Assembly (NCBI RefSeq): GCF_022170785.1
Contig: NZ_CP081870.1
Coordinates: 2,096,001-2,160,000, forward strand
DNA from: Rossellomorea marisflavi
GTDB taxonomy: Bacteria > Bacillota > Bacilli > Bacillales > Bacillaceae_B
Direction: 5' to 3'
Length of the DNA stretch: 64,000 bases
A program made the translations under genes and the position numbers. Each line of letters opens with the position of its first letter. Within the stretch, counting starts at the first letter, position 1. Positions 1 to 64,000 of the stretch are shown one piece after another. The notes beneath the pieces are model-generated. The model had not been told where the DNA came from. It saw only the letters and a list, made by a program, of their open reading frames with translations, and searched no databases.

Positions 1-312
1 AGCGGACTATTTACAGAAGACATGATGTTTGTATTGAATGGGCATGAAAAACATGGCATCGATCAATGGAATCAATTCGTAAAGATGGTGTTCCAAGAAA
101 ATGTCGACCTCAAGCATATGTTTGAAGGCTGGGTATACGATGAGAAAGAAGATCTGTATGTAACACCATGGGCGGTTTGTGGAAAACGTAAATCGGGTGA
201 AGTCTACACCCAGACAGGGAAAGATTTTGCCAAGCTAGACACTTCAGGGAAAATCACGTATCTTGCCAATGTGCCTGACAACACAGACATGTTCTCGGAT
301 TATAAGAAGTAA
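1..312 (+). CDS. SnoaL-like (NTF2 fold) domain protein, 3' part
   Basis: The frame is open to the left edge, so the gene begins before the window and only about 103 C-terminal residues are seen. The pattern FTEDMMFVLNG near the start, followed by alternating hydrophobic strands (GWVYD, WAVCGKRKSGEVY, GKITYLANV), resembles the curved beta sheet of SnoaL-like/NTF2-like proteins, small soluble enzymes or binding proteins whose role cannot be read from the fold. The gene ends in a strong intrinsic terminator. The family call is by pattern only; the substrate is unknown. Confidence 0.55.
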   Translation, partial: SGLFTEDMMFVLNGHEKHGIDQWNQFVKMVFQENVDLKHMFEGWVYDEKEDLYVTPWAVCGKRKSGEVYTQTGKDFAKLDTSGKITYLANVPDNTDMFSDYKK

Positions 313-326
313 TGCGGCATGGATTG

Positions 327-356
327 ACACCTTCTACAATAAGAAGGTGTTTTTTT
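327..356 (+). terminator. intrinsic terminator of the SnoaL-like gene
   Basis: Perfect 9-bp stem ACACCTTCT / AGAAGGTGT with a 6-nt loop, followed by six T. Confidence 0.85.
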
Positions 357-707
357 AATGGGCAGGGAATTTTTTGTCCTTTACTATATTTTATAAGTTT
401 GAACCATCTCCATACGTCTATTGCCGTGTATCGAATAGGATGAGCTGTTGACCACTACGGTAGCAATAAAAAAATCCTAAAGCTGACATATACGTAGTCA
501 CCTTGGCGTTGGAGAGCATCCAGTCTTTCTTCGGGGGTAGGGATTAGCATGTCCATGAGTGGAAAGCAAAAGGGTATTCATCATCAAGCAGTGAGAAGCG
601 CTGCTTTTTTTATGAAAATCTTTAGGAAATGGGTATTCATACAGACAATGGACGCTTGTCCTGCTTATACTATCTTAGACCCAGAGAAAGAGAGGAGGAT
701 ACAGATT
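357..707. other. intergenic region without a recognised gene
   Basis: I see no supported coding region here. A small hairpin (AAGCAG / CTGCTT, 586-606) followed by T bases at 605-611 could be a weak plus-strand terminator or attenuator. An ATG at 549 opens a frame that runs into the coat gene, but the hairpin lies inside it and the real coat start is at 708. Confidence 0.4.
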
Positions 708-1097
708 ATGTATAAAGGAAATAAAGGAGTTCAAGGTGCCCAAAGCGGACAGCAACCAATGAACTGCGGCTATCCGCAGGTTTCTCCAGCCCAAACAAAA
801 CCAACACAGATGATGCCTGCCCAGACCAGCCCAACAAAACAATACACTGAAAATGTAAACCAGGAAGTTCAAATCCCTATGGTTCACCCGAGCCACACGA
901 CGCAGGTGAATCACACACATTATAAATATATACACTCTTATCCACACACACAATCGGTGGTCAATTCCGCTTCGGAAGAACATGTATGCGCAGAGCCGCA
1001 ACAAATGATGCCGATGCATCACTGCCCACCGCCATGCCCGCCTCGTCCATGCCCACCACGTCCATGTGGAAGGCCTAGACCAGGATTCTTCTGGTGA
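708..1097 (+). CDS. cotD: spore coat protein, CotD family
   Basis: A 129-residue protein, probably of the inner spore coat. The ATG at 708 follows a good site (AGAGGAGG, 691-698). The N-terminal half is Gln/Pro/Thr-rich. The central segment HPSHTTQVNHTHYKYIHSYPHT (about residues 64-85) is the His-rich signature of CotD proteins. The C-terminus is a Cys/Pro/Arg-rich tail (CPPPCPPRPCPPRPCGRPRP), a composition typical of cross-linked coat proteins. It is monocistronic and ends in a terminator. A second CotD-like gene lies at 15311. Mother-cell late-sporulation expression is expected from the family; I did not find a convincing sporulation promoter. Confidence 0.8.
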   Translation: MYKGNKGVQGAQSGQQPMNCGYPQVSPAQTKPTQMMPAQTSPTKQYTENVNQEVQIPMVHPSHTTQVNHTHYKYIHSYPHTQSVVNSASEEHVCAEPQQMMPMHHCPPPCPPRPCPPRPCGRPRPGFFW

Positions 1098-1103
1098 AAT
1101 TTG

Positions 1104-1132
1104 ATGGTGTCCTAAAAGGGCACCATTTTTTA
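1104..1132 (+). terminator. terminator after the CotD-like gene
   Basis: Stem ATGGTGTCC / GGGCACCAT (one G-T-type mismatch) with a short A-rich loop and six T. Confidence 0.8.
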
Positions 1133-1199
1133 TTGTTTGGTTTCGTTCCAAACGGATAGTTGGTATTATGAGGAGTAGAATGTTGAAAGGAATCGGGAT

Positions 1200-4100
1200 A
1201 TGTACAGAATAACAGACCGCAAGATCAAAGATCGTTGTGGGGATCAATCATATAAAAAAGGGCAAGAGTATGTTAGACGCAATCGCGTCTCCATCCTCTC
1301 TATGGGGGATGGGCATGTGAGCGCAACGGTGAAGGGCGATGAGGACTTTTCTGTGATGATCGACCTGAGCAATGACTCTGCATCTTGTTCATGCCCCAAA
1401 CTGGCATCGTTTAAAAAAGAATGCCAACACATTGCCGCGGTGTGGCTGACCATGAAAGATGAGGCGGCAGCTGAAGAACTGATCGCACTCTTCAATGAGG
1501 ATACAAGTGTCCCCACCGTCAAGTCGCATTTTGAAACCAGGGAAACTCTGCAGTTGTCTTGGTACATAAAGTATGAAGAAATCTTATATCTATCTCTTGG
1601 AATCGAAGGTAGGCCCGTTCATGACATCCACGGCTTCACTCAAGCAGTTAAGGAGGGAAAGTGTTTCAGGATCTCAGACGATTTCGATTATCTCCCTTCC
1701 TCCCATTGCTTAAAGCATGAAGACATGAAACTGTTAAATTGTTTAGAGCGTGGGAGAGAAGGCAATCAAAAAGCGGGATCACTTGTGGTTACGGTTCCTA
1801 TATGGAGGGACATTCTTCCTCTTTTAGAGGCAGTTAAGGTTTTCTTCGAATATCCAAAGGGAGAGTGTGTAGAATTTATTATCAACCATGAGTTGCCGGA
1901 CATTGGTTTTCATTTTGATCAATCAGATCTAGGCTTTACCCTTCATATCAGGGGTGTACGGGATTTGGAGATCATTCCTTCTTATGGAGTGGCCATCGAT
2001 CACGGGACCTTCAGGGCATTGTCTGCACAAAATGGACGGAAACTGATTGAGATGAAGAAACTGCTTACGTCATCTTCTGATGTGATCAGGATTCCTCAGA
2101 CTCAGATCAATCTGTTCGTTGATAAGGTCGCAGTAGGCTTGAAAGATCTGGGGGAAGTCACGTTCTCTGAAACGATGATGGCCTTGCTCTCTCGCACCCC
2201 ATTGGAAGCGAAGCTATACCTTGATCGAGTAGGGAATAGGTTGTTGGCTGGATTGGAATTTCAATATGGGCACCTCTCCATTAATCCTCTTGCTCCTGAT
2301 CAAGAGGATGGAAAATTCCTGAGAGATCGGGTCCGGGAACAGCGCATTCTCGAGAAAATCGATGAGACCCCATTCACGCGAACAGAGGAAGGTTTATACC
2401 TTCAGAATGAAGAATTGGAATTTGATTTTTTGACATACGGGGTGAACGACCTAAAAGGGTATGTGAACATCTTTGCGACCACCGCAGTCCGCAATCGACT
2501 ATATAAGCGCAAGGCATTACCGAGGCTTCGAGTGAAGGTGAATAAGGAACGGGGGAACTGGCTTCATTTCTCATTTGATATGAACGGGATCCCACATAAA
2601 GAAATTGAAGGGATCCTGGAGGCATTAGAGGAGAAGCGCACCTATTATCCGATGAACAACGGGTCACTCCTATCCTTGAAATCGAAAGAAATACGTGACA
2701 TGGAGAAGTTTCTTCATACCGTCCAAGCCGATCGTCAAGATCTCTTGAATGGAATAGGCATAGCCGTCCCGCCAACATCTGAACTTCTTGACCTCGTAGA
2801 AGATAGTGACCTCTATCATCGGGAGGAATCATATGCTGCATTCATTCAAGGGATCCATCATCCTGAAACATTGCATTATCCTGTTCCCGAAGAATTGAAA
2901 GGGATTTTGATGCCCTATCAGGAAACGGGTTTTGCTTGGTTAAAATATTTGGCTTCATTCCGATTTGGTGGCTTGCTCGCTGATGATATGGGACTTGGAA
3001 AAACCTTGCAGGCAATCGCCTATATCCTCTCTGAAAAAACAGGATCCAATGAAACGAAAAGTCCGATCCTAGTGGTGTGCCCGTCTTCTTTGGTTCATAA
3101 CTGGAAAAGGGAAGTTGAGAAATTCGCCCCCGTTTTGAGGGTGCAGGTAATCGGAGGGACACCAACAAATCGAAAAAAACTCATGTTGAATACAGAGGCA
3201 GATGTATGGATTACTTCTTACCCCCTCATAAGAATGGACCATAGGCAGTATGAAAAAATGGAATTTCACACAGTATTTTTCGATGAAGCTCAAGCATTCA
3301 AAAATCCATTCACTCAGACCAGCAGGGCGGTGAAGAAACTCCGATCTCAGCGGAGCTTTGCCATGACGGGCACCCCGATTGAAAATACTTTAGAAGAACT
3401 ATGGTCGATTTTCCATGTGATCTCACCAGGTGTTTTGGGAGGGATTACTAATTTTAGCCATCTGCAACCTAAAGAAGCATCAAGGAAGGTGCGCCCGTTC
3501 ATTTTGAGGCGAATGAAGAAGGACGTATTATCACAGCTGCCAGAAAAACATGAGTCGGTTGAAATGATTGACCTATTACCTGAACAAAAGGCATTGTATG
3601 CGTCTTACTTAGCAAAGCTGAAGCACGATGAATTAAAGCATCTTGACCGCCATACATTGGACAAGAATCGAATCAAGATCCTTTCGGGCCTTACAAGGCT
3701 ACGCCAGCTTTGCTGTCATCCGGGTCTGTTTGTAGAGGGCTATCGGGGAGGATCTGCCAAACTCCTTCATCTCCTTTCTCTCGTTAAGGATGCCAAAGCG
3801 GAGGGAAGGAGGGTCCTGATTTTTTCCCAATTCACAAGTATGCTGAGAATCATCGGGGGCGAGCTGCTGAAACAACGCACGCCGTATTTCTACCTCAGCG
3901 GTGAAACCGATCCTCTAGAGAGGGTTGAGCTCTCAAGGCGCTTTAATGAGGGTGAACGAGATTTCTTCTTGATTTCCCTGAAAGCGGGAGGCACAGGTTT
4001 GAATCTGCAAGGAGCCGATACCGTCATCTTATATGATACATGGTGGAATCCGGCAGTAGAGAATCAAGCAATGGACCGTGCCCATCGGATGGGGCAAACG

Positions 4101-4253
4101 AAAGAAGTCCAAGTCATCAGACTACTATCTAAAGGGACAATCGAAGCAAAGATGAATGAACTACAGTTGAAGAAGAAGGCGTTATATCATGAGGTGATCG
4201 ATCAGGATTACCGCTGGAGTCTGGAGGATTTAAAGATCTTAGTAGAAGAGTAA
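1200..4253 (+). CDS. SWIM zinc finger / SNF2-family DEAD-like helicase (YwqA/HepA type)
   Basis: A 1017-residue Snf2-family ATPase. An N-terminal SWIM zinc finger is visible (C63-x-C65 ... C75-x-H77), then a long helicase-associated region, then two RecA-like domains. Motif I is DDMGLGKT (about residues 593-600), motif II is DEAQ (about 695-698), motif III is MTGTPIENT, and the C-terminal half carries FLISLKAGGTGLNL and DRAHRMGQTKEVQV (motifs V and VI). Such proteins translocate on duplex DNA and remodel protein-DNA or polymerase complexes; the exact job of the Bacillus SWIM-SNF2 type is not established. The gene stands alone, bounded by the CotD terminator upstream and a bidirectional terminator downstream. 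Its length is usual for Bacillales members and no domain is missing. Confidence 0.9.
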   Translation: MYRITDRKIKDRCGDQSYKKGQEYVRRNRVSILSMGDGHVSATVKGDEDFSVMIDLSNDSASCSCPKLASFKKECQHIAAVWLTMKDEAAAEELIALFNEDTSVPTVKSHFETRETLQLSWYIKYEEILYLSLGIEGRPVHDIHGFTQAVKEGKCFRISDDFDYLPSSHCLKHEDMKLLNCLERGREGNQKAGSLVVTVPIWRDILPLLEAVKVFFEYPKGECVEFIINHELPDIGFHFDQSDLGFTLHIRGVRDLEIIPSYGVAIDHGTFRALSAQNGRKLIEMKKLLTSSSDVIRIPQTQINLFVDKVAVGLKDLGEVTFSETMMALLSRTPLEAKLYLDRVGNRLLAGLEFQYGHLSINPLAPDQEDGKFLRDRVREQRILEKIDETPFTRTEEGLYLQNEELEFDFLTYGVNDLKGYVNIFATTAVRNRLYKRKALPRLRVKVNKERGNWLHFSFDMNGIPHKEIEGILEALEEKRTYYPMNNGSLLSLKSKEIRDMEKFLHTVQADRQDLLNGIGIAVPPTSELLDLVEDSDLYHREESYAAFIQGIHHPETLHYPVPEELKGILMPYQETGFAWLKYLASFRFGGLLADDMGLGKTLQAIAYILSEKTGSNETKSPILVVCPSSLVHNWKREVEKFAPVLRVQVIGGTPTNRKKLMLNTEADVWITSYPLIRMDHRQYEKMEFHTVFFDEAQAFKNPFTQTSRAVKKLRSQRSFAMTGTPIENTLEELWSIFHVISPGVLGGITNFSHLQPKEASRKVRPFILRRMKKDVLSQLPEKHESVEMIDLLPEQKALYASYLAKLKHDELKHLDRHTLDKNRIKILSGLTRLRQLCCHPGLFVEGYRGGSAKLLHLLSLVKDAKAEGRRVLIFSQFTSMLRIIGGELLKQRTPYFYLSGETDPLERVELSRRFNEGERDFFLISLKAGGTGLNLQGADTVILYDTWWNPAVENQAMDRAHRMGQTKEVQVIRLLSKGTIEAKMNELQLKKKALYHEVIDQDYRWSLEDLKILVEE

Positions 4254-4282
4254 AAGAGCGCCTGGCTGCCAGGCGCTCTTTT
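4252..4282. terminator. bidirectional terminator between the helicase and DinB genes
   Basis: Perfect 15-bp inverted repeat (AAAAGAGCGCCTGGC, single T, then its complement). It serves the plus-strand helicase gene and, read the other way, the convergent DinB gene. Confidence 0.9.
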
Positions 4283-4286
4283 ACAA

Positions 4287-4787
4287 TCAGATCAGATCTG
4301 CTTTTAATTCACGAATCTGATCGATATGCCGTTTTTCATGGTACCCGATAAAGGGCACCCATTGATCCAATCGTACCATTCCGAATACTGGGTGAGGGTT
4401 TGCCTTTGATTTCAAGTCATCCTCTGAAGAGATTGATTCAAGGAAATGAAGAAGGTCCAGGCGCGAGCTTTCAAGTCTGTCCTTCATCTCCTCGAGCGTT
4501 TTCATTTCATCAGAAGGTTCTACATATGAGGGGGCTTGAACTTTTTTCGAGCGGTCGACGGTAAGATGCACCGGTTTATCGTCGACACTTTGTTCATCAC
4601 CCTGTTCAAGTGTTTGAATCAATGAGGCTGTAATAGCCTTTTCCATTAGATAGAGGTGATCGACAACTTGCATGATCGTCCACCGATTTGGGTGGATGGT
4701 TCGGTTAAGCTCTTCATCCGTAAGATTTTGTATTTCGTCGAGAAGTTCTTTACGGATATCTGTAATTAACGTAATGGATTCTTTCAT
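4287..4787 (-). CDS. DinB/YfiT-like putative metal-dependent hydrolase
   Basis: A 166-residue four-helix-bundle protein of the DinB superfamily. The start at 4787 is chosen because TGGAGG lies 6 nt upstream; an in-frame codon at 4823 has no such site. The three metal-binding histidines expected of the family are visible: H44 in VVDHLYLMEK, and H150 and H154 in GYHEKRHIDQI. Related enzymes act as bacillithiol-linked transferases or hydrolases in Bacillales, but the substrate cannot be read here. The gene is monocistronic and convergent with the helicase gene. Confidence 0.8.
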   Translation of the reverse strand: MKESITLITDIRKELLDEIQNLTDEELNRTIHPNRWTIMQVVDHLYLMEKAITASLIQTLEQGDEQSVDDKPVHLTVDRSKKVQAPSYVEPSDEMKTLEEMKDRLESSRLDLLHFLESISSEDDLKSKANPHPVFGMVRLDQWVPFIGYHEKRHIDQIRELKADLI

Positions 4788-4923
4788 TATTAGACCTCCA
4801 ATAGGTTTGTAGCCTACCTTCATTGTAGACCTTCAACCCTTATCCGTACAGTAAATGGGTTTCAGAGCGTTTCTTGAGGGTAATGTATGATATGAATGTA
4901 GATTACGCTGAAGGGGTGGAGGG

Positions 4924-5112
4924 ATGGATACGATCAAGAACGACATTGAACAATGGATTGCTGAACACTTTTCCGGGGAAGATGTTATCATCGAAGAATA
5001 TCCATACCTTCCCCACGGCAGGAAAATAAATGAACCTTTAAAGAATGATTACGTGATTGTCTATTATCACGCTCATTATGATAGGGTAAACTTCTATTTT
5101 AAGCCGAACTGA
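4924..5112 (+). CDS. small conserved-type hypothetical protein
   Basis: A 62-residue acidic, aromatic-rich protein (KNDYVIVYYHAHYDRVNFYFKPN at its end) that I do not recognise. AAGGGG at 4911-4916 is 7 nt before the ATG. A GGAGG closer to the ATG makes the site look doubled. The frame ends shortly before a strong terminator, which supports a real single-gene unit. No transmembrane segment or signal is seen. Confidence 0.6.
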   Translation: MDTIKNDIEQWIAEHFSGEDVIIEEYPYLPHGRKINEPLKNDYVIVYYHAHYDRVNFYFKPN

Positions 5113-5126
5113 ATATGTACCTTTGC

Positions 5127-5170
5127 TGGCCACTTTGAATGATTTCCATTCAACAGTGGTCAGTTTTTTT
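5127..5170 (+). terminator. terminator after the 62-aa gene
   Basis: Long hairpin in which TGGCCACT pairs with AGTGGTCA and TTGAATG pairs with CATTCAA, followed by a run of T. Confidence 0.8.
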
Positions 5171-5251
5171 TCTTATGGGCAAAGGTCTAATCAGATGATG
5201 CGTTGGATGAATAGGATGTAAAAACTTGTCCGGAATGAGGAGGATTAATTT

Positions 5252-5992
5252 ATGCAGCCCTTGGTTTCAATCATCATCCCTTTTTATAACTGTGCGTTCG
5301 TCGATCAAGCCATTGAGAGCGCCCTGCAACAGTCATACCCGAACATCGAGGTTATTCTTGTGGACGATGGATCTGATCGAGAAGTAGAACGGATTCATCC
5401 TTATCTGTCTTCGATTAACTATGTAAGGAAAGCAAATGGGGGGACAGCATCTGCCATTAACACAGGTATCCACCATTCAAATGGGGAGTATATCGCCTGG
5501 TTGAGTTCGGATGATGTTTTCCTGCCGCACAAGGTAGAACAGCAAATCCACTTCATGAAGAAGCACCATGCAAAGGCAAGCTTTACCAACTATGACTACA
5601 TTGGGCCTGATAATAATCTCCTTATCCCTAAATGCGGAGAACAATTCCAGCATGCAGAAGGAGTATATCGCTCATTTTTGACATCCAACCCGATTAACGG
5701 GTGCACCGTTATCCTTCACAGGGAAGTCTTCGATCGCGTAGGCTATTTTTCTACGGAGTTCAACTATACTCAGGATTATGAAATGTGGTACCGCATCTTA
5801 CTGAAAGGCATTCCATTTTACTATCTTGACCAAGTCCTGTTGAACTATCGCGCCCACCCCAATCAAGGTACCAGTAAAAACCAGGAAGGAATCAAGAAAG
5901 AGATCTTTATGATCAAACATCATTATATCCCTAGGCTTGAAAATTTCCTCAACTTCCAAGGCAACAGGTTAAAGCGAGTGGTGTTCGAATGA
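5252..5992 (+). CDS. glycosyltransferase family 2
   Basis: A 246-residue GT-A fold transferase. It starts with the classic VSIIIPFYN strand. It has VDDGS (residues 38-42) for nucleotide-sugar binding, LSSDD (84-88) as the DxD-like metal site, and NYTQDYEMWYR as the acceptor-side ED motif. There is no transmembrane segment, so it is cytosolic. A site GAGGAGG precedes the start. The next gene, a GT4 enzyme, follows after 31 bp, so the two form an operon likely to build a surface or spore glycan. The sugar donor and product are not readable. Confidence 0.85.
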   Translation: MQPLVSIIIPFYNCAFVDQAIESALQQSYPNIEVILVDDGSDREVERIHPYLSSINYVRKANGGTASAINTGIHHSNGEYIAWLSSDDVFLPHKVEQQIHFMKKHHAKASFTNYDYIGPDNNLLIPKCGEQFQHAEGVYRSFLTSNPINGCTVILHREVFDRVGYFSTEFNYTQDYEMWYRILLKGIPFYYLDQVLLNYRAHPNQGTSKNQEGIKKEIFMIKHHYIPRLENFLNFQGNRLKRVVFE

Positions 5993-6023
5993 AGGCAAAC
6001 CCGGACATGAAAGGTGAATCCGA

Positions 6024-7226
6024 ATGAAAATCCTATTGGTTTCCTATTATCCTCTCCCTTATGCGGGGGGGATTTGGACGGTTGTTTCGAACCTTCAACA
6101 AAAGCTACTTTCACTAGGTCATCAGGTTGATTTGTTTTCCCAACGGCCCGACTTGAGTGGGTATCGCATGCACCATCTTGATCATGGGATGATGCTCGAG
6201 TCCATGCGCCCGAAGATCATGACAAGAATAAACAGAGAACTACCATTTCACCAACAGCATCCTATTATTCAGAAAGCAGAGATCTATCGCCTCAATTTTG
6301 AAATGACATTAAGGGAGTATGGATTGGAATCATATGATGTCATTCATGCACAAGATGTTACCGCTGCTCAAATCATCGGATCGATCAAGCCTGCTCATAT
6401 TCCGTTAGTCACAAGTGCCCATGGCAGTCTCACCAAAGAAATCTTCCTTGTATTAAAATCCGTTTATCCCCACCTATCTGATCATTCCATCCTGACAGGA
6501 AGGGATTTCAACTATTATAAACGACTTGAAAAAGAAGCATATAAGGAGAGCAAGTATATCCATACCCAATCAAAATGGATGAAGTCCCAAATTGAGACGG
6601 ATTTCCGTGTGAATCCAATAAAGGTCATCTCATACCCATTGGGAATCCATAACAAGCAAACCGGCACCCCGGTTTCTAAGAAAGATCGGTCAAAGGTGCT
6701 CATTTTCTCTGGAAGGGTTATTTATCTAAAGGGAATCACATTTTTACTTGAAGCCTTATCTCAGGTCGAATTGGGCCGTCAGGACTGGGAATGCCTGATT
6801 GTCGGGGACGGGGATTACCTACCGGCGGCAAAGGCGTTGGCAAAACGGCTTCGATTGAATGACCGCGTGTCATTCCTAGGACATCAGCAGAACATGGAAG
6901 ACATCCTTGCTCAAGGCGATCTTCTCATCCAGCCGAGTCTTCAGGATACACAGCCCCTTTCGGTTGTGGAGGGTCAGTTTGCCGGATTGCCGGCGATCGT
7001 CAGTGATGCTGCCGGGCTTCCGGAGATGATTCAGGATGGATTGAACGGACTGATTGTTCCGACGGGTGATGCAAAGTCCCTACAGAATGCAATAGAGGCC
7101 TTGCTGAATGATGATGACCGACGCTGCCGGATGGGGCAGGCCGCGATTGCATGGGCCAATGAGCGTTGGACATTGGATGCCATGGTCTCTCAGACATTGG
7201 CGCTTTATAAGAGAGCTTTGACATGA
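6024..7226 (+). CDS. glycosyltransferase family 4 (GT-B)
   Basis: A 400-residue retaining GT-B transferase. The N-terminal glycine loop is seen in LLVSYYPLPYAGGIWTVV. The C-terminal domain begins near SKVLIFSGRVIYLKGITFLLEAL. The donor-binding segment around residues 304-332 contains QPLSVVEGQFAGLPAIVSDAAG, which supplies the E-x7-E-like nucleotide-diphosphate contact (only the first Glu is clear here). It lies directly downstream of the GT2 gene. The ribosome site is weak (AAAGGTG). Role in a cell-surface glycan is inferred from the pairing; specificity is unknown. Confidence 0.85.
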   Translation: MKILLVSYYPLPYAGGIWTVVSNLQQKLLSLGHQVDLFSQRPDLSGYRMHHLDHGMMLESMRPKIMTRINRELPFHQQHPIIQKAEIYRLNFEMTLREYGLESYDVIHAQDVTAAQIIGSIKPAHIPLVTSAHGSLTKEIFLVLKSVYPHLSDHSILTGRDFNYYKRLEKEAYKESKYIHTQSKWMKSQIETDFRVNPIKVISYPLGIHNKQTGTPVSKKDRSKVLIFSGRVIYLKGITFLLEALSQVELGRQDWECLIVGDGDYLPAAKALAKRLRLNDRVSFLGHQQNMEDILAQGDLLIQPSLQDTQPLSVVEGQFAGLPAIVSDAAGLPEMIQDGLNGLIVPTGDAKSLQNAIEALLNDDDRRCRMGQAAIAWANERWTLDAMVSQTLALYKRALT

Positions 7227-7289
7227 TCGCTAAGAGCTATTTTGGAGAAATCGTGTGCCGTATTTCCGTATGTGCTTTTGTAGTGTTAA

Positions 7290-8169
7290 GTGAATGCCAT
7301 GCGTAAATTAATCATTTTTGCCATCGTCGGTTTTTTTGCACAGCTTGTAGATGGTTCACTGGGGATGGCGTTCGGACTGACGTCTTCCACCCTGCTTCTT
7401 GCCTATGGTGTTGCCCCGGCTATTGCATCGGCTTCCATCCATATGTCTGAGATCGCAACGACGGCTGCCTCAGGCATGGCACATTGGAAGTTCGGTAATG
7501 TCAACAAACGGATGGCCTTCCTTCTTATGATTCCTGGTAGTATCAGTGCCTTTATCGGGGCAGCATTTTTAAGCAGTATTCCAGGAGAGGCAATCAGACC
7601 TTATATATCTTCCTTTTTGCTTATTGGGATTGTATATCTTCGTCCGATTTCTTTTTTGGCCTTCTCCATCTGATGATAAACACAGCGCGAAACCTGCTCC
7701 TTCTGTGCGAAAACGGATCTTATTGCCTCTTGGAGCCACTGCAGGCTTTTTTGACGCAATAGGAGGAGGTGGGTGGGGGCCGATCAATACACCCGTTTTG
7801 TTGTCGGGGAAGGAAGCTGTACCACGGGAGGTCATCGGTACTGTGGATACAAGTGAGTTTGCCGTGACGTTATCCGCTACATTAGGGTTTGTCCTATTTT
7901 TAGGGTGGGAGAATTTTGATTGGCAGTGGGTGGCGGCATTCGTCATAGGTGGCGTTGCAGCAGCACCTCTTGCGGCACTGTTGGTCAAGAAACTTCCTTC
8001 GTTTCTTTTGGGCGTGCTTGTAGGTGGATTCATTATTCTTACGAATTCCTATACGTTACTCACTGTGTTCAATCAACCAGGCACCGTCATCCTTGGGGTC
8101 TGCATATTCATCTTGGCCACGTGGATCATCGGGGTCATTTACTGTCTGAAGGGAAAGGTAAAAAAATAA
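7290..8169 (+). pseudogene. TauE/SafE (TSUP) family transporter, frameshifted
   Basis: Two overlapping reading frames together make one TSUP-type permease. The first (7290-7673) carries the N-terminal half: AQLVDGSLGMAFGLTSST and ASIHMSEIATTAASGMAHWKFGNV are typical of the family. The second (entered near 7624, ending 8169) carries GATAGFFDAIGGGGWGPINTPVLL, the mirrored signature of the C-terminal half. The break lies around 7620-7640: skipping one base restores a continuous FLL-LGLYIFVRFLF segment. Either the gene is inactivated by a one-base insertion or the sequence has an error. These permeases export sulfite or sulfonate-type anions. The GTG at 7290 and the ATG at 7299 are both possible starts. 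Confidence 0.75.
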
Positions 8170-8212
8170 AACATAAAAATCCAACAACATTGTTCATAAG
8201 TGAGCAAAGTTG

Positions 8213-8270
8213 TTGACATATGACACGATGTCACATAAAGTGGATAAGGTTCCATGTGACATCGTGTCAT
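8213..8270 (+). promoter_or_regulatory. promoter with paired operators for the TetR-MFS unit
   Basis: TTGACA (8213-8218) and TAAAGT (8236-8241) are 17 bp apart. The sequence ATGACACGATGTCACAT fills the spacer (8220-8236), and its exact reverse complement stands at 8254-8270. Each copy is itself near-palindromic (TGACA-N3-TGTCA). Occupation would block polymerase, so autorepression by the TetR protein encoded next is the simple reading (inference). Confidence 0.7.
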
Positions 8271-8380
8271 TTTGTATTGGGAAGTTCTTGAGGGGTTTTG
8301 TCTTAATTTTATTGCATTGCGGGTATAGACCATTGAAGTTTTCTTCGTGGCAAACATCCGTCACAGAAGGAGTGTCTCAA

Positions 8381-8992
8381 TTGCCCAAACCGACTTTTTT
8401 TAATTTGCGTGAAGAGAAACGGAGCAGATTGATCGATGCTGCTCGTGAAGAGTTTTCACGGGTATCTCTTTATGAAGCGTCCATTTCAAATATCCTAAAA
8501 ATGGCGGGCATACCGAGGGGAAGCTTTTATCAGTATTTTGAGGATAAGGAAGACGCATTCTTCTTCCTGGTGGGAGAACATGCAAGGGAGAGGTTCGAAC
8601 ACTTCACATCCTTATTGCGTGAACATAAAGGCGACCTTTTTGAAGCAAGCAGGGAATTATTCAGGATGGTCTTGCAGCATTCCAGGGCAAGTGACCAAAA
8701 CCGTTTCATGCGGAATGTACTCCTGAACATGAATTATAAAATTGAAAAGACCTTTACCCAGCATTTGACCAAAGAAACGTTGGATCAGCGCTATGCAGAA
8801 GTGTATCATCTGATAGATCGCAGTCTTCTCAACATCCAGACGAGGGAGGATCTGTACCATCTCCTCCAGATCAACACTGCGATAACCTTCCATAACCTCG
8901 TGAAAAGCATATCGGATGAACTGACTGTAGAGGAAGCGCTGAATAAATATGACAGGGAGATCCACATGATAAGGAAAGGGGTTTCCATGTGA
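8381..8992 (+). CDS. TetR-family transcriptional regulator
   Basis: A 203-residue repressor. I choose the TTG at 8381 because AGAAGGAG lies 8 nt upstream; the frame is open much further back but that part covers the promoter region. The N-terminal helix-turn-helix is clear (ISNILKMAGIPRGSFYQYFEDKEDAF, about residues 35-60). The C-terminal helical domain is divergent and would bind an unknown ligand. An MFS drug-exporter gene follows after 47 bp, the arrangement of the lmrAB type of efflux operon. Paired inverted operators lie upstream. Confidence 0.8.
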   Translation: MPKPTFFNLREEKRSRLIDAAREEFSRVSLYEASISNILKMAGIPRGSFYQYFEDKEDAFFFLVGEHARERFEHFTSLLREHKGDLFEASRELFRMVLQHSRASDQNRFMRNVLLNMNYKIEKTFTQHLTKETLDQRYAEVYHLIDRSLLNIQTREDLYHLLQINTAITFHNLVKSISDELTVEEALNKYDREIHMIRKGVSM

Positions 8993-9039
8993 AGTATCTC
9001 CTATGAAATAAGACCAGAAGAAAGAAGGGAGAATCGAAA

Positions 9040-10446
9040 ATGGAGGATTCGCAACAAACACAAACATTCAACAAAACACCACTTCTTATCGTCTTGATTT
9101 CCGGTGCGTTTGCCGCCATTCTCAATCAAACATTATTAGGTACGGCTTTGCCCCATATTATGAAAGACTTAAACCTTGATGAAAGTACAGCCCAGTGGCT
9201 GACATCGATCTTTATGCTGGTCAATGGGATCATGATCCCGGTTACCGCATTCCTGATCGGTCGTTTTACGACACGGGCTTTATTCCTAAGTGCAATGGGT
9301 CTCTTCGCGGTTGGTACAGCCATCTGTGCTGTCGCGCCTTCCTTTGGCTTTTTGATGGTAGGAAGAATCATCCAGGCCTCTGGTGCAGGTATCATCATTC
9401 CGTTGATGCAGACCATCCTGTTCATGATTTATCCCGTCGAAAAGAGAGGGGCGGCCATGGGGATGTTCGGGCTTGTTATCTCATTTGCGCCCGCTATCGG
9501 ACCATCCCTTTCAGGGTGGATGGTGGAAGAACTGCCTTGGAGGAGTCTGTTTTATGTGATCCTGCCGATCGTAATCGTGGATTTCATTGTAGCCTATTTC
9601 CTATTGAAAAATGTGACAAAACGTACATTCCCTAAATTGGACATCCTTTCTGTCATCTTGTCTTCATTCGGGTTTGGCGGTTTGCTATATGGATTCAGTA
9701 TCGCAGGATCCAAGGGATGGGGAAGCTACCAGGTGGACCTATCCATGATTGTGGGTGGATTATCACTTCTTTGGTTCATCCTTAGGCAGCTACGGTTGAA
9801 AGAGCCGATGCTTCAGTTCCGAGTATTTAAAAATTCAATGTTCACGCTGACAACAGCTTTAGGCATGATTGTGTTCATAGCCATGATCGGTGCAGCCACG
9901 GTTCTTCCACTCTACATGCAGAATATGCTTGGATTTTCAGCGCTTGAATCCGGTTTGATGCTCCTGCCGGGTGCCTTGATCATGGGATTGATGAACCCGA
10001 TAACCGGCCGATTATTCGATAAATTCGGAGCCAGGTGGCTCGCGATCATTGGCCTTACAATCTTATCTCTATCGACATTCATGTTCACTAATTTATCTGC
10101 AGAAACCACATTTGCTTATTTGGCAACATGGAATGCAGTAAGGATGTTCGGGGTGGCCATGGTGATGATGCCTGTTACAACAGCAGGACTCAATCAGCTG
10201 CCTTCTAATCTGATCCCTCATGGTACGGCCATGAACAACACGATGCGTCAGGTTTCCGGCGCTATGGGTACGGCGATGCTCGTGACCGTCATGACCACAA
10301 GCGCCATTCCAACAAAAGGGTTGGAGGGAATGATCCACGGGGTCAACGTCTCCTTCGTGGTGGCGGGCATCACCGCAATCTTGGCACTGATCCTATCTTT
10401 CTTTGTGAGGAATCCAGGTTCCAGAAGAATTAAGGGGAGTGCGTAA
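9040..10446 (+). CDS. MFS multidrug exporter, DHA2 (EmrB/QacA, LmrB-like) family
   Basis: A 468-residue inner-membrane proton antiporter with about 14 predicted transmembrane segments. The N-terminus ILNQTLLGTALPHIMKDLNL and STAQWLTSIFMLVNGIMIPVTAFL closely follow LmrB/EmrB proteins. Motif C (GPSLSGWMVEELPWR) lies in the fifth helix. It exports drug-like compounds; substrates cannot be deduced. It forms an operon with the TetR gene upstream and is closed by a terminator. Confidence 0.85.
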   Translation: MEDSQQTQTFNKTPLLIVLISGAFAAILNQTLLGTALPHIMKDLNLDESTAQWLTSIFMLVNGIMIPVTAFLIGRFTTRALFLSAMGLFAVGTAICAVAPSFGFLMVGRIIQASGAGIIIPLMQTILFMIYPVEKRGAAMGMFGLVISFAPAIGPSLSGWMVEELPWRSLFYVILPIVIVDFIVAYFLLKNVTKRTFPKLDILSVILSSFGFGGLLYGFSIAGSKGWGSYQVDLSMIVGGLSLLWFILRQLRLKEPMLQFRVFKNSMFTLTTALGMIVFIAMIGAATVLPLYMQNMLGFSALESGLMLLPGALIMGLMNPITGRLFDKFGARWLAIIGLTILSLSTFMFTNLSAETTFAYLATWNAVRMFGVAMVMMPVTTAGLNQLPSNLIPHGTAMNNTMRQVSGAMGTAMLVTVMTTSAIPTKGLEGMIHGVNVSFVVAGITAILALILSFFVRNPGSRRIKGSA

Positions 10447-10480
10447 CACACAATACACGAAATCCAATACCTAGCACATT

Positions 10481-10519
10481 AATCCGAGCGGCCATTTGAG
10501 AATGGTCGCTCGGATTTTT
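10481..10519 (+). terminator. terminator of the TetR-MFS operon
   Basis: Stem AATCCGAGCGGCCATT / AATGGTCGCTCGGATT (one G-T pair), loop TGAG, then a T-rich tail. Confidence 0.9.
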
Positions 10520-10622
10520 ACTTTTTTTCCAAACCGCGAAGTATTCCGAATCTAGTAACTATCCAATCATCCACACCAACTCTTCCTCCGGTTCATATGG
10601 TATAGGAGGAGGTGATAGACTT

Positions 10623-10754
10623 GTGAAAGCATTTTGGAAACACATAAGAAATCCGCTTTCCTCCAATCCAGATCCCCTGCACGATCTGGAAAAGGCAAAG
10701 GAGATACCGAGGATGGCAAACTTCGGCTTCGCTACACGCCCTCTACGTTTCTAA
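10623..10754 (+). CDS. 43-residue unrecognised small protein
   Basis: A GTG-started frame too short for ordinary gene calling. It is preceded by a near-ideal site, GGAGGAGGTGA, about 8 nt upstream. The product (starting MKAFWKHIRNPL, ending GFATRPLRF) is basic and has no recognised domain. It ends 80 bp before the amidase gene. It may be a real small, possibly sporulation, protein or the remnant of a longer gene; the strong site favours translation. Confidence 0.4.
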   Translation: MKAFWKHIRNPLSSNPDPLHDLEKAKEIPRMANFGFATRPLRF

Positions 10755-10773
10755 ATGATTGGCAGCTTGTCCG

Positions 10774-10802
10774 AACAAGCTGGTATAATCCTGCATATAC
10801 TA
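10774..10802 (+). promoter_or_regulatory. possible mother-cell (sigma-K/E-like) promoter of the amidase gene
   Basis: CATATACTA resembles the CATAnnnTA -10 of late mother-cell promoters, with an AC dinucleotide 17 nt upstream as in sigma-K sites. A TATAAT inside this spacer is an alternative -10. CwlC-type lysins are sigma-K dependent in B. subtilis, which fits, but the match is short. Confidence 0.35.
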
Positions 10803-10833
10803 TAGTAGTAACGATTAAAGGAGGAAATAACAA

Positions 10834-12279
10834 GTGAAGGTCATAATGATTGATCCCGGTCATGGTGGAAGCGATCCCGGGGCAAGCTATAAAGGCCATG
10901 AAGAGAAATATTATAATCTGCTTATAGCTCTCGGACTGAGAGATTTCCTGCTGAAACATTATCAGGTCAACGTGATCATGACCCGTGAATCCGACCGGGA
11001 ATTATCTTTGGAGGAAAGAAGCCGACTTGCGAATGCCAGGGGCGTTGATTTCTTTTTATCCATCCACCATAACGCAGGGGGAGGAACAGGGTTCGAAAGC
11101 TATATTTATGATGGAAAGGTATCAAATGACATGGTATCCCTCCAATCAACCATACACAATGAAATCGTTTCATCAATCAGCAAATATAATGTGGTGGACC
11201 GAGGAAAGAAAAGGGCGAACTTTCATGTATTGAGGGAAACAACCATGAATGCTCTATTAGTGGAGATTCTCTTCATCGATCGTGATACCGACGTCGCTTT
11301 GATGCAGTCAGCGGCATTCCGATCAGATGTAGTCTCCGGATTAGGAAAAGGGATTGCCAAAGCCTTGGCGCTGCCTGATGTACAAAAGGCCATCTTCAAA
11401 GTGATTGCGGGGTCCTTCGGTGATCGGAAGAACGCTGAAGAGAGGGTGGAAGAGCTTTCGAACAGAAAAATCGATTCTTTCATCACGTCTTTTCTTCTAG
11501 ATGGAAAAACATATTTCCGGGTTCAAGCAGGGGCATTTGCCGATCGGCAGAATGCTGAAAATCTTGTTCAAACGTTGAAGGGGTATAAGATTGATGCCTT
11601 TTTGGTTGTTGAAGGAGCCGTTTCATCCATTCCTCCCGTCTCCCAACCAAAACCAACAAATACGCCGAAGCCGACCTTTCCGCCAACGTCCACCCCAAAA
11701 CCGACCCCACCGCCACAGTCTCCTTCAAAACCGGGGTATTCCATCCTGGGTGAAAGTGTGTTGAAAGGTTATCAACTTGATGAGTTTGCAAGGAAGGTGA
11801 ACCCGGCTGCACCTCTTCTGGGAACCTATTATATCACCCTGGGAAGATTGTATGGCATTCGGGGTGATGTAGCGTTTGCCCAAGCTCTGCATGAGACGAA
11901 CTTCTTCCGATTTACTGGACAAGTCAAAGCTTCTCAAAATAATTATGCCGGTATCGGGACGACTGGTCCAGGTGTGGATGGTGCTCAATTCAAAACAGCC
12001 GAAGAAGGAGTCCACGCCCACCTTCAGCATCTATTCGCTTATACGACCATCTCTCCATTGCCAGCGGGCACTCAACTAGTAGATCCACGTTTTAACCTTG
12101 TTAAAAGGGGGATCGCCCGAGATTGGATAGAGTTAAACGGTAAATGGGCCGTGCCCGGAGCCACTTACGGTCAAATGGTTTTGGCTCTGCATGAACGGAA
12201 TTTGAGCGATGCCATTGCGTCGGCAAAGGCGCAGATCTTGTTGATGGAAGATGCGATGAAACAGCTGATGATTAAATAA
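10834..12279 (+). CDS. CwlC-like N-acetylmuramoyl-L-alanine amidase fused to a GH73 glucosaminidase
   Basis: A 481-residue cell-wall hydrolase. Residues 1-178 form an Amidase_3 domain that follows CwlC closely (MIDPGHGGSDPGA, GGGTGFESYIYDG, RGKKRANFHVLRE). Candidate zinc and catalytic residues are H10, E24, H78 or H79, and E144. Two SPOR repeats (about 187-218 and 227-259) should bind denuded glycan. A Pro/Thr/Lys linker (270-300) leads to a GH73-type domain (about 310-440) with ALHETNFF (E354 as putative acid) and NNYAGIG. There is no signal peptide, as in CwlC, which acts inside the dying mother cell; a role in mother-cell lysis is inferred. The start is GTG with AAAGGAGG upstream. The added glucosaminidase is absent from classical CwlC. 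Confidence 0.85.
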   Translation: MKVIMIDPGHGGSDPGASYKGHEEKYYNLLIALGLRDFLLKHYQVNVIMTRESDRELSLEERSRLANARGVDFFLSIHHNAGGGTGFESYIYDGKVSNDMVSLQSTIHNEIVSSISKYNVVDRGKKRANFHVLRETTMNALLVEILFIDRDTDVALMQSAAFRSDVVSGLGKGIAKALALPDVQKAIFKVIAGSFGDRKNAEERVEELSNRKIDSFITSFLLDGKTYFRVQAGAFADRQNAENLVQTLKGYKIDAFLVVEGAVSSIPPVSQPKPTNTPKPTFPPTSTPKPTPPPQSPSKPGYSILGESVLKGYQLDEFARKVNPAAPLLGTYYITLGRLYGIRGDVAFAQALHETNFFRFTGQVKASQNNYAGIGTTGPGVDGAQFKTAEEGVHAHLQHLFAYTTISPLPAGTQLVDPRFNLVKRGIARDWIELNGKWAVPGATYGQMVLALHERNLSDAIASAKAQILLMEDAMKQLMIK

Positions 12280-12289
12280 ATGCACAAAA

Positions 12290-12540
12290 GGGCTGGGACA
12301 AACATGTCTTAGTCATAGTAAAACCCGAACTACTTGCTGGAGACGAGGCAACGTTAGTTCGGGTTTTCTATTTGTTTCATGACCATTTGCATTTTATTGT
12401 TTCAGTGGTTGAATGACTAGACTGCTGCGAGCCCAAGGAGGCTCATGGGCTACCCGCGGAAAGCGAAGCCTTGCGTGGCAATCATAATCCGTTTAAAGAA
12501 CCCCTACCTGTACTTTTTTAGTTTTGTCTCAGCTTTGTTT
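12290..12540. repeat. dispersed intergenic repeat, copy 1, with terminator hairpin
   Basis: This gene-free stretch shares several blocks with 53700-53900. These are GTCATAGTAAAACCCGAACTA, the matching TAGTTCGGGTTTT arm (hairpin 12320-12367), TTTGTTTCATG-CCATT, and CCCGCGGAAAGCG with CTTGC and AATCAT. The hairpin with its T tail can serve as terminator for the amidase gene. The CCCGCGGAAAGCG block resembles a repeat I know from many Bacillaceae intergenic regions. No coding potential is supported here. Confidence 0.75.
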
Positions 12541-12549
12541 AGAAGAATA

Positions 12550-13299
12550 TTAATCGTCTTTCAACAAATGGTGGATCATTCTTTCGTGATCATTGAAGAA
12601 TTGTTGCATGATACGGTAATGTCCTACTTCTTCAAGGTCTCTCTTCTTCATACCGTCTTCGCACAACTCAATGATGGTAGAGGAGGGATAAGCCATTAAA
12701 ATGGGGGAGTGGGTAGCAATGATGAACTGTGAGTTCTGTCTGATGAGCTCATGGATCCTTGTCAGCATCGCCATTTGTCTCAAAGGTGAGAGGGCTGCTT
12801 CAGGCTCATCCAGTATGTAGATTCCATTACCGCGAAAACGATTCATAAAGGTGGAAAAGAAAGCTTCCCCGTGGGACTGTTCATGTAGTGATGTCCCGCC
12901 ATACGAATCAATGATCGGTAGGCCGAAAGTGTCTTCGTCGAGTTTCGAGATTTGGGTGGCTACATTGTAGAAACTTTCAGCACGTAGAAAATAGCCATCG
13001 TTTGGTTTTTTTGGAGCACGGACGATGCGGAGGTATTGATCAAGTTCACTGTGTGAATCATAAGTTGAAAACTGAAGATTTAGAGATCCGCCTTCAGGGT
13101 TGAATCCAAGGGCCACAGCTACAGATTCGAGGAGGGTGGACTTCCCCATGCCATTTTCACCCACAATGAAGGTCACATCACGGTCCAGATGGAGTTCGTC
13201 GAGAGTGCGGATGCTAGGGATGGTAAAAGGGTACCGGTCAAATGCAGGAACTTCTTCTCTTTTTAACATGATACTTTTCAGGTAGCGGAATGACTCCAT
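12550..13299 (-). CDS. AAA/ABC-type ATPase of unknown function
   Basis: A 249-residue soluble ATPase with SMC/ABC-like organisation: Walker A GENGMGKST (47-55), a signature-like SHGEAFF, Walker B YILDEPEAALS and the H-loop ATHSP. It has no membrane domain and no partner permease, which matches the stand-alone predicted-ATPase family found in many bacteria (COG3910 type). AAGGAGG precedes the ATG. The upstream minus-strand gene ends behind a terminator, so this gene is probably transcribed separately. Its function is unknown. Confidence 0.8.
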   Translation of the reverse strand: MESFRYLKSIMLKREEVPAFDRYPFTIPSIRTLDELHLDRDVTFIVGENGMGKSTLLESVAVALGFNPEGGSLNLQFSTYDSHSELDQYLRIVRAPKKPNDGYFLRAESFYNVATQISKLDEDTFGLPIIDSYGGTSLHEQSHGEAFFSTFMNRFRGNGIYILDEPEAALSPLRQMAMLTRIHELIRQNSQFIIATHSPILMAYPSSTIIELCEDGMKKRDLEEVGHYRIMQQFFNDHERMIHHLLKDD

Positions 13300-13315
13300 A
13301 AAATCCTCCTTCTAA

Positions 13316-13343
13316 TAAAAAAAGGCATCATTTCGCATGATGC
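13316..13343 (-). terminator. minus-strand terminator
   Basis: GGCATCAT / ATGATGCC with loop TTCGC; the run of A on the plus strand (13316-13322) is the T tail of the minus transcript from the 73-aa gene. Confidence 0.8.
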
Positions 13344-13353
13344 CCACTGGTTC

Positions 13354-13575
13354 TTATGAAGATGACGTCAATTCCAGGATCATGGAAGTGAGGTCCTCGA
13401 TGTCTGAATAATAGGTTACAGAATGGGATTCGGTCTTCAGCAGGAACAGCTGCCCTTCCCTGTCAAACGAAATGGAGATTTCATGCGGTTCGTTGCCCGT
13501 AAAGGTATGAGTGATCTCACTCTCACCGAACTCCTTCATCGTTCTTAATAATTTTACTACAACATCACGTGTCAT
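13354..13575 (-). CDS. small conserved-type hypothetical protein
   Basis: A 73-residue acidic protein. I choose the ATG at 13575 because AAAGGGGGG lies just upstream; a codon 7 residues earlier overlaps that site. The strand pattern EISISFDREGQLFLLKTE ... VTYYSDIEDLTSMILEL vaguely recalls the YkuJ-type small proteins of Bacillus, but I cannot claim homology. It is flanked by a terminator downstream and a divergent amine oxidase gene upstream. Confidence 0.6.
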   Translation of the reverse strand: MTRDVVVKLLRTMKEFGESEITHTFTGNEPHEISISFDREGQLFLLKTESHSVTYYSDIEDLTSMILELTSSS

Positions 13576-13740
13576 AGATTTCCCCCCTTTGTTCACTAAA
13601 GGGATTGACTAAATACAGTCTCTTAGACCCAATGACTATCTTTAGTATAACAAAGATCCCTGCAAAAAGAAACGCATGTTCTCTTGCGTATAGGGATGAC
13701 TGCATGCACATATGATGTGTTAAGGAAAGGGGGAGTGGCT

Positions 13741-15210
13741 TTGAATCAGTGGGGAATCAGGACAGGGACACCGTCTCCGGAGTATCCTGACGACATGATC
13801 GCTATCATAAAAGACGGATTGCCGCAGGGAAAAGGAAAGAAAAAGATCTTGATCATCGGCGCAGGGCTCAGTGGCCTGGTATCGGCAACATTATTGAAGA
13901 AAGCTGGCCATGAGGTCACGTTATTAGAGGGCAATAATCGCATCGGTGGAAGGGTATATACGAAACGTTCCCCATTCTCTGAAGGGAATTATCTTGACAT
14001 GGGAGCCATGAGAATTCCCGATAATCACCGTTTGGTCATGGAGTACATCCGCAGGTTCAACCTGCCGACCAATCCCTTTTTGAATACCACTCCATACGAT
14101 AAACTTTATGTGAATGGAGTCTATACAACGGTTGATGAATATGAAGGGAATCCGGATATTTTAGGGTTTCCACTGACACAATCCGAAAAGGGTAAGACGG
14201 CGGAACACCTTTTCCTGGAGACAACCAAACCCTTCATCGATGCCTATCAGAGTGGAAGCAAGGAGGAGCGGAAACGACTCATTGAGAAATTCTCGAATTA
14301 CTCAATGGGCAGGTTCCTTAGAGAGAGTCCTTACGGAAATCCCCTTTCGCTCAATGCCATCAGAATGATTAGCGTGCTACAGGGGATAGAGGGATTTCCG
14401 GAGTTTTCTTTCTCAGATATTTTGACCGATATCATTTATCCGATTTTCAGGAAAGAAACGACATTCAATCAGATTACAGGGGGGAATGATCGACTTCCAT
14501 ACGCCTTCAAAGAAGGGCTCAAAGACAACCTGTTGATGAATCAGAAAGTTTACCGCATCGTGCAGGACCGGGACGGGGTTGAGGTATATACACGAAACGG
14601 CAAACCTGGCATCTATCGGGGGGATTATGCCCTAGTGACCGTTCCTTTCACGGTATTGCAGTCCATCGATATTGAACCCTATTCGTCCATCTCTTTTAAA
14701 AAGTGGCAAGCCATTACGGAACTGACGAATGTTCCAGCGGTCAAGGTCGGCATTGAGTTCAAAAACAGGTTTTGGGAAGAAATGAAGATCGGCAATATCA
14801 TCTCAGATCTCCCGTCCAGATTCACCTATGTGCCGAGCAACGGCATCGGAAGTGGACGTCCGGGGGTTCTCCTCGCCAGTTACAGCTGGGGTCAGAATGC
14901 ACTTCTATTCAACTCCATGTCGAAAGAGGAGATCTTTGCCAATGTCATGAAGGATCTTGAAAAGTTCTATGGCCCGAGGGTATATTCGGAAGTCAGCTCT
15001 TATGCTGTATACAATTGGAGCGTCAATCCATTTTCAGCGGGTTGCTTTACATTATTCACTCCCGGGCAAGAAACGGATTTTGCAGACTATATCCAGCATC
15101 CTGAGGGTAGGCTTCATTTTGCAGGGGAGCACACCTCTTCTTTCCATGGGTGGATGGAGGGGGCTATCGAATCAGGAATCAGGGCTGCCTACGAGTTGAA
15201 TGGGAGGTAG
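13741..15210 (+). CDS. flavin amine oxidase (YobN-like)
   Basis: A 489-residue FAD enzyme of the monoamine/L-amino-acid oxidase family. The dinucleotide fold KILIIGAGLSGLVSATLLKKAGHEVTLLEGNNRIGGRV lies near residues 33-70. The FAD-binding C-terminus is GRLHFAGEHTSSFHGWMEGAIESG. The start is TTG at 13741, with AAGGGGGAG just upstream; an in-frame codon at 13684 is less likely. It should oxidise an amine or amino acid to imine with release of peroxide; the substrate is unknown. No signal peptide is seen. The gene is monocistronic. Confidence 0.8.
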   Translation: MNQWGIRTGTPSPEYPDDMIAIIKDGLPQGKGKKKILIIGAGLSGLVSATLLKKAGHEVTLLEGNNRIGGRVYTKRSPFSEGNYLDMGAMRIPDNHRLVMEYIRRFNLPTNPFLNTTPYDKLYVNGVYTTVDEYEGNPDILGFPLTQSEKGKTAEHLFLETTKPFIDAYQSGSKEERKRLIEKFSNYSMGRFLRESPYGNPLSLNAIRMISVLQGIEGFPEFSFSDILTDIIYPIFRKETTFNQITGGNDRLPYAFKEGLKDNLLMNQKVYRIVQDRDGVEVYTRNGKPGIYRGDYALVTVPFTVLQSIDIEPYSSISFKKWQAITELTNVPAVKVGIEFKNRFWEEMKIGNIISDLPSRFTYVPSNGIGSGRPGVLLASYSWGQNALLFNSMSKEEIFANVMKDLEKFYGPRVYSEVSSYAVYNWSVNPFSAGCFTLFTPGQETDFADYIQHPEGRLHFAGEHTSSFHGWMEGAIESGIRAAYELNGR

Positions 15211-15310
15211 CATGCCCAAATCTATGAAAAAAGGAGCTTATCCCACACCTTTCTTTCTATGAAGCATACTCTATCATGTAAGGTATTTTCGTAGGAAAGG
15301 GGGAAAAAAA

Positions 15311-15679
15311 GTGGGAAATTACCAACACAATAGAAGAGTTTCACCTGATCGTGATGAAGTAATCGTCAACCCTACTCAGCGCGTTGTGAATACCCGTACC
15401 AAAACGCGTACCGTCAAAAATATCCACCCGACTGAAATCATCAATGTCAACCGTACCATTATCCGTAATGAAAACTACTACCCTGTACGTACGAGGGAAG
15501 TCAACGAAACAGTGGTTGAAAACTACGACTGTGGAAGAGATGTCAATCGTCCTGACTGCAGAAGGGTAAGTCCTGGAAGCGGCTGGGTCCGTCCGGCAAA
15601 TGATGACCGCGATCGATATGATGGCGGCGGCCATCGATGTGGGAACCGCAACCGCCGTTGTGGCTGCAGGTGGTTCTAG
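15311..15679 (+). CDS. CotD-like spore coat protein
   Basis: A 122-residue highly basic protein rich in Arg, Asn, Thr and Val, with a Cys-Arg-rich tail (CGNRNRRCGCRWF). The stretch IHPTEIINVNRTIIRNENYYPVRT aligns with the HPSHTTQVNHTHYKYIHSYPHT segment of the CotD protein at 708, though most His residues are replaced. The start is GTG after GAAAGGGGG. It is monocistronic with its own terminator. A role in the spore coat is inferred from family resemblance and composition. Confidence 0.65.
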   Translation: MGNYQHNRRVSPDRDEVIVNPTQRVVNTRTKTRTVKNIHPTEIINVNRTIIRNENYYPVRTREVNETVVENYDCGRDVNRPDCRRVSPGSGWVRPANDDRDRYDGGGHRCGNRNRRCGCRWF

Positions 15680-15682
15680 TAT

Positions 15683-15708
15683 AAAAGCATCCTTCGGGGT
15701 GCTTTTTT
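15683..15708 (+). terminator. terminator after the second coat gene
   Basis: AAAAGCATCC, TTCG tetraloop, GGGTGC and a run of T. Confidence 0.85.
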
Positions 15709-15788
15709 CATTTGCTGGGAATTATCCCTTCTATTATTCATCAATGGAGCATAGATTGAACTAGTAAAACTAAAAAATGGGAGATCTT

Positions 15789-16952
15789 ATGATGCCGAAT
15801 TTTCCTAGAAATCGAAACAATTTAGTTCCACTCGTTGCCGTCTCATTGAAAGCAATCATAAGGGTCGTCATAATTGGAATCGTCGTGATGTATGCCTCTA
15901 TCTGGCTTATTTCCACCATGGCCATCAAACTTAAGGTCGATAGCCTCCTGTACTCCTCTGTCTCGGAAATGGTTCCGAAACAGACCTTTCTTATGCTCCT
16001 TTCACAAGAGATGACGGGACTGAGGATAGCCAATGAAGATCAGCTCAATCATGATTTCGATTGGCTTGAAAGTGTCACGAATGTATCCCTATTGGATCCC
16101 AGGAGTTTATTCGGAAGGGAAATACCCGGAATTGAAAATTATCATACACATATAGCGGTAGCTGGTAAAGGGACAGATATTACAAATCTACCGTACGAAT
16201 CACCAGCCCCAACCGATGAGCAGCTGACCAATCAGGAAGTTGATCAGGATCAGATTGATCAGGCGAATGACTCGAAGGATGACGGGGTCAAGGAAGTGGA
16301 CAAGAAGTCAGTGTTCATCTATCACTCCCACAGCTGGGAAGCATTCAGCCCACTCATAAAGAATAATCAATCGAGCGACCCGGCCAGCACGAACGAAAAA
16401 GTCAACGTCATCGCAGTCGGCGCCAAGCTGAAACAGGAATTGGAATCAAGAGGGATCGGGACCATCCAAGACAAAACTGATGTAAACCAGGCACTGAAAG
16501 AAAAGAGTTGGAGCTATTACGAATCCTATAAATTATCAAGAGGGCTCGTCCAGGAAGCCATCGCCCAAGACGAAGATCTAAATTATATCATCGATGTACA
16601 CCGCGACTCACAACCGAAGAAAGTAACCACTAAAACCATTAACGGAAAAGCATACGCCCGCCTATTCTTTATCGTCGGGAAGGAAAATAAGAATTATGAA
16701 AAGAACTTGAAAATTGCCAGGGACCTACACGCAAAGCTTGAAAAAGAGTATCCGGGTATCAGTAGGGGGGTATTCGTCAAAACAAAAGCAGAAGGGAATG
16801 GAGTTTACAATCAGGATCTGACGGAAAGGGCTTTGCTACTCGAATTCGGCGGGGTTGAAAATAACTTGGTGGAACTGTACAATTCTACAGAGGCTTTTGC
16901 AGAAATCTTTGCAGAATATTATCACAAAGATGCGGTTGAAGTAAACAATTGA
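15789..16952 (+). CDS. spoIIP: SpoIIP-family sporulation peptidoglycan hydrolase
   Basis: A 387-residue membrane-anchored protein (391 if an ATG at 15777 is used; GGGAG at 15779-15783 favours 15789). One N-terminal transmembrane helix (about 20-45) precedes an extracellular domain. The SpoIIP signatures are VFIYHSHSWEAFSPL, YIIDVHRDS, and TERALLLEFGGVENNLVELYN. SpoIIP is an amidase/endopeptidase that, with SpoIID and SpoIIM, thins septal wall during engulfment. Neither gpr nor lepA, the usual neighbours of spoIIP, is next to it, so it may be a second SpoIIP-like copy. It ends in a terminator. Confidence 0.85.
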   Translation: MMPNFPRNRNNLVPLVAVSLKAIIRVVIIGIVVMYASIWLISTMAIKLKVDSLLYSSVSEMVPKQTFLMLLSQEMTGLRIANEDQLNHDFDWLESVTNVSLLDPRSLFGREIPGIENYHTHIAVAGKGTDITNLPYESPAPTDEQLTNQEVDQDQIDQANDSKDDGVKEVDKKSVFIYHSHSWEAFSPLIKNNQSSDPASTNEKVNVIAVGAKLKQELESRGIGTIQDKTDVNQALKEKSWSYYESYKLSRGLVQEAIAQDEDLNYIIDVHRDSQPKKVTTKTINGKAYARLFFIVGKENKNYEKNLKIARDLHAKLEKEYPGISRGVFVKTKAEGNGVYNQDLTERALLLEFGGVENNLVELYNSTEAFAEIFAEYYHKDAVEVNN

Positions 16953-16980
16953 ACGGGCCTTACTGGCTCGTTCTTTTTTT
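16951..16980 (+). terminator. terminator of the SpoIIP gene
   Basis: GAACGGGCC / GGCTCGTTC (one wobble), 5-nt loop, seven T; the stem begins within the stop codon. Confidence 0.85.
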
Positions 16981-17058
16981 GTGAAAAAAAAGAATTGAAG
17001 AAAGCGTAAACAATGAATATAATGGCGTAATATCCAAAAAAGAGGAAGTGTGTCGAGG

Positions 17059-17832
17059 ATGAAGCAAAGGATCGCTGTCGAAGCCATCACAGAAAGCTTG
17101 AAAAAAGATAAGAGGGTGAAAAGTATTTTTTTGAAGGGATCGATGGGGAGGGGAGAGGAAGATGAGTTCTCCGATGTGGACCTTTATTGCCTTGTCGAGG
17201 AAGGGGATCTGGAGTCTTTCGTCCAGGACCGGATTCGACATTTGGAAGCCTATGGGAAACTCCTGTTCCATGATGACTTGTTCATCATCGCACCACAGAT
17301 CATCGCGGTTTATGAGGATTTGCTTCATGTCGATCTCTTCACGGTTACGGAAAAGACATTCAAGCAGAAAGATTATTTCAAGGTCATTTATGATCCTGAA
17401 GACAGATTGAGCCCATTCGCGAGAAGTCAAAACCTTTTATTATCCGATGCCGAATTCAATGAATTCGCTGGTGACACCGGGTGGTTCCTCTTTCAATACC
17501 TCAAAGCCATGCGAAGGGGAAATGATCTGTGGGCAGCAGAAATGCTTCAGCACACAATGAGGAATTTCTCCAGTGTCCTTTTGCAACGATACAAGCCAGA
17601 GAGGGCACAGCTTGGCTATAAAACCCTTGAAGCGAGTCTTCCAGGCCAACTTGTCGGGAATGTGAAAGAAATCATGGGACTCATAGGACCCTTCACTCAT
17701 CAACAGGCTGCCAGTGAAATGGTGCGGTTGATTGAAGCTGAGAGGGGATGGATCAGGTCAAAGTGGAAAGACGAACAAGGAAACAGACTGTTGGATACCA
17801 TGCTCAGTACATTGGAAGGCGAAATAAAGTAG
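17059..17832 (+). CDS. nucleotidyltransferase-domain protein
   Basis: A 257-residue protein with an N-terminal pol-beta-type nucleotidyltransferase fold. GSMGRGEEDEFSDVDLYCLV supplies the GS motif (27-28) and the two metal Asp (39 and 41). The C-terminal half is helical, as in aminoglycoside or small-molecule adenylyltransferases, but no resistance-specific motif is clear. The ATG at 17059 is preferred to the GTG at 17050, which sits too close to AGAGGAAG. The YndM-like gene follows within 60 bp. The substrate is unknown. Confidence 0.7.
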   Translation: MKQRIAVEAITESLKKDKRVKSIFLKGSMGRGEEDEFSDVDLYCLVEEGDLESFVQDRIRHLEAYGKLLFHDDLFIIAPQIIAVYEDLLHVDLFTVTEKTFKQKDYFKVIYDPEDRLSPFARSQNLLLSDAEFNEFAGDTGWFLFQYLKAMRRGNDLWAAEMLQHTMRNFSSVLLQRYKPERAQLGYKTLEASLPGQLVGNVKEIMGLIGPFTHQQAASEMVRLIEAERGWIRSKWKDEQGNRLLDTMLSTLEGEIK

Positions 17833-17883
17833 GAAGTCGGATACATAATCCCTTCGTCCCTGCAAATCCTAAAGGCAGGAGGG

Positions 17884-18324
17884 ATGTTCTTGAAGTATGT
17901 TTCAGCATTTCTATTAAAACTGGTCGTCACATTCCTGATTCTCTACACGGTTTTGGCAGGGGTCACAGGTCTATCGATGGGTTCCATCATTGCGTTGACT
18001 GGTGTGCTCGTTCTGATCGGTTATTTACTTGGTGATTTGTATCTCCTGCCAAGGACCACGAACGGTTGGGCGGTGCTTGCAGACTTCGGGTTGAGCTCGA
18101 TTGTGGTTTATTTTCTCAGTTCGGCCATGGTGGCTGGTTCTCAGACCTTTCTTGTAAGGTCTTTTGTGGCAGCAGTGGCTGTAAGCTCATTTGAGTGGTT
18201 TTTTCACCATCATCTTAGGAAAAATGTTTTTTTGCCTGATTCCTCTGCACCCGTTTACCGGCAGGATTATCAAACTGAGGCATCAGAAGAGTTTCAACCT
18301 GACCTCGATCGGGACGAAAGGTAA
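17884..18324 (+). CDS. yndM: YndM-family (DUF2512) membrane protein
   Basis: A 146-residue integral membrane protein with four predicted helices, then a hydrophilic acidic tail. The pattern fits the DUF2512/YndM family of Bacillus; function is unknown. AGGAGG ends 1 nt before the ATG at 17884 and 7 nt before an in-frame TTG at 17890, so initiation at TTG (MKYVSAFLLKL...) is quite possible. A bidirectional terminator closes it. Confidence 0.7.
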   Translation: MFLKYVSAFLLKLVVTFLILYTVLAGVTGLSMGSIIALTGVLVLIGYLLGDLYLLPRTTNGWAVLADFGLSSIVVYFLSSAMVAGSQTFLVRSFVAAVAVSSFEWFFHHHLRKNVFLPDSSAPVYRQDYQTEASEEFQPDLDRDER

Positions 18325-18354
18325 AAGGACGGTATGCCCCCATACCGTCCTTTT
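18323..18354. terminator. bidirectional terminator
   Basis: AAAAGGACGGTATG, loop CCCC, then the exact complement ending in TTTT; it serves yndM and the convergent 82-aa gene. Confidence 0.9.
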
Positions 18355-18361
18355 GCATGTT

Positions 18362-18610
18362 TCAGCGTGAGTCGCCTTGATTGAATGTCTTCGAGAACTG
18401 TTTTACTACAGCGTGTACCTCATGTGTTTTTTCATCTTTTAATAATGGCGTGATCCTGGGGAGGAAAGAGAGTGCGTCTTCTTCTGAGAAGGTTCCTTCT
18501 TGTTGCTTTTTGAAGTTCTCCATTAGAATTAGTTTTGCCTCTTCTTCCTTGCCATCTTGAACGCGTTGTAAAATGAAAGATAAAAATTTTTCTTGCCCTT
18601 GTGAATCCAT
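18362..18610 (-). CDS. small hypothetical protein
   Basis: An 82-residue mainly helical, charged protein starting MDSQGQEKFLSFILQRV. The ATG at 18610 has AAGGAGG 8 nt upstream, so the longer frame to 18673 is not used. No known domain is recognised. It sits alone on the minus strand between convergent yndM and the divergent acyltransferase gene. Confidence 0.65.
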   Translation of the reverse strand: MDSQGQEKFLSFILQRVQDGKEEEAKLILMENFKKQQEGTFSEEDALSFLPRITPLLKDEKTHEVHAVVKQFSKTFNQGDSR

Positions 18611-18763
18611 TACACGTCCTCCTTGAGTACATGATTTGATAAGCCTTTTTATTGTACCACCTTCATTGCCCATAAAAGCGGAAAATATAATTAGTAGTTG
18701 TAAAGTCGAGGATTTCCACTATAATTAGTACCAGGTATTAAAACTAGATGATGGGGTGATCTC

Positions 18764-19345
18764 ATGTACTCATTTCTCGCCAATCTGGCAAAATTGATTT
18801 TTGGAAAAGTGGAAATCCGCAATGCCCATCTCCTTCCAAAAGATGGAGGCTACATTGTGACCTGTTCACACAAAACATGGCTTGATGTCGTCGCCCTTGG
18901 CTTCAGTATGCCCGGACCCGTACACTTTATGGCAAAGAAGGAACTATTCGACCGGAGAATCCCCGCCTTTATTTTACATAAGATTCACGCCTTTCCTGTG
19001 AACCGTGAGAACCCTTCTCCTTCAAGTATCAAAAAGCCTGTTAAACTACTTAGGGGAGGGGCAATCGTAGGAGTCTTCCCTGGAGGGACCCGTTCAGATG
19101 AGGATGTCGAAGCGAAACGTGGAGCCATTACGATAGCAAACCTCTCCCGGATGCCCATTGTACCGGCAGCCTATCACGGGCCGACATCGTTTAAAGAATT
19201 ATTGCGCAACCGTCATAAAGCCGTTATCGTCATCGGCCAACCATACACCGTACGTGCAAAGGACAAGGAACAAATGACAGCAGAGACAAAGGTGTTATCA
19301 GGGAAAATCAATGAGTTGATCAAAGAAGCTCAAAAAATAAGCTGA
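18764..19345 (+). CDS. 1-acyl-sn-glycerol-3-phosphate acyltransferase (PlsC-like)
   Basis: A 193-residue membrane-associated acyltransferase that would convert lysophosphatidate to phosphatidate. The catalytic H-x4-D is H36-KTWL-D41. The phosphate-binding block at 105-111 reads FPGGTRS, with Gly in place of the common Glu, a variation I have seen in Bacillus YhdO-like proteins. GGGGTGATCTC precedes the ATG. It is a short member without N-terminal helices beyond a hydrophobic start. A strong terminator follows. Confidence 0.85.
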   Translation: MYSFLANLAKLIFGKVEIRNAHLLPKDGGYIVTCSHKTWLDVVALGFSMPGPVHFMAKKELFDRRIPAFILHKIHAFPVNRENPSPSSIKKPVKLLRGGAIVGVFPGGTRSDEDVEAKRGAITIANLSRMPIVPAAYHGPTSFKELLRNRHKAVIVIGQPYTVRAKDKEQMTAETKVLSGKINELIKEAQKIS

Positions 19346-19394
19346 AAGCTGTCCGTACAGATTTGACAATAGATCTGTACGGACAGCTTTTTAT
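19346..19394 (+). terminator. terminator of the acyltransferase gene
   Basis: AGCTGTCCGTACAGAT pairs with ATCTGTACGGACAGCT across a short loop, followed by TTTT. Confidence 0.9.
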
Positions 19395-19397
19395 TTT

Positions 19398-19446
19398 GAA
19401 AAGGATTCATACCATATTTTCATTTGATTAGGTATGAATCCTTTTC
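19398..19446. repeat. perfect 16-bp inverted repeat before a membrane-protein operon
   Basis: GAAAAGGATTCATACC (19398-19413) is exactly complementary to 19431-19446 across a 17-nt AT-rich spacer. It lies 4 bp after the previous terminator and 44 bp before the next start. It lacks a T run, so it is not an ordinary terminator; it could be an operator or a 5' UTR hairpin. Confidence 0.6.
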
Positions 19447-19489
19447 CATGGCAGAAACTAACCAAAGAATGAAGCAGGGAGGGGATCTT

Positions 19490-20278
19490 ATGAGGCGGTT
19501 GAATAATGCAGGTGAACAAGGGAATCTTGCGTACGTCAGCATATTCGGTACCACTCAGATTCATTTGAGGAACCCCATGATTGTTGCGCTCTGGTCCATG
19601 GCCTTTCCAGGATTCGGTCATCTTCTGCTTTCAAAATACCTCAGAGGTTTCGCCCTGGTGATATGGGAGATCTATATCAACCAGACCATTCACTTGAATA
19701 CAGCCATGGTTTACACGTTCATGGGTGATATCGACGCAGCAAAAAGCGTTCTCGATATCCAGTTCATGCATTTATACATTCCGGTGTACTTGTTTGCCAT
19801 ATGGGATAGCCACAGAACCGCCGTCGACCTGAATAAAGTTTATTTAAGCCATAAAGGAAACAAGTCGACCGTCAACAGGAGGCTCGTGATTCGACCGCTT
19901 GAAATCAACTATCTTGATAAGAGATGCCCTGTTTCAGCTTTTTTTTGGTCCATGGCCGTACCGAGTGTTGGACATTTTTATAATCACCGGATCATATCGG
20001 GGCTTTTCACGCTTGTGACCACTGTTATTTATGTCTATAATTCCCATATATTGGAAGGGATTCATTATCTTATCTTAGGAAGATTGGAAACCTCTGTGAA
20101 CGTACTCGATAAACAATGGTTATTGTACATGCCATCCTTTTACTTTTTCACTATTTATGACGCGTATGTGGGGGTCGTAGAGAATAATAAACTTTTTGAC
20201 AGGGAACAGTCTGCCCTTTTAAAAGAGTATTACCAAAAAGGATCCTTGTTGATTGGCAAAGGATGGAGGGTTAGATAG
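19490..20278 (+). CDS. uncharacterised multi-pass membrane protein
   Basis: A 262-residue protein starting at the ATG at 19490 after GGGAGGGG. It has an internal duplication: NPMIVALWSMAFPGFGHLLLSKYLRGFALVIWEIY and CPVSAFFWSMAVPSVGHFYNHRIISGLFTLVTTVIY are two versions of one WSMA-P-GH-Y/L-G pattern of two helices, each followed by a LDxQ(F/W) block. The PGxGH feature recalls TM2-like membrane domains. The next gene overlaps its stop by one base, so they are co-transcribed. Function unknown. Confidence 0.75.
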   Translation: MRRLNNAGEQGNLAYVSIFGTTQIHLRNPMIVALWSMAFPGFGHLLLSKYLRGFALVIWEIYINQTIHLNTAMVYTFMGDIDAAKSVLDIQFMHLYIPVYLFAIWDSHRTAVDLNKVYLSHKGNKSTVNRRLVIRPLEINYLDKRCPVSAFFWSMAVPSVGHFYNHRIISGLFTLVTTVIYVYNSHILEGIHYLILGRLETSVNVLDKQWLLYMPSFYFFTIYDAYVGVVENNKLFDREQSALLKEYYQKGSLLIGKGWRVR

Positions 20279-20739
20279 TGCAAATCATCGCATCGTTCAA
20301 TCATTCTTCCTACATCGAAATGACCATCGTCAAGCTTGAAGAGAAGGGGGTGGATGATCTATATGCCATTCCACTTGAAAGCAGGCAGAGAGAAACAAGG
20401 CTCTTTGACTCCATTCATTATTCAGATGGTCATTCCCTTCTCAATAAAGGCATGTTCCTTGCCGTGATCTTTTCGGTTATTGCCACAAGTCGTGGGTTTA
20501 CTTTGGAATGGGGGCCGATCTATTGGGGGTTGATCGGGGCAGGGAGCGGATTGGTCCTTGGTTTCCTCATCGACTTGTTCCTGGTGAAGATCAAAGAGAG
20601 GAATCAGATTTTGGCAGATCATCATCAACCATCTGAAATCATCCTCATTATTAACTGTAGGTCAAAGGATGAAGAATGGGTGACCAGGACGCTATGGGAA
20701 CATCATGCATTGGGGATTGCCGCGGTCGGAAAAGAGTGA
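20278..20739 (+). CDS. uncharacterised membrane protein with glycine-zipper helix
   Basis: A 153-residue protein whose GTG overlaps the previous stop (TAGTG), indicating translational coupling. An N-terminal alpha/beta domain (MQIIASFNHSSYIEMTIVKLEEKGV) resembles a ferredoxin-like fold. Then come two transmembrane helices, the second a glycine-rich GLIGAGSGLVLGFLIDL, and a C-terminal cytosolic beta-alpha part (IILIINCRSKDEEWV). I do not recognise a named family. It likely works with the membrane protein before it. Confidence 0.7.
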   Translation: MQIIASFNHSSYIEMTIVKLEEKGVDDLYAIPLESRQRETRLFDSIHYSDGHSLLNKGMFLAVIFSVIATSRGFTLEWGPIYWGLIGAGSGLVLGFLIDLFLVKIKERNQILADHHQPSEIILIINCRSKDEEWVTRTLWEHHALGIAAVGKE

Positions 20740-20754
20740 AAGACGGACCAAACG

Positions 20755-20790
20755 ATAAAAAACCATTCAATGCCTCATCATTGAATGGTT
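20755..20790 (-). terminator. minus-strand terminator of the FbpA-like gene
   Basis: Perfect AACCATTCAATG / CATTGAATGGTT stem with A bases at 20757-20760 forming the T tail on the minus strand. Confidence 0.8.
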
Positions 20791-20822
20791 CAACCTTACT
20801 TTATGTGGAAGACATCGTCGGT

Positions 20823-21023
20823 CTAAACGGTTACTTTGTTGCAATTGATCCAATGGATGGAGCCCGACTCCGTATGTGGATGGCATTCTTTTTTTACGCT
20901 TCTAAACTCTTCTTCCAATTCTTCGAGGGTCAATTCGAACAGCTGTCTTTCTCCTTTTTTGTACACTTTGTGCACGATCAACTTATTGATCAATTCATTC
21001 CTTCTTTGCGTGGTTTCCATCAT
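20823..21023 (-). CDS. FbpA-like small basic protein under a SAM riboswitch
   Basis: A 66-residue protein. The ATG at 21023 has GAGGAG 5 nt upstream; a GTG two codons earlier is too close to it. Residues 6-38, RRNELINKLIVHKVYKKGERQLFELTLEELEEEFR, match the short motif of Fur-regulated basic protein A (FbpA family) as I remember it. FbpA-type proteins work in the iron-sparing response of Bacillus. Here the gene is single, bounded by its own terminator, and directly preceded by a complete S-box leader. That places it under S-adenosylmethionine control rather than in a methionine pathway operon. The C-terminal tail CHPHTESGSIHWINCNKV has two Cys and three His and might bind metal (speculation). 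Confidence 0.65.
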   Translation of the reverse strand: MMETTQRRNELINKLIVHKVYKKGERQLFELTLEELEEEFRSVKKECHPHTESGSIHWINCNKVTV

Positions 21024-21056
21024 ACTCACTCCTCATGAATGGTTGGGAAGAGGATA

Positions 21057-21206
21057 TAAAAATCCCTCTTCAGGATAAGAAGAAGGATTGCCCGGACTCT
21101 TCGACTCATCTTTCAAGCACCTGCTTGTGGAATTAGCACAGTATCCCGATTTGGAACCTGTTGCTGAGGCTTCATAGGGCCATTCCCTCTGCCTCTCTTG
21201 ATAAGC
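21057..21206 (-). ncRNA. SAM-I (S-box) riboswitch with terminator
   Basis: Read on the minus strand, the aptamer begins CTTATCAAGAGAGGC and continues AGAGGGAATGGCCC, GAAGCCTCAGCAACAGG, GTGCTAATTCC and GAAAGATGAG, the ordered conserved blocks of the S-box. The last block (plus 21101-21110) closes helix P1 with the first. The expression platform is a terminator: ATCCTTCTTC pairs with GAAGAGGGAT (plus 21062-21088), followed by TTTTAT. High SAM should stop transcription before the 66-aa gene. Confidence 0.92.
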
Positions 21207-21220
21207 GTTATATGAAATAT

Positions 21221-21255
21221 AGTATAAACCAAGTATACCAAGTTGTCAACTTGGT
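21221..21255 (-). promoter_or_regulatory. sigma-A promoter of the S-box leader, with palindrome
   Basis: Minus-strand TTGACA (21244-21249) and TATACT (21221-21226) are 17 bp apart, a near-consensus promoter. The -35 lies at the centre of a 19-bp palindrome ACCAAGTTG-T-CAACTTGGT (21237-21255), and a further ACCAAGT half lies in the spacer at 21228-21234. This could be an operator for a second regulator. Confidence 0.75.
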
Positions 21256-21361
21256 TTAATGTGCGATTTCAGACACACAAAATGAAGTGAATCACTCGTA
21301 TAACCCGGTCAATCATGGTACCGTATGTATAGAATGAATAAAGCGGTTTGGAGTGAACGAG

Positions 21362-22750
21362 ATGAAGACAGTGGCAGTTGTGGGTGGAGGTATCACCGGC
21401 CTTACGACACTATACTACCTTCAGGAATACTTGAAAGGTGAGGACGTAAGACTGATATTGATTGAGGGAGAAGATATGCTTGGAGGTAAAATCCAGTCGA
21501 TCTCTTCGGATCCCTTCATCATGGAAGTCGGTGCCGATTCAATTGTGTCAAGACACCCGGGGGTCCTCGAGCTTATCGGGGAATTAGGGCTCATGGATGA
21601 ACTTGTATATAACGAAACGGGTACATCGTTCATCTACACGCAGGACACACTACATAAGATTCCAACAGATTCAGTGTTTGGAATTCCCATGACGAGAACT
21701 TCCCTGATGGAGAGTACGCTGATTTCCGACGCGGGAAAAAGGGCTGCACTACTGGATTATGAAACGGAGAATGACACGTTCACAAAGGAAGATTCCATAG
21801 GGGATTTCCTGGAGTTTTTCTTAGGAAAAGAGCTCGTACAAAACCAGATTGCACCTGTTCTATCAGGGGTATATTCAGGGGACTTGCATACACTGAGCAT
21901 GTCTTCCACACTGCCATACTTATTAGATTATAAGAATGCTTATGGCAGTATCATGAAGGGGCTATGGATCAACCGTGAAAAACATCAGGGGAAATCCAAC
22001 AAGAAATTTGTTTCGTTTAAAACCGGATTATCAGCCATCATCAATCGGCTGGATGAATGCACGCCGAACGCAGAAAAATACAAGGGGATCGGCCTCGAGA
22101 GCCTGAAAAAATCGGGTCGTATGTATTCATTGGAACTCACCAATGGTGAAACCATATCCGCGGATGCAACCGTCCTTGCCATTCCACACAATCGTGCAAG
22201 GGGAGTTCTCAACCACCCGGAACTGAATGAAGGCTTTTCCCTTCTTAAAACGAAATCGTTAAAAAGCATTTACCTTGGATTCGACTTTCCTGATACCGTA
22301 TTGCCTGCAGATGGTACAGGGTTCATCGTCGCAAAAGAACAAGGTGGAGTGAAAAGCGACGCCTGCACGTGGACAAGCAGAAAATGGAAACACACGTCTG
22401 TTGATAGTCAGCTCCTCGTCAGGCTTTTCTATAAGGATTCCAATCCCCACTGGGCAGAAATTAAACATCTCACCCAGGAAGAGTTGCTTCACACAGCTCT
22501 TAGGGATATAGAAGCGACGATGGGACTCAAAGGGGTACAGCCTATTCGAAAAGAAGTAACAGACTGGTCCGGCCTGATGCCCAATTACAACCTGGAACAT
22601 GCACAATCAGTAAGACAATTGGAATCAAGCCTGGCTGTTGAATTCCCCGGGGTCATGTTAGCGGGTGCTTCCTATTACGGTGTGGGCATTGGTGCCTGCA
22701 TTCAAAATGGAAAGAAGACAGCAGAGCAGCTGTCTTCACGACTTCGTTGA
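21362..22750 (+). CDS. hemY: protoporphyrinogen/coproporphyrinogen oxidase, HemY (CgoX) family
   Basis: A 462-residue FAD enzyme that oxidises a porphyrinogen to the porphyrin in heme synthesis. The dinucleotide fold VAVVGGGITGLTTLYYLQ is at the N-terminus. Family features are GGKIQSI, GADSIVSRHPG, APVLSGVYSGDLHTLSMSS and the C-terminal VMLAGASYYGVGIGACIQNGKKTAEQL. The ATG at 21362 is 8 nt after GGAG; a GTG at 21353 overlaps that site. hemE and hemH, its usual partners, are not adjacent, so it is probably an extra copy or a relocated gene. Its last 15 bp overlap the convergent permease gene. Confidence 0.85.
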   Translation: MKTVAVVGGGITGLTTLYYLQEYLKGEDVRLILIEGEDMLGGKIQSISSDPFIMEVGADSIVSRHPGVLELIGELGLMDELVYNETGTSFIYTQDTLHKIPTDSVFGIPMTRTSLMESTLISDAGKRAALLDYETENDTFTKEDSIGDFLEFFLGKELVQNQIAPVLSGVYSGDLHTLSMSSTLPYLLDYKNAYGSIMKGLWINREKHQGKSNKKFVSFKTGLSAIINRLDECTPNAEKYKGIGLESLKKSGRMYSLELTNGETISADATVLAIPHNRARGVLNHPELNEGFSLLKTKSLKSIYLGFDFPDTVLPADGTGFIVAKEQGGVKSDACTWTSRKWKHTSVDSQLLVRLFYKDSNPHWAEIKHLTQEELLHTALRDIEATMGLKGVQPIRKEVTDWSGLMPNYNLEHAQSVRQLESSLAVEFPGVMLAGASYYGVGIGACIQNGKKTAEQLSSRLR

Positions 22751-24043
22751 GCGGTGCGAGGTCATGCTCCTGAACAACAGGGAGGCCAGGCCGATCACCA
22801 TTAGTAGCACCATGCTCAGATAGAATCCGTATCTGCTCTCCTTCAATGTGAACGTTCCGCTGATGGCCAACACCAAGATTCCCAGTGCAACGAGGCTCAC
22901 TCCGTTCCTCATGACGTCCCTGTCAAGAAGCTTGAAGGAAGAAAGCAGAATGAATGCCCAATTACAAAGCAACAGGATACCGGCGGCCGTGATGAATGCT
23001 TCAAAAATGATTCCCGGCAATAGTTGAGAAGCGATGATGGCACACGCCATGCCGGCAATGGCTAGTAAAAGCGATGGAAGAGGGATATCCCTTTTCCATC
23101 TTTTTTTGAAGATTGCAGGGGCTTCACCTTCATCCGCCATAGACCGTAGGAGTCGGGTGACGCTGAATAACGCTGCAGCCAATGCGGATAAACCGGCAAA
23201 CAGAATCACGCCGTTAAAACATGATGCGACAATCGGAACATTCCCCTGATTCAGGACAGATATGAAGGGGCTTTCCTCACTGGAAAAGTGTTTGGGCGCC
23301 TGCAGATTCATTGTGATCCAAAGTGCCAATACATACAATGAGCCAAGGCACATGATCAGTACCCTTCCACTTTTAAGTATATCTTTAGTATTGGAGAGCC
23401 TAGAAGCCATCAGACCGATGACTTCGATGCCGGCGAAGGAGTAGAAGGCAAAGATCAGAGAAGTTCTCATCCGATTGAATCCTTCATCAAAATGCATTGA
23501 ACTATTCAAATGGAAGTGGTTTCCGGTCCCTGATAACAACGCTGCACCGATGAATAGGAAGATCACAAGCGCTGAGAGCTTGATGATGGAAAAAAAGTCT
23601 TCCGCTATATCAAATCCCCTTGCTCCGAGTAATACGACTGAAATGGATAGCACCGCAAAGATAAGGGTGAAAACCCATAGCGGAATGGAAGGGAACCAGT
23701 ACCTGGACAAAATCCCAAGGGCGGTCAACTGCCCTCCCATGATCAAAATCGTAGAAATCCAGTAAATCCAGCCGCACAGGAAGGCAGCCCAACTTCCATA
23801 TGCTTTTCCAGCGTAGGTACAGAAAGATCCTTCACAAGGATCGGCCATGGTCATCGTGGCAAGTCGCTTGTACACAATCCATGTTGCAAATGCTGCGATT
23901 AGGAAAGCAGGGATGATGAAGCCCCCCGACGATTTAAGGGCTATGCCTGTACCCAGGAAATACCCGGTCCCTACCGTACCCCCAGCACCGATCAAGGATA
24001 GGTGCCACCACGAAAGTGCAGGTTCTGCTGAAGAATGCTTCAT
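22736..24043 (-). CDS. APC-family amino acid permease
   Basis: A 435-residue membrane carrier with about 12 helices. The first helix shows GAGGTVGTGYFLGTGIALKSSGG, the unwound substrate-binding glycine motif of the amino acid-polyamine-organocation superfamily. FYSFAGIEVIG is the matching helix 6 motif. The substrate is not predictable. Its ATG overlaps the stop of the upstream MFS gene by 4 bp, so the two are one operon. Its 3' end overlaps hemY in antisense by 15 bp. Confidence 0.85.
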   Translation of the reverse strand: MKHSSAEPALSWWHLSLIGAGGTVGTGYFLGTGIALKSSGGFIIPAFLIAAFATWIVYKRLATMTMADPCEGSFCTYAGKAYGSWAAFLCGWIYWISTILIMGGQLTALGILSRYWFPSIPLWVFTLIFAVLSISVVLLGARGFDIAEDFFSIIKLSALVIFLFIGAALLSGTGNHFHLNSSMHFDEGFNRMRTSLIFAFYSFAGIEVIGLMASRLSNTKDILKSGRVLIMCLGSLYVLALWITMNLQAPKHFSSEESPFISVLNQGNVPIVASCFNGVILFAGLSALAAALFSVTRLLRSMADEGEAPAIFKKRWKRDIPLPSLLLAIAGMACAIIASQLLPGIIFEAFITAAGILLLCNWAFILLSSFKLLDRDVMRNGVSLVALGILVLAISGTFTLKESRYGFYLSMVLLMVIGLASLLFRSMTSHRSTKS

Positions 24044-25278
24044 GATGAACCTTCAGCCGGCTGCGGTTTCTTCTTTTCACTTGTGTGGATCCAAAACATA
24101 ACCAATGCTATGATGACCACAGCAAACAGTCCCGCCCCGATAAAACTCACATTCAATCCATTTTTCATAACCAGCGAAACCAGGGGGGGACCAGCTGCCA
24201 CCCCAATAAAACGGGAAGAACTGTAGAGGGAAGAAATAGTCCCGCGTTCCTCTTTTTCAATGTTTTCTGTGATCAACGCATCCAAGGTAGGCAGTAGGGC
24301 CCCAATGGCAATTCCGATAAAACCTGTAAGGCAGAGAAGGAAGACCAATTGATCCCTGAGAAACCCGACAAATGGTACGCAAAGAGTCAAAATGGCAAGA
24401 CAACCCAAGATAATGCCTTTCATGATTTTTACATTTCCTTTGATGTTTTTTCCTGAAATGTAAGAAGCGATGCAAAGAGCGAGCAAAGGGATTGCCAGAA
24501 CGAATCCCTTCTTCACACCGTACAAGTGGTGAATCTTTTCGAATGAATCACTTAAGTAAAAAAGAATGCCGAATAGGACCAGCATCACATACGCCCCAAT
24601 GGTAAATACGGTGAAAATCCATTTGCCATGCTCTTTGAAGATCCCTTTCGTTTTCTGGATGAACTCCTTAAGTTCCATGGGTGGATCCTTCTTCTTGGGT
24701 ACTTTAATGAAAAAAATGACAAGGAGGATGGAAATGAGACTGAAAAAAGAGATGGAGAAAAACGGCAGGAACCACAAGAAAGCCGCGAAAGCCGCTCCTA
24801 ATATTGGACTCAACACCTTGCCAAAAGTATTGGACGTTTCAATAATGCCAAGGCAAGAGCTTGTTTTCTCATCATCATCTTTGTACAGGTCACCCACCAG
24901 TGGAAGAATGATGGGGGCTGCTCCTGCAGCTCCGATTCCCTGCAGGACCCTTCCGATAATGATCCAAAGGAAAGGATCACTCATTTTCCAAGATGCGTAC
25001 CCTGCAATCAGACCTCCGATCAAAGAGAACACAAGACTGGGGAGGATGACCATTTTCCGTCCGAATCGATCCGATAAATAGCCGGCAATGGGAATCAGGA
25101 AGATTGAAGCGATTGAGTAACTCGTGATGATCATGCTGGTTTGGAAGGATGAGATGCCAACCTTCTTTTCAAAAATCGGAAGCACTGGTATCAACATGGA
25201 GTTCCCGAGCGTCATGACGAGCGGGATGGAGGCCATACTGACGACACACCAGTTACTCACTTTTGATTGATCGTTCAT
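24040..25278 (-). CDS. MFS transporter (YmfD-like)
   Basis: A 412-residue 12-helix major facilitator. The start MASIPLVMTLGNSMLIPVLPIFEKKVGIS and the loop GYLSDRFGRKMV (motif A) fit the drug/siderophore exporter group that includes B. subtilis YmfD, a bacillibactin exporter. The resemblance is by recalled pattern, so the substrate is not certain. GAGGTG lies upstream of the ATG. It is translationally coupled to the APC permease gene. Confidence 0.8.
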   Translation of the reverse strand: MNDQSKVSNWCVVSMASIPLVMTLGNSMLIPVLPIFEKKVGISSFQTSMIITSYSIASIFLIPIAGYLSDRFGRKMVILPSLVFSLIGGLIAGYASWKMSDPFLWIIIGRVLQGIGAAGAAPIILPLVGDLYKDDDEKTSSCLGIIETSNTFGKVLSPILGAAFAAFLWFLPFFSISFFSLISILLVIFFIKVPKKKDPPMELKEFIQKTKGIFKEHGKWIFTVFTIGAYVMLVLFGILFYLSDSFEKIHHLYGVKKGFVLAIPLLALCIASYISGKNIKGNVKIMKGIILGCLAILTLCVPFVGFLRDQLVFLLCLTGFIGIAIGALLPTLDALITENIEKEERGTISSLYSSSRFIGVAAGPPLVSLVMKNGLNVSFIGAGLFAVVIIALVMFWIHTSEKKKPQPAEGSS

Positions 25279-25434
25279 TTTGACACCTCATAGTCATTAT
25301 GGTTTATCACAAATACTGTTCCTTCTTACAAGTATGCGGCACGGCTTCACGAGCAATCCGTCGAAAATTATTCCAAGTGGCATCTTGATATCGATTTGTA
25401 GAAGCCATCGTCTTCCTTTTCGTCTAAAGGAGCA

Positions 25435-25467
25435 CAAAAAAAAGAGGCTGCAGCCGGGCAGCCTCTT
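25435..25467 (-). terminator. minus-strand terminator of the tautomerase gene
   Basis: AAGAGGCTGC / GCAGCCTCTT perfect stem; eight A at 25436-25443 form the T tail. Confidence 0.9.
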
Positions 25468-25476
25468 CAATCGTTC

Positions 25477-25866
25477 TTATAGCTTTCCTGTAAGGAATTG
25501 TGCTTCCCCTTTACCGAAACTCCAATCGGCATCACGATTCGTCACGAGAGAGACCATTAGATCGTCTGGAGAGATGCCGCAATCCTTCTCAAGCTTTTCA
25601 GCCAACAATTGATACAATTTCTTTTTCTGTTGATCGGTCCGTTGTTTACTCGTGATGGTGATGACGACCACATCATCACTTCTGTTGAAACCGAGTCCCG
25701 TATCTTCAATGATCATCTCATGCTTCGGATGTTGGTGGACAATCTGATAGCGGTCCCTTTCTGGAACACCAAAAGCCTCAAGGACTGCTTGATGGGCACT
25801 ATCCAAGATTTTTTTTACTTTCGAAGGGTCTCTTCCCTCGATTATATCGAATGTAAGCAATGGCAT
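25477..25866 (-). CDS. tautomerase-family protein (YrdN-like)
   Basis: A 129-residue protein with Pro right after the initiator Met ([12 protein letters not shown]), the catalytic base of 4-oxalocrotonate-tautomerase enzymes. The length and the [30 protein letters not shown] region fit the longer Tautomerase_2 group. The natural substrate is unknown. TAGGAGG lies 7 nt before the ATG. It is a single gene with its own terminator. Confidence 0.8.
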
Positions 25867-26028
25867 ACAATCGCCTCCTATTCTTGATGATAACGATAAG
25901 ATACCACTTTAGAGCAACGTTAAACATGGTAATGAATGACGGCACGAATTACTTGAAAATTACGGGTCATTCCATACATAATGGAAATAAATCCATTTAT
26001 ATTTAGAATTGTTGAGAGGAAGATGTGT

Positions 26029-26436
26029 GTGACCTGTCACATTTTGATTGCCACAATCAGGAATATCGACGCCGAATCTGCCAGATGGGAAGAAGAGTTC
26101 GGGGTCGGTTTGACATCCGCGGAACAATATAGGGAGGATGTACCTGTCACCTTGCCGTATCTCTATGAGGCATATGATGATGATCTTCCTTTGTTGATGT
26201 TGTTGAATGAGCTCATGACAATAGGTGATGTAGTCGAGCTGTATGAATATTGTGAAGGGAAAAAGGGAGGAGTGGCCATGAATAGAAGAGAGGAAGCCGT
26301 AACGGTGAATCTTCATCAAAAGACCTACCAGGATCAGCATGGGACCTATAAGCTGAATCAAAAAAAATGGCTGAATGACCTGGCCACCAAAAGGTATTTG
26401 ACAGACCGTAGTGTGACCACCTTTCTTAAATACTGA
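26029..26436 (+). CDS. hypothetical protein
   Basis: About 135 residues from a GTG at 26029, which is 8 nt after AGAGGA; ATG codons at 26023 and 25981 are alternatives. The acidic N-terminal half (SARWEEEFGVGLTSAEQYREDVPVTLPYLYEAYDDDLPLLMLLNELMTIGDVVELYEYCEG) and the basic C-terminal half read as one continuous protein. A further internal ATG at 26278 has a good site too. I do not recognise a domain. It lies just upstream of the ileS leader promoter. Confidence 0.6.
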   Translation: MTCHILIATIRNIDAESARWEEEFGVGLTSAEQYREDVPVTLPYLYEAYDDDLPLLMLLNELMTIGDVVELYEYCEGKKGGVAMNRREEAVTVNLHQKTYQDQHGTYKLNQKKWLNDLATKRYLTDRSVTTFLKY

Positions 26437-26459
26437 AAGGATGAATAAGGAAAAATTGA

Positions 26460-26488
26460 TTGACTTTTAGAAGACGAGGGTGTATTCT
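26460..26488 (+). promoter_or_regulatory. sigma-A promoter of the ileS leader
   Basis: TTGACT (26460-26465), 17-bp spacer, TATTCT (26483-26488); the T-box leader begins just after. Confidence 0.65.
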
Positions 26489-26494
26489 TTTGGA

Positions 26495-26736
26495 AATATT
26501 TAAATTCCATGACGGGAAGAGTACAGAAGGAAACCTTCTTAAGAGAGCCGCTGTGTGGTGAGAAGCGGTGGAGAACCTTCCGGAAAATCACCCCCGAGAA
26601 GTCCTGCTGAAGGAAGTATAGGCAGGATCGGTGCACAGCCGTTACTGTGTTGACCGAGTGCCGTACAGATGTACGGAAGATGGGTGGTACCGCGGAATAA
26701 CATCCGTCCCTTTTCATAAGGGGCGGATTTTTTTGT
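26495..26736 (+). ncRNA. T-box leader, isoleucine-specific
   Basis: The conserved T-box GGGTGGTACCGCGG is at 26682-26695, followed by a terminator (ATCCGTCCC pairing with GGGGCGGAT, seven T). In stem I the specifier position, just before ACC in GGAAAATCACCCCCGAG, reads ATC (26587-26589), an Ile codon, matching the downstream gene. Uncharged tRNA-Ile should stabilise the antiterminator. Confidence 0.92.
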
Positions 26737-26765
26737 TTCATTATCCAGGAGGAAGAGGGTAAAAG

Positions 26766-29700
26766 ATGAAAACAGTCGATGTAAAAGAAAAAGCGCATAA
26801 GCGTGAAGAGCGGATCCAGAACTATTGGAAGGAAGCAAATACGTTTGAGAAGTCAATTTCGGAGCGGGAAGGAAAAGAAACATTTGTTTTTTATGAGGGA
26901 CCACCGACAGCCAACGGCCTGCCCCATGCCGGTCATGTTCTGGGACGGGTCATCAAAGATTTTGTTGCAAGATACAAAACGATGCAAGGGTACCAGGTGC
27001 ATCGCAAGGCAGGCTGGGATACCCATGGATTACCGGTTGAGCTGGAAGTGGAAAAGCAGCTCGGCATCTCAGGTAAACAGCAGATCGAAGACTACGGAGT
27101 GGAAAAGTTCATCAATGAATGCAAGAACAGCGTCTTTCATTATGAGAAACAGTGGAGGGAGTTCACGGAGGCAATAGGATATTGGGTAGATATGGATGAT
27201 CCGTATGTAACCTTGGAGAACGACTATATCGAGAGTGTGTGGCATATCCTCAGCGACCTTCACAAACGGGATCTCCTTTATAAAGGTCATCGGGTCACGC
27301 CGTATTGCCCGAGCTGTCAGACTACCCTCAGTTCCCATGAAGTTGCTCAAGGCTATAAAGATGTCAAGGATCTCTCTGCTACCGCAAAATTCCGCATCGA
27401 GGGAAGCGATAATGAATTCATCCTCGGCTGGACGACCACGCCTTGGACGCTACCGGCGAATATTGCCCTCGCTGTTAATCCGGAGCTCACATATGTAAAA
27501 GTAAAAAGTGACGGCGATACGTACATCGTTGCCGAAAGCCTGAAAAACAAGCATTTTTCTGAAGAAGCACCCATTGTATCCCGATTCAAGGGCAGTGAAT
27601 TGGAGGGAACTGCCTATGTCCCACCTTTTCCATTTGTGAGTCCTAAAAAAGGACATATCGTAGTTTCAGGGGAATTTGTCACTGCCGATAGTGGAACAGG
27701 GATCGTGCATATCGCTCCTGCTTACGGAGAAGATGATTACCAGCTGGTGAAAGATCATGGACTTTCATTTGTGAATGTCGTAGATGGACAAGGAAAGTAT
27801 ACGGATGCCGTCCCCCCATTCCAAGGGCGGTTTGTCAAAGACTGCGACGTGGATATCGTGAAGTATCTTGCAGCCGAAGGGCTCCTGTTCCATAAAGAGA
27901 AATATGAGCATAGCTATCCCCATTGCTGGCGCTGTGATTCACCGCTTCTTTACTACGCAATTGAGAGCTGGTTCATCCGCACGACGGCTTTGAAGGATCA
28001 GTTCATCCAAAATAATGAACAAGTTGAATGGTACCCTGAGCATATTAAGGAAGGTCGTTTCGGTCATTTCCTTGAAAATATGGTGGATTGGAATATCGGC
28101 AGGAATCGCTATTGGGGCACACCACTTCCTGTCTGGATCTGCGAATCTTGCAGTCATCAATACGCACCGTCAAGCATCGAAGACTTGCGTAATCGCTCTG
28201 TGGAAGAGATTGATTCCGTTGAGCTGCATAAACCATTTGTCGATCACATTCATCTCTCCTGTGATCAATGTGAAGGCTCCATGACACGGGTACCCGAGGT
28301 GATTGATGTTTGGTTCGACAGTGGAAGCATGCCTTATGCACAACAGCATTATCCATTCGAGCATCAGAAACGATTTGAAAAGCAATTCCCGGCAGACTTT
28401 ATCTGTGAAGGGATCGACCAGACCAGGGGCTGGTTCTACAGCTTATTGGCTGTTTCCACCTTGTTCACGGGTAAGGCTCCTTATAAGAGGGTACTTGCTA
28501 CAGGCCATATATTAGACGGCGAGGGCAGGAAGATGTCGAAGAGTAAAGGGAATGCATTGAATCCGATGGACTTTGTCACTACGTTCGGTGCCGATGCTCT
28601 AAGATGGTCTCTCCTTGCCGATAGCGCACCTTGGAATAATAAACGTTTCTCTGAAAGAGTAGTGCTCGAAGCGAAATCGAAGGTTGTCGACACTCTGGTT
28701 AATGTTCATTCGTTCTACACCATGTATGCAAAAATCGATTCATTCACCTATTCAGATCTAGGCCAAGGACAAAGGACTCTGCTGGACAGGTGGATCCTTT
28801 CAAGATTGGACAGCGTATCACAAACTATGAGTGAAGCGCTGGATCGCTATGACTTTACCAAGGGAGCACAGGCTCTTGAAGTATTCATCGGGGAAATCAG
28901 TAACTGGTATATCCGCCGTTCTCGGGATCGTTTCTGGGAGGAGGGCGTATCAGATTCAAAACTTGCTGCATTCTCCACACTCCATCATGTGCTGGTAGAA
29001 ACGAGTAAATTGGCTGCGCCTTACATCCCGTTCCTTGCCGAAGATATCCACCTTAACCTCACGGGCAAGAGCGTACATCTCGCCGAATATCCGAAAGGAG
29101 GAACAGGTTACAGTGATCCATCGATCGAGAGGGAAATGGCTGCCGTCCTTCAGGTGGTTGAACTCGCTCGGAGCGTCAGAAATGCAAAATCGATCAAAAC
29201 GAAGCAACCTCTATCGGAAATGACCGTCATTGCCACCGAACCACATAACGGTGAAGCGTTAAAAAAACATCAAAGGATCATTCAAGAAGAGATCAACGTC
29301 AAACGGGTCCTTGTGCAGGAAACATCCAATGATCTTGTATCGTATGAAGTCAAGCTTAATTTCAAAAAAGCCGGTCCTGTATTAGGAAAAAAAGTCGGCG
29401 CAGTCAAGAAATATTTAGATCAATTAAGTCAAAGTGAAGCAGAACAGATTGTCCAAGCGGAAACGTTACATCTGGATATCGAAGGCGAGCAATTGACTGT
29501 TCCATTTGAGCTTCTTCTTGTGGAGAGGGTGGCAGATGAAGGGCTTTCCATGGGAGCAAATGCTTCTTATCAGGTTATCCTCAATACGGAAATCACAGAG
29601 GAATTGAAGCTTGAAGGTCTGGCTCGTGAGGTCATACGGGCCATCCAGACCGAGCGGAAAGAACGCGATCTCCCAATTGAAGCTAGGATTTCCCTTCGGT

Positions 29701-29852
29701 TGGACGGAGACCCGGAAATACGGAAGGCGATCGAAAACAATGAATCACTGATACGTGAAAGTGTTTTGGTGAAGGAGATGAAAATAGAAGCATTATCTGG
29801 TGGAAAGGAAGTAACGTTGAATGACCGGAAATTGATCATCGACATCGGTTAA
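26766..29852 (+). CDS. ileS: isoleucyl-tRNA synthetase, type 2 (IleS2)
   Basis: A 1028-residue class I synthetase charging tRNA-Ile. The HIGH motif is PHAGH (53-57) and KMSKS is at 589-593. WDTHGLPVE, the editing domain and [11 protein letters not shown] are in order. The length and the eukaryote-like pattern mark the IleS2 type, which many bacilli carry beside a shorter IleS1; known IleS2 enzymes are often insensitive to mupirocin. The ribosome site is AGGAGGAAGAG. A Gly-free zinc-type C-terminus as in IleS1 is not seen. T-box control and a private terminator show an independent unit. Confidence 0.95.
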
Positions 29853-29889
29853 AAAGAAGAACCCCGTTCAAGAAACGGGGTTCTTCTTT
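29853..29889. terminator. bidirectional terminator of ileS and the STAS gene
   Basis: Perfect 16-bp stem AAAGAAGAACCCCGTT and its complement; it follows ileS, and its right arm encodes the last residues of the convergent STAS protein. Confidence 0.9.
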
Positions 29890-30893
29890 GTGATGAACAG
29901 CCCCATTTGATCGAGGGCATAATGGATGCCTTGCTGAAGGACAGAAAAACATGGGATCCGCTTAATGTCATGTCCGCTTTGTGCAATTTGGATACTGAAT
30001 TCAGCTGAAATCCCTACCAGTAGGCAGCGGGTCCCGAGAAGGGAGGTGGCTGCTACAAATTTTTGAATGAAATTCAAAGTGAATTCATCCACACCGATTA
30101 AGCTTGTAGCGTCGAGGATGAGGTAATCCGCCTTATACCCTGGGAGATTGAGGAGGGTACGGTTAAGGAGCTCTTCACCCCTCGTCTCATCATAGCGACC
30201 AACCAATGGCACTACCAGGATGGAATCGAGGACGGGTATGATCGGAGAAGAAATCTCCTTGATGATACTGGAAAGAGTATGTGTTCTCTCGGCTGCTGCA
30301 AGCTCCATCTTTTGCTGCATTTCATTTGTTTGTTCTTCGATTAACGCGCTGACATTCAATGAAGGTGTGATGTCAGAGTGATTGAATTCATACTCACTAT
30401 ATTGATCGCCTTCCAGTTGGCTCCTGTTCACCTTGTACCACATTTTCTCCCCGAATAAGCCCGTCAGGACCCCGGCCCAGTGACCTGGAAGAAATGTGCC
30501 TTCTTGATTTTTCCCTTGCTCTTTATTGACCTGATATTCCCAGCTGTTCCGGACGCGAATCACTGCATGAAGCTCTTCTTTTGAATAGGATACGATCTCT
30601 GTATCACCCCAGCCCGCTGTTACATAAGTGGTCGGAAGCTTGCCGAGGATGTCATCTACTTTCCCGAGGGAGCGCTTGTAAAAATCACTTACGATGGTTC
30701 CGGTCCTGTATCCCGAAGTTTCCAGTACAAGTCTTGACTCTTTATGGCCTGCTATCTCTTCGATCGTATCAAAAAGGGTTTTGAAAGCCGTATCCACCCA
30801 GAACAATACGACCCGTTCATTTTCAAAATGAACTTCCCCGTTTACAAGGTCCCAGTCGAATAAAGAGCCGCTTATATCGATTGCATGTTTCAT
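29868..30893 (-). CDS. RsbR-like STAS-domain regulator with V4R-type sensor part
   Basis: A 341-residue soluble protein. The C-terminal STAS domain (about 215-330) is clear: PIIPVLDSILVVPLVGRYDETRGEELLNRTLL ... YLILDATSLIGVDEFTLNFIQKFVAATSLLGTRCLLVGIS, as in the RsbR stressosome proteins. The N-terminal part is not the usual RsbR globin; GHWAGVLTGLFGEKMWYKVNRSQLEGDQYSEYEF looks like a V4R/XylR-type ligand domain. The start at 30893 has TTGGAGG 8 nt upstream. It probably signals stress or a small molecule to an RsbT/sigma-B-like pathway (inference). Its stop codon lies in the loop of a terminator. Confidence 0.75.
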   Translation of the reverse strand: MKHAIDISGSLFDWDLVNGEVHFENERVVLFWVDTAFKTLFDTIEEIAGHKESRLVLETSGYRTGTIVSDFYKRSLGKVDDILGKLPTTYVTAGWGDTEIVSYSKEELHAVIRVRNSWEYQVNKEQGKNQEGTFLPGHWAGVLTGLFGEKMWYKVNRSQLEGDQYSEYEFNHSDITPSLNVSALIEEQTNEMQQKMELAAAERTHTLSSIIKEISSPIIPVLDSILVVPLVGRYDETRGEELLNRTLLNLPGYKADYLILDATSLIGVDEFTLNFIQKFVAATSLLGTRCLLVGISAEFSIQIAQSGHDIKRIPCFSVLQQGIHYALDQMGLFITKKNPVS

Positions 30894-31075
30894 GATTGAC
30901 GCCTCCAACAAGATGATTTCTTTTCATATGTATAGAAGAGAGTGCAAAAATCTGCAAACCTAAATATGATTACCCTCCTTTTAATGTGAGTAAACATCTT
31001 CCCAATGATTATTTAAGGATTTATCAATAGGTGCAGGGGGTATAGTATGGGAAATGACAGTCAGGGGGAGAAAGC

Positions 31076-31963
31076 ATGAAAGAGGCGATGATTATTATCA
31101 ATCCTTCTTCGGGCAAAGAAGAAGCGGTGGACTACAAGAAAAAAGCTATACATAATCTCGAAGGCTATGAGGTCTTCGTGCGTGAAACGAAGGGAGAAGG
31201 GGATGCCACATTGTTTGCGGAGGAAGCATGCAAGAGGGGCTTTGACCTCATCATTTGCATGGGGGGAGATGGAACCGTGAACGAAGTGATCAATGGCATG
31301 GCTGAGAAACCCCATCGCCCAGAGCTTGCCTTGGTGCCACTTGGAACGGTGAACGATTTTGTGAGGGCGATATCACTGCCGCTCGAACCTGAGGAGGCCC
31401 TCGAGGTTCTGAAATCAACCAATACCCGGGAAGCGGACATAGGAAAAGTGAATGACCGCTACTTCATTAACATCATCGCCGTGGGTGCATTGGCTGAAGC
31501 TTCATTCTCTACGACTGCAGAGCAGAAATCAAAGCTCGGTCCTCTCGCGTATGTTGTGGAAGGTATGAAAAAAATGAAGGAAAAACAGCCATTTCCTTTA
31601 GAACTGTCAGGCGAGCAGAACTGGAGTGGGGATTCCTTATTGACCCTCATCGCCATGACGAATTCCATCGGGGGATTCGAATCCATCGCCCCGGAAGCGG
31701 AGGTCGATGATGGATCACTTCATGTCTACATCATCGAAGATATGCCGATACCCAAGTTCCTCTTATTACTTCCCAAAATATTGGCGGGTAAACTGACAGA
31801 AAGCCCTCAGGTTCACCACCTGAAAGCATCGGAAATCCAGGCGTCCTCATCATTCGATATGAAGGCGAATATTGATGGGGATGAAGGATGTACATTGCCG
31901 TTGACTGTAAAAAGTCTTCCCCGTCACGTGAAGATAAGAATTCCAGAAGGAGGATCAGCATGA
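31076..31963 (+). CDS. diacylglycerol/lipid kinase (YegS/BmrU family)
   Basis: A 295-residue soluble lipid kinase. The nucleotide-binding loop is GGDGTVNEV (63-71), with PLGTVNDFVRAISLP and GALAEASFST following as in DgkB/BmrU/YegS enzymes. It should phosphorylate diacylglycerol or a related lipid at the membrane face. GGGGGAG precedes the ATG. The HesB-like gene overlaps its stop by 4 bp (ATGA). Confidence 0.85.
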   Translation: MKEAMIIINPSSGKEEAVDYKKKAIHNLEGYEVFVRETKGEGDATLFAEEACKRGFDLIICMGGDGTVNEVINGMAEKPHRPELALVPLGTVNDFVRAISLPLEPEEALEVLKSTNTREADIGKVNDRYFINIIAVGALAEASFSTTAEQKSKLGPLAYVVEGMKKMKEKQPFPLELSGEQNWSGDSLLTLIAMTNSIGGFESIAPEAEVDDGSLHVYIIEDMPIPKFLLLLPKILAGKLTESPQVHHLKASEIQASSSFDMKANIDGDEGCTLPLTVKSLPRHVKIRIPEGGSA

Positions 31964-32271
31964 ATTTAACCTTGACAGAGCCTGCATTAAATAAGCTGAC
32001 AGACATACCCCCTGACCATTTGGTGCAGCTTGCCCTCGACCGGGGGAGCTGTGATATTGTGAATAATGTATACGAAATGAAAGTGGTCCCGTCCAGAGAG
32101 CTTCAAGACCATGAACGCAGCATCGAATATAAAGGTGTCATTTTCATTGTGGACGATGATTTTGAAGATACCTACGATCATGAACTCACCATCGATTTTC
32201 AGAAAAATGCATTTGTCTTCAAGAATAAGAATCAAACCTTCAACAATCGGGTAGGCCTCCGTTTTTTGTGA
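31960..32271 (+). CDS. HesB/YqkB-like iron-sulfur assembly-type protein
   Basis: A 103-residue protein starting at the ATG at 31960 after AGGAGG; a longer frame back to 31888 lies inside the kinase gene. The order of strands (LVQLALDRGSCDIVNNVYEMKVVP ... YKGVIFIVDDDFEDTYDHELTIDF ... FVFKNKNQTFNNRVGLRF) is that of the HesB-like YqkB/YneR group. Unlike true A-type scaffold proteins it lacks the three conserved cysteines and has only one Cys, so cluster binding is doubtful. It is coupled to the lipid kinase. Confidence 0.7.
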   Translation: MNLTLTEPALNKLTDIPPDHLVQLALDRGSCDIVNNVYEMKVVPSRELQDHERSIEYKGVIFIVDDDFEDTYDHELTIDFQKNAFVFKNKNQTFNNRVGLRFL

Positions 32272-32340
32272 ATGAGATGGCTTTCTATCCCGTTATATGA
32301 TACTATTAGCCCTTACAGTATAAAAAGGACGTGACGTTCA

Positions 32341-32709
32341 ATGATCAATATTACCATTCCAAAAGCGGATGTATCCATTACAGAACGCAAGCAGAACGAA
32401 AATGAAGAAATCAAAATCCAACCGATCGAAGGTTTTATCGACCTTCATGAAATTCCACGTGATAAAGGAGGAATCATCCTCTTTTATGATAACCAGGACG
32501 AACTCCTGTTTGTTGGAAAAGCAAGAAAGCTGAGACAACGTGTCAAAAAGCATCTGGAAGATAAAGTTTCACCCCTTCGTGAACACAGGAAGGAAGTTCA
32601 TCGCATCGATGTCTTGTTTGTAGAGGATGCAATGGAGCGTGAAATCTACGAAACATATATCATCAATGCGCTTAGGGCAAGGTACAATGTGGAAAAAGCA
32701 TTCTTTTAA
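32341..32709 (+). CDS. stand-alone GIY-YIG nuclease-like protein
   Basis: A 122-residue protein with a UvrC-type GIY-YIG core: GGIILFYD (43-50, GIY position GII), LLFVGKARKLRQRVKKHL (55-72, with Arg in the catalytic helix) and EREIYETYIIN (Glu that binds metal). The first 35 residues are an extra acidic N-terminus. There is no UvrC C-terminal nuclease or HhH domain. It may nick DNA or be a degenerate relative; the GIY tyrosine is replaced. A terminator follows. Confidence 0.7.
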   Translation: MINITIPKADVSITERKQNENEEIKIQPIEGFIDLHEIPRDKGGIILFYDNQDELLFVGKARKLRQRVKKHLEDKVSPLREHRKEVHRIDVLFVEDAMEREIYETYIINALRARYNVEKAFF

Positions 32710-32719
32710 TGCGTGATCG

Positions 32720-32750
32720 GAAGCTCCTCAAGATGGGGGCTTCTTTTTTT
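32720..32750 (+). terminator. terminator of the GIY-YIG gene
   Basis: GAAGCTCC / GGGGCTTC with an 8-nt loop and seven T. Confidence 0.85.
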
Positions 32751-33138
32751 ATATCGAGTGATATGTGTCCCATTTCAGGAGATCCTCCTCTGGAATATGG
32801 GTATGGAGGGTTCCATTCCCGTCTTCTACATGGTAGGTCACCTTTGTGCCGTTGTCATGCCAAGTTAGTGCCATTCCTTTAATGAGAGCTGTCCTGAGCA
32901 TTCCGGCCATATGCAGATGTACCCTATCAAGCAGGTCAAATCGGGTTTGAAAGAAACGGGGCACACCGTTAGATTCACTGGAAGCCACATTAATATGTAG
33001 CCGGCCATTGTTTTCAATCATATAAAATAGTTGGGCTCCCGCTTGAGACATCTCGTAACAATATCCCACCACGGTGCCTGTATAGCCGCCTTCATAAAAT
33101 ACGTCTCCGATTTCCATTGCCATGACGCAGCCTTCCAT
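32749..33138 (-). CDS. hypothetical protein
   Basis: A 129-residue protein of beta-rich look (GGYTGTVVGYCYEM, LFYMIENNGRLHINVASSE, GTKVTYHVEDGNGTLHTHI). GGGGAGGG precedes the ATG at 33138; an upstream codon at 33162 lies before that site. No known domain is recognised and no signal or transmembrane helix is seen. It is convergent with the GIY-YIG gene and divergent from the sensor kinase. Confidence 0.6.
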   Translation of the reverse strand: MEGCVMAMEIGDVFYEGGYTGTVVGYCYEMSQAGAQLFYMIENNGRLHINVASSESNGVPRFFQTRFDLLDRVHLHMAGMLRTALIKGMALTWHDNGTKVTYHVEDGNGTLHTHIPEEDLLKWDTYHSI

Positions 33139-33277
33139 CCTTTTCCCTCCCCGTAAAATCAATTATCCCATCCTATGTAGAGAAGCACGGAGGTAGAACG
33201 AGCCCTGTAAATGTATCTACTGGAATTTATTGATCTATGATACATTTAGTAGACAGAAACGTTGAAAGGGAGCGGCC

Positions 33278-35035
33278 ATGTACATATCACTCAGAATTCG
33301 ACTATTACTGATCTTTACACTTGTCCTGACCATTCCTTTCCTTACCCTGTCCCTTCTGGTACCTGAGTGGTTCGGTACCATCATGGAAAAGAAAACGACC
33401 GAAGCGACCGTAGAGATGATGGATCAATTTTCTCAATATTCCGATTCGCTGACCTCTCAGGTTGAAGACCTTGGGAAACAGGTTCTGGTGAATCCAGCTA
33501 CACAGGAATGGGTGCGATCAGAGGAGAACGGGTTGTCCGATTCAGATCTTCTCTATATGAAGAATCAGCTGAAAACAGAGTTGTCCTCGATGATGGTGAA
33601 TAATTCAAAATCAATGTCTGTATCTGTCTATTTAAATGATGGAACAGGTACTTCACAGACGCTTCCTCCTCTTAGGGAGATTGTATGGTTCAAGGAATTT
33701 TATGACTATGATCAACGTTGGATGAGGTCACATCATGAGTGGAATGAGGATGAAGTCAACAGTTACCTTCTCCCTCTTTTTGATTTGAATACGATGGACC
33801 TTTCCGGCGTCATCAAAGTGAATTTTCCTACCATCCAGCTGGAGGAGTCACTTGAAAAAGTAAAGCTTGGAGATGAGGGGCACGTATCATTGCTGGATGC
33901 TAAAGGGAGAGACGTGTTGGGAGGGAATCCGGATATATCATCCGATATCGTGAAGATGAGCCTGCACGAGATGAAGGATCATTCTGGAAGGACGGGTGTA
34001 GTGGAAGTGACTAAGGGGGAAACCAAGCATCTGGTCTTTTATCAAAAAATGGGGGTTGGCGGTTGGATCCTGATGAGCGAAATAAAAAAATCCGATCTCT
34101 ACGCGCCTGTCCACTCACTGCAAAGGAATCTTTTATTGATCAGCGGCTGGATCTTTTTACTGACAATCTTGATTTCTTACATCCTGTCTTCGAATATCGT
34201 CAAGCCGCTATGGAAATTGACGGAATCTATGAAACTTGTCGAAAAGGGAAAGTTCTCAGAGGCTGAAAAAGGGTTTCCGGCGATCCGCACGAGGAACGAT
34301 GAAATCGGTTATGCCGTAAAGGCATTCAAGAATACAACCAAGACATTGGACCAACTGATCAAAACGGAGTATCAGGAAAAGATCAGGAGGAAGGACGCGG
34401 AGTACAAAGCACTGCTGCTACAGATCAATCCGCACTTCCTGAACAATACGCTTGAAGTGATAGGAGGACTATCTGCTCAAGGGGAAAATCGTAAAGTCAT
34501 TGATGTGACCGTCCATTTGGGGAGGATGCTCTCGTATTCCCTTGATACTGAAAGGGATGTTGTCACAATAAGGGAAGAAATAAACTATATGCGCCGATAT
34601 ACGGAAGTATTGAAACTTCGCCATGAAGATGCCCTACATATACAGATTGAGGAGGATCCAGCACTCGATAATGTACCGATGATCAAGTTCGTCCTGCAAC
34701 CTCTCGTCGAAAATGCAGTAAAGTATAGCTTTATACGGAACGATGTGGCTTCCATCGGAATTTCCACCCGAAAAGTCAGAGATGAGGCGGTTTTGATTGT
34801 GGAGGATAATGGAGTCGGCATACCTGGAACGGTCATCAAGGAACTTGCGAAGATTGATCGAAACGAAAATAATGTACTGGACAGCAGGGGCAAGAGCATA
34901 GGACTGAAGAACGTGCTTGGAAGATTGAAGCTTTCCTATGGAAACCGCTTTTCATATTCGATTGAAAATAAGGATCCCGGTGGGACTCGGATCACCCTTA
35001 TAATTGCAATGGAGAAGGAGGAGAGTGAAGAATGA
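33278..35035 (+). CDS. sensor histidine kinase, YesM family
   Basis: A 585-residue membrane kinase. Helix 1 (about 7-28), a large extracellular dCache-like domain (30-280), helix 2 (about 283-303) and a HAMP segment precede the His_kinase domain. This contains the phosphoacceptor in LQINPHFLNNTLEVIGGL (His near 385). The HATPase ends with VEDNGVGIPG and IGLKNVLGRLKLSYG. Such kinases sense extracellular sugars directly or through a binding protein. The response-regulator gene overlaps its stop by 4 bp. A 9-bp inverted repeat (AAATGTATC / GATACATTT, 33209-33247) lies upstream. Confidence 0.9.
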   Translation: MYISLRIRLLLIFTLVLTIPFLTLSLLVPEWFGTIMEKKTTEATVEMMDQFSQYSDSLTSQVEDLGKQVLVNPATQEWVRSEENGLSDSDLLYMKNQLKTELSSMMVNNSKSMSVSVYLNDGTGTSQTLPPLREIVWFKEFYDYDQRWMRSHHEWNEDEVNSYLLPLFDLNTMDLSGVIKVNFPTIQLEESLEKVKLGDEGHVSLLDAKGRDVLGGNPDISSDIVKMSLHEMKDHSGRTGVVEVTKGETKHLVFYQKMGVGGWILMSEIKKSDLYAPVHSLQRNLLLISGWIFLLTILISYILSSNIVKPLWKLTESMKLVEKGKFSEAEKGFPAIRTRNDEIGYAVKAFKNTTKTLDQLIKTEYQEKIRRKDAEYKALLLQINPHFLNNTLEVIGGLSAQGENRKVIDVTVHLGRMLSYSLDTERDVVTIREEINYMRRYTEVLKLRHEDALHIQIEEDPALDNVPMIKFVLQPLVENAVKYSFIRNDVASIGISTRKVRDEAVLIVEDNGVGIPGTVIKELAKIDRNENNVLDSRGKSIGLKNVLGRLKLSYGNRFSYSIENKDPGGTRITLIIAMEKEESEE

Positions 35036-36603
35036 AGGTGCTGATAACCGATGATGAAGCTCAGGTTCGAAAGGGGCTGCTATGGAAGCTTGATTGGGAG
35101 AAGGAGGGGTTCACGGTTGTCGGGGAGGCGTCAAACGGAAGAGAAGCTCTGCGTCTCATGGAGGAAAAAGAGCCTGATATTGTCTTGACGGATGTAAGGA
35201 TGCCGATCATGGACGGGATTGCGCTCGTGAAAGAATTGGCCAGCAGCTATCCGAAGATCAGGACCATCATCCTTTCGGGATATGCTGACTTTGAATATGT
35301 CAGAGCCTCAATGCATGAGGGAGTCAAGCGATATTTGCTGAAGCCCGTGGATCCCGAGGAATTATCTTCAGCCTTAAAGGATATTAAAGACGAATTAATC
35401 CGTGAAAAGGCTGAAGAATATAGGGAAGAACGAGCAAAAAAATTGATGGAAGATCAGCTTGCGGATATAAGAGAGCAATATCTCCTACAACTTGTGAGGG
35501 ATGAATGGGCAGGCCTCTCCATCAGTGAAGAGAAGTTGATGTACCTGGGTTTGGAAACATTTTGCAACCAGGAAGTGAGGTTCCTGTCAGTTGAGATCAG
35601 GGGAAGCATGTCCAGGTCCGACCTTAGGGCCCTCTTCCTGCCTTTCCGGATGATCTGTCGGGAACTTGCCGAGGAAAGGGCCCTTTCATTTGTAGACGCG
35701 AGCTATCCCCATATGGTTCATTACATAAGCAGGATCGATGATGTGAACACACTGGCAACAGATGTACAACGAGCTGCAAAGGAATTTCTCGGGCTTGAAT
35801 CAGTGATAGGATTAGGGAAGCCGGTGAGGGGGGCGATGGCTCTTAAATCTGGCTATGAATCATCCATCCTCGCATGGGGGCAAAGCTCGATCAATATAGA
35901 ATCACAATTAATCGATGATAACAAGAGGGAAAATGACCCCGATTTTCCCGATGAAGCTGTAAAAGTGCTTAACGCTTATATTGAACAGGGTAATGAAAGT
36001 CTTCTGCAGTCGTTTCTTACAAATCTGCTTGAAAGACAGTCATCGGTAATGGATTTTACACTGACAGCGAATCGAATCCTCCTGCATCTCAATCTCCTTG
36101 CTGGAAAGTATGACCCCAAAAGGGCCGAGGTAGGGGAAGAGGTTTGGAAATGCCAGATAAGCATATGGGAGTTGACCTCATATCAGGAAGTAATCCATCA
36201 ATTGACGGAGCTATCCAACCGTATCATGAGAATGGCCAGCAAGCTGAAGACGCCGGCTAACGGAGAAGAGGTCGTTTCCCAGGTCAAAGCATATATGGAC
36301 ATCCACTATGCCACTGACATGTCCCTTGCGACACTGGCAGGTCAATTCCATATTAATGCAGCCTATTTATCGGAACTCTTTAAGGCCCAGGTAGGGCAAA
36401 ATTTTACGGACTATCTGATTTCTCTGCGCATGAAAAAAGCCAAGGAACTTCTTGTTGATACCGGGCTGAAAGTCATTGATATCGCCCATATTTGTGGATT
36501 TTCAAGTTCAGGTTATTTCAGTACGGTGTTTAAGAAGAAATTCGGTGTGAAACCGATCGATTACAGAAAAGGCCTGGGCACTCAAGGAGGGGAAGAGAAG
36601 TGA
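35032..36603 (+). CDS. response regulator, YesN-type, AraC output
   Basis: A 523-residue regulator. The receiver (1-120) shows ITDDEAQVRKGL, the phospho-Asp in VLTDVRMPIMDGI (near 54) and Lys in YLLKPVDPEEL. A divergent helical middle is followed by a C-terminal AraC double helix-turn-helix (about 418-515; DMSLATLAGQFHINAAYLSELFKAQVGQNFTDYL and IDIAHICGFSSSGYFSTVFKKKFGVKP). It starts within the ATGA overlap with the kinase. Its likely targets are the importer and GH32 genes downstream (inference). Confidence 0.92.
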   Translation: MKVLITDDEAQVRKGLLWKLDWEKEGFTVVGEASNGREALRLMEEKEPDIVLTDVRMPIMDGIALVKELASSYPKIRTIILSGYADFEYVRASMHEGVKRYLLKPVDPEELSSALKDIKDELIREKAEEYREERAKKLMEDQLADIREQYLLQLVRDEWAGLSISEEKLMYLGLETFCNQEVRFLSVEIRGSMSRSDLRALFLPFRMICRELAEERALSFVDASYPHMVHYISRIDDVNTLATDVQRAAKEFLGLESVIGLGKPVRGAMALKSGYESSILAWGQSSINIESQLIDDNKRENDPDFPDEAVKVLNAYIEQGNESLLQSFLTNLLERQSSVMDFTLTANRILLHLNLLAGKYDPKRAEVGEEVWKCQISIWELTSYQEVIHQLTELSNRIMRMASKLKTPANGEEVVSQVKAYMDIHYATDMSLATLAGQFHINAAYLSELFKAQVGQNFTDYLISLRMKKAKELLVDTGLKVIDIAHICGFSSSGYFSTVFKKKFGVKPIDYRKGLGTQGGEEK

Positions 36604-37928
36604 AATGGAAGCTTCCGATCCTACTGGTACTCATCCTTGTATTGGGGGCAGCCGGGTATCTTTCCATTGAACCGATTTTCAATGAGGGAGGAAAAGAAGT
36701 GGCGACCGTCCCCAAGCATACACCTGAAACCACCCTGAACTTCTGGAGGAATAAGGGGACGGCTCTTGAAAATCAGGCGTATGAAGAACTGGTCAAGACG
36801 TTTAACGAAGAGCACTCCACTATTCAGGTGAAGATGACCCAGATCCCATACGGAGATTATGAACTAAAGCTCCGGACGGCCATTGCTGCAGGGAGTCCGC
36901 CGGATATCATGACGATTGATACGCCGACGCTGGCCCTGTATGCGAGTGCCGGTGCCCTTACATCCATCGATGATTATATGAAAAAGGAGGGACGGGTGGA
37001 AGATCTGGCTGAGCCCACTTTGAAAGGATTGATGTATGAGGGGGACATCTACTTGTCTCCCATCGCGGAGTCCAGCGTCGGATTGTTCTACAACATCCGG
37101 CTATTTGAAAAAGCCGGCGTTCCTCTTCCTTCGAAGGACCCGGAGGATCCCATGACATGGGATGAGGTAGCCGAAGCCGCCGAACGAATCTCTGCGCTAT
37201 CAGATGAGATCATAGGTATCGATCCTGCTCAAGGGTTTCCCGACGGTGAATCCCCCGCATATTACAAGATTCCGCTCATTTGGCAGTTCGGCGGGGAAAT
37301 CATGGACCCTGACAACCATACGGTAGAAGGGTATCTAAATTCGACCGAAAGCCTGCAGGCACTTCAGTTTTATCAGGATATGTATCAAAAACGGGGTATA
37401 GCGAAAGTTGAAATGCCGCCGGATGTATTTGAAAATGGTCAGTTGGGTATGGTCATACAAGGATCGTGGATGACAGATAGCTATGAACAGGAAAACCCTA
37501 AATTCAAGCTTGGAAAAGAATATGGCATCACATCCTTACCAAAAGGAGTTCAGCGGGTCGTGCCAAATGGCGGGTGGGCCCTTGGTCTTTCGTCGAAGGC
37601 GTCACATCCCGACGAAGCTTGGGAATTCATCCGTTATGCGACGAGCTATGAGGGTTCAAGACGCTATATTGAGATTACAGGGGATGTGCCGGCAAGGTAT
37701 TCTGTTGCTAAAAGCTTTCCAGAGCTGAAAGAGTACCCCAAGAATATATTTGTCCATCAGGCACAGGAGTACTCTAGGAACAGGCCAGTTACAGCCGCTT
37801 ATCCTGTAGTGAGTGAGGCCATGCGCATCTTGTTTGAAGATGTGGGAATCGCCAATAAAGATGTTGGTTCTGCGGCCGATGAAGCCGTAAAGAAGATCGA
37901 GGACGGCATCAAGGATATGGAAGAATGA
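36600..37928 (+). CDS. extracellular solute-binding protein (family 1), membrane-anchored
   Basis: A 442-residue sugar-binding protein. The GTG overlaps the response-regulator stop (GTGA). The N-terminus MKWKLPILLVLILVLGAAGYLSIEP is a hydrophobic anchor but has no lipobox Cys, unlike importer-feeding lipoproteins. The mature part has the usual family features (LNFWRNKGTALENQAYEELVKTFNEEH, TAIAAGSPPDIMTID, GWALGLSSKASHPDEAWEFIRY). Coupling to the two-component genes suggests a sensing accessory of the kinase, as in three-component sugar sensors, rather than the importer's main receptor. Confidence 0.85.
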   Translation: MKWKLPILLVLILVLGAAGYLSIEPIFNEGGKEVATVPKHTPETTLNFWRNKGTALENQAYEELVKTFNEEHSTIQVKMTQIPYGDYELKLRTAIAAGSPPDIMTIDTPTLALYASAGALTSIDDYMKKEGRVEDLAEPTLKGLMYEGDIYLSPIAESSVGLFYNIRLFEKAGVPLPSKDPEDPMTWDEVAEAAERISALSDEIIGIDPAQGFPDGESPAYYKIPLIWQFGGEIMDPDNHTVEGYLNSTESLQALQFYQDMYQKRGIAKVEMPPDVFENGQLGMVIQGSWMTDSYEQENPKFKLGKEYGITSLPKGVQRVVPNGGWALGLSSKASHPDEAWEFIRYATSYEGSRRYIEITGDVPARYSVAKSFPELKEYPKNIFVHQAQEYSRNRPVTAAYPVVSEAMRILFEDVGIANKDVGSAADEAVKKIEDGIKDMEE

Positions 37929-38270
37929 TGATAGCTATAGAGGGAAGGGACCTGGATGGTCTCTTTTTTTATTTGTCCAGGGCTTTCTAGTCCAAGTCCT
38001 CAAAAAGGCACAGAACGCCTTTCCGGAGCCTTTGCCTTATGCTTGTCGGGTCAGCCCAACCCTCCTCCACTTTTCTTCATGTCCAGCTCCGGGTGCTTGA
38101 GGCTCGAGGTCATAAGTCAAAGATCTCAAAAAGGCCAGGGACGCCTTTCCGAGATCTTCGCCTTATGCTTGTCGCCTCAGGGCAAGCACCCTTCACTTTT
38201 CTTTACACCCGAAAATCTTGTAATGTATCAGCCGAAAATAGTGGACGTTTTTAGGTGGGGTATCCTTTAA
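37929..38270. repeat. tandem copies of an intergenic Bacillaceae-type repeat
   Basis: No gene is supported here. Copy A (37999-38078) and copy B (38125-38213) share CTCAAAAAGGC, ACGCCTTTCCG, GCCTTATGCTTGTCG and CACTTTTCTT in order. Copy B is flanked by an inverted arm: GGGTGCTTGAGGC (38091-38103) pairs with GCCTCAGGGCAAGCACCC, and AGATCTC pairs with GAGATCT. The unit can form a long imperfect stem. It separates the sensor genes from the importer genes. Confidence 0.8.
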
Positions 38271-38288
38271 AGTGAGATTTGTAGAGGG

Positions 38289-38302
38289 TGATATCGCTTA
38301 CA
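38289..38302 (+). promoter_or_regulatory. cre site (CcpA operator) before the importer genes
   Basis: TGATATCGCTTACA fits TGWNANCGNTNWCA at every position. It lies 26 bp before the permease start and overlaps a possible -10 (CATTAT, 38301-38306). Carbon catabolite repression of the sugar importer and GH32 gene follows by inference. Confidence 0.8.
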
Positions 38303-38327
38303 TTATAGAGAAAAAGGGGGAAACGAT

Positions 38328-39293
38328 GTGCAGGAAATAGCAAAGGCAGGTACCGAACCTGCCGTGTCAGCAAAGCCTCAGAGCCGCTTGAAGGTCAAGT
38401 GGTCTTCCATTAAGAGAAATCATCTTCTTTATTGGTTATTGGCACCGGCCATTTTGTTAACCATTGTATTCAAATACGTACCGATGTACGGTGCATCCAT
38501 CGCTTTTAAGGACTTCAGCCCGATCCGTGGGATCATGGGGAGTGAATGGGTAGGGTTGAAGCATTTTACTAGTTTTCTTTCTTCCCCGAATTTCATGGAG
38601 ATCCTCCTTAACACGATCAAACTGAGTTCGTTTGAACTGTTGATCGGGTTTCCGATTCCGATCATCCTTGCCTTGATGCTTAATCAGATCAGGAGGGCGG
38701 GTGTGAAGAAGAATATACAGCTCGTTCTCTATGCACCCCATTTCATTTCGGTGGTGGTCATATCAGGGATGGTATTCCTTTTCCTTTCTCCAACGGGCCC
38801 GATCAACGCCATGCTTTCCTTCTTTATGGATAAGCCCGTCTCATTCATGTCAGACCCCGATGCGTTCCGTAGCATCTATATATGGTCAGGTGTATGGCAA
38901 GGTGCGGGATGGGCGTCGATTATCTATGTGGCTGCATTGGCCAATGTGGATCCGCAGCTCCATGATGCCGCAACGGTCGATGGAGCATCCCTTCTGCAGA
39001 GGATCTGGCATATCGATTTGCCAACACTAAAACCGGTAATGGCCGTCCTGTTCATTCTGGCTGCAGGCGGGATCATGGCCATCGGATTCGAGAAAGCATA
39101 CTTGCTGCAGACGTCTATGAATATCCCATCCTCTGAAATCATTTCAACCTATGTGTACAAGCGGGGACTGCAGGCGGGGGATTATTCCTTTGCAACGGCT
39201 GTTGGGTTATTCAATGCGCTGGTAAACGTCATCCTCCTTGTTTTCGTCAACGGCGTCGTCAAGAAGCTGAATGAGGGGGAAGGACTCCTTTAG
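38328..39293 (+). CDS. sugar ABC transporter permease, LplB family
   Basis: A 321-residue permease with six core helices. It opens with NHLLYWLLAPAILLTIVFKYVPMYGASIAFKDFSP, typical of LplB/YtcP-type carriers for complex oligosaccharides. The ATPase-contacting EAA loop is DAATVDGASLLQRIWHIDLPTLKP. GGGGG precedes the GTG start. It heads a four-gene unit with the second permease, lipoprotein and GH32 enzyme. No ATPase gene is present, so a shared MsmX-type ATPase is expected (family knowledge). Confidence 0.92.
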   Translation: MQEIAKAGTEPAVSAKPQSRLKVKWSSIKRNHLLYWLLAPAILLTIVFKYVPMYGASIAFKDFSPIRGIMGSEWVGLKHFTSFLSSPNFMEILLNTIKLSSFELLIGFPIPIILALMLNQIRRAGVKKNIQLVLYAPHFISVVVISGMVFLFLSPTGPINAMLSFFMDKPVSFMSDPDAFRSIYIWSGVWQGAGWASIIYVAALANVDPQLHDAATVDGASLLQRIWHIDLPTLKPVMAVLFILAAGGIMAIGFEKAYLLQTSMNIPSSEIISTYVYKRGLQAGDYSFATAVGLFNALVNVILLVFVNGVVKKLNEGEGLL

Positions 39294-39309
39294 AAAGGGG
39301 AGCATTGAG

Positions 39310-40188
39310 ATGAACAACTATTCAAAATCAGATCGATTCATTCTATTCACTAATAAGATCCTGTTATGCGGCATCGTCGTCGTAGTACTGTTTCCATTAC
39401 TCTATGTGCTCCTGGCCTCCCTGTTGGAACCGAATGTGTTGCTGAGTAAGGGATTGTCCTTCAATTCTTCTGATTGGACACTTGAGGGATATCGGAAGAT
39501 TTTCGAAGATGGGTCCATTGTAAGGGGATTCATAAACTCCATGCTATATTCAGCGGGTTTCACCTTGGTGACAGTGACGGTCTGCATTCTCGCAGGCTAT
39601 TCTCTATCATCAGATGAATTGGTCGGGAAGCGATTCATCATGATCTTCTTCTTGATTACGATGTTCTTCAATGGTGGACTGATTCCGACCTACCTTGTGA
39701 TCAAGAACCTCGGCATGCTGAATACCGTTTGGGCCATCATCATCCCGAACGCCATCAATGTATGGTTCATCATTCTATCGAGAACCTATTTCAAATCAAT
39801 ACCCAATGAACTGAAGGAAGCGGCAAGGATCGACGGAGCTTCTGAATTCAAAATCTTCCTGAAAATTGTATTTCCGCTATCAAAACCGATCATTTTTGTT
39901 ATTGCACTGTATGCGTTCATCGGCCAGTGGAATTCCTATTTCGATGCCATGATCTATCTCGAAGACAGGGACCTTTATCCACTACAACTAGTCCTGCGAT
40001 CAATCCTTATACAAAATGAAGTACAGCCTGGAATGATCGGGGATCAGCAGGCGGCCGCAGAGCTGCAGAGGATTTCAGAAATGATTAAATATTCATCCAT
40101 CGTACTGGCGAGTCTACCGCTTATCATTATGTATCCATTCTTCCAAAAGTACTTTGAAAAGGGTGTAATGGTCGGTTCACTCAAATAA
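39310..40188 (+). CDS. sugar ABC transporter permease, YtcP family
   Basis: A 292-residue second permease. The ATG at 39310 follows AAAGGGGAG; the longer frame from 39271 overlaps the previous gene. The helix pattern, FLITMFFNGGLIPTYLVIKNLGML and the EAA loop KEAARIDGASEFKIFLKIVFPLSKP are typical of the CUT1 group. It would form the membrane channel with the LplB-like partner. Confidence 0.92.
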   Translation: MNNYSKSDRFILFTNKILLCGIVVVVLFPLLYVLLASLLEPNVLLSKGLSFNSSDWTLEGYRKIFEDGSIVRGFINSMLYSAGFTLVTVTVCILAGYSLSSDELVGKRFIMIFFLITMFFNGGLIPTYLVIKNLGMLNTVWAIIIPNAINVWFIILSRTYFKSIPNELKEAARIDGASEFKIFLKIVFPLSKPIIFVIALYAFIGQWNSYFDAMIYLEDRDLYPLQLVLRSILIQNEVQPGMIGDQQAAAELQRISEMIKYSSIVLASLPLIIMYPFFQKYFEKGVMVGSLK

Positions 40189-40208
40189 TCTCAAGGGGGA
40201 AATGTAAA

Positions 40209-41822
40209 ATGAAGAAATGGTCAAAAACAATGTCAGCTGCAGTGTTGACAGGGATCCTTGTTACTGCCGGGTGCAGCAACAACAGTAAAAGTGCATCGTC
40301 CGAAGATTACGAGCTGAAGGATGTCACATTTCCTTTGAAAGAAGACGTCAGTCTGAAAATCATGACCTCCAGTTCGCCACTGGCACCGAATGACCCAAAT
40401 GAAAAATTGATCCTGAAGAGGCTGCAGAAGCAAACAGGCGTGGAAATCGATTGGACCAATTATACGGCAGGGGAAACCTTCGATGAGAAACGGAATCTTG
40501 CTGTTGCAAGCGGTGATTTGCCCGACGCCATCATGAACACAGGGTACGGGGATTATGAAATCCTGAAACTCGCAAAAGACGGAGCGATAGTACCGGTGGA
40601 AGACCTGATTGAAAAACATATGCCAAACTTGAGAAAGGTCCTTGAGGATGCCCCTGAATATAAAGCAATGATGACAGCTCCGGATGGACATATCTATTCG
40701 TTCCCATGGATAGAGGAGCTTGGTGCAGGAAAAGAAAGCATCCACTCTGTCGATGATTTCCCATGGATCAATGTGGAGTGGCTGGATAAGTTGGGGCTCG
40801 ATATGCCCACAAATACTGAAGAGCTTAAAAATGTTTTAAAAGCGTTTAAAACACAGGATCCAAATGGAAATGGAAAAGCAGATGAAATCCCGATGTCGTT
40901 CATTATCAACCATGGAGGAGAAGATGTATCACATCTTTTCGGTGCATTCGGTCTTGGGGAGAACGGGGACCATACTGTAGTGACCGATGATGGTGAAATC
41001 AAAATGACGGCTTCTGAAGACGGCTATAAGGAGGCAATCCGTTATTTGAATGAGCTTTACAAGGAAGGACTGATGGATGTAGAGGCATTTGAACAAGACT
41101 GGAACACCTACCTTTCAAAAGGAAAAGAAGGGCGGTATGGAATGTACTTCACCTGGGACAAGGCCAACATCACTGGGATGAACGACACATATGAACTTCT
41201 GCCTCCACTAGAAGGGCCTGATGGGGAGAAAAACGTGACAAGAACAAATAATATGGGGTTCGACCGGAATAAAATGGTCATCACATCGGCCAACAAAAAT
41301 CTGGAGCTTACCGCAAAATGGATCGACCAATTGTATGACCCGCTCCAATCCGTACAGGATAATTGGGGAACGTATGGTGATGAAAAACAGCAGAATATCT
41401 TTGAATTCAATGAAGCTGATCAAGCATTGAAACATCTTCCTTTGGAAGGGACGGCCCCTGTTGAGCTCCGTGAGAAAACCTCCATCGGTGGTCCTCTTGC
41501 CATATTGGATGAGTATTATGGACCTGTGACCACCAAGCCGGATGATGCTGCATGGAGACTGGGGCTTATGAAAGATGTAATGGTCCCTCATATGAAGGCA
41601 GAAAATATCTACCCTAAAGTATTTTTCTCCTTGGAGGACCTCGATAAGTTATCCAAGATTGAAACTGATCTTTTTGCTTATATCAACCGTAAAAAAGCCG
41701 AATGGATTACAAACGGCAAGATCGATAAGGAGTGGGAAGCGTATCTGAAGGAATTGGACCGGCTTGGACTCCAAGAATGGTTGGAAATCAAGCAGGCCGG
41801 GTATGATCGAAATCAGGAATAA
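40209..41822 (+). CDS. sugar-binding lipoprotein, LplA/YtcQ family
   Basis: A 537-residue extracellular receptor. The signal MKKWSKTMSAAVLTGILVTAGC ends in a lipobox with the acylated Cys at 22. The mature protein is of the long LplA group (KIMTSSSPLAPNDPNEKLILKRLQKQTGVEIDW; KAFKTQDPNGNGKADEIPMSF, which resembles a calcium-binding loop; PDGHIYSFPW). It delivers the sugar to the two permeases. AAGGGGGAAA precedes the ATG, 20 bp after the permease stop. Confidence 0.92.
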   Translation: MKKWSKTMSAAVLTGILVTAGCSNNSKSASSEDYELKDVTFPLKEDVSLKIMTSSSPLAPNDPNEKLILKRLQKQTGVEIDWTNYTAGETFDEKRNLAVASGDLPDAIMNTGYGDYEILKLAKDGAIVPVEDLIEKHMPNLRKVLEDAPEYKAMMTAPDGHIYSFPWIEELGAGKESIHSVDDFPWINVEWLDKLGLDMPTNTEELKNVLKAFKTQDPNGNGKADEIPMSFIINHGGEDVSHLFGAFGLGENGDHTVVTDDGEIKMTASEDGYKEAIRYLNELYKEGLMDVEAFEQDWNTYLSKGKEGRYGMYFTWDKANITGMNDTYELLPPLEGPDGEKNVTRTNNMGFDRNKMVITSANKNLELTAKWIDQLYDPLQSVQDNWGTYGDEKQQNIFEFNEADQALKHLPLEGTAPVELREKTSIGGPLAILDEYYGPVTTKPDDAAWRLGLMKDVMVPHMKAENIYPKVFFSLEDLDKLSKIETDLFAYINRKKAEWITNGKIDKEWEAYLKELDRLGLQEWLEIKQAGYDRNQE

Positions 41823-41836
41823 GATAAAGGAGAGTC

Positions 41837-43321
41837 ATGAAGATGAAAAATCAGACTGAAAAGGAAGTCTATACTGAAAAATTCCGTCCTCAATTCCACT
41901 TTTCTCCTAGAGAAAAGTGGATGAATGATCCAAATGGAATGGTGTATTTCGAAGGAGAGTATCACTTGTTCTTTCAATATCATCCCGATGGAAACACATG
42001 GGGCCCGATGCACTGGGGGCATGCAGTCAGTAAGGACTTGGTCCATTGGGAGGAACTTCCCATCGCCCTTTATCCTGACGAACTCGGGACGATCTTTTCC
42101 GGAAGTGCGGTGGTGGATTGGCACAATACCTCTGGCTTTTTCCAGGATGGTAAGCCGGGGCTCGTCGCGATCTATACCAATCACGATACCGATCCTATAT
42201 CGGGAGACGTCAAACAGCGGCAAAGTATCGCCTATAGTGTAGATAAAGGACGGAGTTGGTCAAAATATGAGGGGAACCCTGTTCTGGAAAATGCGTGCGA
42301 ACCAGATTACCGCGACCCGAAAGTGTTCTGGCATGGGGAATCAGGACAATGGGTGATGGTCCTGGCAACCGGTCAATCCATCACCATCTATCATTCTCCT
42401 GATCTGTTGCAGTGGACGTATGCAAGCGCATTCGGTCATGGAGAAGGGTCCCATGCAGGGGTGTGGGAATGTCCTGACTTGTTCCGTCTTGAATGTGATG
42501 GGAAAGAGCGATGGGTTATGCTCGTAAGCATAGGAGATCATCCAGATACCATTGAAGGTTCTAGGACCCAGTATTTCATAGGGGATTTTGATGGGAAGAC
42601 ATTCATCAATGAAAATCCAGCCGATCTCATTTTATGGCTAGATCATGGCAGGGATAATTATGCAGGGGTGAGCTGGTCCGACCTGCAGGATGAGAGGAAG
42701 ATCTATATAGGATGGATGAGCAATTGGCGTTATGCAAATGATGTTCCCACGCAAGGGTGGAGGAGCGCCATGACGCTGCCAAGGGAGCTTGGTTTGAAGA
42801 GGTCGCTTTCGGGATATCGGCTCGTCCAGCATCCAGTGTGTGAACTGGCTGTAATCTCAGGATCCGGAAAAGAGATGATGATGCCACATTCATTAAATGA
42901 AGGAGAAACTTATCAAGAACAGATGCAGACAAATCTTGCTCATCTCCATTTTGAAACGGAGTCAGATATAAATTCAGTCTGGGTCCTCACAATCCGTCAT
43001 GGAAAGGAAGAAGTGTCAATCTTAACCTGTCACGTCGATGAAGGAACCCTCACCCTGGACAGGCGTCGATCAGGAATCCATGCATTCTCCACGTCATTTC
43101 CGGCAGTACAACTGGCGGAATATGCAGGGAGTGAACGGGGTGGTTTCCATCTTTACATTGATACTTCATCGATCGAGGTGTTTAGTACAGACGGTGAACT
43201 GGCGATAACCAGTCTGATATTCCCGGAAGGTGAAAGCTTAGATTTTGAATTTAAGAGCTTGACGGGTAAAGTCGTTTTAAAAGAATGGAAGGCTTCTGCA
43301 CTCAAGTCCATTTGGTCTTAA
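41837..43321 (+). CDS. glycoside hydrolase family 32 beta-fructosidase, cytosolic
   Basis: A 494-residue enzyme cleaving terminal beta-fructosyl bonds (levan/inulin oligosaccharides or sucrose type). The nucleophile is D31 in WMNDPNG. The stabilising D159 is in RDPKVFW. The acid/base E211 is in WECPDLF. The C-terminal beta-sandwich carries FHLYIDTSSIEVFSTDGE. No signal peptide is present, so it acts on imported sugar. It follows the lipoprotein gene by 14 bp; AAAGGAGAG precedes the ATG, and an ATG two codons later is equally placed. It indicates that the locus handles fructo-oligosaccharides (inference). Confidence 0.92.
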   Translation: MKMKNQTEKEVYTEKFRPQFHFSPREKWMNDPNGMVYFEGEYHLFFQYHPDGNTWGPMHWGHAVSKDLVHWEELPIALYPDELGTIFSGSAVVDWHNTSGFFQDGKPGLVAIYTNHDTDPISGDVKQRQSIAYSVDKGRSWSKYEGNPVLENACEPDYRDPKVFWHGESGQWVMVLATGQSITIYHSPDLLQWTYASAFGHGEGSHAGVWECPDLFRLECDGKERWVMLVSIGDHPDTIEGSRTQYFIGDFDGKTFINENPADLILWLDHGRDNYAGVSWSDLQDERKIYIGWMSNWRYANDVPTQGWRSAMTLPRELGLKRSLSGYRLVQHPVCELAVISGSGKEMMMPHSLNEGETYQEQMQTNLAHLHFETESDINSVWVLTIRHGKEEVSILTCHVDEGTLTLDRRRSGIHAFSTSFPAVQLAEYAGSERGGFHLYIDTSSIEVFSTDGELAITSLIFPEGESLDFEFKSLTGKVVLKEWKASALKSIWS

Positions 43322-43349
43322 GAGAGTGTGTATATCACCATTCGCAAAC

Positions 43350-43378
43350 AAAAGACTGCAGGTGTCCTGCAGTCTTTT
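43350..43378. terminator. bidirectional terminator of GH32 and lysyl-tRNA synthetase genes
   Basis: AAAAGACTGCAGG and its exact complement with a TGT loop. Confidence 0.9.
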
Positions 43379-43384
43379 ATGCGT

Positions 43385-44920
43385 TCAAAATGTCAGCAAT
43401 GCCATGAACCGGTTTTTTCCCACAGCCGAAAGGAGAAGAGGCAGCCTGGGGCCATTTTTCTTTCCAAGGATAAGCATGTAGATGGATTGGAACAACGTTT
43501 TTTGTGCTGATTTCATTTTCTTTTTATCTTCCTGACGACAGATTTCATAAACAGAATGCATGGGGTCGGCTCCAGTTGCGATAGAGGACCGGAAGAGTTG
43601 AACTTGCCTTTTTACATCATCAGGGAGCGTGAGGAAGTATGCCACATCCTTGTCGGGATTTACCTTGAATTCCTTATCTGGATTCCATTTCTGAATCCAG
43701 TTCTTTACCCTTGAGCAGACCCCTTCAAGTTCTTCAGATTGGACCGCGATTCCCTGATCGCTCAATATGGAGGCAAGTAGATCGGTGCGGAATGAAATCA
43801 AGGGAAGCAGGCCAGCGATCTGATTGAAGGAGACCATTGGCATCGTTACATTGGAAGAGGTAAGGTCCACTACTTGCTTCATGATAGGATCATACAGTGA
43901 ACCATCTTGATAGGCAGTAAGAACTCTTGCAAACTCGGCGTGGTTTTTGATCACATCATCATCCAACCCTATATGAAAAGCAGATTCCGGGCGGTGACGG
44001 GCGAACAGGAACAGAACCACTTCCGGGGGGTATACATCCAATAGATCTTCAGCCTTTAAGACCTGTCCTGAAGAACTTGACATTTTCTTGTGTGATCCCT
44101 TCTGGGTGATGAACTCGTATGAGGTATAAAGGGGAGCCTTGTAATCAAAGATTCTGTCGGCAATCACCTTCGAGGCCGCAAAGCTGCCGTTTTCAGAGGA
44201 ATGATCCCTTCCACCAGGCTCGAACTTCACGCCTTCAACAGACCATCTCATTGCCCAATCCACTTTCCAATTCAATTTAAGCAGAATTGAATCAAGTTTT
44301 TCCGTTTCTTTCACTCCGCATCTGCAGTGATACGTAAGTGTCAAAGCTTCTTCAGAAAATAAGTCGATATGAACGTGGTCCTTTCCGCACGTTTTGCAAT
44401 AAACAGTCGCAGGGTAAAAGGCATCGCGCTCTTCCCTGGACGGTTCATTCGTCTTGAACTCCATAAGAATATCGTAGATTTCCTTCCGTTTTTTCAATGC
44501 ACGTACAATCGAGGGAAGGTATCTCCCGGACGAATATTCCTTATGTTGATAAATAAACTCAGGGTGTATGTTGAACGTTTCGAGGGATGTTTCAAATTCG
44601 TTTTCGAAATGAGCCGCCCATGACCCCTCTCCAAATGGATTAGGTACTTCAGAGTATGGCTTTCCTATGTGTTCAGAAAAGGCAACATCAATGTTGGCGG
44701 GGATCTTCCTTAACCGATCATAATCATCCCAAGAGAAGATGAAACGGACGTTTTTCCCCATAGCCTTCAACGCTTGTGCCACAAAATGAGTTGTTACTAC
44801 TTCCCTGAAATTCCCCATATGAACGGTTCCTGATGGGCTGATACCTGAAGCGAGTGTATAGGTTTCAAGATCAGGATCAGTAAGTATGATCCTTTTGGCT
44901 ATTTCATAAGCCCAGTGCAT
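43385..44920 (-). CDS. lysK: class I lysyl-tRNA synthetase (LysRS1)
   Basis: A 511-residue class I enzyme, the archaeal-type LysRS. The HIGH-like motif is HMGN (34-37) within LASGISPSGTVHMGNFREV, and the KMSKS-like motif is KMSSS (279-283). Zinc-type cysteines occur in YCKTCGKD and YHCRCG. Most bacilli charge tRNA-Lys with a class II LysS; some, such as B. cereus, have both. AAGGAGG lies 8 nt before the ATG, and a Lys-specific T-box leader precedes it. It is probably an extra, starvation- or stress-linked enzyme; whether a class II copy exists cannot be seen here. Confidence 0.93.
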   Translation of the reverse strand: MHWAYEIAKRIILTDPDLETYTLASGISPSGTVHMGNFREVVTTHFVAQALKAMGKNVRFIFSWDDYDRLRKIPANIDVAFSEHIGKPYSEVPNPFGEGSWAAHFENEFETSLETFNIHPEFIYQHKEYSSGRYLPSIVRALKKRKEIYDILMEFKTNEPSREERDAFYPATVYCKTCGKDHVHIDLFSEEALTLTYHCRCGVKETEKLDSILLKLNWKVDWAMRWSVEGVKFEPGGRDHSSENGSFAASKVIADRIFDYKAPLYTSYEFITQKGSHKKMSSSSGQVLKAEDLLDVYPPEVVLFLFARHRPESAFHIGLDDDVIKNHAEFARVLTAYQDGSLYDPIMKQVVDLTSSNVTMPMVSFNQIAGLLPLISFRTDLLASILSDQGIAVQSEELEGVCSRVKNWIQKWNPDKEFKVNPDKDVAYFLTLPDDVKRQVQLFRSSIATGADPMHSVYEICRQEDKKKMKSAQKTLFQSIYMLILGKKNGPRLPLLLSAVGKNRFMALLTF

Positions 44921-44957
44921 GATGAAATCCTCCTTTATCTACGATCTTGCTTTCAAC

Positions 44958-45243
44958 AAAAAAGCTCCCACCCCCAAGATCGAAATCTTGAGGGCGGAAG
45001 CTTACACATCCGCGGTACCACCTCAGTTTACCGTTACAGTCACCTGTACGGCCTTATCAGGTACGGCTTTATGCGATACCCTATCCTTTTAACGGTGGAA
45101 TCCGCCACATCATCCTTGAGAACTCAATTCCTTGTGGAGCTCAGAGGTTTTTTTCATTAGGATTCCACAGCCTCCTTTTCAGCTACCGGAGGTCTCTTTA
45201 CTGTATTTACCCTAGCTACTCGTCTCATCATCGCTTTTAGATT
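44958..45243 (-). ncRNA. T-box leader, lysine-specific
   Basis: On the minus strand the T-box GAGGTGGTACCGCGGA (plus 45009-45024) is followed by a long terminator hairpin (AAGCTTCC ... GGGAGCTT with six T, plus 44958-45003). In stem I, AAAAAAACCTCTGAG places AAA, a Lys codon, just before ACC, the specifier position. Uncharged tRNA-Lys should promote read-through into the class I LysRS gene. Confidence 0.9.
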
Positions 45244-45249
45244 GAATTG

Positions 45250-45278
45250 ATGATATCAGAATATTCCCGATATGACAA
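45250..45278 (-). promoter_or_regulatory. sigma-A promoter of the lysine T-box leader
   Basis: Minus-strand TTGTCA (45273-45278), 17-bp spacer, TATCAT (45250-45255). Confidence 0.65.
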
Positions 45279-45370
45279 GGTCCGCAGGGATTTTTTTCGC
45301 AGGAGAATCCATGGTGAGACGATTTCATACAATGCATAGCTGGATGCAAGTGGAATTTTCAGATTTTTCA

Positions 45371-45399
45371 TTGACGAAAGCGTTATCAAATGCTAAGGT
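45371..45399 (+). promoter_or_regulatory. promoter with overlapping cre-like site, IclR operon
   Basis: TTGACG (45371-45376) with TAAGGT 17 bp downstream is a plausible promoter. CGAAAGCGTTATCA (45375-45388) matches the cre consensus at all but the first base and overlaps the -35. Confidence 0.5.
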
Positions 45400-45430
45400 T
45401 AAGGCAATGAAAATCACAAATAGAATTTGA

Positions 45431-45446
45431 AATCACATATGTGATT
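45431..45446. promoter_or_regulatory. palindromic operator before the IclR gene
   Basis: AATCACATATGTGATT is a perfect 16-bp palindrome 14 bp before the regulator's ATG; autoregulation by the IclR protein is likely. Confidence 0.6.
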
Positions 45447-45460
45447 AAGAGGTGAAAGAT

Positions 45461-46210
45461 ATGTCTGTCAAGTCGGCAAAGAGGGCGCTGGATATTATGG
45501 AAATCCTATCTCATTTCCCAAGCGGTTTAACGATCAATGAGGTAAGTCTCAAACTTGGGCTCCCTCAAAGTAGTACATTTAATCTCATCAAGACCCTTAC
45601 TCAAGAAGGATACCTGTATCAGGATGAGATGAAAAAATATCGCTTGGGAGCAAGACTGATCAATCTGGGTACTGTAGCGATGGAAAGCCTGGACATCCAT
45701 CAGATATCCCTCCCGTATCTGAATGGGCTGATGGAACGCATGAATGAAACCGTCTTCATGTCTGTCCTTTCAGGTAATGAGCTCGTGTACATAGCGAAGA
45801 TCCTGAGTAATCGCTCCATCCGGACGACTGCTGAACCTGGTCATGTCAAGCCCCTTTACTGTACAGGCTTGGGAAAAGCCTTTCTCGCTTTCATGCCGGA
45901 AGAGGAAAGGGAACGTCTATTGGACGGGATGACCCTGAAGCAGATCACACCTAGAACCGTGACGGATCGGAAGGAGCTTAGGTCCCAATTGGAAACATTC
46001 AGGGAACAGGGATATAGTATTGATGATGAGGAAAATGAAGAAGGACTCTATTGTGTGGCAGCGCCGATTTTCGACGCCAGAAGGGACGTGATCGCAGCCA
46101 TTAGTGTGGCCGGCCCGAAAGAAAGGATGACCATTCGGGGTACTGAAGTAATCAGGGATTTACTGAGCACCTCACATGCGATCTCACAGAAAACCGGATT
46201 CATTCAATAA
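45461..46210 (+). CDS. IclR-family regulator (KdgR-like)
   Basis: A 249-residue regulator. The ATG at 45461 is 7 nt after GAGGTG. The N-terminal winged helix-turn-helix is LTINEVSLKLGLPQSSTFNLIKTLTQEGYL. The effector domain shows PLYCTGLGKAFLAFMPEEE and EEGLYCVAAPIFDARRDVIAAISVAGP. It heads the galactonate/KDG operon, 19 bp before kdgK, so it most likely responds to KDG, KDGal or a related acid. A perfect palindrome lies upstream. Confidence 0.88.
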   Translation: MSVKSAKRALDIMEILSHFPSGLTINEVSLKLGLPQSSTFNLIKTLTQEGYLYQDEMKKYRLGARLINLGTVAMESLDIHQISLPYLNGLMERMNETVFMSVLSGNELVYIAKILSNRSIRTTAEPGHVKPLYCTGLGKAFLAFMPEEERERLLDGMTLKQITPRTVTDRKELRSQLETFREQGYSIDDEENEEGLYCVAAPIFDARRDVIAAISVAGPKERMTIRGTEVIRDLLSTSHAISQKTGFIQ

Positions 46211-46229
46211 GAAAGAAGGGATTGGAACA

Positions 46230-47186
46230 ATGGATGTTGTCGCAATTGGCGAAACACTTTTATCATTGACACCTGCAGAAAATGGATTACTTCGACATGC
46301 TGAATCTTTGAAACCGAAAGTGGCAGGTGCAGAAACGAACACGCTCATCGGGCTTAGCCGTCTAGGTCATCGAACCGGATGGATCAGTGCGGTAGGAAAC
46401 GATGAAATCGGCGAGAGGATCATCGCTACGGTACGAGGGGAAGGAATCGACACGGCCCATGTGAAAAAAGATGAGGAGCACAATACAGGAATCTTTTTCA
46501 AAGAAATCATCGGGAGCGGAGAGGTCAGGGTCCAATACTTCCGTGCAGGATCAGCCGCTTCCCATATGGACTCCACCGACCTGCCTGCATCCTACATACG
46601 ATCTGCCAAATATCTTTATATTACCGGGATCACCCCGGCACTGAGCGAAACGTGTAAACAGATGATCTTTGAAGCTATTAAACTTGCCAGGGAATCGGGA
46701 GTTCGCGTGGTATTCGACCCCAATCTCCGAAGGAAACTCTGGGGTGAAGAGGAAGCAAGGACCACTTTGACGTCGTTATGCGAGCTTTCCGATATCGTCC
46801 TTATCGGAGGGACCGAAGGCAAGTTCCTCTTCGGCACAACGGAAACGGATGAGATTGCCCATAGGTTATTCAAAAGCCCCCAGACCGGTCTTGTCGTTGT
46901 CAAGAAGGGAGCAAGTGGTGCCGCCTATGCCCTGCGTGGAAGAGAGGCATTTCAAGTAGAAGCATATCCTGTAACAACCGTGATCGATCCTGTTGGAGCG
47001 GGGGACGGCTTCGCTGCCGGATTCCTGTCAGGAATGTTACATGGGTTGAAGACAGAGGAAAGCATAAGAATGGGATGCGCAGTGGGAGCTATGGTCACCA
47101 TGGTCAGTGGCGACTATGAGGGTATGCCGGATGAGAGACGCTTACATTCTTTTCTAAGCAGAGATCGAGAAGATATAGAACGATGA
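46230..47186 (+). CDS. kdgK: 2-keto-3-deoxygluconate/galactonate kinase (PfkB family)
   Basis: A 318-residue sugar kinase. It begins MDVVAIGETLLSLTP; the PfkB signature 2 is DPVGAGDGFAAGFLSG with the catalytic Asp, and GVRVVFDPNLRRKLW is typical of KDG kinases. It phosphorylates 2-keto-3-deoxy sugar acid at C6 for the aldolase encoded next. The start at 46230 follows AAGAAGGGATTGG; the longer frame from 46176 runs into the regulator gene. Confidence 0.88.
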   Translation: MDVVAIGETLLSLTPAENGLLRHAESLKPKVAGAETNTLIGLSRLGHRTGWISAVGNDEIGERIIATVRGEGIDTAHVKKDEEHNTGIFFKEIIGSGEVRVQYFRAGSAASHMDSTDLPASYIRSAKYLYITGITPALSETCKQMIFEAIKLARESGVRVVFDPNLRRKLWGEEEARTTLTSLCELSDIVLIGGTEGKFLFGTTETDEIAHRLFKSPQTGLVVVKKGASGAAYALRGREAFQVEAYPVTTVIDPVGAGDGFAAGFLSGMLHGLKTEESIRMGCAVGAMVTMVSGDYEGMPDERRLHSFLSRDREDIER

Positions 47187-47204
47187 GAAAGAAGGCTGAT
47201 GAAA

Positions 47205-47843
47205 ATGAAAACGCTTAACGAAATTATCGAAGGAAAAGGGATTGCCATTATAAGGGGGTACCGTACAGAGGATGCCGTAAAAATTGCTCGCGCTTTGAAA
47301 AAAGGAGGCGTGACCCTTTTAGAAGTAACGTTGAATTCACCGGATGCCCTTCGCACCATCAGGGAGTTGTCTACTGAGTCCGGAATGACCGTCGGAGCCG
47401 GTACCGTTCTGGATGGTGCCGCAGCACAGGGAGCAATCGAAGCAGGGGCGAAATTCATTTTATCTCCCACGTTGAAGGTCGAAACAATCCGGGCTGCGAA
47501 ACGGTACGGGGTAGTCAGTATCCCCGGGGCGTATACGCCTTCTGAAATCTTGACGGCTTTTGAAGAAGGGGCAGATATCGTTAAGGTGTTTCCTGCAACG
47601 GCCCTCGGACCATCATTCATCAAAGATATGCAGGGACCGCTTCCTCAAGTCCGCCTCCTTCCGACCGGTGGTGTAACGGTAGATAATGCAGCAACGTTCT
47701 TGGAAGCTGGCGCTGTCGGTGTAGGACTCGGAAGTTCACTTGTGCATAAAACAGAATGTGTGGATGACGCATTCTTAGACGAAATTGAAATGAAGGCCAA
47801 ACGGTTCAGGGAACTGGCCATGATGAGAGGGGTAAGAACATGA
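47205..47843 (+). CDS. eda: KDPG/KDPGal aldolase
   Basis: A 212-residue class I aldolase splitting 2-keto-3-deoxy-6-phosphogluconate (or -galactonate) into pyruvate and glyceraldehyde 3-phosphate. The catalytic Glu lies in [19 protein letters not shown] follows, and the Schiff-base Lys is in [17 protein letters not shown] completes the phosphate site. An ATG at 47199, two codons earlier, is an alternative. It overlaps dgoD by 4 bp. Confidence 0.88.
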
Positions 47844-48988
47844 AGATAACAGGATATGAGGTATTCCAAGTACCACCAAGATGGTTGTTCCTTAAGATCG
47901 AAACAGACGAAGGAATCACAGGCTGGGGTGAGCCGGTGATCGAAGGAAAGGCAGCAACCGTCAAGGCTGCTGTCGAAGAACTCATGCAGACGCTGATTGG
48001 AAAGGATCCTGCCCGCATCGAGGACCATTGGAACATGATGTACCGTTCGGGATTTTATCGTGGTGGCCCCATTTTGATGAGTGCCATTGCGGGCATCGAT
48101 CAGGCGCTATGGGATATAAAAGGGAAGTTTTACGATGCACCCGTCCATCAATTACTCGGAGGAGCCTGTCGTGATTCAATCAAAGTGTATTCATGGATCG
48201 GGGGAGACCGCCCGAGTGCTGTTGGAAAAGCGGCTAAAGAAGTAGTGGATCGGGGATTTGAAGCAATCAAGATGAATGGTACAGAGGAGCTTCAATACAT
48301 CGATTCCCATCAGAAGATCGATCAGGTTCTTGAGAGGGTGGCGGCCATTAGGGAAAGCGTGGGACCGTACATCGGCATCGGGATCGACTTCCACGGACGA
48401 GTACATAAACCGATGGCCAAGATTCTGGCCAAAGAACTTGAACAGTTCCGCCCGATGTTCATCGAGGAACCAGTCCTGCCTGAAAACAATGAGGCGCTCC
48501 GAGAGATTGCTGCTCATACGAATATTCCCATCGCCACAGGAGAGAGAATGTTCTCCAGGTGGCAATTCAAGCCGTTGTTGACGGATGGATATGTAGATAT
48601 CATTCAACCGGATCTTTCCCACGCAGGGGGGATCACGGAGTGCAAGAAAATCATTTCCATGGCAGAAGCCTTTGATGTAGCGGTAGCACCCCATTGTCCT
48701 TTGGGTCCGATTGCTCTCGCAGCCTGTCTCCAAGTGGATGCGACTTCCCATAATGCCGTCATCCAAGAGCAGAGCCTTGGCATCCATTATAATGTCGGAA
48801 GCGACCTGCTGGATTATATCGTCGATAAGGACGTTTTCCGTTATGAAGAAGGATTTGTAGAGATCCCTCAAGGACCCGGGCTAGGAATCGAAGTAAACGA
48901 AGAGGTGGTAAGAAAAATGGCGGCCGAAGGGCATGATTGGCATAATCCAATCTGGAGGCACAAAGACGGCTCCATCGCGGAATGGTAA
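47840..48988 (+). CDS. dgoD: D-galactonate dehydratase (enolase superfamily)
   Basis: A 382-residue enzyme that dehydrates a sugar acid to its 2-keto-3-deoxy form. Length and order match Dgo[38 protein letters not shown] (metal Asp and catalytic His), [18 protein letters not shown] and [15 protein letters not shown] (metal Glu), [19 protein letters not shown] and [19 protein letters not shown]-galactonate is the most probable substrate; gluconate-type acids cannot be excluded. It starts within the eda stop (ATGA). Confidence 0.88.
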
Positions 48989-49023
48989 GGAAAAAGGTTG
49001 ATTGACAAAAGGGAGGGATTCAC

Positions 49024-50376
49024 ATGGATTCAGGAACAATGTTGATACTTATTACCGTATTAGGAATTGCACTGCTATTATTCTTAGTTATGAAATCCAA
49101 GCTTCAGGCATTTGTCGCCCTGCTCATATCGAGCTTATTCATCGGACTCTTATCAGGAATGGAGCTGCAGGAAGTCATTGCCTCCATTGAACAGGGTATG
49201 GGAGGAACATTGGGGTTCATCGCAGTCGTTGTGGGCCTTGGTGCCATGTTCGGTGAAATGCTCCGGGTTTCTGGCGGAGCAGAACGCCTGGCGATTACTC
49301 TGGTGAATAAATTCGGGGATAACAAAGTTCAGTGGGCACTTGGTTTGACCGGGTTCATTGTAGCTATTCCTGTATTTTTGGATGTTGCACTGGTTATTTT
49401 GATCCCGATTGTCTATAGTCTTGCACAGAAAGCAAAAAAATCGACGCTTTATTTCGGTATCCCATTGCTGGCGGGACTTGCTGTGACACACAGCTTTGTC
49501 CCTCCTACACCTGGACCGATTTCAGTTGCATCCATCCTCAATGCAGATCTGGGATGGGTCATCCTATTCGGATGTCTCGCAGGTATTCCGGCCATGATTT
49601 TGGCAGGACCTGTGTTCGGCCGGTACATCGGGAATAAAATCGATGTGAAAGTACCGGATTTCATCGATCAGGAAGAGCTCCAAAAGTTCAAGAATGAAAA
49701 AGATCTTCCAAGCTTCGGTATGATTTTCATCCTGATCATGATTCCATTATTCTTGATCCTTCTCAATACAGTGACGGGACTGGTTTTACCAGAAGGGAAC
49801 ACTGTGAGAGCGATTCTTACGTTTGTAGGTCATCCGTTCATCGCTCTGACAATTTCAACGTTGTTGACCTTTTACTTCCTTGGAACAAAAAGGGGTTATT
49901 CCAAAGACGATATTCAGAATATCGCAACAAAATCCTTGGAACCTGCAGGGATCATCATCCTTATCACCGGAGCAGGGGGAGTGTTCAAACAAACCTTGAT
50001 CAATAGTGGTGTAGGGGATGTACTGGGTGAAATGATGGCAACGTCCAATCTGCCGCTTGTAGTCGTAGCATTTATTATTTCAGCATTCGTCCGTGTGGCA
50101 CAGGGGTCTGCCACTGTTGCAATGATCACAGCAGCCGGCTTGATGTCACCGATCCTCGGAATGGTGGAAGTGTCCCAGCCGATGCTTGGATTACTTGTCA
50201 TTTCCATCGCGAGCGGAGCAACCGTATTCTCCCATGTCAATGATTCAGGATTCTGGCTCGTCAATCGTTTCTTCGGTTTGACCGAGAAGCAAACTTTACA
50301 AACATGGACCGTCATGGAGACGATCATCGGATTTGTAGGATTCGGTGTAGTGTTCCTTATCAGTTTCTTCGTTTGA
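49024..50376 (+). CDS. GntP-family gluconate/galactonate:H+ symporter
   Basis: A 450-residue permease with about 12-14 helices. SGGAERLAITLVNKFGDNKVQWALGLTGFIVAIPVFLDVALVILIPIV and THSFVPPTPGPISVASIL are hallmarks of the GntP family. In this operon it probably brings in the acid used by DgoD. GGGAGG precedes the ATG. It is the last gene before a strong terminator. Confidence 0.9.
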   Translation: MDSGTMLILITVLGIALLLFLVMKSKLQAFVALLISSLFIGLLSGMELQEVIASIEQGMGGTLGFIAVVVGLGAMFGEMLRVSGGAERLAITLVNKFGDNKVQWALGLTGFIVAIPVFLDVALVILIPIVYSLAQKAKKSTLYFGIPLLAGLAVTHSFVPPTPGPISVASILNADLGWVILFGCLAGIPAMILAGPVFGRYIGNKIDVKVPDFIDQEELQKFKNEKDLPSFGMIFILIMIPLFLILLNTVTGLVLPEGNTVRAILTFVGHPFIALTISTLLTFYFLGTKRGYSKDDIQNIATKSLEPAGIIILITGAGGVFKQTLINSGVGDVLGEMMATSNLPLVVVAFIISAFVRVAQGSATVAMITAAGLMSPILGMVEVSQPMLGLLVISIASGATVFSHVNDSGFWLVNRFFGLTEKQTLQTWTVMETIIGFVGFGVVFLISFFV

Positions 50377-50384
50377 TTTAAATT

Positions 50385-50425
50385 AAAGCCCGGAATCCTG
50401 TATCCATGCAGGATTCCGGGCTTTT
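50385..50425 (+). terminator. terminator of the galactonate operon
   Basis: AAAGCCCGGAATCCTG and its exact complement with an 8-nt loop, then T bases. Confidence 0.92.
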
Positions 50426-50455
50426 GACTTATATGTAGGATTTTTGAATCCATAA

Positions 50456-50485
50456 TTAAAAGACCTGGACTCAGTCCAGGTCTTT
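50456..50485 (-). terminator. minus-strand terminator of ctaB
   Basis: Perfect AAAGACCTGGACT / AGTCCAGGTCTTT stem with a single-base spacer; A bases on the left give the T tail on the minus strand. Confidence 0.8.
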
Positions 50486-50490
50486 ACCGT

Positions 50491-51402
50491 TTAAAATATG
50501 ATGCCCAGAAGGGAAAATACGATGACAGCAGAGAATAGCAGTGTCATGTGAAGCAAAGAATAAAAGAACATGGTATTTGCCCATTGAAGCTGTTCCATTT
50601 TACGTCTTCCGTAGATGCTCAGAACGAGCCATCCCGCACTGAGCACAAGTCCGATCGTCATGAGGGTGATGCTCACAGGCATGAGAAGGAGACTGGCCAG
50701 TGCCAACACCACGAGATATACATTCGTTTGAATGACGGTACGCTTGAATCCTTTTACAACAGGCAACATTGGTACACTTGCTGCTTTATAATCATCATGC
50801 TTCCTGATGGCGATGGCATAGAAATGCGGCATCTGCCAAATCATACTGATGACGAAGAGGCTGATGATAGCCGGATGATCGATGGAAGAATGGACGGCGG
50901 TCCAACCGATCAAGACGGGCATGGCCCCTGAAATGCTCCCTATCTCCGTATTATAAATCGTTCGTCTTTTGCTCCACATCGTATAGGGAACGACGTAGAA
51001 GAAGAGGCCGAGTAAACCGAATAGTGCGGCCATCGGTGTCGTGAGTGCCAGAAGCAGCAATCCTACAAGGGCCATGCTGATGGCCATCCACAGGACTGTC
51101 ATCGGCTGAATATCACCGGTGACGGTAGGACGGTTCTTGGTCCGCTCCATGAGGATGTCGATATCCCGGTCATAGAGATTATTGAATGCACCGGCAGCAC
51201 CAATCACAAGTGCAGATCCGAGGACGGCCAAAATGATATTAGGCAAATTCTCGATCAAATTCAAATTGAACGTATAAAGCGCCAGTGTCAATCCGGCGAC
51301 CATTGGAATCAGATTGGACTTGATGATCCCGGTCTTGATGGTTTGAGTCAAGACCTCAGTATATGCGCGTTTCGTTGGTAAAACGTGCTCTTGAGTTTTC
51401 AT
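50491..51402 (-). CDS. ctaB: protoheme IX farnesyltransferase (heme O synthase)
   Basis: A 303-residue membrane prenyltransferase that makes heme O for terminal oxidases. The two Asp-rich motifs are NNLYDRDIDILMERTKNRP and RKHDDYKAASVPMLP. About nine helices are predicted. The start at 51402 (MKTQEHVLPTKR) is chosen by family length; the frame is open to 51513, over the operator region. No ctaA or ctaCDEF genes are adjacent, so it could be a second, CtaO-like copy. It is divergent from a TetR gene. Confidence 0.9.
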   Translation of the reverse strand: MKTQEHVLPTKRAYTEVLTQTIKTGIIKSNLIPMVAGLTLALYTFNLNLIENLPNIILAVLGSALVIGAAGAFNNLYDRDIDILMERTKNRPTVTGDIQPMTVLWMAISMALVGLLLLALTTPMAALFGLLGLFFYVVPYTMWSKRRTIYNTEIGSISGAMPVLIGWTAVHSSIDHPAIISLFVISMIWQMPHFYAIAIRKHDDYKAASVPMLPVVKGFKRTVIQTNVYLVVLALASLLLMPVSITLMTIGLVLSAGWLVLSIYGRRKMEQLQWANTMFFYSLLHMTLLFSAVIVFSLLGIIF

Positions 51403-51470
51403 TATTATCATCTCACTTAGCTGGATTCTATGAAGATAGTAATTCGGTTTGCACATACCGAAAAGAATAT

Positions 51471-51488
51471 ATATACTATATGGTATAT
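51471..51488. promoter_or_regulatory. palindrome between ctaB and the TetR gene
   Basis: ATATAC-TATATG-GTATAT is a perfect 18-bp palindrome. It is followed by AATAGTATAT, which pairs with ATATACTA(T) again, so two operator halves overlap. It likely binds the TetR protein. Confidence 0.55.
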
Positions 51489-51530
51489 TAATAGTATATT
51501 CGTAAACTGTCAAGAAATCAGGAGGGCATC

Positions 51531-52127
51531 ATGAATAGAAGAATGACGCAAGAGGAAAGAAGGTACGAGACAAGACAGGCACTTCTAGGTGCAGCGATGG
51601 AATTATTTGCACAAATGGGATTCCACGGTGCTTCCATAGACAAAATATCTGAAAAGGCAGGATACAGCAAAGGTGCATTTTACGCCCATTTTGATTCAAA
51701 GGAAAGCTTGTTCCTGACAATCCTGCAGCAGCAGATGGAGGGGTACGTGAATGACATCGAATCAATCCTTGTGCAACAGGCTTCGATTGAAGACTTTGTT
51801 ATAGCCATGAATCAGTACTATGAAAAACGGAAAAATCTCGAACAATCATCCTGTTTGCTCAACATAGAATTCCTACTTTACGCCATGAGGGATCCTTCCG
51901 TAAAGGAAAAGTGGTCTAACCTCATCCAAGCCTCGGTCGATCAGATTGCTTCAGGCATCAAGAAGCTCCTGGGGGATGTGTATCCTTCTAAAGAGCTGAC
52001 GCAGGAAGAACTTGCCTGGGCCATCTTGTCATTGGAGAATGGGATATCCATCTACTCCTTCATCCGACAAGATCAGATTCCATCAAAATTATATGAAAAA
52101 ACATTGAAAGATCTCTTGATCTGTTAA
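51531..52127 (+). CDS. TetR-family transcriptional regulator
   Basis: A 198-residue repressor. The helix-turn-helix is ASIDKISEKAGYSKGAFYAHFDSKESLF (about 34-61). The C-terminal domain resembles the AcrR-like group. AGGAGG precedes the ATG. Its gene is divergent from ctaB, with an AT-rich palindrome between them, so ctaB may be in its regulon (inference). The ligand is unknown. Confidence 0.85.
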   Translation: MNRRMTQEERRYETRQALLGAAMELFAQMGFHGASIDKISEKAGYSKGAFYAHFDSKESLFLTILQQQMEGYVNDIESILVQQASIEDFVIAMNQYYEKRKNLEQSSCLLNIEFLLYAMRDPSVKEKWSNLIQASVDQIASGIKKLLGDVYPSKELTQEELAWAILSLENGISIYSFIRQDQIPSKLYEKTLKDLLIC

Positions 52128-52243
52128 CATAGGCTGTCACTATTCATTGAACACTACTCATTATACCAGCTCTACATACAGACAGAGCAATCTGGATGTG
52201 ACATTTCTCTAAACAATCGAATCTACCACCTTTGGAGGGAAAC

Positions 52244-52852
52244 ATGGAAAAGTGGATTATTGAAAGCATGGAACAATACGGTTACCTTGGGATTTTCTTA
52301 TTGGTGGCACTAGAAAATATCTTCCCACCCATCCCATCAGAGATCATCCTGACGTTCGGCGGGTTCATGACGACAACGAGCAGTATGACGATTCCGGGTG
52401 TCATTCTCGCATCTACTGCAGGTTCTGTGGCAGGGGCCGTCATCCTTTATGGAATCGGAGTATTACTCTCAAAAGACAAACTTGAACAGATTGTAGATAG
52501 ATGGGGGCACATTCTCAGAGTCAAAAAGGAAGATATAAGAAAAGCGGATAGATGGTTTGACCATTATGGGTATCGCGTCGTCCTCCTCGGACGCATGGTG
52601 CCGTTGATCCGAAGCCTCATTTCCATTCCTGCAGGAGTTGCAAAGATGAAATTCATCTACTTCCTCCTCTTCACCTTGATCGGTACATTGATATGGAATA
52701 CCGTCCTGGTATGGGTGGGATCGGCCGTTGGAGATTCATGGGATAGCATCGTTCAATATATGGATGTATATTCTTCCGTCGCCTATGTGCTTATTGCACT
52801 CGTACTGATCTATTTTGCATACCAATGGACGAAGCGATTCAAGAAGAAGTAA
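52244..52852 (+). CDS. DedA-family membrane protein
   Basis: A 202-residue membrane protein of the DedA/VTT superfamily, some of which flip undecaprenyl phosphate or other lipids. Signatures: ENIFPPIPSEIILTFGGF near the N-terminus and GRMVPLIRSLISIPAGVAKMKF in the second half. The ATG at 52244 has TTGGAGGG upstream. It is followed by a terminator. Confidence 0.88.
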   Translation: MEKWIIESMEQYGYLGIFLLVALENIFPPIPSEIILTFGGFMTTTSSMTIPGVILASTAGSVAGAVILYGIGVLLSKDKLEQIVDRWGHILRVKKEDIRKADRWFDHYGYRVVLLGRMVPLIRSLISIPAGVAKMKFIYFLLFTLIGTLIWNTVLVWVGSAVGDSWDSIVQYMDVYSSVAYVLIALVLIYFAYQWTKRFKKK

Positions 52853-52858
52853 ACGTTG

Positions 52859-52893
52859 CGACCAGGCTCACTCATATGGGTCTGGTCGTTTTT
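52859..52893 (+). terminator. terminator of the DedA gene
   Basis: CGACCAG / CTGGTCG stem with a long loop, then five T. Confidence 0.7.
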
Positions 52894-52944
52894 GTGTGGA
52901 AAGGAATCCTGCTGGCTATACTACACATAAGGAGGAATGAATGC

Positions 52945-53205
52945 ATGGCATCAAAGAGTGAGAGCTTGGAATGGAAATACAAGAAACTCGAGAGTCTGCT
53001 TGCTTCAACCCTTCAGTATTTGTCTGATGATGAAGTGGAAGAAATTGACCTCGAGTATCTGATGGAGCATACGGAGGGACTCCGAGAATGGTGGCAGGAG
53101 TACCGGGTGGAAAATAAAAAAGCATTGGAAAAGGAAATTCAGCAGCTTCTTCCTTCTCTTTCTCTTGAAGAACTAGAGGATTTAAGGGCAAAATTGAAAA
53201 AATGA
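52945..53205 (+). CDS. small acidic hypothetical protein
   Basis: An 86-residue charged, helical protein (EWKYKKLESLLASTLQYLSDDEVEEIDLEYLMEHTEGLREWWQEY) that may form a coiled coil. AAGGAGG lies about 9 nt before the ATG at 52945; another ATG at 52941 is in a different frame. No domain is recognised. Confidence 0.65.
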   Translation: MASKSESLEWKYKKLESLLASTLQYLSDDEVEEIDLEYLMEHTEGLREWWQEYRVENKKALEKEIQQLLPSLSLEELEDLRAKLKK

Positions 53206-53347
53206 AAACCTTATCAAAAGGTCTTGGAGTTTGATGAACAAAGGGTGAACAAACGTTTACAATTAGGTTACAACTGCACATTATAGTTGGAACCCTCACC
53301 CATCAATCTGTTATAATCAGGGTAGTTAGAGAAAGGGGCAGGGGGCC

Positions 53348-53668
53348 ATGGAGCTGCAAAATTTAAGCACAGAAGAGATTGAACTCTGTTACCGCGCCGA
53401 TCCATTCGAGATGACCCGGTCAATCTTGAAAGAGGACCTCAGGGGTCTTGAAATCATCTCGCTCAAAGGGATTGAAAAGCGAAACCTGCTTCCGAAAGAA
53501 GTCGTCAATGTACTGTTGATTTATTTCTATCAGGAATTTGCTGGCCAGGTATATAATCGCACCGATTTGATCAAACTTTACAATTCCTGGGCATCAAATA
53601 ATGTCAATACATTCAATGAAGCCGTCCAGATGGCAAAGGAAGATATCCGACAGCACCTTGGCCGCTGA
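53348..53668 (+). CDS. stand-alone DnaD/DnaB-type C-terminal domain protein
   Basis: A 106-residue protein. LLPKEVVNVLLIYFYQEFAGQVYNRTDLIKLYNSWASNNVNTFNEAVQMAKED follows the helical DDBH2 domain seen at the C-terminus of DnaD and DnaB, the primosome proteins of Firmicutes. The YxxxIxxxW-like element is present as LIKLYNSW. There is no N-terminal winged helix. It may be a primosome accessory or relic; function unknown. GGGGG precedes the ATG. Confidence 0.5.
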   Translation: MELQNLSTEEIELCYRADPFEMTRSILKEDLRGLEIISLKGIEKRNLLPKEVVNVLLIYFYQEFAGQVYNRTDLIKLYNSWASNNVNTFNEAVQMAKEDIRQHLGR

Positions 53669-53689
53669 TTGTTCATAAATTTGAAAAGT

Positions 53690-53905
53690 GTCTGGTACAA
53701 GAGTGTTATAGTCATAGTAAAACCCGAACTATCCTGCCCGAGATAGTTCGGGTTTTTGATTTGTTTCATGGCCATTACTTTTTACTTGTTCCTAGCGGGT
53801 GATTGGAGTGCAAGACGAAGACTCCCGCGGAAAGCGCAGTCTTGCACGGAAATCATGAGCGGTATAAAGAAGCCATACTGATCGTCAGGACCTTTTTTGT
53901 TTTTC
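53690..53905. repeat. dispersed intergenic repeat, copy 2, with terminator hairpin
   Basis: It has the same block order as 12290-12540. The hairpin AAAACCCGAACTATC / GATAGTTCGGGTTTTT (53719-53757) is more perfect here. It is followed by GATTTGTTTCATGGCCATT and CTCCCGCGGAAAGCGCAGTC. It sits between the DDBH2 gene and the next gene; 53905-54082 holds nothing further that I recognise. Confidence 0.75.
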
Positions 53906-54082
53906 CCAATCTCTTTTTGTTCCAAAGATTTTTATCTTTTGATTACTTTTAGTAGAGCATGCCGCCGCTTTTGTATAAGGAAGAGGAAATGTATAAATAG
54001 TGTCCTGTTTTATTATCAGATTATATTGAATAATGAATCAGTCGTTGGTATACTGTGAAAATCATATCGAAGGAGGAATAGA

Positions 54083-54439
54083 TTGTTGATCAACTACCAT
54101 AATCGTATATTTACAGCTGTTGAAAACTCAGAAAACGGGGAGGTATCGACACGCACCATTTTCAAATACCGGCAGGAAGGAGATCTTCTGACAGGTTCCT
54201 ATGAAGGAGGGGATATACAAAAAGGCTTCCTTATCGGATTGGTGGGCGATGATGGATGTCTTGACTTCCGGTACAATCATGTGAATGTGAATGGAGCCAT
54301 CCGGGGAGGGATTTGCCGTTCTACTCCTGCTGTTTTGGAGGATGGCCGAATCGAGCTGAAGGAAGAGTGGGAATGGCTGGATGAGGCAAGATCGAAGGGG
54401 CATTCTGTGATCAGGGAAATCAAGGTGACCGACCGTTGA
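54083..54439 (+). CDS. conserved hypothetical protein
   Basis: A 118-residue beta-rich protein starting at TTG (54083), 6 nt after [62 protein letters not shown] looks like a small barrel. Relatives in Bacillus are sometimes labelled N-acetylglutamate synthase, which the sequence itself does not support. The Nudix gene overlaps its stop by 4 bp (TTGA). Confidence 0.7.
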
Positions 54440-54906
54440 CCATTGTACATACAACGTTTTGGACGCTATGCTTGATCAAGGACGGAGATCGGGTACTGCT
54501 GATCGACCGGCAGCATGATGATTTTAAAGGCTTCATTCCACCGGGTGGCAAAGTAGAGTTTCCTGAATCCTTTTCCGAAGCCGCCATCCGCGAGGTGAAG
54601 GAAGAGACCGGTCTTGAAGTGAAGAACCTGCAATACAAAGGGATTTATGAGTATGTCAACCCTGAGAGAATGGAGAGGTTTATCATCTTTAATTATCTTG
54701 CGACTAAGTTTACCGGAGAACTCCTGAAAAAACCGGCGGAGGGCATCCCCACGTGGATTGCCCTTTCTGACGTTCCAGGACTACCTATGCAGGCTTCCAT
54801 CAGGAGACGATTTCCTTACCTGTTGAGAGAAGGTACATTCGAGATACATGTGAAATGGGATGAATCCAGAGGTTGCGAGGGTGATGTCAGTATAACTGTC
54901 ACATGA
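54436..54906 (+). CDS. Nudix hydrolase (MutT/8-oxo-dGTPase type)
   Basis: A 156-residue hydrolase of nucleoside-diphosphate derivatives. The Nudix box is intact: [24 protein letters not shown] (about 35-58), with the REVKEE metal-binding Glu residues. The start is TTG inside the previous stop, so it is translationally coupled. Substrate could be 8-oxo-dGTP or another nucleotide. Confidence 0.85.
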
Positions 54907-54930
54907 AGGAGTCAAGGTCGAGCAAGCACG

Positions 54931-55809
54931 TTAATAATGGAAGCGGGACAGGAATTGAAGGAATTGCTGCTGAGTTTCATGTGGATATTTCCAAAGGGAG
55001 TATGCATTTGCTTCCGGTAGTTCAAACGAACGGACTGGAATTTCCATCAGTCTCCCTTCAAGAAGTTCCCTTCTGACTGTAGAAGACGGCAAAAACGATA
55101 CGCCAAGCCCCTCGGTAATGAAACGTTTGGTGATGTGAATCTGAGACACCTTCATCATCTTGGAGTTGGGGTAAAAATGTTTCAGGATCTCGCACAGTTC
55201 CTCCCAATAGCCTGGATGATTATGGGTGAGGATCCTCGCATGGTGGAGAACTTCTTCTTCATCGAGGGGAAGGGCGGATTCAAAATCTCTCCCATCATGC
55301 GGTGCTACAAGCATGACCCGATCCGAGTAGAGTTTTTCGCTTCCAACCTCTTTATGAAGGGAGGGAAGACAGGACAGCCCGATATCAACTTCTTCATTCA
55401 TGACGGCGCGTTCAATATCATTGGACTCGATGATTTTCACGTCCACTTCAACGTACGGATATTCGTTCATGAACCGTTTCAATACGGCAGGCAGGATGGT
55501 ATCGGCTATCAAAGGAGAGATGGCAATCTTCAATGCAGCGGTATACCCTTGCATGAAGGATCGCATCTTCTTCAATCCATCTTCATGAACCCTCACCATC
55601 TCTTTGGCTTCCCCCACAAAGTATCGACCTGCTTCGGTCAATGCCACCTTCTTGTTGCTCCGTTCAAAAAGGGCCACACCCAGCTCTTTTTCCAGCTGTT
55701 TGATATGGACCGATACAGATGGCTGAGAGATATACAATTGTTCAGATGCCTTTCTGAAATTGCGTGTCTGGGAAGCAACGATAAACGTCCGTAACCAACT
55801 CAACTCCAA
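54931..55809 (-). CDS. citR: LysR-type regulator CitR
   Basis: A 292-residue LysR regulator. The N-terminal helix-turn-helix is FRKASEQLYISQPSVSVHIKQLEKELGVALFER. The effector domain starts near ALKIAISPLIADTILP. The size and divergent placement next to a citA-type synthase gene match the B. subtilis citR-citA pair, where CitR represses citA. The start is TTG with GGGAGGG upstream. Confidence 0.88.
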   Translation of the reverse strand: MELSWLRTFIVASQTRNFRKASEQLYISQPSVSVHIKQLEKELGVALFERSNKKVALTEAGRYFVGEAKEMVRVHEDGLKKMRSFMQGYTAALKIAISPLIADTILPAVLKRFMNEYPYVEVDVKIIESNDIERAVMNEEVDIGLSCLPSLHKEVGSEKLYSDRVMLVAPHDGRDFESALPLDEEEVLHHARILTHNHPGYWEELCEILKHFYPNSKMMKVSQIHITKRFITEGLGVSFLPSSTVRRELLEGRLMEIPVRSFELPEANAYSLWKYPHETQQQFLQFLSRFHY

Positions 55810-55873
55810 CAGAATCCCTCCCTGATTAAAAAAAGTAATTAACTCATTTAAATATATATAATGTTCTTAATTG

Positions 55874-55898
55874 ATACTCTACTATAAACTGAGAGTAA
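55874..55898. promoter_or_regulatory. putative CitR operator between citR and citA
   Basis: TACTCT, 11 nt, AGAGTA forms a symmetrical LysR-type site overlapping the AT-rich probable -10 region of citA. Confidence 0.45.
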
Positions 55899-55920
55899 TA
55901 ACCAGTTAGGAGTGAAGAGC

Positions 55921-57006
55921 ATGTATCAACCGGGTTTGAAAGGAATCGTCGCAGCTCAGACAGCCATCAGTCATATTGATGGAGAAAAAGGTCTTCTTAT
56001 CTATAGGGGACATGATGTACGGACTCTTACGGGAAGATGTTCATTTGAAGAAGCTGCTTATCTTCTTTGGTATGGGAGGATGCCTTCTACAGAAGAATCC
56101 AACCATCTGGGTGAGGAGTTAAGAACAAAACGGACGCTATCTGAACCTATGCTTGATGTTCTTACACATCTTCCTGAAAACATGGATCCTATGAGCGTGC
56201 TAAGAACCGTGCTGTCAGCAGAAGGAGGTTCAGAATATGGATGGAAGCCAACCTTGGATCAAGCAGTACGGATTACGGCGCTGATTCCGACCATCATCGC
56301 CTACAGGGAACGGCATCTAAAAGGGGCAGCTTTCATAAAGCCTCACGATGAATTGGGACATGTTTCAAACTATCTTTATATGCTTACCGGCATGGAACCC
56401 GAACGTGCTGTTTCCCAGGCACTTGAAACCTATATGATCCTGACGATGGAGCACGGGATGAATGCTTCGACGTTTTCTGCAAGAGTGACAGCATCTACCG
56501 AATCCGATTTGATTTCGTCTGTCATTTCAGCAATCGGTACGATGAAAGGCCCCCTTCATGGAGGGGCACCAACTGGGGTTATCGCTCTTCTTGAGGAGAT
56601 AGGGACTGAAGAAAACGCGGAGAGTGTGATCCGGAACAAGATTTCCCAAGGGGGAAAATTGATGGGGTTCGGTCACAGGATTTATAAGACGCGTGACCCC
56701 CGTGCAACCGCCCTGAAAGAAAAACTACTCGAATTCCACGGTGAAAATGAAGAACTAGATCTAGCTATCTCAATTGAAGACATCGCGGTGAAGCTTCTTG
56801 AAGAATTGAAACCGGGCAGGGGGCTTTATACGAATGTGGAGTATTACGCCGCATCGATCATGAGAGCCATCCATCTCCCCGATCATCTCTTCACTCCGAC
56901 GTTTACAGCGGCAAGGGCGGTTGGATGGACGGCCCATGTACTCGAACAATCCGAAAATAATACGATATTCCGGCCGCAGTCTGATTACATCGGAAGCCTA
57001 GTATAG
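55921..57006 (+). CDS. citA: citrate synthase CitA (minor form)
   Basis: A 361-residue citrate synthase condensing oxaloacetate and acetyl-CoA. Catalytic blocks are GPLHGGAPTGV, GFGHRIYKTRDPRA and TPTFTAARAVGW. The ATG at 55921 is 8 nt after AGGAG; the GTG at 55912 is less likely. The gene is divergent from citR, which sets it apart from the main citZ-icd-mdh unit. It is followed by its own terminator. Confidence 0.9.
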   Translation: MYQPGLKGIVAAQTAISHIDGEKGLLIYRGHDVRTLTGRCSFEEAAYLLWYGRMPSTEESNHLGEELRTKRTLSEPMLDVLTHLPENMDPMSVLRTVLSAEGGSEYGWKPTLDQAVRITALIPTIIAYRERHLKGAAFIKPHDELGHVSNYLYMLTGMEPERAVSQALETYMILTMEHGMNASTFSARVTASTESDLISSVISAIGTMKGPLHGGAPTGVIALLEEIGTEENAESVIRNKISQGGKLMGFGHRIYKTRDPRATALKEKLLEFHGENEELDLAISIEDIAVKLLEELKPGRGLYTNVEYYAASIMRAIHLPDHLFTPTFTAARAVGWTAHVLEQSENNTIFRPQSDYIGSLV

Positions 57007-57034
57007 AACCTAATACTGCCATGGATTAAAGATA

Positions 57035-57063
57035 GGGTCCTCCATTAGGAGGGCTTCTTTTTT
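57035..57063 (+). terminator. terminator of citA
   Basis: GTCCTCC / GGAGGGC stem (one G-T pair), ATTA loop, then a CTTC and T-rich tail. Confidence 0.65.
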
Positions 57064-57237
57064 ATTGGAAGAGACTCATAGGGAATATGGAAGGAACGGA
57101 CATCTGCCGGAAATGGATGAAAACAGGATCAAACACACATTTTGTCAAAAAAAGATGAAATTAGACATGATTTTTAGGATATTTATGGTAAGTTATAAGA
57201 GAGCGCTATACGAATATAAAGAATGGTGGTGAGTACC

Positions 57238-57711
57238 TTGAATGTGGTACCTGTTATGGAGCTGAAAGTCAAGGAACGTGTGGGCTTTTTCCTTAGACAC
57301 TGGGGAGGCACAGAGATGGTCATCTCAACAGGCATCCATGATTGTGTCAATCTGGATGGATTTGCTTGTTTAGAAGACAGCGAGATCCTAGGACTCATCA
57401 CCTTCGTGATGGGAAATCAAAAGTGTGAAATCATTTCATTGGACAGCCTGCGAGAAGGAGTCGGCATCGGTTCGTCCCTTCTTGGAAAGGTAGAAGAGGA
57501 AGCCAGCATCAATGGGTGCCTCTCCCTATCAGTTATTACGACAAATGATAATCTCCATGCACTCGGGTTTTACCAGCGAAGGGGGTTCCAATTAGTAGAG
57601 CTTAAATGCAACGCCGTTGAAACAGCGAGAATTCATAAACCTTCCATTCCATATATAGCGGAAAACGGAATTCCCATAAGGGATGAAATTCTATTAAGCA
57701 AGCACCTTTGA
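57238..57711 (+). CDS. GNAT-family acetyltransferase
   Basis: A 157-residue N-acetyltransferase. The acetyl-CoA loop is REGVGIGSSLL. NDNLHALGFYQRRGFQLVEL is the C-terminal GNAT strand-helix pattern. I favour the TTG at 57238, behind GGTGG; an in-frame ATG at 57223 has no clear site. The substrate is unknown. It precedes the sensor kinase by 37 bp and may be co-transcribed with it. Confidence 0.8.
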   Translation: MNVVPVMELKVKERVGFFLRHWGGTEMVISTGIHDCVNLDGFACLEDSEILGLITFVMGNQKCEIISLDSLREGVGIGSSLLGKVEEEASINGCLSLSVITTNDNLHALGFYQRRGFQLVELKCNAVETARIHKPSIPYIAENGIPIRDEILLSKHL

Positions 57712-57748
57712 AACCATCCAATGACCCCATTAGTGGAGGAGGATAAGC

Positions 57749-59530
57749 ATGGAGTATATGTTATTAGTCGCTATTGCATTCATACCATTCCTCATTTCGA
57801 TTTCATTGACCATCTACTCCAGAACGACCGTCTCCATCGCCCTAGCCTGCTTCCTGGTGCTGCTCGGTGCTTGGCAGCTTGAAATTGCAGCCCTCTATGC
57901 AGATGGGCTCCTACCAGAATCAGTGATTGATCGATTGTTCAGATTTTTCAGGATCGGTCCGATACTGATCATGCCGATCATCTATTATTTCATTTATTAT
58001 CTGGTAAGTGAGCATGAAGAGTTGAGACGCTACAGGAAATGGATCAATCGAACCAGCCTGAGTATCATGATCGGATACAGTATCCTGGTCTACATCATCA
58101 ACTTCACGGACTATGGTGTCACTTCCTATATGGTTGCCCCGGGGAGGGTATATTCCCCTACCCACTGGCTTCCGGTCTATGGATCACTGAACTGGACGTT
58201 CCTCCTTAATATTTTTCTTGTATTCGTTCACACATTCCTGCTACTCAGGGTCACCATCTTGATGAAGGATCCGGTCTATAAACTCTTTTATGTAAAACTG
58301 ATCATCGGGGCACTCTTTGTATTCTTGAATGGAGTAACAAGTGGATTTGGGTTATTCCCCTTATTCTTTTCAAGTTTCAATTCGATTTTGGTTGCCATCC
58401 TCTTATTCGTCGGATTCTTTCAGATGCAGACAGCTCGTGTAAAACAGGCAAACGCACGTTTGGCGAAACAGAGTGAACTCTTGGAAGCCATTATGAATCT
58501 GAACCCGAACTATTTGATCGTCATGAACCAATCGAATCAGATCATCAAGGTCAATCAATCTGCTGAAAAGCTTTGGGATGTGAGCAAGGATGAACTCATC
58601 GGAAAAGATTTCAGCGTAGTCGTAGAGCCTCCATACTCAATCAACCCATTGCGTAAAGACGTGCAGAGATTCGTGAATAAAATGGGAAGACCGTACTATA
58701 TCCAGTGGGGATTTCAAAAATTAGATCAAGCGGAGAAGGAATATCACACCTTGTTTTATGGAATCGACTTTTCGAAGCAAAAAGAGAATGAGCGGTTGTT
58801 GCTGGCCTCTGAAAAATCAAAAGTCATCGGGGAACTTGCAGCAAGCATCGCCCATGAAATCCGGAATCCATTGACTACCGTCAGGGGATTTATACAATTA
58901 TCAAAGGAAGTCCAGAAAGAAAAAGGATATGAAGATATCGTCCTTGAAGAAATCGATCGTATCAATGAGGTCTTGAAGGAATTATTGCTTCTAGCCAAAC
59001 CCGAAGCGCAGGTGGAACAAAACGGGGATAGTACCACCTCCATATCCGTTGTTCATGAGGTCAACACCATCAAGCTTCTGTTCGAGGCCATTGCATTGGA
59101 ACAAAATAAAAGCATCAGCATTTATCATACACTTGAACAGGGACACCTTGCCCGATTCGAGAAATCCCATTTCAAACAGGTGATCATCAATATATTGAAG
59201 AATAGTTTTGAAGCACTCCCGAAAATGGGGAAAATCAAGATCAAGATTGATGAGAAAAACAGAAAAACGAGGATTCGCATTTTGGATAACGGACGGGGTA
59301 TTGCGAGAGAACGCCTATCCCGAATCGGTGAGCCTTACTATACCAATAAAGAAAAGGGCACAGGGATCGGTTTGACGATCTGCTTTAAATTGATTGCGGA
59401 TTATGGTGGACAAATGAAGGTGAAAAGCAAGATCGGATGGGGGACGGTCGTCACCATCACCCTTGAACCGATTGAAAAGGAAAGACTCATATTTAATGAA
59501 GAATTAGACGGAAGGAGCACGGTGGTGTGA
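57749..59530 (+). CDS. sensor histidine kinase, sporulation-kinase type
   Basis: A 593-residue membrane kinase. About seven helices fill the first 230 residues. A PAS domain follows (about 240-345; LEAIMNLNPNYLIVMNQSNQIIKVN). HisKA contains SIAHEIRNPLTTVRGFIQL with the phosphoacceptor H369, as in KinA/KinB/KinE. The HATPase shows NILKNSFEA, DNGRGIARERLSRIGEPYYTNKEKGTGIGL. There is no adjacent response regulator, which fits a kinase feeding Spo0F in the phosphorelay (inference). GAGGAGG precedes the ATG. The methyltransferase gene overlaps its stop by 4 bp. Confidence 0.85.
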   Translation: MEYMLLVAIAFIPFLISISLTIYSRTTVSIALACFLVLLGAWQLEIAALYADGLLPESVIDRLFRFFRIGPILIMPIIYYFIYYLVSEHEELRRYRKWINRTSLSIMIGYSILVYIINFTDYGVTSYMVAPGRVYSPTHWLPVYGSLNWTFLLNIFLVFVHTFLLLRVTILMKDPVYKLFYVKLIIGALFVFLNGVTSGFGLFPLFFSSFNSILVAILLFVGFFQMQTARVKQANARLAKQSELLEAIMNLNPNYLIVMNQSNQIIKVNQSAEKLWDVSKDELIGKDFSVVVEPPYSINPLRKDVQRFVNKMGRPYYIQWGFQKLDQAEKEYHTLFYGIDFSKQKENERLLLASEKSKVIGELAASIAHEIRNPLTTVRGFIQLSKEVQKEKGYEDIVLEEIDRINEVLKELLLLAKPEAQVEQNGDSTTSISVVHEVNTIKLLFEAIALEQNKSISIYHTLEQGHLARFEKSHFKQVIINILKNSFEALPKMGKIKIKIDEKNRKTRIRILDNGRGIARERLSRIGEPYYTNKEKGTGIGLTICFKLIADYGGQMKVKSKIGWGTVVTITLEPIEKERLIFNEELDGRSTVV

Positions 59531-60177
59531 ACAGTTGGGAGAAGGCATATCGGGAAACGGACAACCTTTGGGGGAATAGCGTTGATTGTTCCCTAATCGA
59601 ATACAGTTCTCTCCTCAATGATGGAGACGCCGTTTTAGACCTCGGGATGGGAGAAGGAAGGAACGCGCACTATTTCGCTGCTAAAGGGCACCCCGTCACA
59701 GGTGTCGATTATTCTTCCTCTGCGATCAGCCGCTGCGAGGAGATCAGCGTTGAAGCGGGAGTGGCGATGGAAACGATCGTAGATGACATCACACAGTTTC
59801 CCGTACCCTCTTCATCGTATTCGCTGATTATCATAAGCAATGTACTGAATTTCTTCCATCCAGATGAGATCGACCAAATCATTCAAAAGGCGATCAGTGG
59901 CCTTGTTGTGGGGGGCATGATCTATATTCAAGCTTTCAATCGCAACGATCCTGCATATGCCAGAAATGTGAAGATGGCGGAAAAAGTAGATGAAGGTACC
60001 TTCTATAGAGAGAGGAATGATACGTACATTCATTTTTTCACCTTGGATTCACTCCTTGATTATTTCAAAGGTTTTGAAGTTCTTGTGGTGACTGAATCCT
60101 ACCGACTGGATCTTACACACGGAGAGCCCCATCATCATGGCATCATTGAGATGCTGGTCAGGAAGCAAGCAGGATGA
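59527..60177 (+). CDS. class I SAM-dependent methyltransferase
   Basis: A 216-residue Rossmann methyltransferase. Motif I is AVLDLGMGEGRNAHYFA (35-51), followed by the acidic VTGVDYSS of motif II and NVLNFFHPDEID. It resembles the TehB/UbiE-like group; substrate unknown. The GTG start lies inside the kinase stop (GTGA). The next gene overlaps its end by 4 bp. Confidence 0.82.
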   Translation: MNSWEKAYRETDNLWGNSVDCSLIEYSSLLNDGDAVLDLGMGEGRNAHYFAAKGHPVTGVDYSSSAISRCEEISVEAGVAMETIVDDITQFPVPSSSYSLIIISNVLNFFHPDEIDQIIQKAISGLVVGGMIYIQAFNRNDPAYARNVKMAEKVDEGTFYRERNDTYIHFFTLDSLLDYFKGFEVLVVTESYRLDLTHGEPHHHGIIEMLVRKQAG

Positions 60178-61079
60178 AAGAACAAATCCGCTCCGTGAAG
60201 GTCCGCGGTGCTGCTGTGGAAGTATGGGAAATGGGAGAAGGATCTCCGGTAATCATCTTGACTGGCATGAATTCGCCTATTTGGGAATGGCATGCTGTTG
60301 TACACGCTCTCTCTGTACAGCACCGGGTCATTCTATTTAATCGTCCTGGTCTTGGCAAAAGTGAATTAGGTGAGGGCATCCGAAGGACTGGAGCCCTGGC
60401 TGAAGAACTGGCTGAGCTGCTTCCTTTGCTTGCGGTCCATGAACCTGTAGTGCTCATCGGACATTCTTATGGAGGCTTATGTGCCCAGCATTTCGCCCGT
60501 TTGCACCCGTTCATGATCAAGGCGCTTCTTCTTGTTGATTCAACATCGGTCAACCTTCACCGACTGGACGACCTCATGCTCCCAGTGATGGACGCAGACA
60601 ATGATGCTGCATGGCTCGAAACCTGCCGCATCTATAGTGAGAAAACCTCCGAAGAACTTAAGGACCTTATTGCCCCCGGTTGTGTTCCTGGTCTGCCCAC
60701 TTTACTGAATGAAAAGCTCCAAGATTTCCAGTGGAATCCCCTCATGTATGCGGCCATGTACTCAGAGGTCACATGGTGGAAGGAAGATGCGATGATTATG
60801 AAAAATGGTCCTGGATTCCCGCAAATTCCGTTGACCGTCATTGCCCGTGATAAAGAATATGTCATCCGGCAGGAAGATGGACTCCCTGAGTGGGAGAAAA
60901 GAATATTTGAAACCCTTTGGGAAAAGCTGATGTATGAACAGTCAGAGCTGACTGACGACAGCCGGTTCATCATAGCGGAAGAATCAGGACACGCAGTTCA
61001 TCTTGATCGGCCCGATGTCGTCGTGGAAGCCTTTCATCATTTAGCGGAGAAGGTGCAGGGAAATGAAGGTGCTGGTTGA
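60174..61079 (+). CDS. alpha/beta hydrolase
   Basis: A 301-residue serine hydrolase. The oxyanion region is LTGMNSPIWEWH. The nucleophile elbow is GHSYGG (near residue 98). The acid probably lies in PLTVIARDKEYV and the catalytic His is in EESGHAVHLDRPDVV. No signal peptide is seen. Substrate unknown. It begins within the methyltransferase stop and overlaps the next small gene by 17 bp. Confidence 0.82.
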   Translation: MKEQIRSVKVRGAAVEVWEMGEGSPVIILTGMNSPIWEWHAVVHALSVQHRVILFNRPGLGKSELGEGIRRTGALAEELAELLPLLAVHEPVVLIGHSYGGLCAQHFARLHPFMIKALLLVDSTSVNLHRLDDLMLPVMDADNDAAWLETCRIYSEKTSEELKDLIAPGCVPGLPTLLNEKLQDFQWNPLMYAAMYSEVTWWKEDAMIMKNGPGFPQIPLTVIARDKEYVIRQEDGLPEWEKRIFETLWEKLMYEQSELTDDSRFIIAEESGHAVHLDRPDVVVEAFHHLAEKVQGNEGAG

Positions 61080-61281
61080 TCTCGTTTTGTCCATTGATGG
61101 GACACATATGAGAAAAGGCGGGGAATTTGAGGTGAGGAAGCGACCGGATGTCCCGTTACTGGTTTGCCGATGGATCAATCAGATCAAGATGGATACCGGA
61201 TACAGAGAAACGGAAATTGTCAGCGTATATCTGGACGGAGATGAAGATGTAACGGAACAAGTCAGGCTGACTTGCCGATAA
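61063..61281 (+). CDS. small hypothetical protein
   Basis: A 72-residue protein (GGEFEVRKRPDVPLLVCRWINQIKMDTGYRETEIVSVYLDGDEDVTEQV). GTGCAGGG precedes the ATG inside the end of the hydrolase gene. No domain is recognised. Its position in a tightly packed run supports it as a real gene. A GCGGTT/AACCGC hairpin follows at about 61285-61304. Confidence 0.6.
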   Translation: MKVLVDLVLSIDGTHMRKGGEFEVRKRPDVPLLVCRWINQIKMDTGYRETEIVSVYLDGDEDVTEQVRLTCR

Positions 61282-61360
61282 ATGAGCGGTTATGGAAGAT
61301 GAACCGCTTCAAGGGGCTGAGCTTTACATTGACAATACAGAACCATGGGAGGTCGATACA

Positions 61361-62059
61361 ATGATCAAAGCGGTTTGTTTTGACCTTGATAATACTCTCC
61401 TGGACAGGGATAAGTCGCTTCATAGCTTCCTGGAGGATCAATACGCACGGTTGAATATGTTTGATCATGTGGAAAAGGACCCCTTCATGGTTCGCTTCAT
61501 CGAGTTGGATGATCGGGGTTATGTATGGAAGGATATCGTTTATGAAACCCTGATTCGGGAATTCGACATGAGGGGGTGTACCATAGAAGAGCTTCTGTCT
61601 GATTATCTAACCCATTTTCACCATCACTGCATCCCCTTGGGCCCAGTGGAAGAGGTGTTGAAGGAATTGCGTGCACGCGGGATGCTGATCGGGATAATCT
61701 CAAATGGATTCCATCAGTTTCAATCTGACAACCTGAAGGCTTTATCCATCCATCTATATGCACATACAATCCTCATTTCAGAATCGGAAGGGATGCGCAA
61801 ACCCGATAAGAGAATCTTTCAATCGATTGCAGGCAAAATGGGCGTGCAGGTTGATGAATGCGCATTTGTCGGCGACCACCCCATCAATGATGTAAAGGGC
61901 GCCAAGGATGCAGGTATGACCTCGATATGGCTCCGGGGTGATGGGTACAGCGTACCGGATCATGCAGATGCCATCATCGATCAGCTTCCTGAGCTCATAG
62001 GTTTTTTGAGGAATCTGGACGTTGAAAGGTCGACCCTGACTAGGCATGATTCCTTTTAA
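61361..62059 (+). CDS. HAD-superfamily phosphatase
   Basis: A 232-residue hydrolase. Motif I is FDLDNTLLD (nucleophile D8, D10), motif II ISNG, motif III Lys in GMRKPDKRIF, and motif IV VGDHPINDVKGAKDAG. The cap domain lies between motifs I and II. The ATG at 61361 is 8 nt after GGGAGG; a longer frame from 61292 is less likely. It acts on a small phosphorylated metabolite that cannot be named. Confidence 0.85.
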   Translation: MIKAVCFDLDNTLLDRDKSLHSFLEDQYARLNMFDHVEKDPFMVRFIELDDRGYVWKDIVYETLIREFDMRGCTIEELLSDYLTHFHHHCIPLGPVEEVLKELRARGMLIGIISNGFHQFQSDNLKALSIHLYAHTILISESEGMRKPDKRIFQSIAGKMGVQVDECAFVGDHPINDVKGAKDAGMTSIWLRGDGYSVPDHADAIIDQLPELIGFLRNLDVERSTLTRHDSF

Positions 62060-62076
62060 TCTATATAAATGAAATC

Positions 62077-62105
62077 TTGCCTTGTGATTTATATTATGCT
62101 ATTAT
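62077..62105 (+). promoter_or_regulatory. sigma-A promoter of the hisS leader
   Basis: TTGCCT (62077-62082), exactly 17 bp, then TATTAT (62100-62105). Transcription would start near 62112, 17 nt before the leader ATG. Confidence 0.65.
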
Positions 62106-62128
62106 TGTGAAAATTCGAGGTGTTTCTT

Positions 62129-62173
62129 ATGACTTTATTCACTCAGACACAATTCCATCATCATATCAAGTAG
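62129..62173 (+). CDS. 14-residue His-rich leader peptide of hisS
   Basis: The frame MTLFTQTQFHHHIK ends at TAG (62171-62173). AGGTG stands 6 nt upstream of the ATG. Three consecutive His codons (62156-62164) lie near its end, and its stop codon begins the 5' arm of a hairpin. A terminator follows before hisS. This is the layout of a classical ribosome-mediated attenuator, in which shortage of charged tRNA-His stalls translation at the His codons. Expression of the peptide is not shown, only inferred. Confidence 0.75.
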   Translation: MTLFTQTQFHHHIK

Positions 62174-62266
62174 CCTTGCCGGTTGTTTTTTTAAAAAACC
62201 AGGAAGGCTATTACCCATTGAACCGCATCTGACTTAAGTTTCTGCTTAGATCAGCTGCGGTTTTTT
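62171..62266 (+). promoter_or_regulatory. attenuator structures of hisS
   Basis: Hairpin A: TAGCCTT (62171-62177) pairs with AAGGCTA (62204-62210), with further pairing inside. Terminator: AACCGCA (62221-62227) pairs with TGCGGTT, extended by CTGA/TCAG, followed by six T (to 62266). Alternative: TGCCGGTT (62177-62184) can pair with AACCGCA with one bulged C, which excludes both other structures and would act as antiterminator. No T-box GGTGGTACCGCG element is present. Confidence 0.7.
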
Positions 62267-62312
62267 GTGTTCTGGATAAGAGGTACTAAAATGAAAGAAG
62301 GAGGAAGACAAA

Positions 62313-63587
62313 ATGAGAAAGATGGATTATCAGAATGTAAAGGGAACAGCTGATTATTTGCCTGAAGCTGAAGGGATTCGAAGAAAGGTGAGGAATACAC
62401 TGGAAGACGTGTTCATACAATACGGCTGCAAGCCGCTGGAAACGCCCATTCTAAATTATACGGATCTGTTGGCATCCAAATATGGAGGTGGGGCGGAAAT
62501 CTTGAAGGAGATGTACGTGCTGAGCGACCGGGGGGAACGTGATCTTGCCCTGCGTTATGATTTAACGATCCCTTATGCCAAAGTAGTGGCCATGAACCCG
62601 ACGTTGAAACTACCGTTTAAACGCTATGAAATCGGTAAAGTGTTCAGGGACGGTCCAATCAAAAAAGGAAGGATGAGGGAGTTCACTCAGTGTGATGTAG
62701 ACGTCACGGGCATCGATTCATGTGCAGCAGAAGCAGAGCTTATCATGATGGCACTGGATGCGTTCGACCGGCTGGAAATGGAAGTGGTGATCCAATACAA
62801 TAACCGAAAGCTGCTTGCAGGCATGCTGGAATCCTTCGGCATCCCACCTGAGAAAAGTGGGGAAGTGATCCTCGTCCTGGATAAATTGGAGAAGATCGGC
62901 CTGGAAGCATGTAAAGAGGAACTGAAGAAAAAAGGACTTAGTGCAGGAGCATTAGATGAAACAAAGCAGTTCATATTGGCTTCCCCCACTTGTTTGGAGT
63001 ACTTTTCACCCTATATAGAGAAAAACACATTGATTTCTGAGGGGCTGGCGGAACTGAGAGAGCTGGAGAAACTCCTTGAAGGTTTGGGAATAAATGCTCA
63101 GTGCCAATTCAATCCATACCTTGCCAGAGGATTGGACATTTATACGGGTACCATCTATGAACTCTTCATGAAGGACGGCAGCCTGCGGTCGAGCATCGGA
63201 AGCGGCGGTCGCTATCACAATGCCATTGCAGGGTTGAAAGGGGAGGATGGGGGATCCTATTCCACTGTCGGAATCTCCTTTGGCTTGGATGTCATTTTGA
63301 CAGCCCTTTTGGAAAAGGAAGAAACCAGTCCCGATCCTTGGGTGGATTACTTGATCATTCCGGTCCAAGAAATGGAGCACTGCTTTCGGATGGCACGGGT
63401 TCTCAGACAAGAAGGGAACAGGGTCGAAGTGGACATGTCTGGAAGGTCCGTAAGAAAAAGCATGGACTATGCCCGTAAGGCAGGGATCCCGTTTGTAGCG
63501 GTGATAGGAGAAAGGGAAGTTTCAAACCGGAGTTGCATGGTCAAGGATATGATGACAGGAAATGAGTCAGAATGGGTACTCAGATGA
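62313..63587 (+). CDS. hisS: histidyl-tRNA synthetase (probable second HisS)
   Basis: A 424-residue class II synthetase. Motif 2 lies in KRYEIGKVFRDGPIKKGRMREFTQCDVDV. The HisRS-specific signature is YLARGLDIYTGTIYELF. The motif 3 region is SSIGSGGRYHNAIAGL with TVGISFGLDVI. The C-terminal anticodon domain begins near WVDYLIIPVQEMEHCFRMARVL. AAGGAGG precedes the ATG. It is not followed by aspS, which follows the main hisS in B. subtilis, so it is likely an additional copy. It is preceded by a His leader-peptide attenuator. Confidence 0.9.
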   Translation: MRKMDYQNVKGTADYLPEAEGIRRKVRNTLEDVFIQYGCKPLETPILNYTDLLASKYGGGAEILKEMYVLSDRGERDLALRYDLTIPYAKVVAMNPTLKLPFKRYEIGKVFRDGPIKKGRMREFTQCDVDVTGIDSCAAEAELIMMALDAFDRLEMEVVIQYNNRKLLAGMLESFGIPPEKSGEVILVLDKLEKIGLEACKEELKKKGLSAGALDETKQFILASPTCLEYFSPYIEKNTLISEGLAELRELEKLLEGLGINAQCQFNPYLARGLDIYTGTIYELFMKDGSLRSSIGSGGRYHNAIAGLKGEDGGSYSTVGISFGLDVILTALLEKEETSPDPWVDYLIIPVQEMEHCFRMARVLRQEGNRVEVDMSGRSVRKSMDYARKAGIPFVAVIGEREVSNRSCMVKDMMTGNESEWVLR

Positions 63588-63696
63588 ACTTCGGTACAAA
63601 GGGGAATGCCGCAAAAAGATGATTTTATTTAAATTTTGCCAAAACTAGTTTATCATATGATAGAGAATGTCCATTGCTTGAAAAGGAAGGTACCCT

Positions 63697-64000
63697 ATGT
63701 CAATTGAATCAGGACAGAACATTACCAGGATACATATTGAAGACAAAGAATTTATTCTCATCGGCACCGCCCATGTTTCCAGGCAAAGCGCCGAGCAGGT
63801 CAAGGAGGTTATTGAGCGGGAAAGGCCGGATACAGTGTGTATTGAGCTTGATGAACCGCGTTATCAATCCATTGTCGAAGGAGACAAATGGAAGCAGACG
63901 GATATCTTCCAAGTAATAAAGGAGAGAAAAGCAACCCTGCTCCTTATGAACCTTGCCATCGGATCATTCCAGAAACGGATGGCTAAGCAGTTCGGGATCA
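63697..64000 (+). CDS. TraB/PrgY-family protein, 5' part
   Basis: The first 101 codons; the gene continues beyond the window. TRIHIEDKEFILIGTAHVSRQSAEQVKEVIERERPDTVCIELDEPRYQSI shows the GTAHVS and IELDxxRY motifs of the TraB family (TIKI-like putative metalloproteases; PrgY blocks pheromone in enterococci). AAGGAAGG precedes the ATG at 63697. The membrane C-terminus usual for the family is outside the window. Confidence 0.85.
   Translation, partial: MSIESGQNITRIHIEDKEFILIGTAHVSRQSAEQVKEVIERERPDTVCIELDEPRYQSIVEGDKWKQTDIFQVIKERKATLLLMNLAIGSFQKRMAKQFGI

Follow-up and report, generated by a model that had tools for sequence, protein, structure and literature searches.

A histidine leader-peptide element before a second histidyl-tRNA synthetase gene in Rossellomorea marisflavi is probably a transcription attenuator and has a glutamine-codon relative

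A short reading frame with a run of histidine codons, a hairpin that begins on its stop codon and an intrinsic terminator lie before a histidyl-tRNA synthetase (HisRS) gene in Rossellomorea marisflavi, within the 64,000-nucleotide stretch of its genome that we analysed (the window). Comparison with relatives makes it highly probable that this element is a ribosome-mediated transcription attenuator. The element occurs in many relatives within the Bacillales, attached to a spare HisRS gene that we call hisS2; the housekeeping HisRS keeps a T-box, and a version with glutamine codons exists. The original prediction, made from the window alone, had named a histidine leader-peptide attenuator in front of a HisRS gene. 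Conservation with covariation supports this claim, and the mechanism class that it chose, leader-peptide attenuation, is very likely right. Judged from sequence, the leader, the match between codon identity and gene, hairpin 1 and the terminator are established.

The gene behind the element (Table 1) encodes a protein that matches PRK12420/NF009085 over residues 3-420 with 593 bits, above the curated cut-off of 540, and that contains both HisRS and anticodon-binding domains. The 4.31 Mb genome of R. marisflavi holds three genes of the HisRS family, namely hisS2, a housekeeping hisS that is 29% identical to it and has a T-box (RF00230, 120 bits) upstream, and a hisZ-like gene that is 26% identical to it and before which no His leader could be seen by eye. 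The coordinates first given for hisS are correct, but the gene is the second HisRS and not the one under T-box control. Covariance-model searches of 58000-64000 with E up to 1 matched neither the T-box RF00230 before hisS2 nor the Rfam His leader RF00514 at this locus, and the sole match in the Rfam scan of the same region was a lncRNA far under its gathering score.

Table 1. The hisS2 gene of the window and the parts of its leader region (positions counted from the first letter of the window).
Feature	Positions	Strand	Basis
Promoter-like site, TTGCCT-17-TATTAT, with TG before the second hexamer (-10 box)	62077..62105	+	Consensus scan
Ribosome-binding site of the leader, GAGGTG, 6 bases before the ATG	62117..62122	+	Sequence reading
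Leader frame MTLFTQTQFHHHIK, 14 codons, ATG at 62129, stop codon TAG at 62171-62173	62129..62173	+	Sequence; shuffle statistics
Sensor run, three CAT histidine codons	62156..62164	+	Sequence; codon counts
Hairpin 1, base TAGCCTT/AAGGCTA, beginning on the leader stop codon	62171..62210	+	Fold, covariation
5' strand of the proposed antiterminator, partner 62221-62227	62177..62184	+	Complete in the window and two sister genomes only
Intrinsic terminator, stem 62220-62263, T-run 62261-62266	62220..62266	+	Folds, covariation
hisS2, second histidyl-tRNA synthetase, NF009085/PRK12420, 424 aa	62313..63587	+	Protein search, profile match, domains

The leader frame, its ribosome site, the three CAT codons, the hairpin at the stop codon and the terminator are all present as first described, by reading of the sequence and by folding. 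The promoter that had also been claimed is there as a promoter-like site, which is weak on its own because a scan of both strands of 61800-62600 found four such sites against 1.8 expected. Sites like GAGGTG precede many of the leaders of relatives. The leader RNA from 62106 to 62280 folds with a z of -5.0, as good as none of 200 shuffles, and the terminator hairpin reaches about -21 kcal/mol by folding; a consensus scanner for terminators listed none in 61800-62600. The 3' half of hairpin 1 (62193-62203 in the window) resembles the terminator 5' arm (62221-62227), the two reading AAATCGCA and AAACCGCA in many relatives. We also considered a second leader frame starting from AGGAAGG on the 3' side of hairpin 1 and rejected it, as relatives inspected by eye showed neither a conserved start codon nor a conserved frame.

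Conservation of the leader was measured on 64 regions upstream of hisS2, from loci found by their protein, with ATG starts only and 350 nt per region; two of these loci, L014 and L185, are probably one species. This test is cleaner than the wider leader set, where the frame picker favours HH or QQ and the counts are partly circular. A short ATG frame with HH no more than four codons from its stop was present in 57 of the 64 regions; dinucleotide shuffles gave such a frame in 44 of 3200 cases, and the reverse-strand control in 0 of 64. Leaders with HHH were found in 52 of 64 against 1 of 3200 shuffles. The seven regions that fail the criterion comprise L014 and L185 with HQH, L207, L209 and L211 with HYYH or FYYH, L208 with a GTG start, and L032, where the element lies further upstream. 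In L207, L209 and L211 tyrosine codons thus sit within the leader run (LHYYHKQR, FYYHKQR), CAT and TAT being one base apart. Since the sensor run mixes 271 CAT with 63 CAC codons, as counted in the wider and partly circular set, it is the amino acid and not one triplet that is conserved.

Within the genus hisS2 occurs in 23 of 36 genomes, and a model built from 34 leaders matched with E < 1e-20 in the same 23; three further genomes gave weak matches only (E 1.7e-5 or worse), and such weak genus-level matches, many of them in genomes G019 and G034, are left out of the counts. One protein scan covered 20 relatives, in which the 12 closest (L004-L015, with HQH in L014) and Paenibacillus ginsengarvi (L017) have a leader with His codons and L016 has none by eye, a tally that leaves out L018-L023. 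Across the order, leader matches with E up to 0.01 fell in 69 of 397 genomes, and 63 places in 62 genomes lay below 1e-8; order-level matches with E above 1e-4 are not counted. By tblastn, 59 of these 63 strong matches precede hisS2. The other four are L119 and L123, which are the glutamine version described below, L116, which is followed by an apparently broken hisS2 (by eye), and L090, which has an intact leader. At L090 the leader, hairpin and terminator are intact at 1501-1622, and the downstream stretch contains no hisS2 and, by eye, a HAD-like gene; this element is perhaps an orphaned attenuator. Seven weak order-level matches were inspected by eye, and L127-L129 have a leader with a His run and L126 and L130-L132 do not. 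In the class, hisS2 was found in 33 of 398 genomes, the window's included. The class-level leader check took in 29 further loci and L017, leaving out the hisS2 genomes G710, G686 and G460, and gave 27 HH or HQH leaders, the other three being HYYH or FYYH. Genome G410 has two strong leader matches (L082, L094); behind each lies a hisS2 whose alignment falls into two overlapping pieces.

In 79 of 85 leaders the first base of hairpin 1 is also the first base of the stop codon. The remaining six (L085, L101 and four glutamine versions) are 1 to 5 bases off. The 85 rows, 82 of them unique, were reached from 90 by taking out L116 and L166, and also L127-L129, which have no hairpin at the stop codon. 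Sixty-two of the 82 were aligned. Most of the other 20 are near-identical, though L085 and L101 are also among them, with hairpins that start 1 and 5 bases beyond the first base of the stop. In the alignment 96.3% of the cells of hairpin 1 and the terminator are paired and both sides have changed at 14 of 20 pairs, figures to be read with the caveat that the sequences are related and that the structure was taken from the consensus of the same sequences, which favours the fit. None of 500 shuffles reached any of five measures, and structures slid along the alignment were 38-57% paired. The third base of the stop codon lies within the helix and covaries with its partner, giving G-C in 51, A-U in 8 and G-U in 3 of the 62 sequences, TAG going with C and TAA with U. 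By eye, many of the stems have a G-G mismatch, those of the glutamine version included, though not all do. The original prediction had proposed conservation of the His run and of the helices in relatives as its check, and the codons, hairpin 1 and the terminator are indeed kept; the antiterminator that it proposed failed.

A model made from His leaders alone also found leaders with glutamine codons, at L119 (E 1.6e-14) and L123 (E 5e-10). These end in LQLQQQN and TIQQQQ respectively and run into the shared type of hairpin and terminator. Downstream lie a gene related to 23S rRNA methyltransferases and then glutaminyl-tRNA synthetase, glnS, above cut-off in both genomes (G237 for L119, G260 for L123). 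Upstream of glnS in the same family, L163, L165 and L167 carry the Gln runs QQQQI, QQQK and QFQLQR, with the stop codon at most two bases from the hairpin. At L166 the Gln-rich frame VQFQRQ has lost the stop codon at the hairpin and continues into it, and the RNA still matches (E 9e-4 with model R1, 8e-5 with model R2). L164 is doubtful, having QQQ and a similar-looking hairpin by eye, an R2 match at E 0.81 and no R1 match. The tally is therefore five clear cases (L119, L123, L163, L165 and L167), one with a lost stop codon and one doubtful. They come from six genomes of one genus (g57, the doubtful L164 included) and one of another (g105), out of 15 family members with glnS above cut-off. In the other eight glnS-bearing members (loci L149, L151, L153, L168-L172 and L182) model R2 found no match, and R1 gave a single weak one, L172, at E 0.13. 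Short frames with a Gln-rich tail were present in 5 of the 7 Gln-version regions against 5 of 1400 shuffles. Among 30 fetched glnS loci, the 1500 nt upstream held three such frames, none followed by hairpin 1 by eye, and no T-box at gathering score was found near glnS in 20 sources (12 glnS loci and 8 from the Gln-version family).

His and Gln were the only codon versions among the 63 strong order-level matches. A search of 348 genomes of the class for other versions with model R2 found none, its three matches being the window's own element and two known hisS2 leaders; this model lacks reach to distant types, and its sample overlaps the earlier ones. A histidine codon (CAY) becomes a glutamine codon (CAR) by one base. 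At the level of sequence, this natural codon swap supports codon-specific sensing. We think it likely that codon swapping is how this RNA, as a reusable chassis, changes its amino-acid specificity in evolution. The His form before hisS2 is the commoner and presumably ancestral; one lineage would have turned CAY into CAR by third-position changes, so that the stop-codon hairpin and an AACCGCA/TGCGGTT terminator now stand before the methyltransferase-glnS operon. A nascent-chain component may come in addition from the Gln conserved two residues ahead of the run. If true, the codon-swapped relatives are nature's version of the codon-replacement experiment that defines leader-peptide attenuation. 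We found no published report of the Gln version in a search mostly outside subscription journals. In the accessible portion of a Shewanella screen, a glnS candidate is listed as a 'tRNA synthetase leader'.

How the ribosome would control the terminator is a separate question. The original prediction held that a ribosome at the His codons covers TAGCCTT and that 62177-62184 then pairs with 62221-62227 as an antiterminator, which we regard as unlikely. The pairing is possible on paper in the window and in two sister genomes, and the terminator 5' arm is predicted to be 0.34 paired upstream when the RNA is blocked through the base after the stop, against 0.15 unblocked. As an antiterminator, however, it is not conserved, the four GGTT:AACC pairs all forming in 3 of the 62 aligned relatives, which are the window and these two sister genomes, with a second register in three others. 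Over the 82 unique leaders, the 5' half of hairpin 1 paired no better with the terminator 5' arm than in shuffles (mean z 0.05), and a sequence's own partner was better than partners swapped between groups in 14 of 35. When the leader, either half of hairpin 1 and the linker were paired with the terminator 5' arm, mean z ranged from 0.03 to 0.30, again at shuffle level; as positive controls in the same test, hairpin 1 gave a mean z of -5.1 and the terminator -7.3. The sole pairing above chance joined the 3' half of hairpin 1 to the terminator 3' arm, at a mean z of -1.22 much weaker than the terminator. It was rejected as a coevolving pair, since its own partner beat swapped ones in only 20 of 35 groups, in two of which (g21b, oce) the terminator 3' arm was drawn too long. 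Folds of truncated transcripts from 34 main-type sequences showed no consistent switch between the stalled and released states. The shuffle, swapped-partner and alignment tests thus found no conserved antiterminator in the main Bacillus type.

The geometry of the ribosome also speaks against that proposal. The leading edge of a ribosome lies about 12-13 bases beyond the start of the A site. For a ribosome whose A site is at the first His codon (62156) the edge would therefore fall near 62168, short of TAGCCTT; one standing on the stop codon would, by the same footprint distance, cover it. In predictions with a ribosome in place, the terminator 5' arm was paired upstream at 0.01 for the first His codon, 0.17 for the last His codon and 0.27 for the stop codon, and at 0.51 with no ribosome. 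Both the antiterminator and the ribosome geometry of the original prediction are probably wrong.

More distant relatives, with hisS2 at about 43-55% identity (the class search, L017 and L127) together with the leaders L128 and L129, have leaders that end much alike and are followed by RNA that differs from the main type. This RNA is predicted to form overlapping hairpins in the classical manner, most clearly in L127, L194, L196 and L204. The first hairpin, A:B, begins on the leader stop codon or close to it; the others are B:C, the antiterminator, C:E, and the terminator, E:F. In minimum-energy folds of 30 sequences, freeing A instead of masking it left the terminator arm E more sequestered in 18, equally so in 10 and less so in 2. 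An ensemble calculation comparing a ribosome at the first His codon with one at the stop was more mixed, with a more sequestered arm in 4 of 11 (L196, L127, L017 and L128), about equal values in 4 and less in 3 (L190, L204 and L205, the arm having been drawn too far upstream in the latter two). These models suggest that a ribosome on the stop codon, and not one at the first His codon, masks hairpin 1. As the stop-codon ribosome would mask A and the first-His-codon ribosome would not, plentiful His-tRNA would favour the terminator, and a shortage, with the ribosome halted at the run and hairpin 1 formed, would favour readthrough. Which ribosome covers TAGCCTT would then be the opposite of what was originally assumed, if we infer from these relatives to the main type. 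L128 (reverse strand) and L129 have a His leader, ..AQLHHHT, just before position 340 of the oriented stretch, with classical alternative hairpins. The protein encoded by the following gene has about 150-160 aa; the 136 residues searched had no Pfam or NCBIfam match, and no hisS2 was found in the surrounding stretch.

For the attenuator before hisS2 we propose that the leader peptide is translated as RNA polymerase proceeds through hairpin 1 and the terminator, so that the position of the ribosome at decision time would report charged tRNA-His. With charged tRNA-His in short supply the ribosome would halt at the His run; otherwise it would reach the stop codon, the first base of hairpin 1. Because the stop codon is the start of hairpin 1, the hairpin would form or not according to where the ribosome stands, being blocked by a ribosome on the stop codon and presumably not by one at the first His codon. 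With plentiful His-tRNA, transcription would end at the terminator; with His-tRNA in short supply, it would continue past it.

A different view of the leader is that it is not a pure codon counter, and that the ribosome is slowed by a nascent chain ending Gln-x-His-His-His, an effect in which free histidine may play a part. Codon counting does not explain the Gln found two residues before the His run in 50 of the 57 leaders from protein-found loci, nor its presence in 97 of the 111 leaders of the wider, partly circular set, which includes distant relatives with quite different downstream RNA. These counts are, however, made on related sequences. The codon is CAA in 93 of the 97, which RNA or codon-context reasons may keep, and the Gln-swapped leaders indicate that the His run itself can be replaced. 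We consider an arrest-peptide part improbable. That the element is a plain upstream terminator with a fortuitous small frame and no regulation, a reading to which the lack of a detectable antiterminator in the main type by the shuffle tests lends something, is barely credible given conservation and covariation over many genera and a codon identity that tracks the downstream synthetase.

Firmicutes use T-boxes for many synthetase genes, and a T-box senses uncharged tRNA directly. RF00230, the usual control of Bacillus synthetase genes, stands here before the housekeeping hisS and not before hisS2. A parallel is found in Streptomyces, where, as Vecchione and Sello reportedly described in 2010, ribosome-mediated attenuation at codons for the enzyme's own amino acid controls an auxiliary TrpRS gene. 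The hisS2 element resembles it in that it would serve a second, auxiliary synthetase through codons for that enzyme's amino acid, and differs in amino acid, phylum and RNA. A second synthetase that is induced by a shortage of charged tRNA could matter for tolerance to HisRS inhibitors. The element and its relatives also allow codon identity, ribosome position and hairpin design to be compared over natural variants of a single RNA family.

For bacilli, Naville and Gautheret (2010, PMC2965389) report, in the parts of the paper available to us, short ORFs with a stretch of His codons in the 5' UTRs of hisS* and hisZ, from which they inferred a His leader peptide, and state that no leader-peptide system of such kind was known in Firmicutes before. 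Their group shares with ours a Bacillus hisS paralog, a short ORF with His codons, a 5' terminator and a T-box on the housekeeping hisS, and very probably includes the window element, as far as a comparison with the group's description, rather than with aligned sequences, can tell. Because PMC2965389, in those parts, already predicted a His leader there, the hisS2 leader belongs to a published prediction and the core claim is not new. They also describe a His leader before hisZ; we saw none before hisZ here, in the genome by eye or among the 63 strong matches from 397 genomes. An antiterminator, a Gln version and stop-codon covariation do not appear in the portions of their account that we could draw on. 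No experimental test of the predicted Bacillus His leader was found in the available text of PMC2965389 or PMC9413887. The new results here are the Gln relative with its swapped codons, the covariation at the stop codon and, for the main type, a search for an antiterminator that found none.

His-leader attenuators have further been predicted for his operons of the B. cereus group, Peptostreptococcaceae (and Lutispora) and Erysipelotrichales, according to the main text of Rodionov et al. (2022, PMC9413887). The remark in the original prediction that such control is unusual for a Bacillus synthetase gene is thus not supported: by the available text of the two papers, a His leader before a Bacillus hisS paralog was predicted in 2010 (PMC2965389), and leaders for the his operons of three lineages of Firmicutes followed in 2022 (PMC9413887). 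The attenuators in the main text of PMC9413887 control biosynthesis operons, unlike hisS2, and the terms 'hisS' and 'histidyl-tRNA synthetase' are absent from it. Like the hisS2 element they are found in Firmicutes and have a leader with a run of His codons, 3-5 in their case; alternative hairpins come after it, as is predicted for the distant relatives with hisS2. The proteobacterial His leader RF00514 works alike, with a run of His codons and a terminator (PMC9413887).
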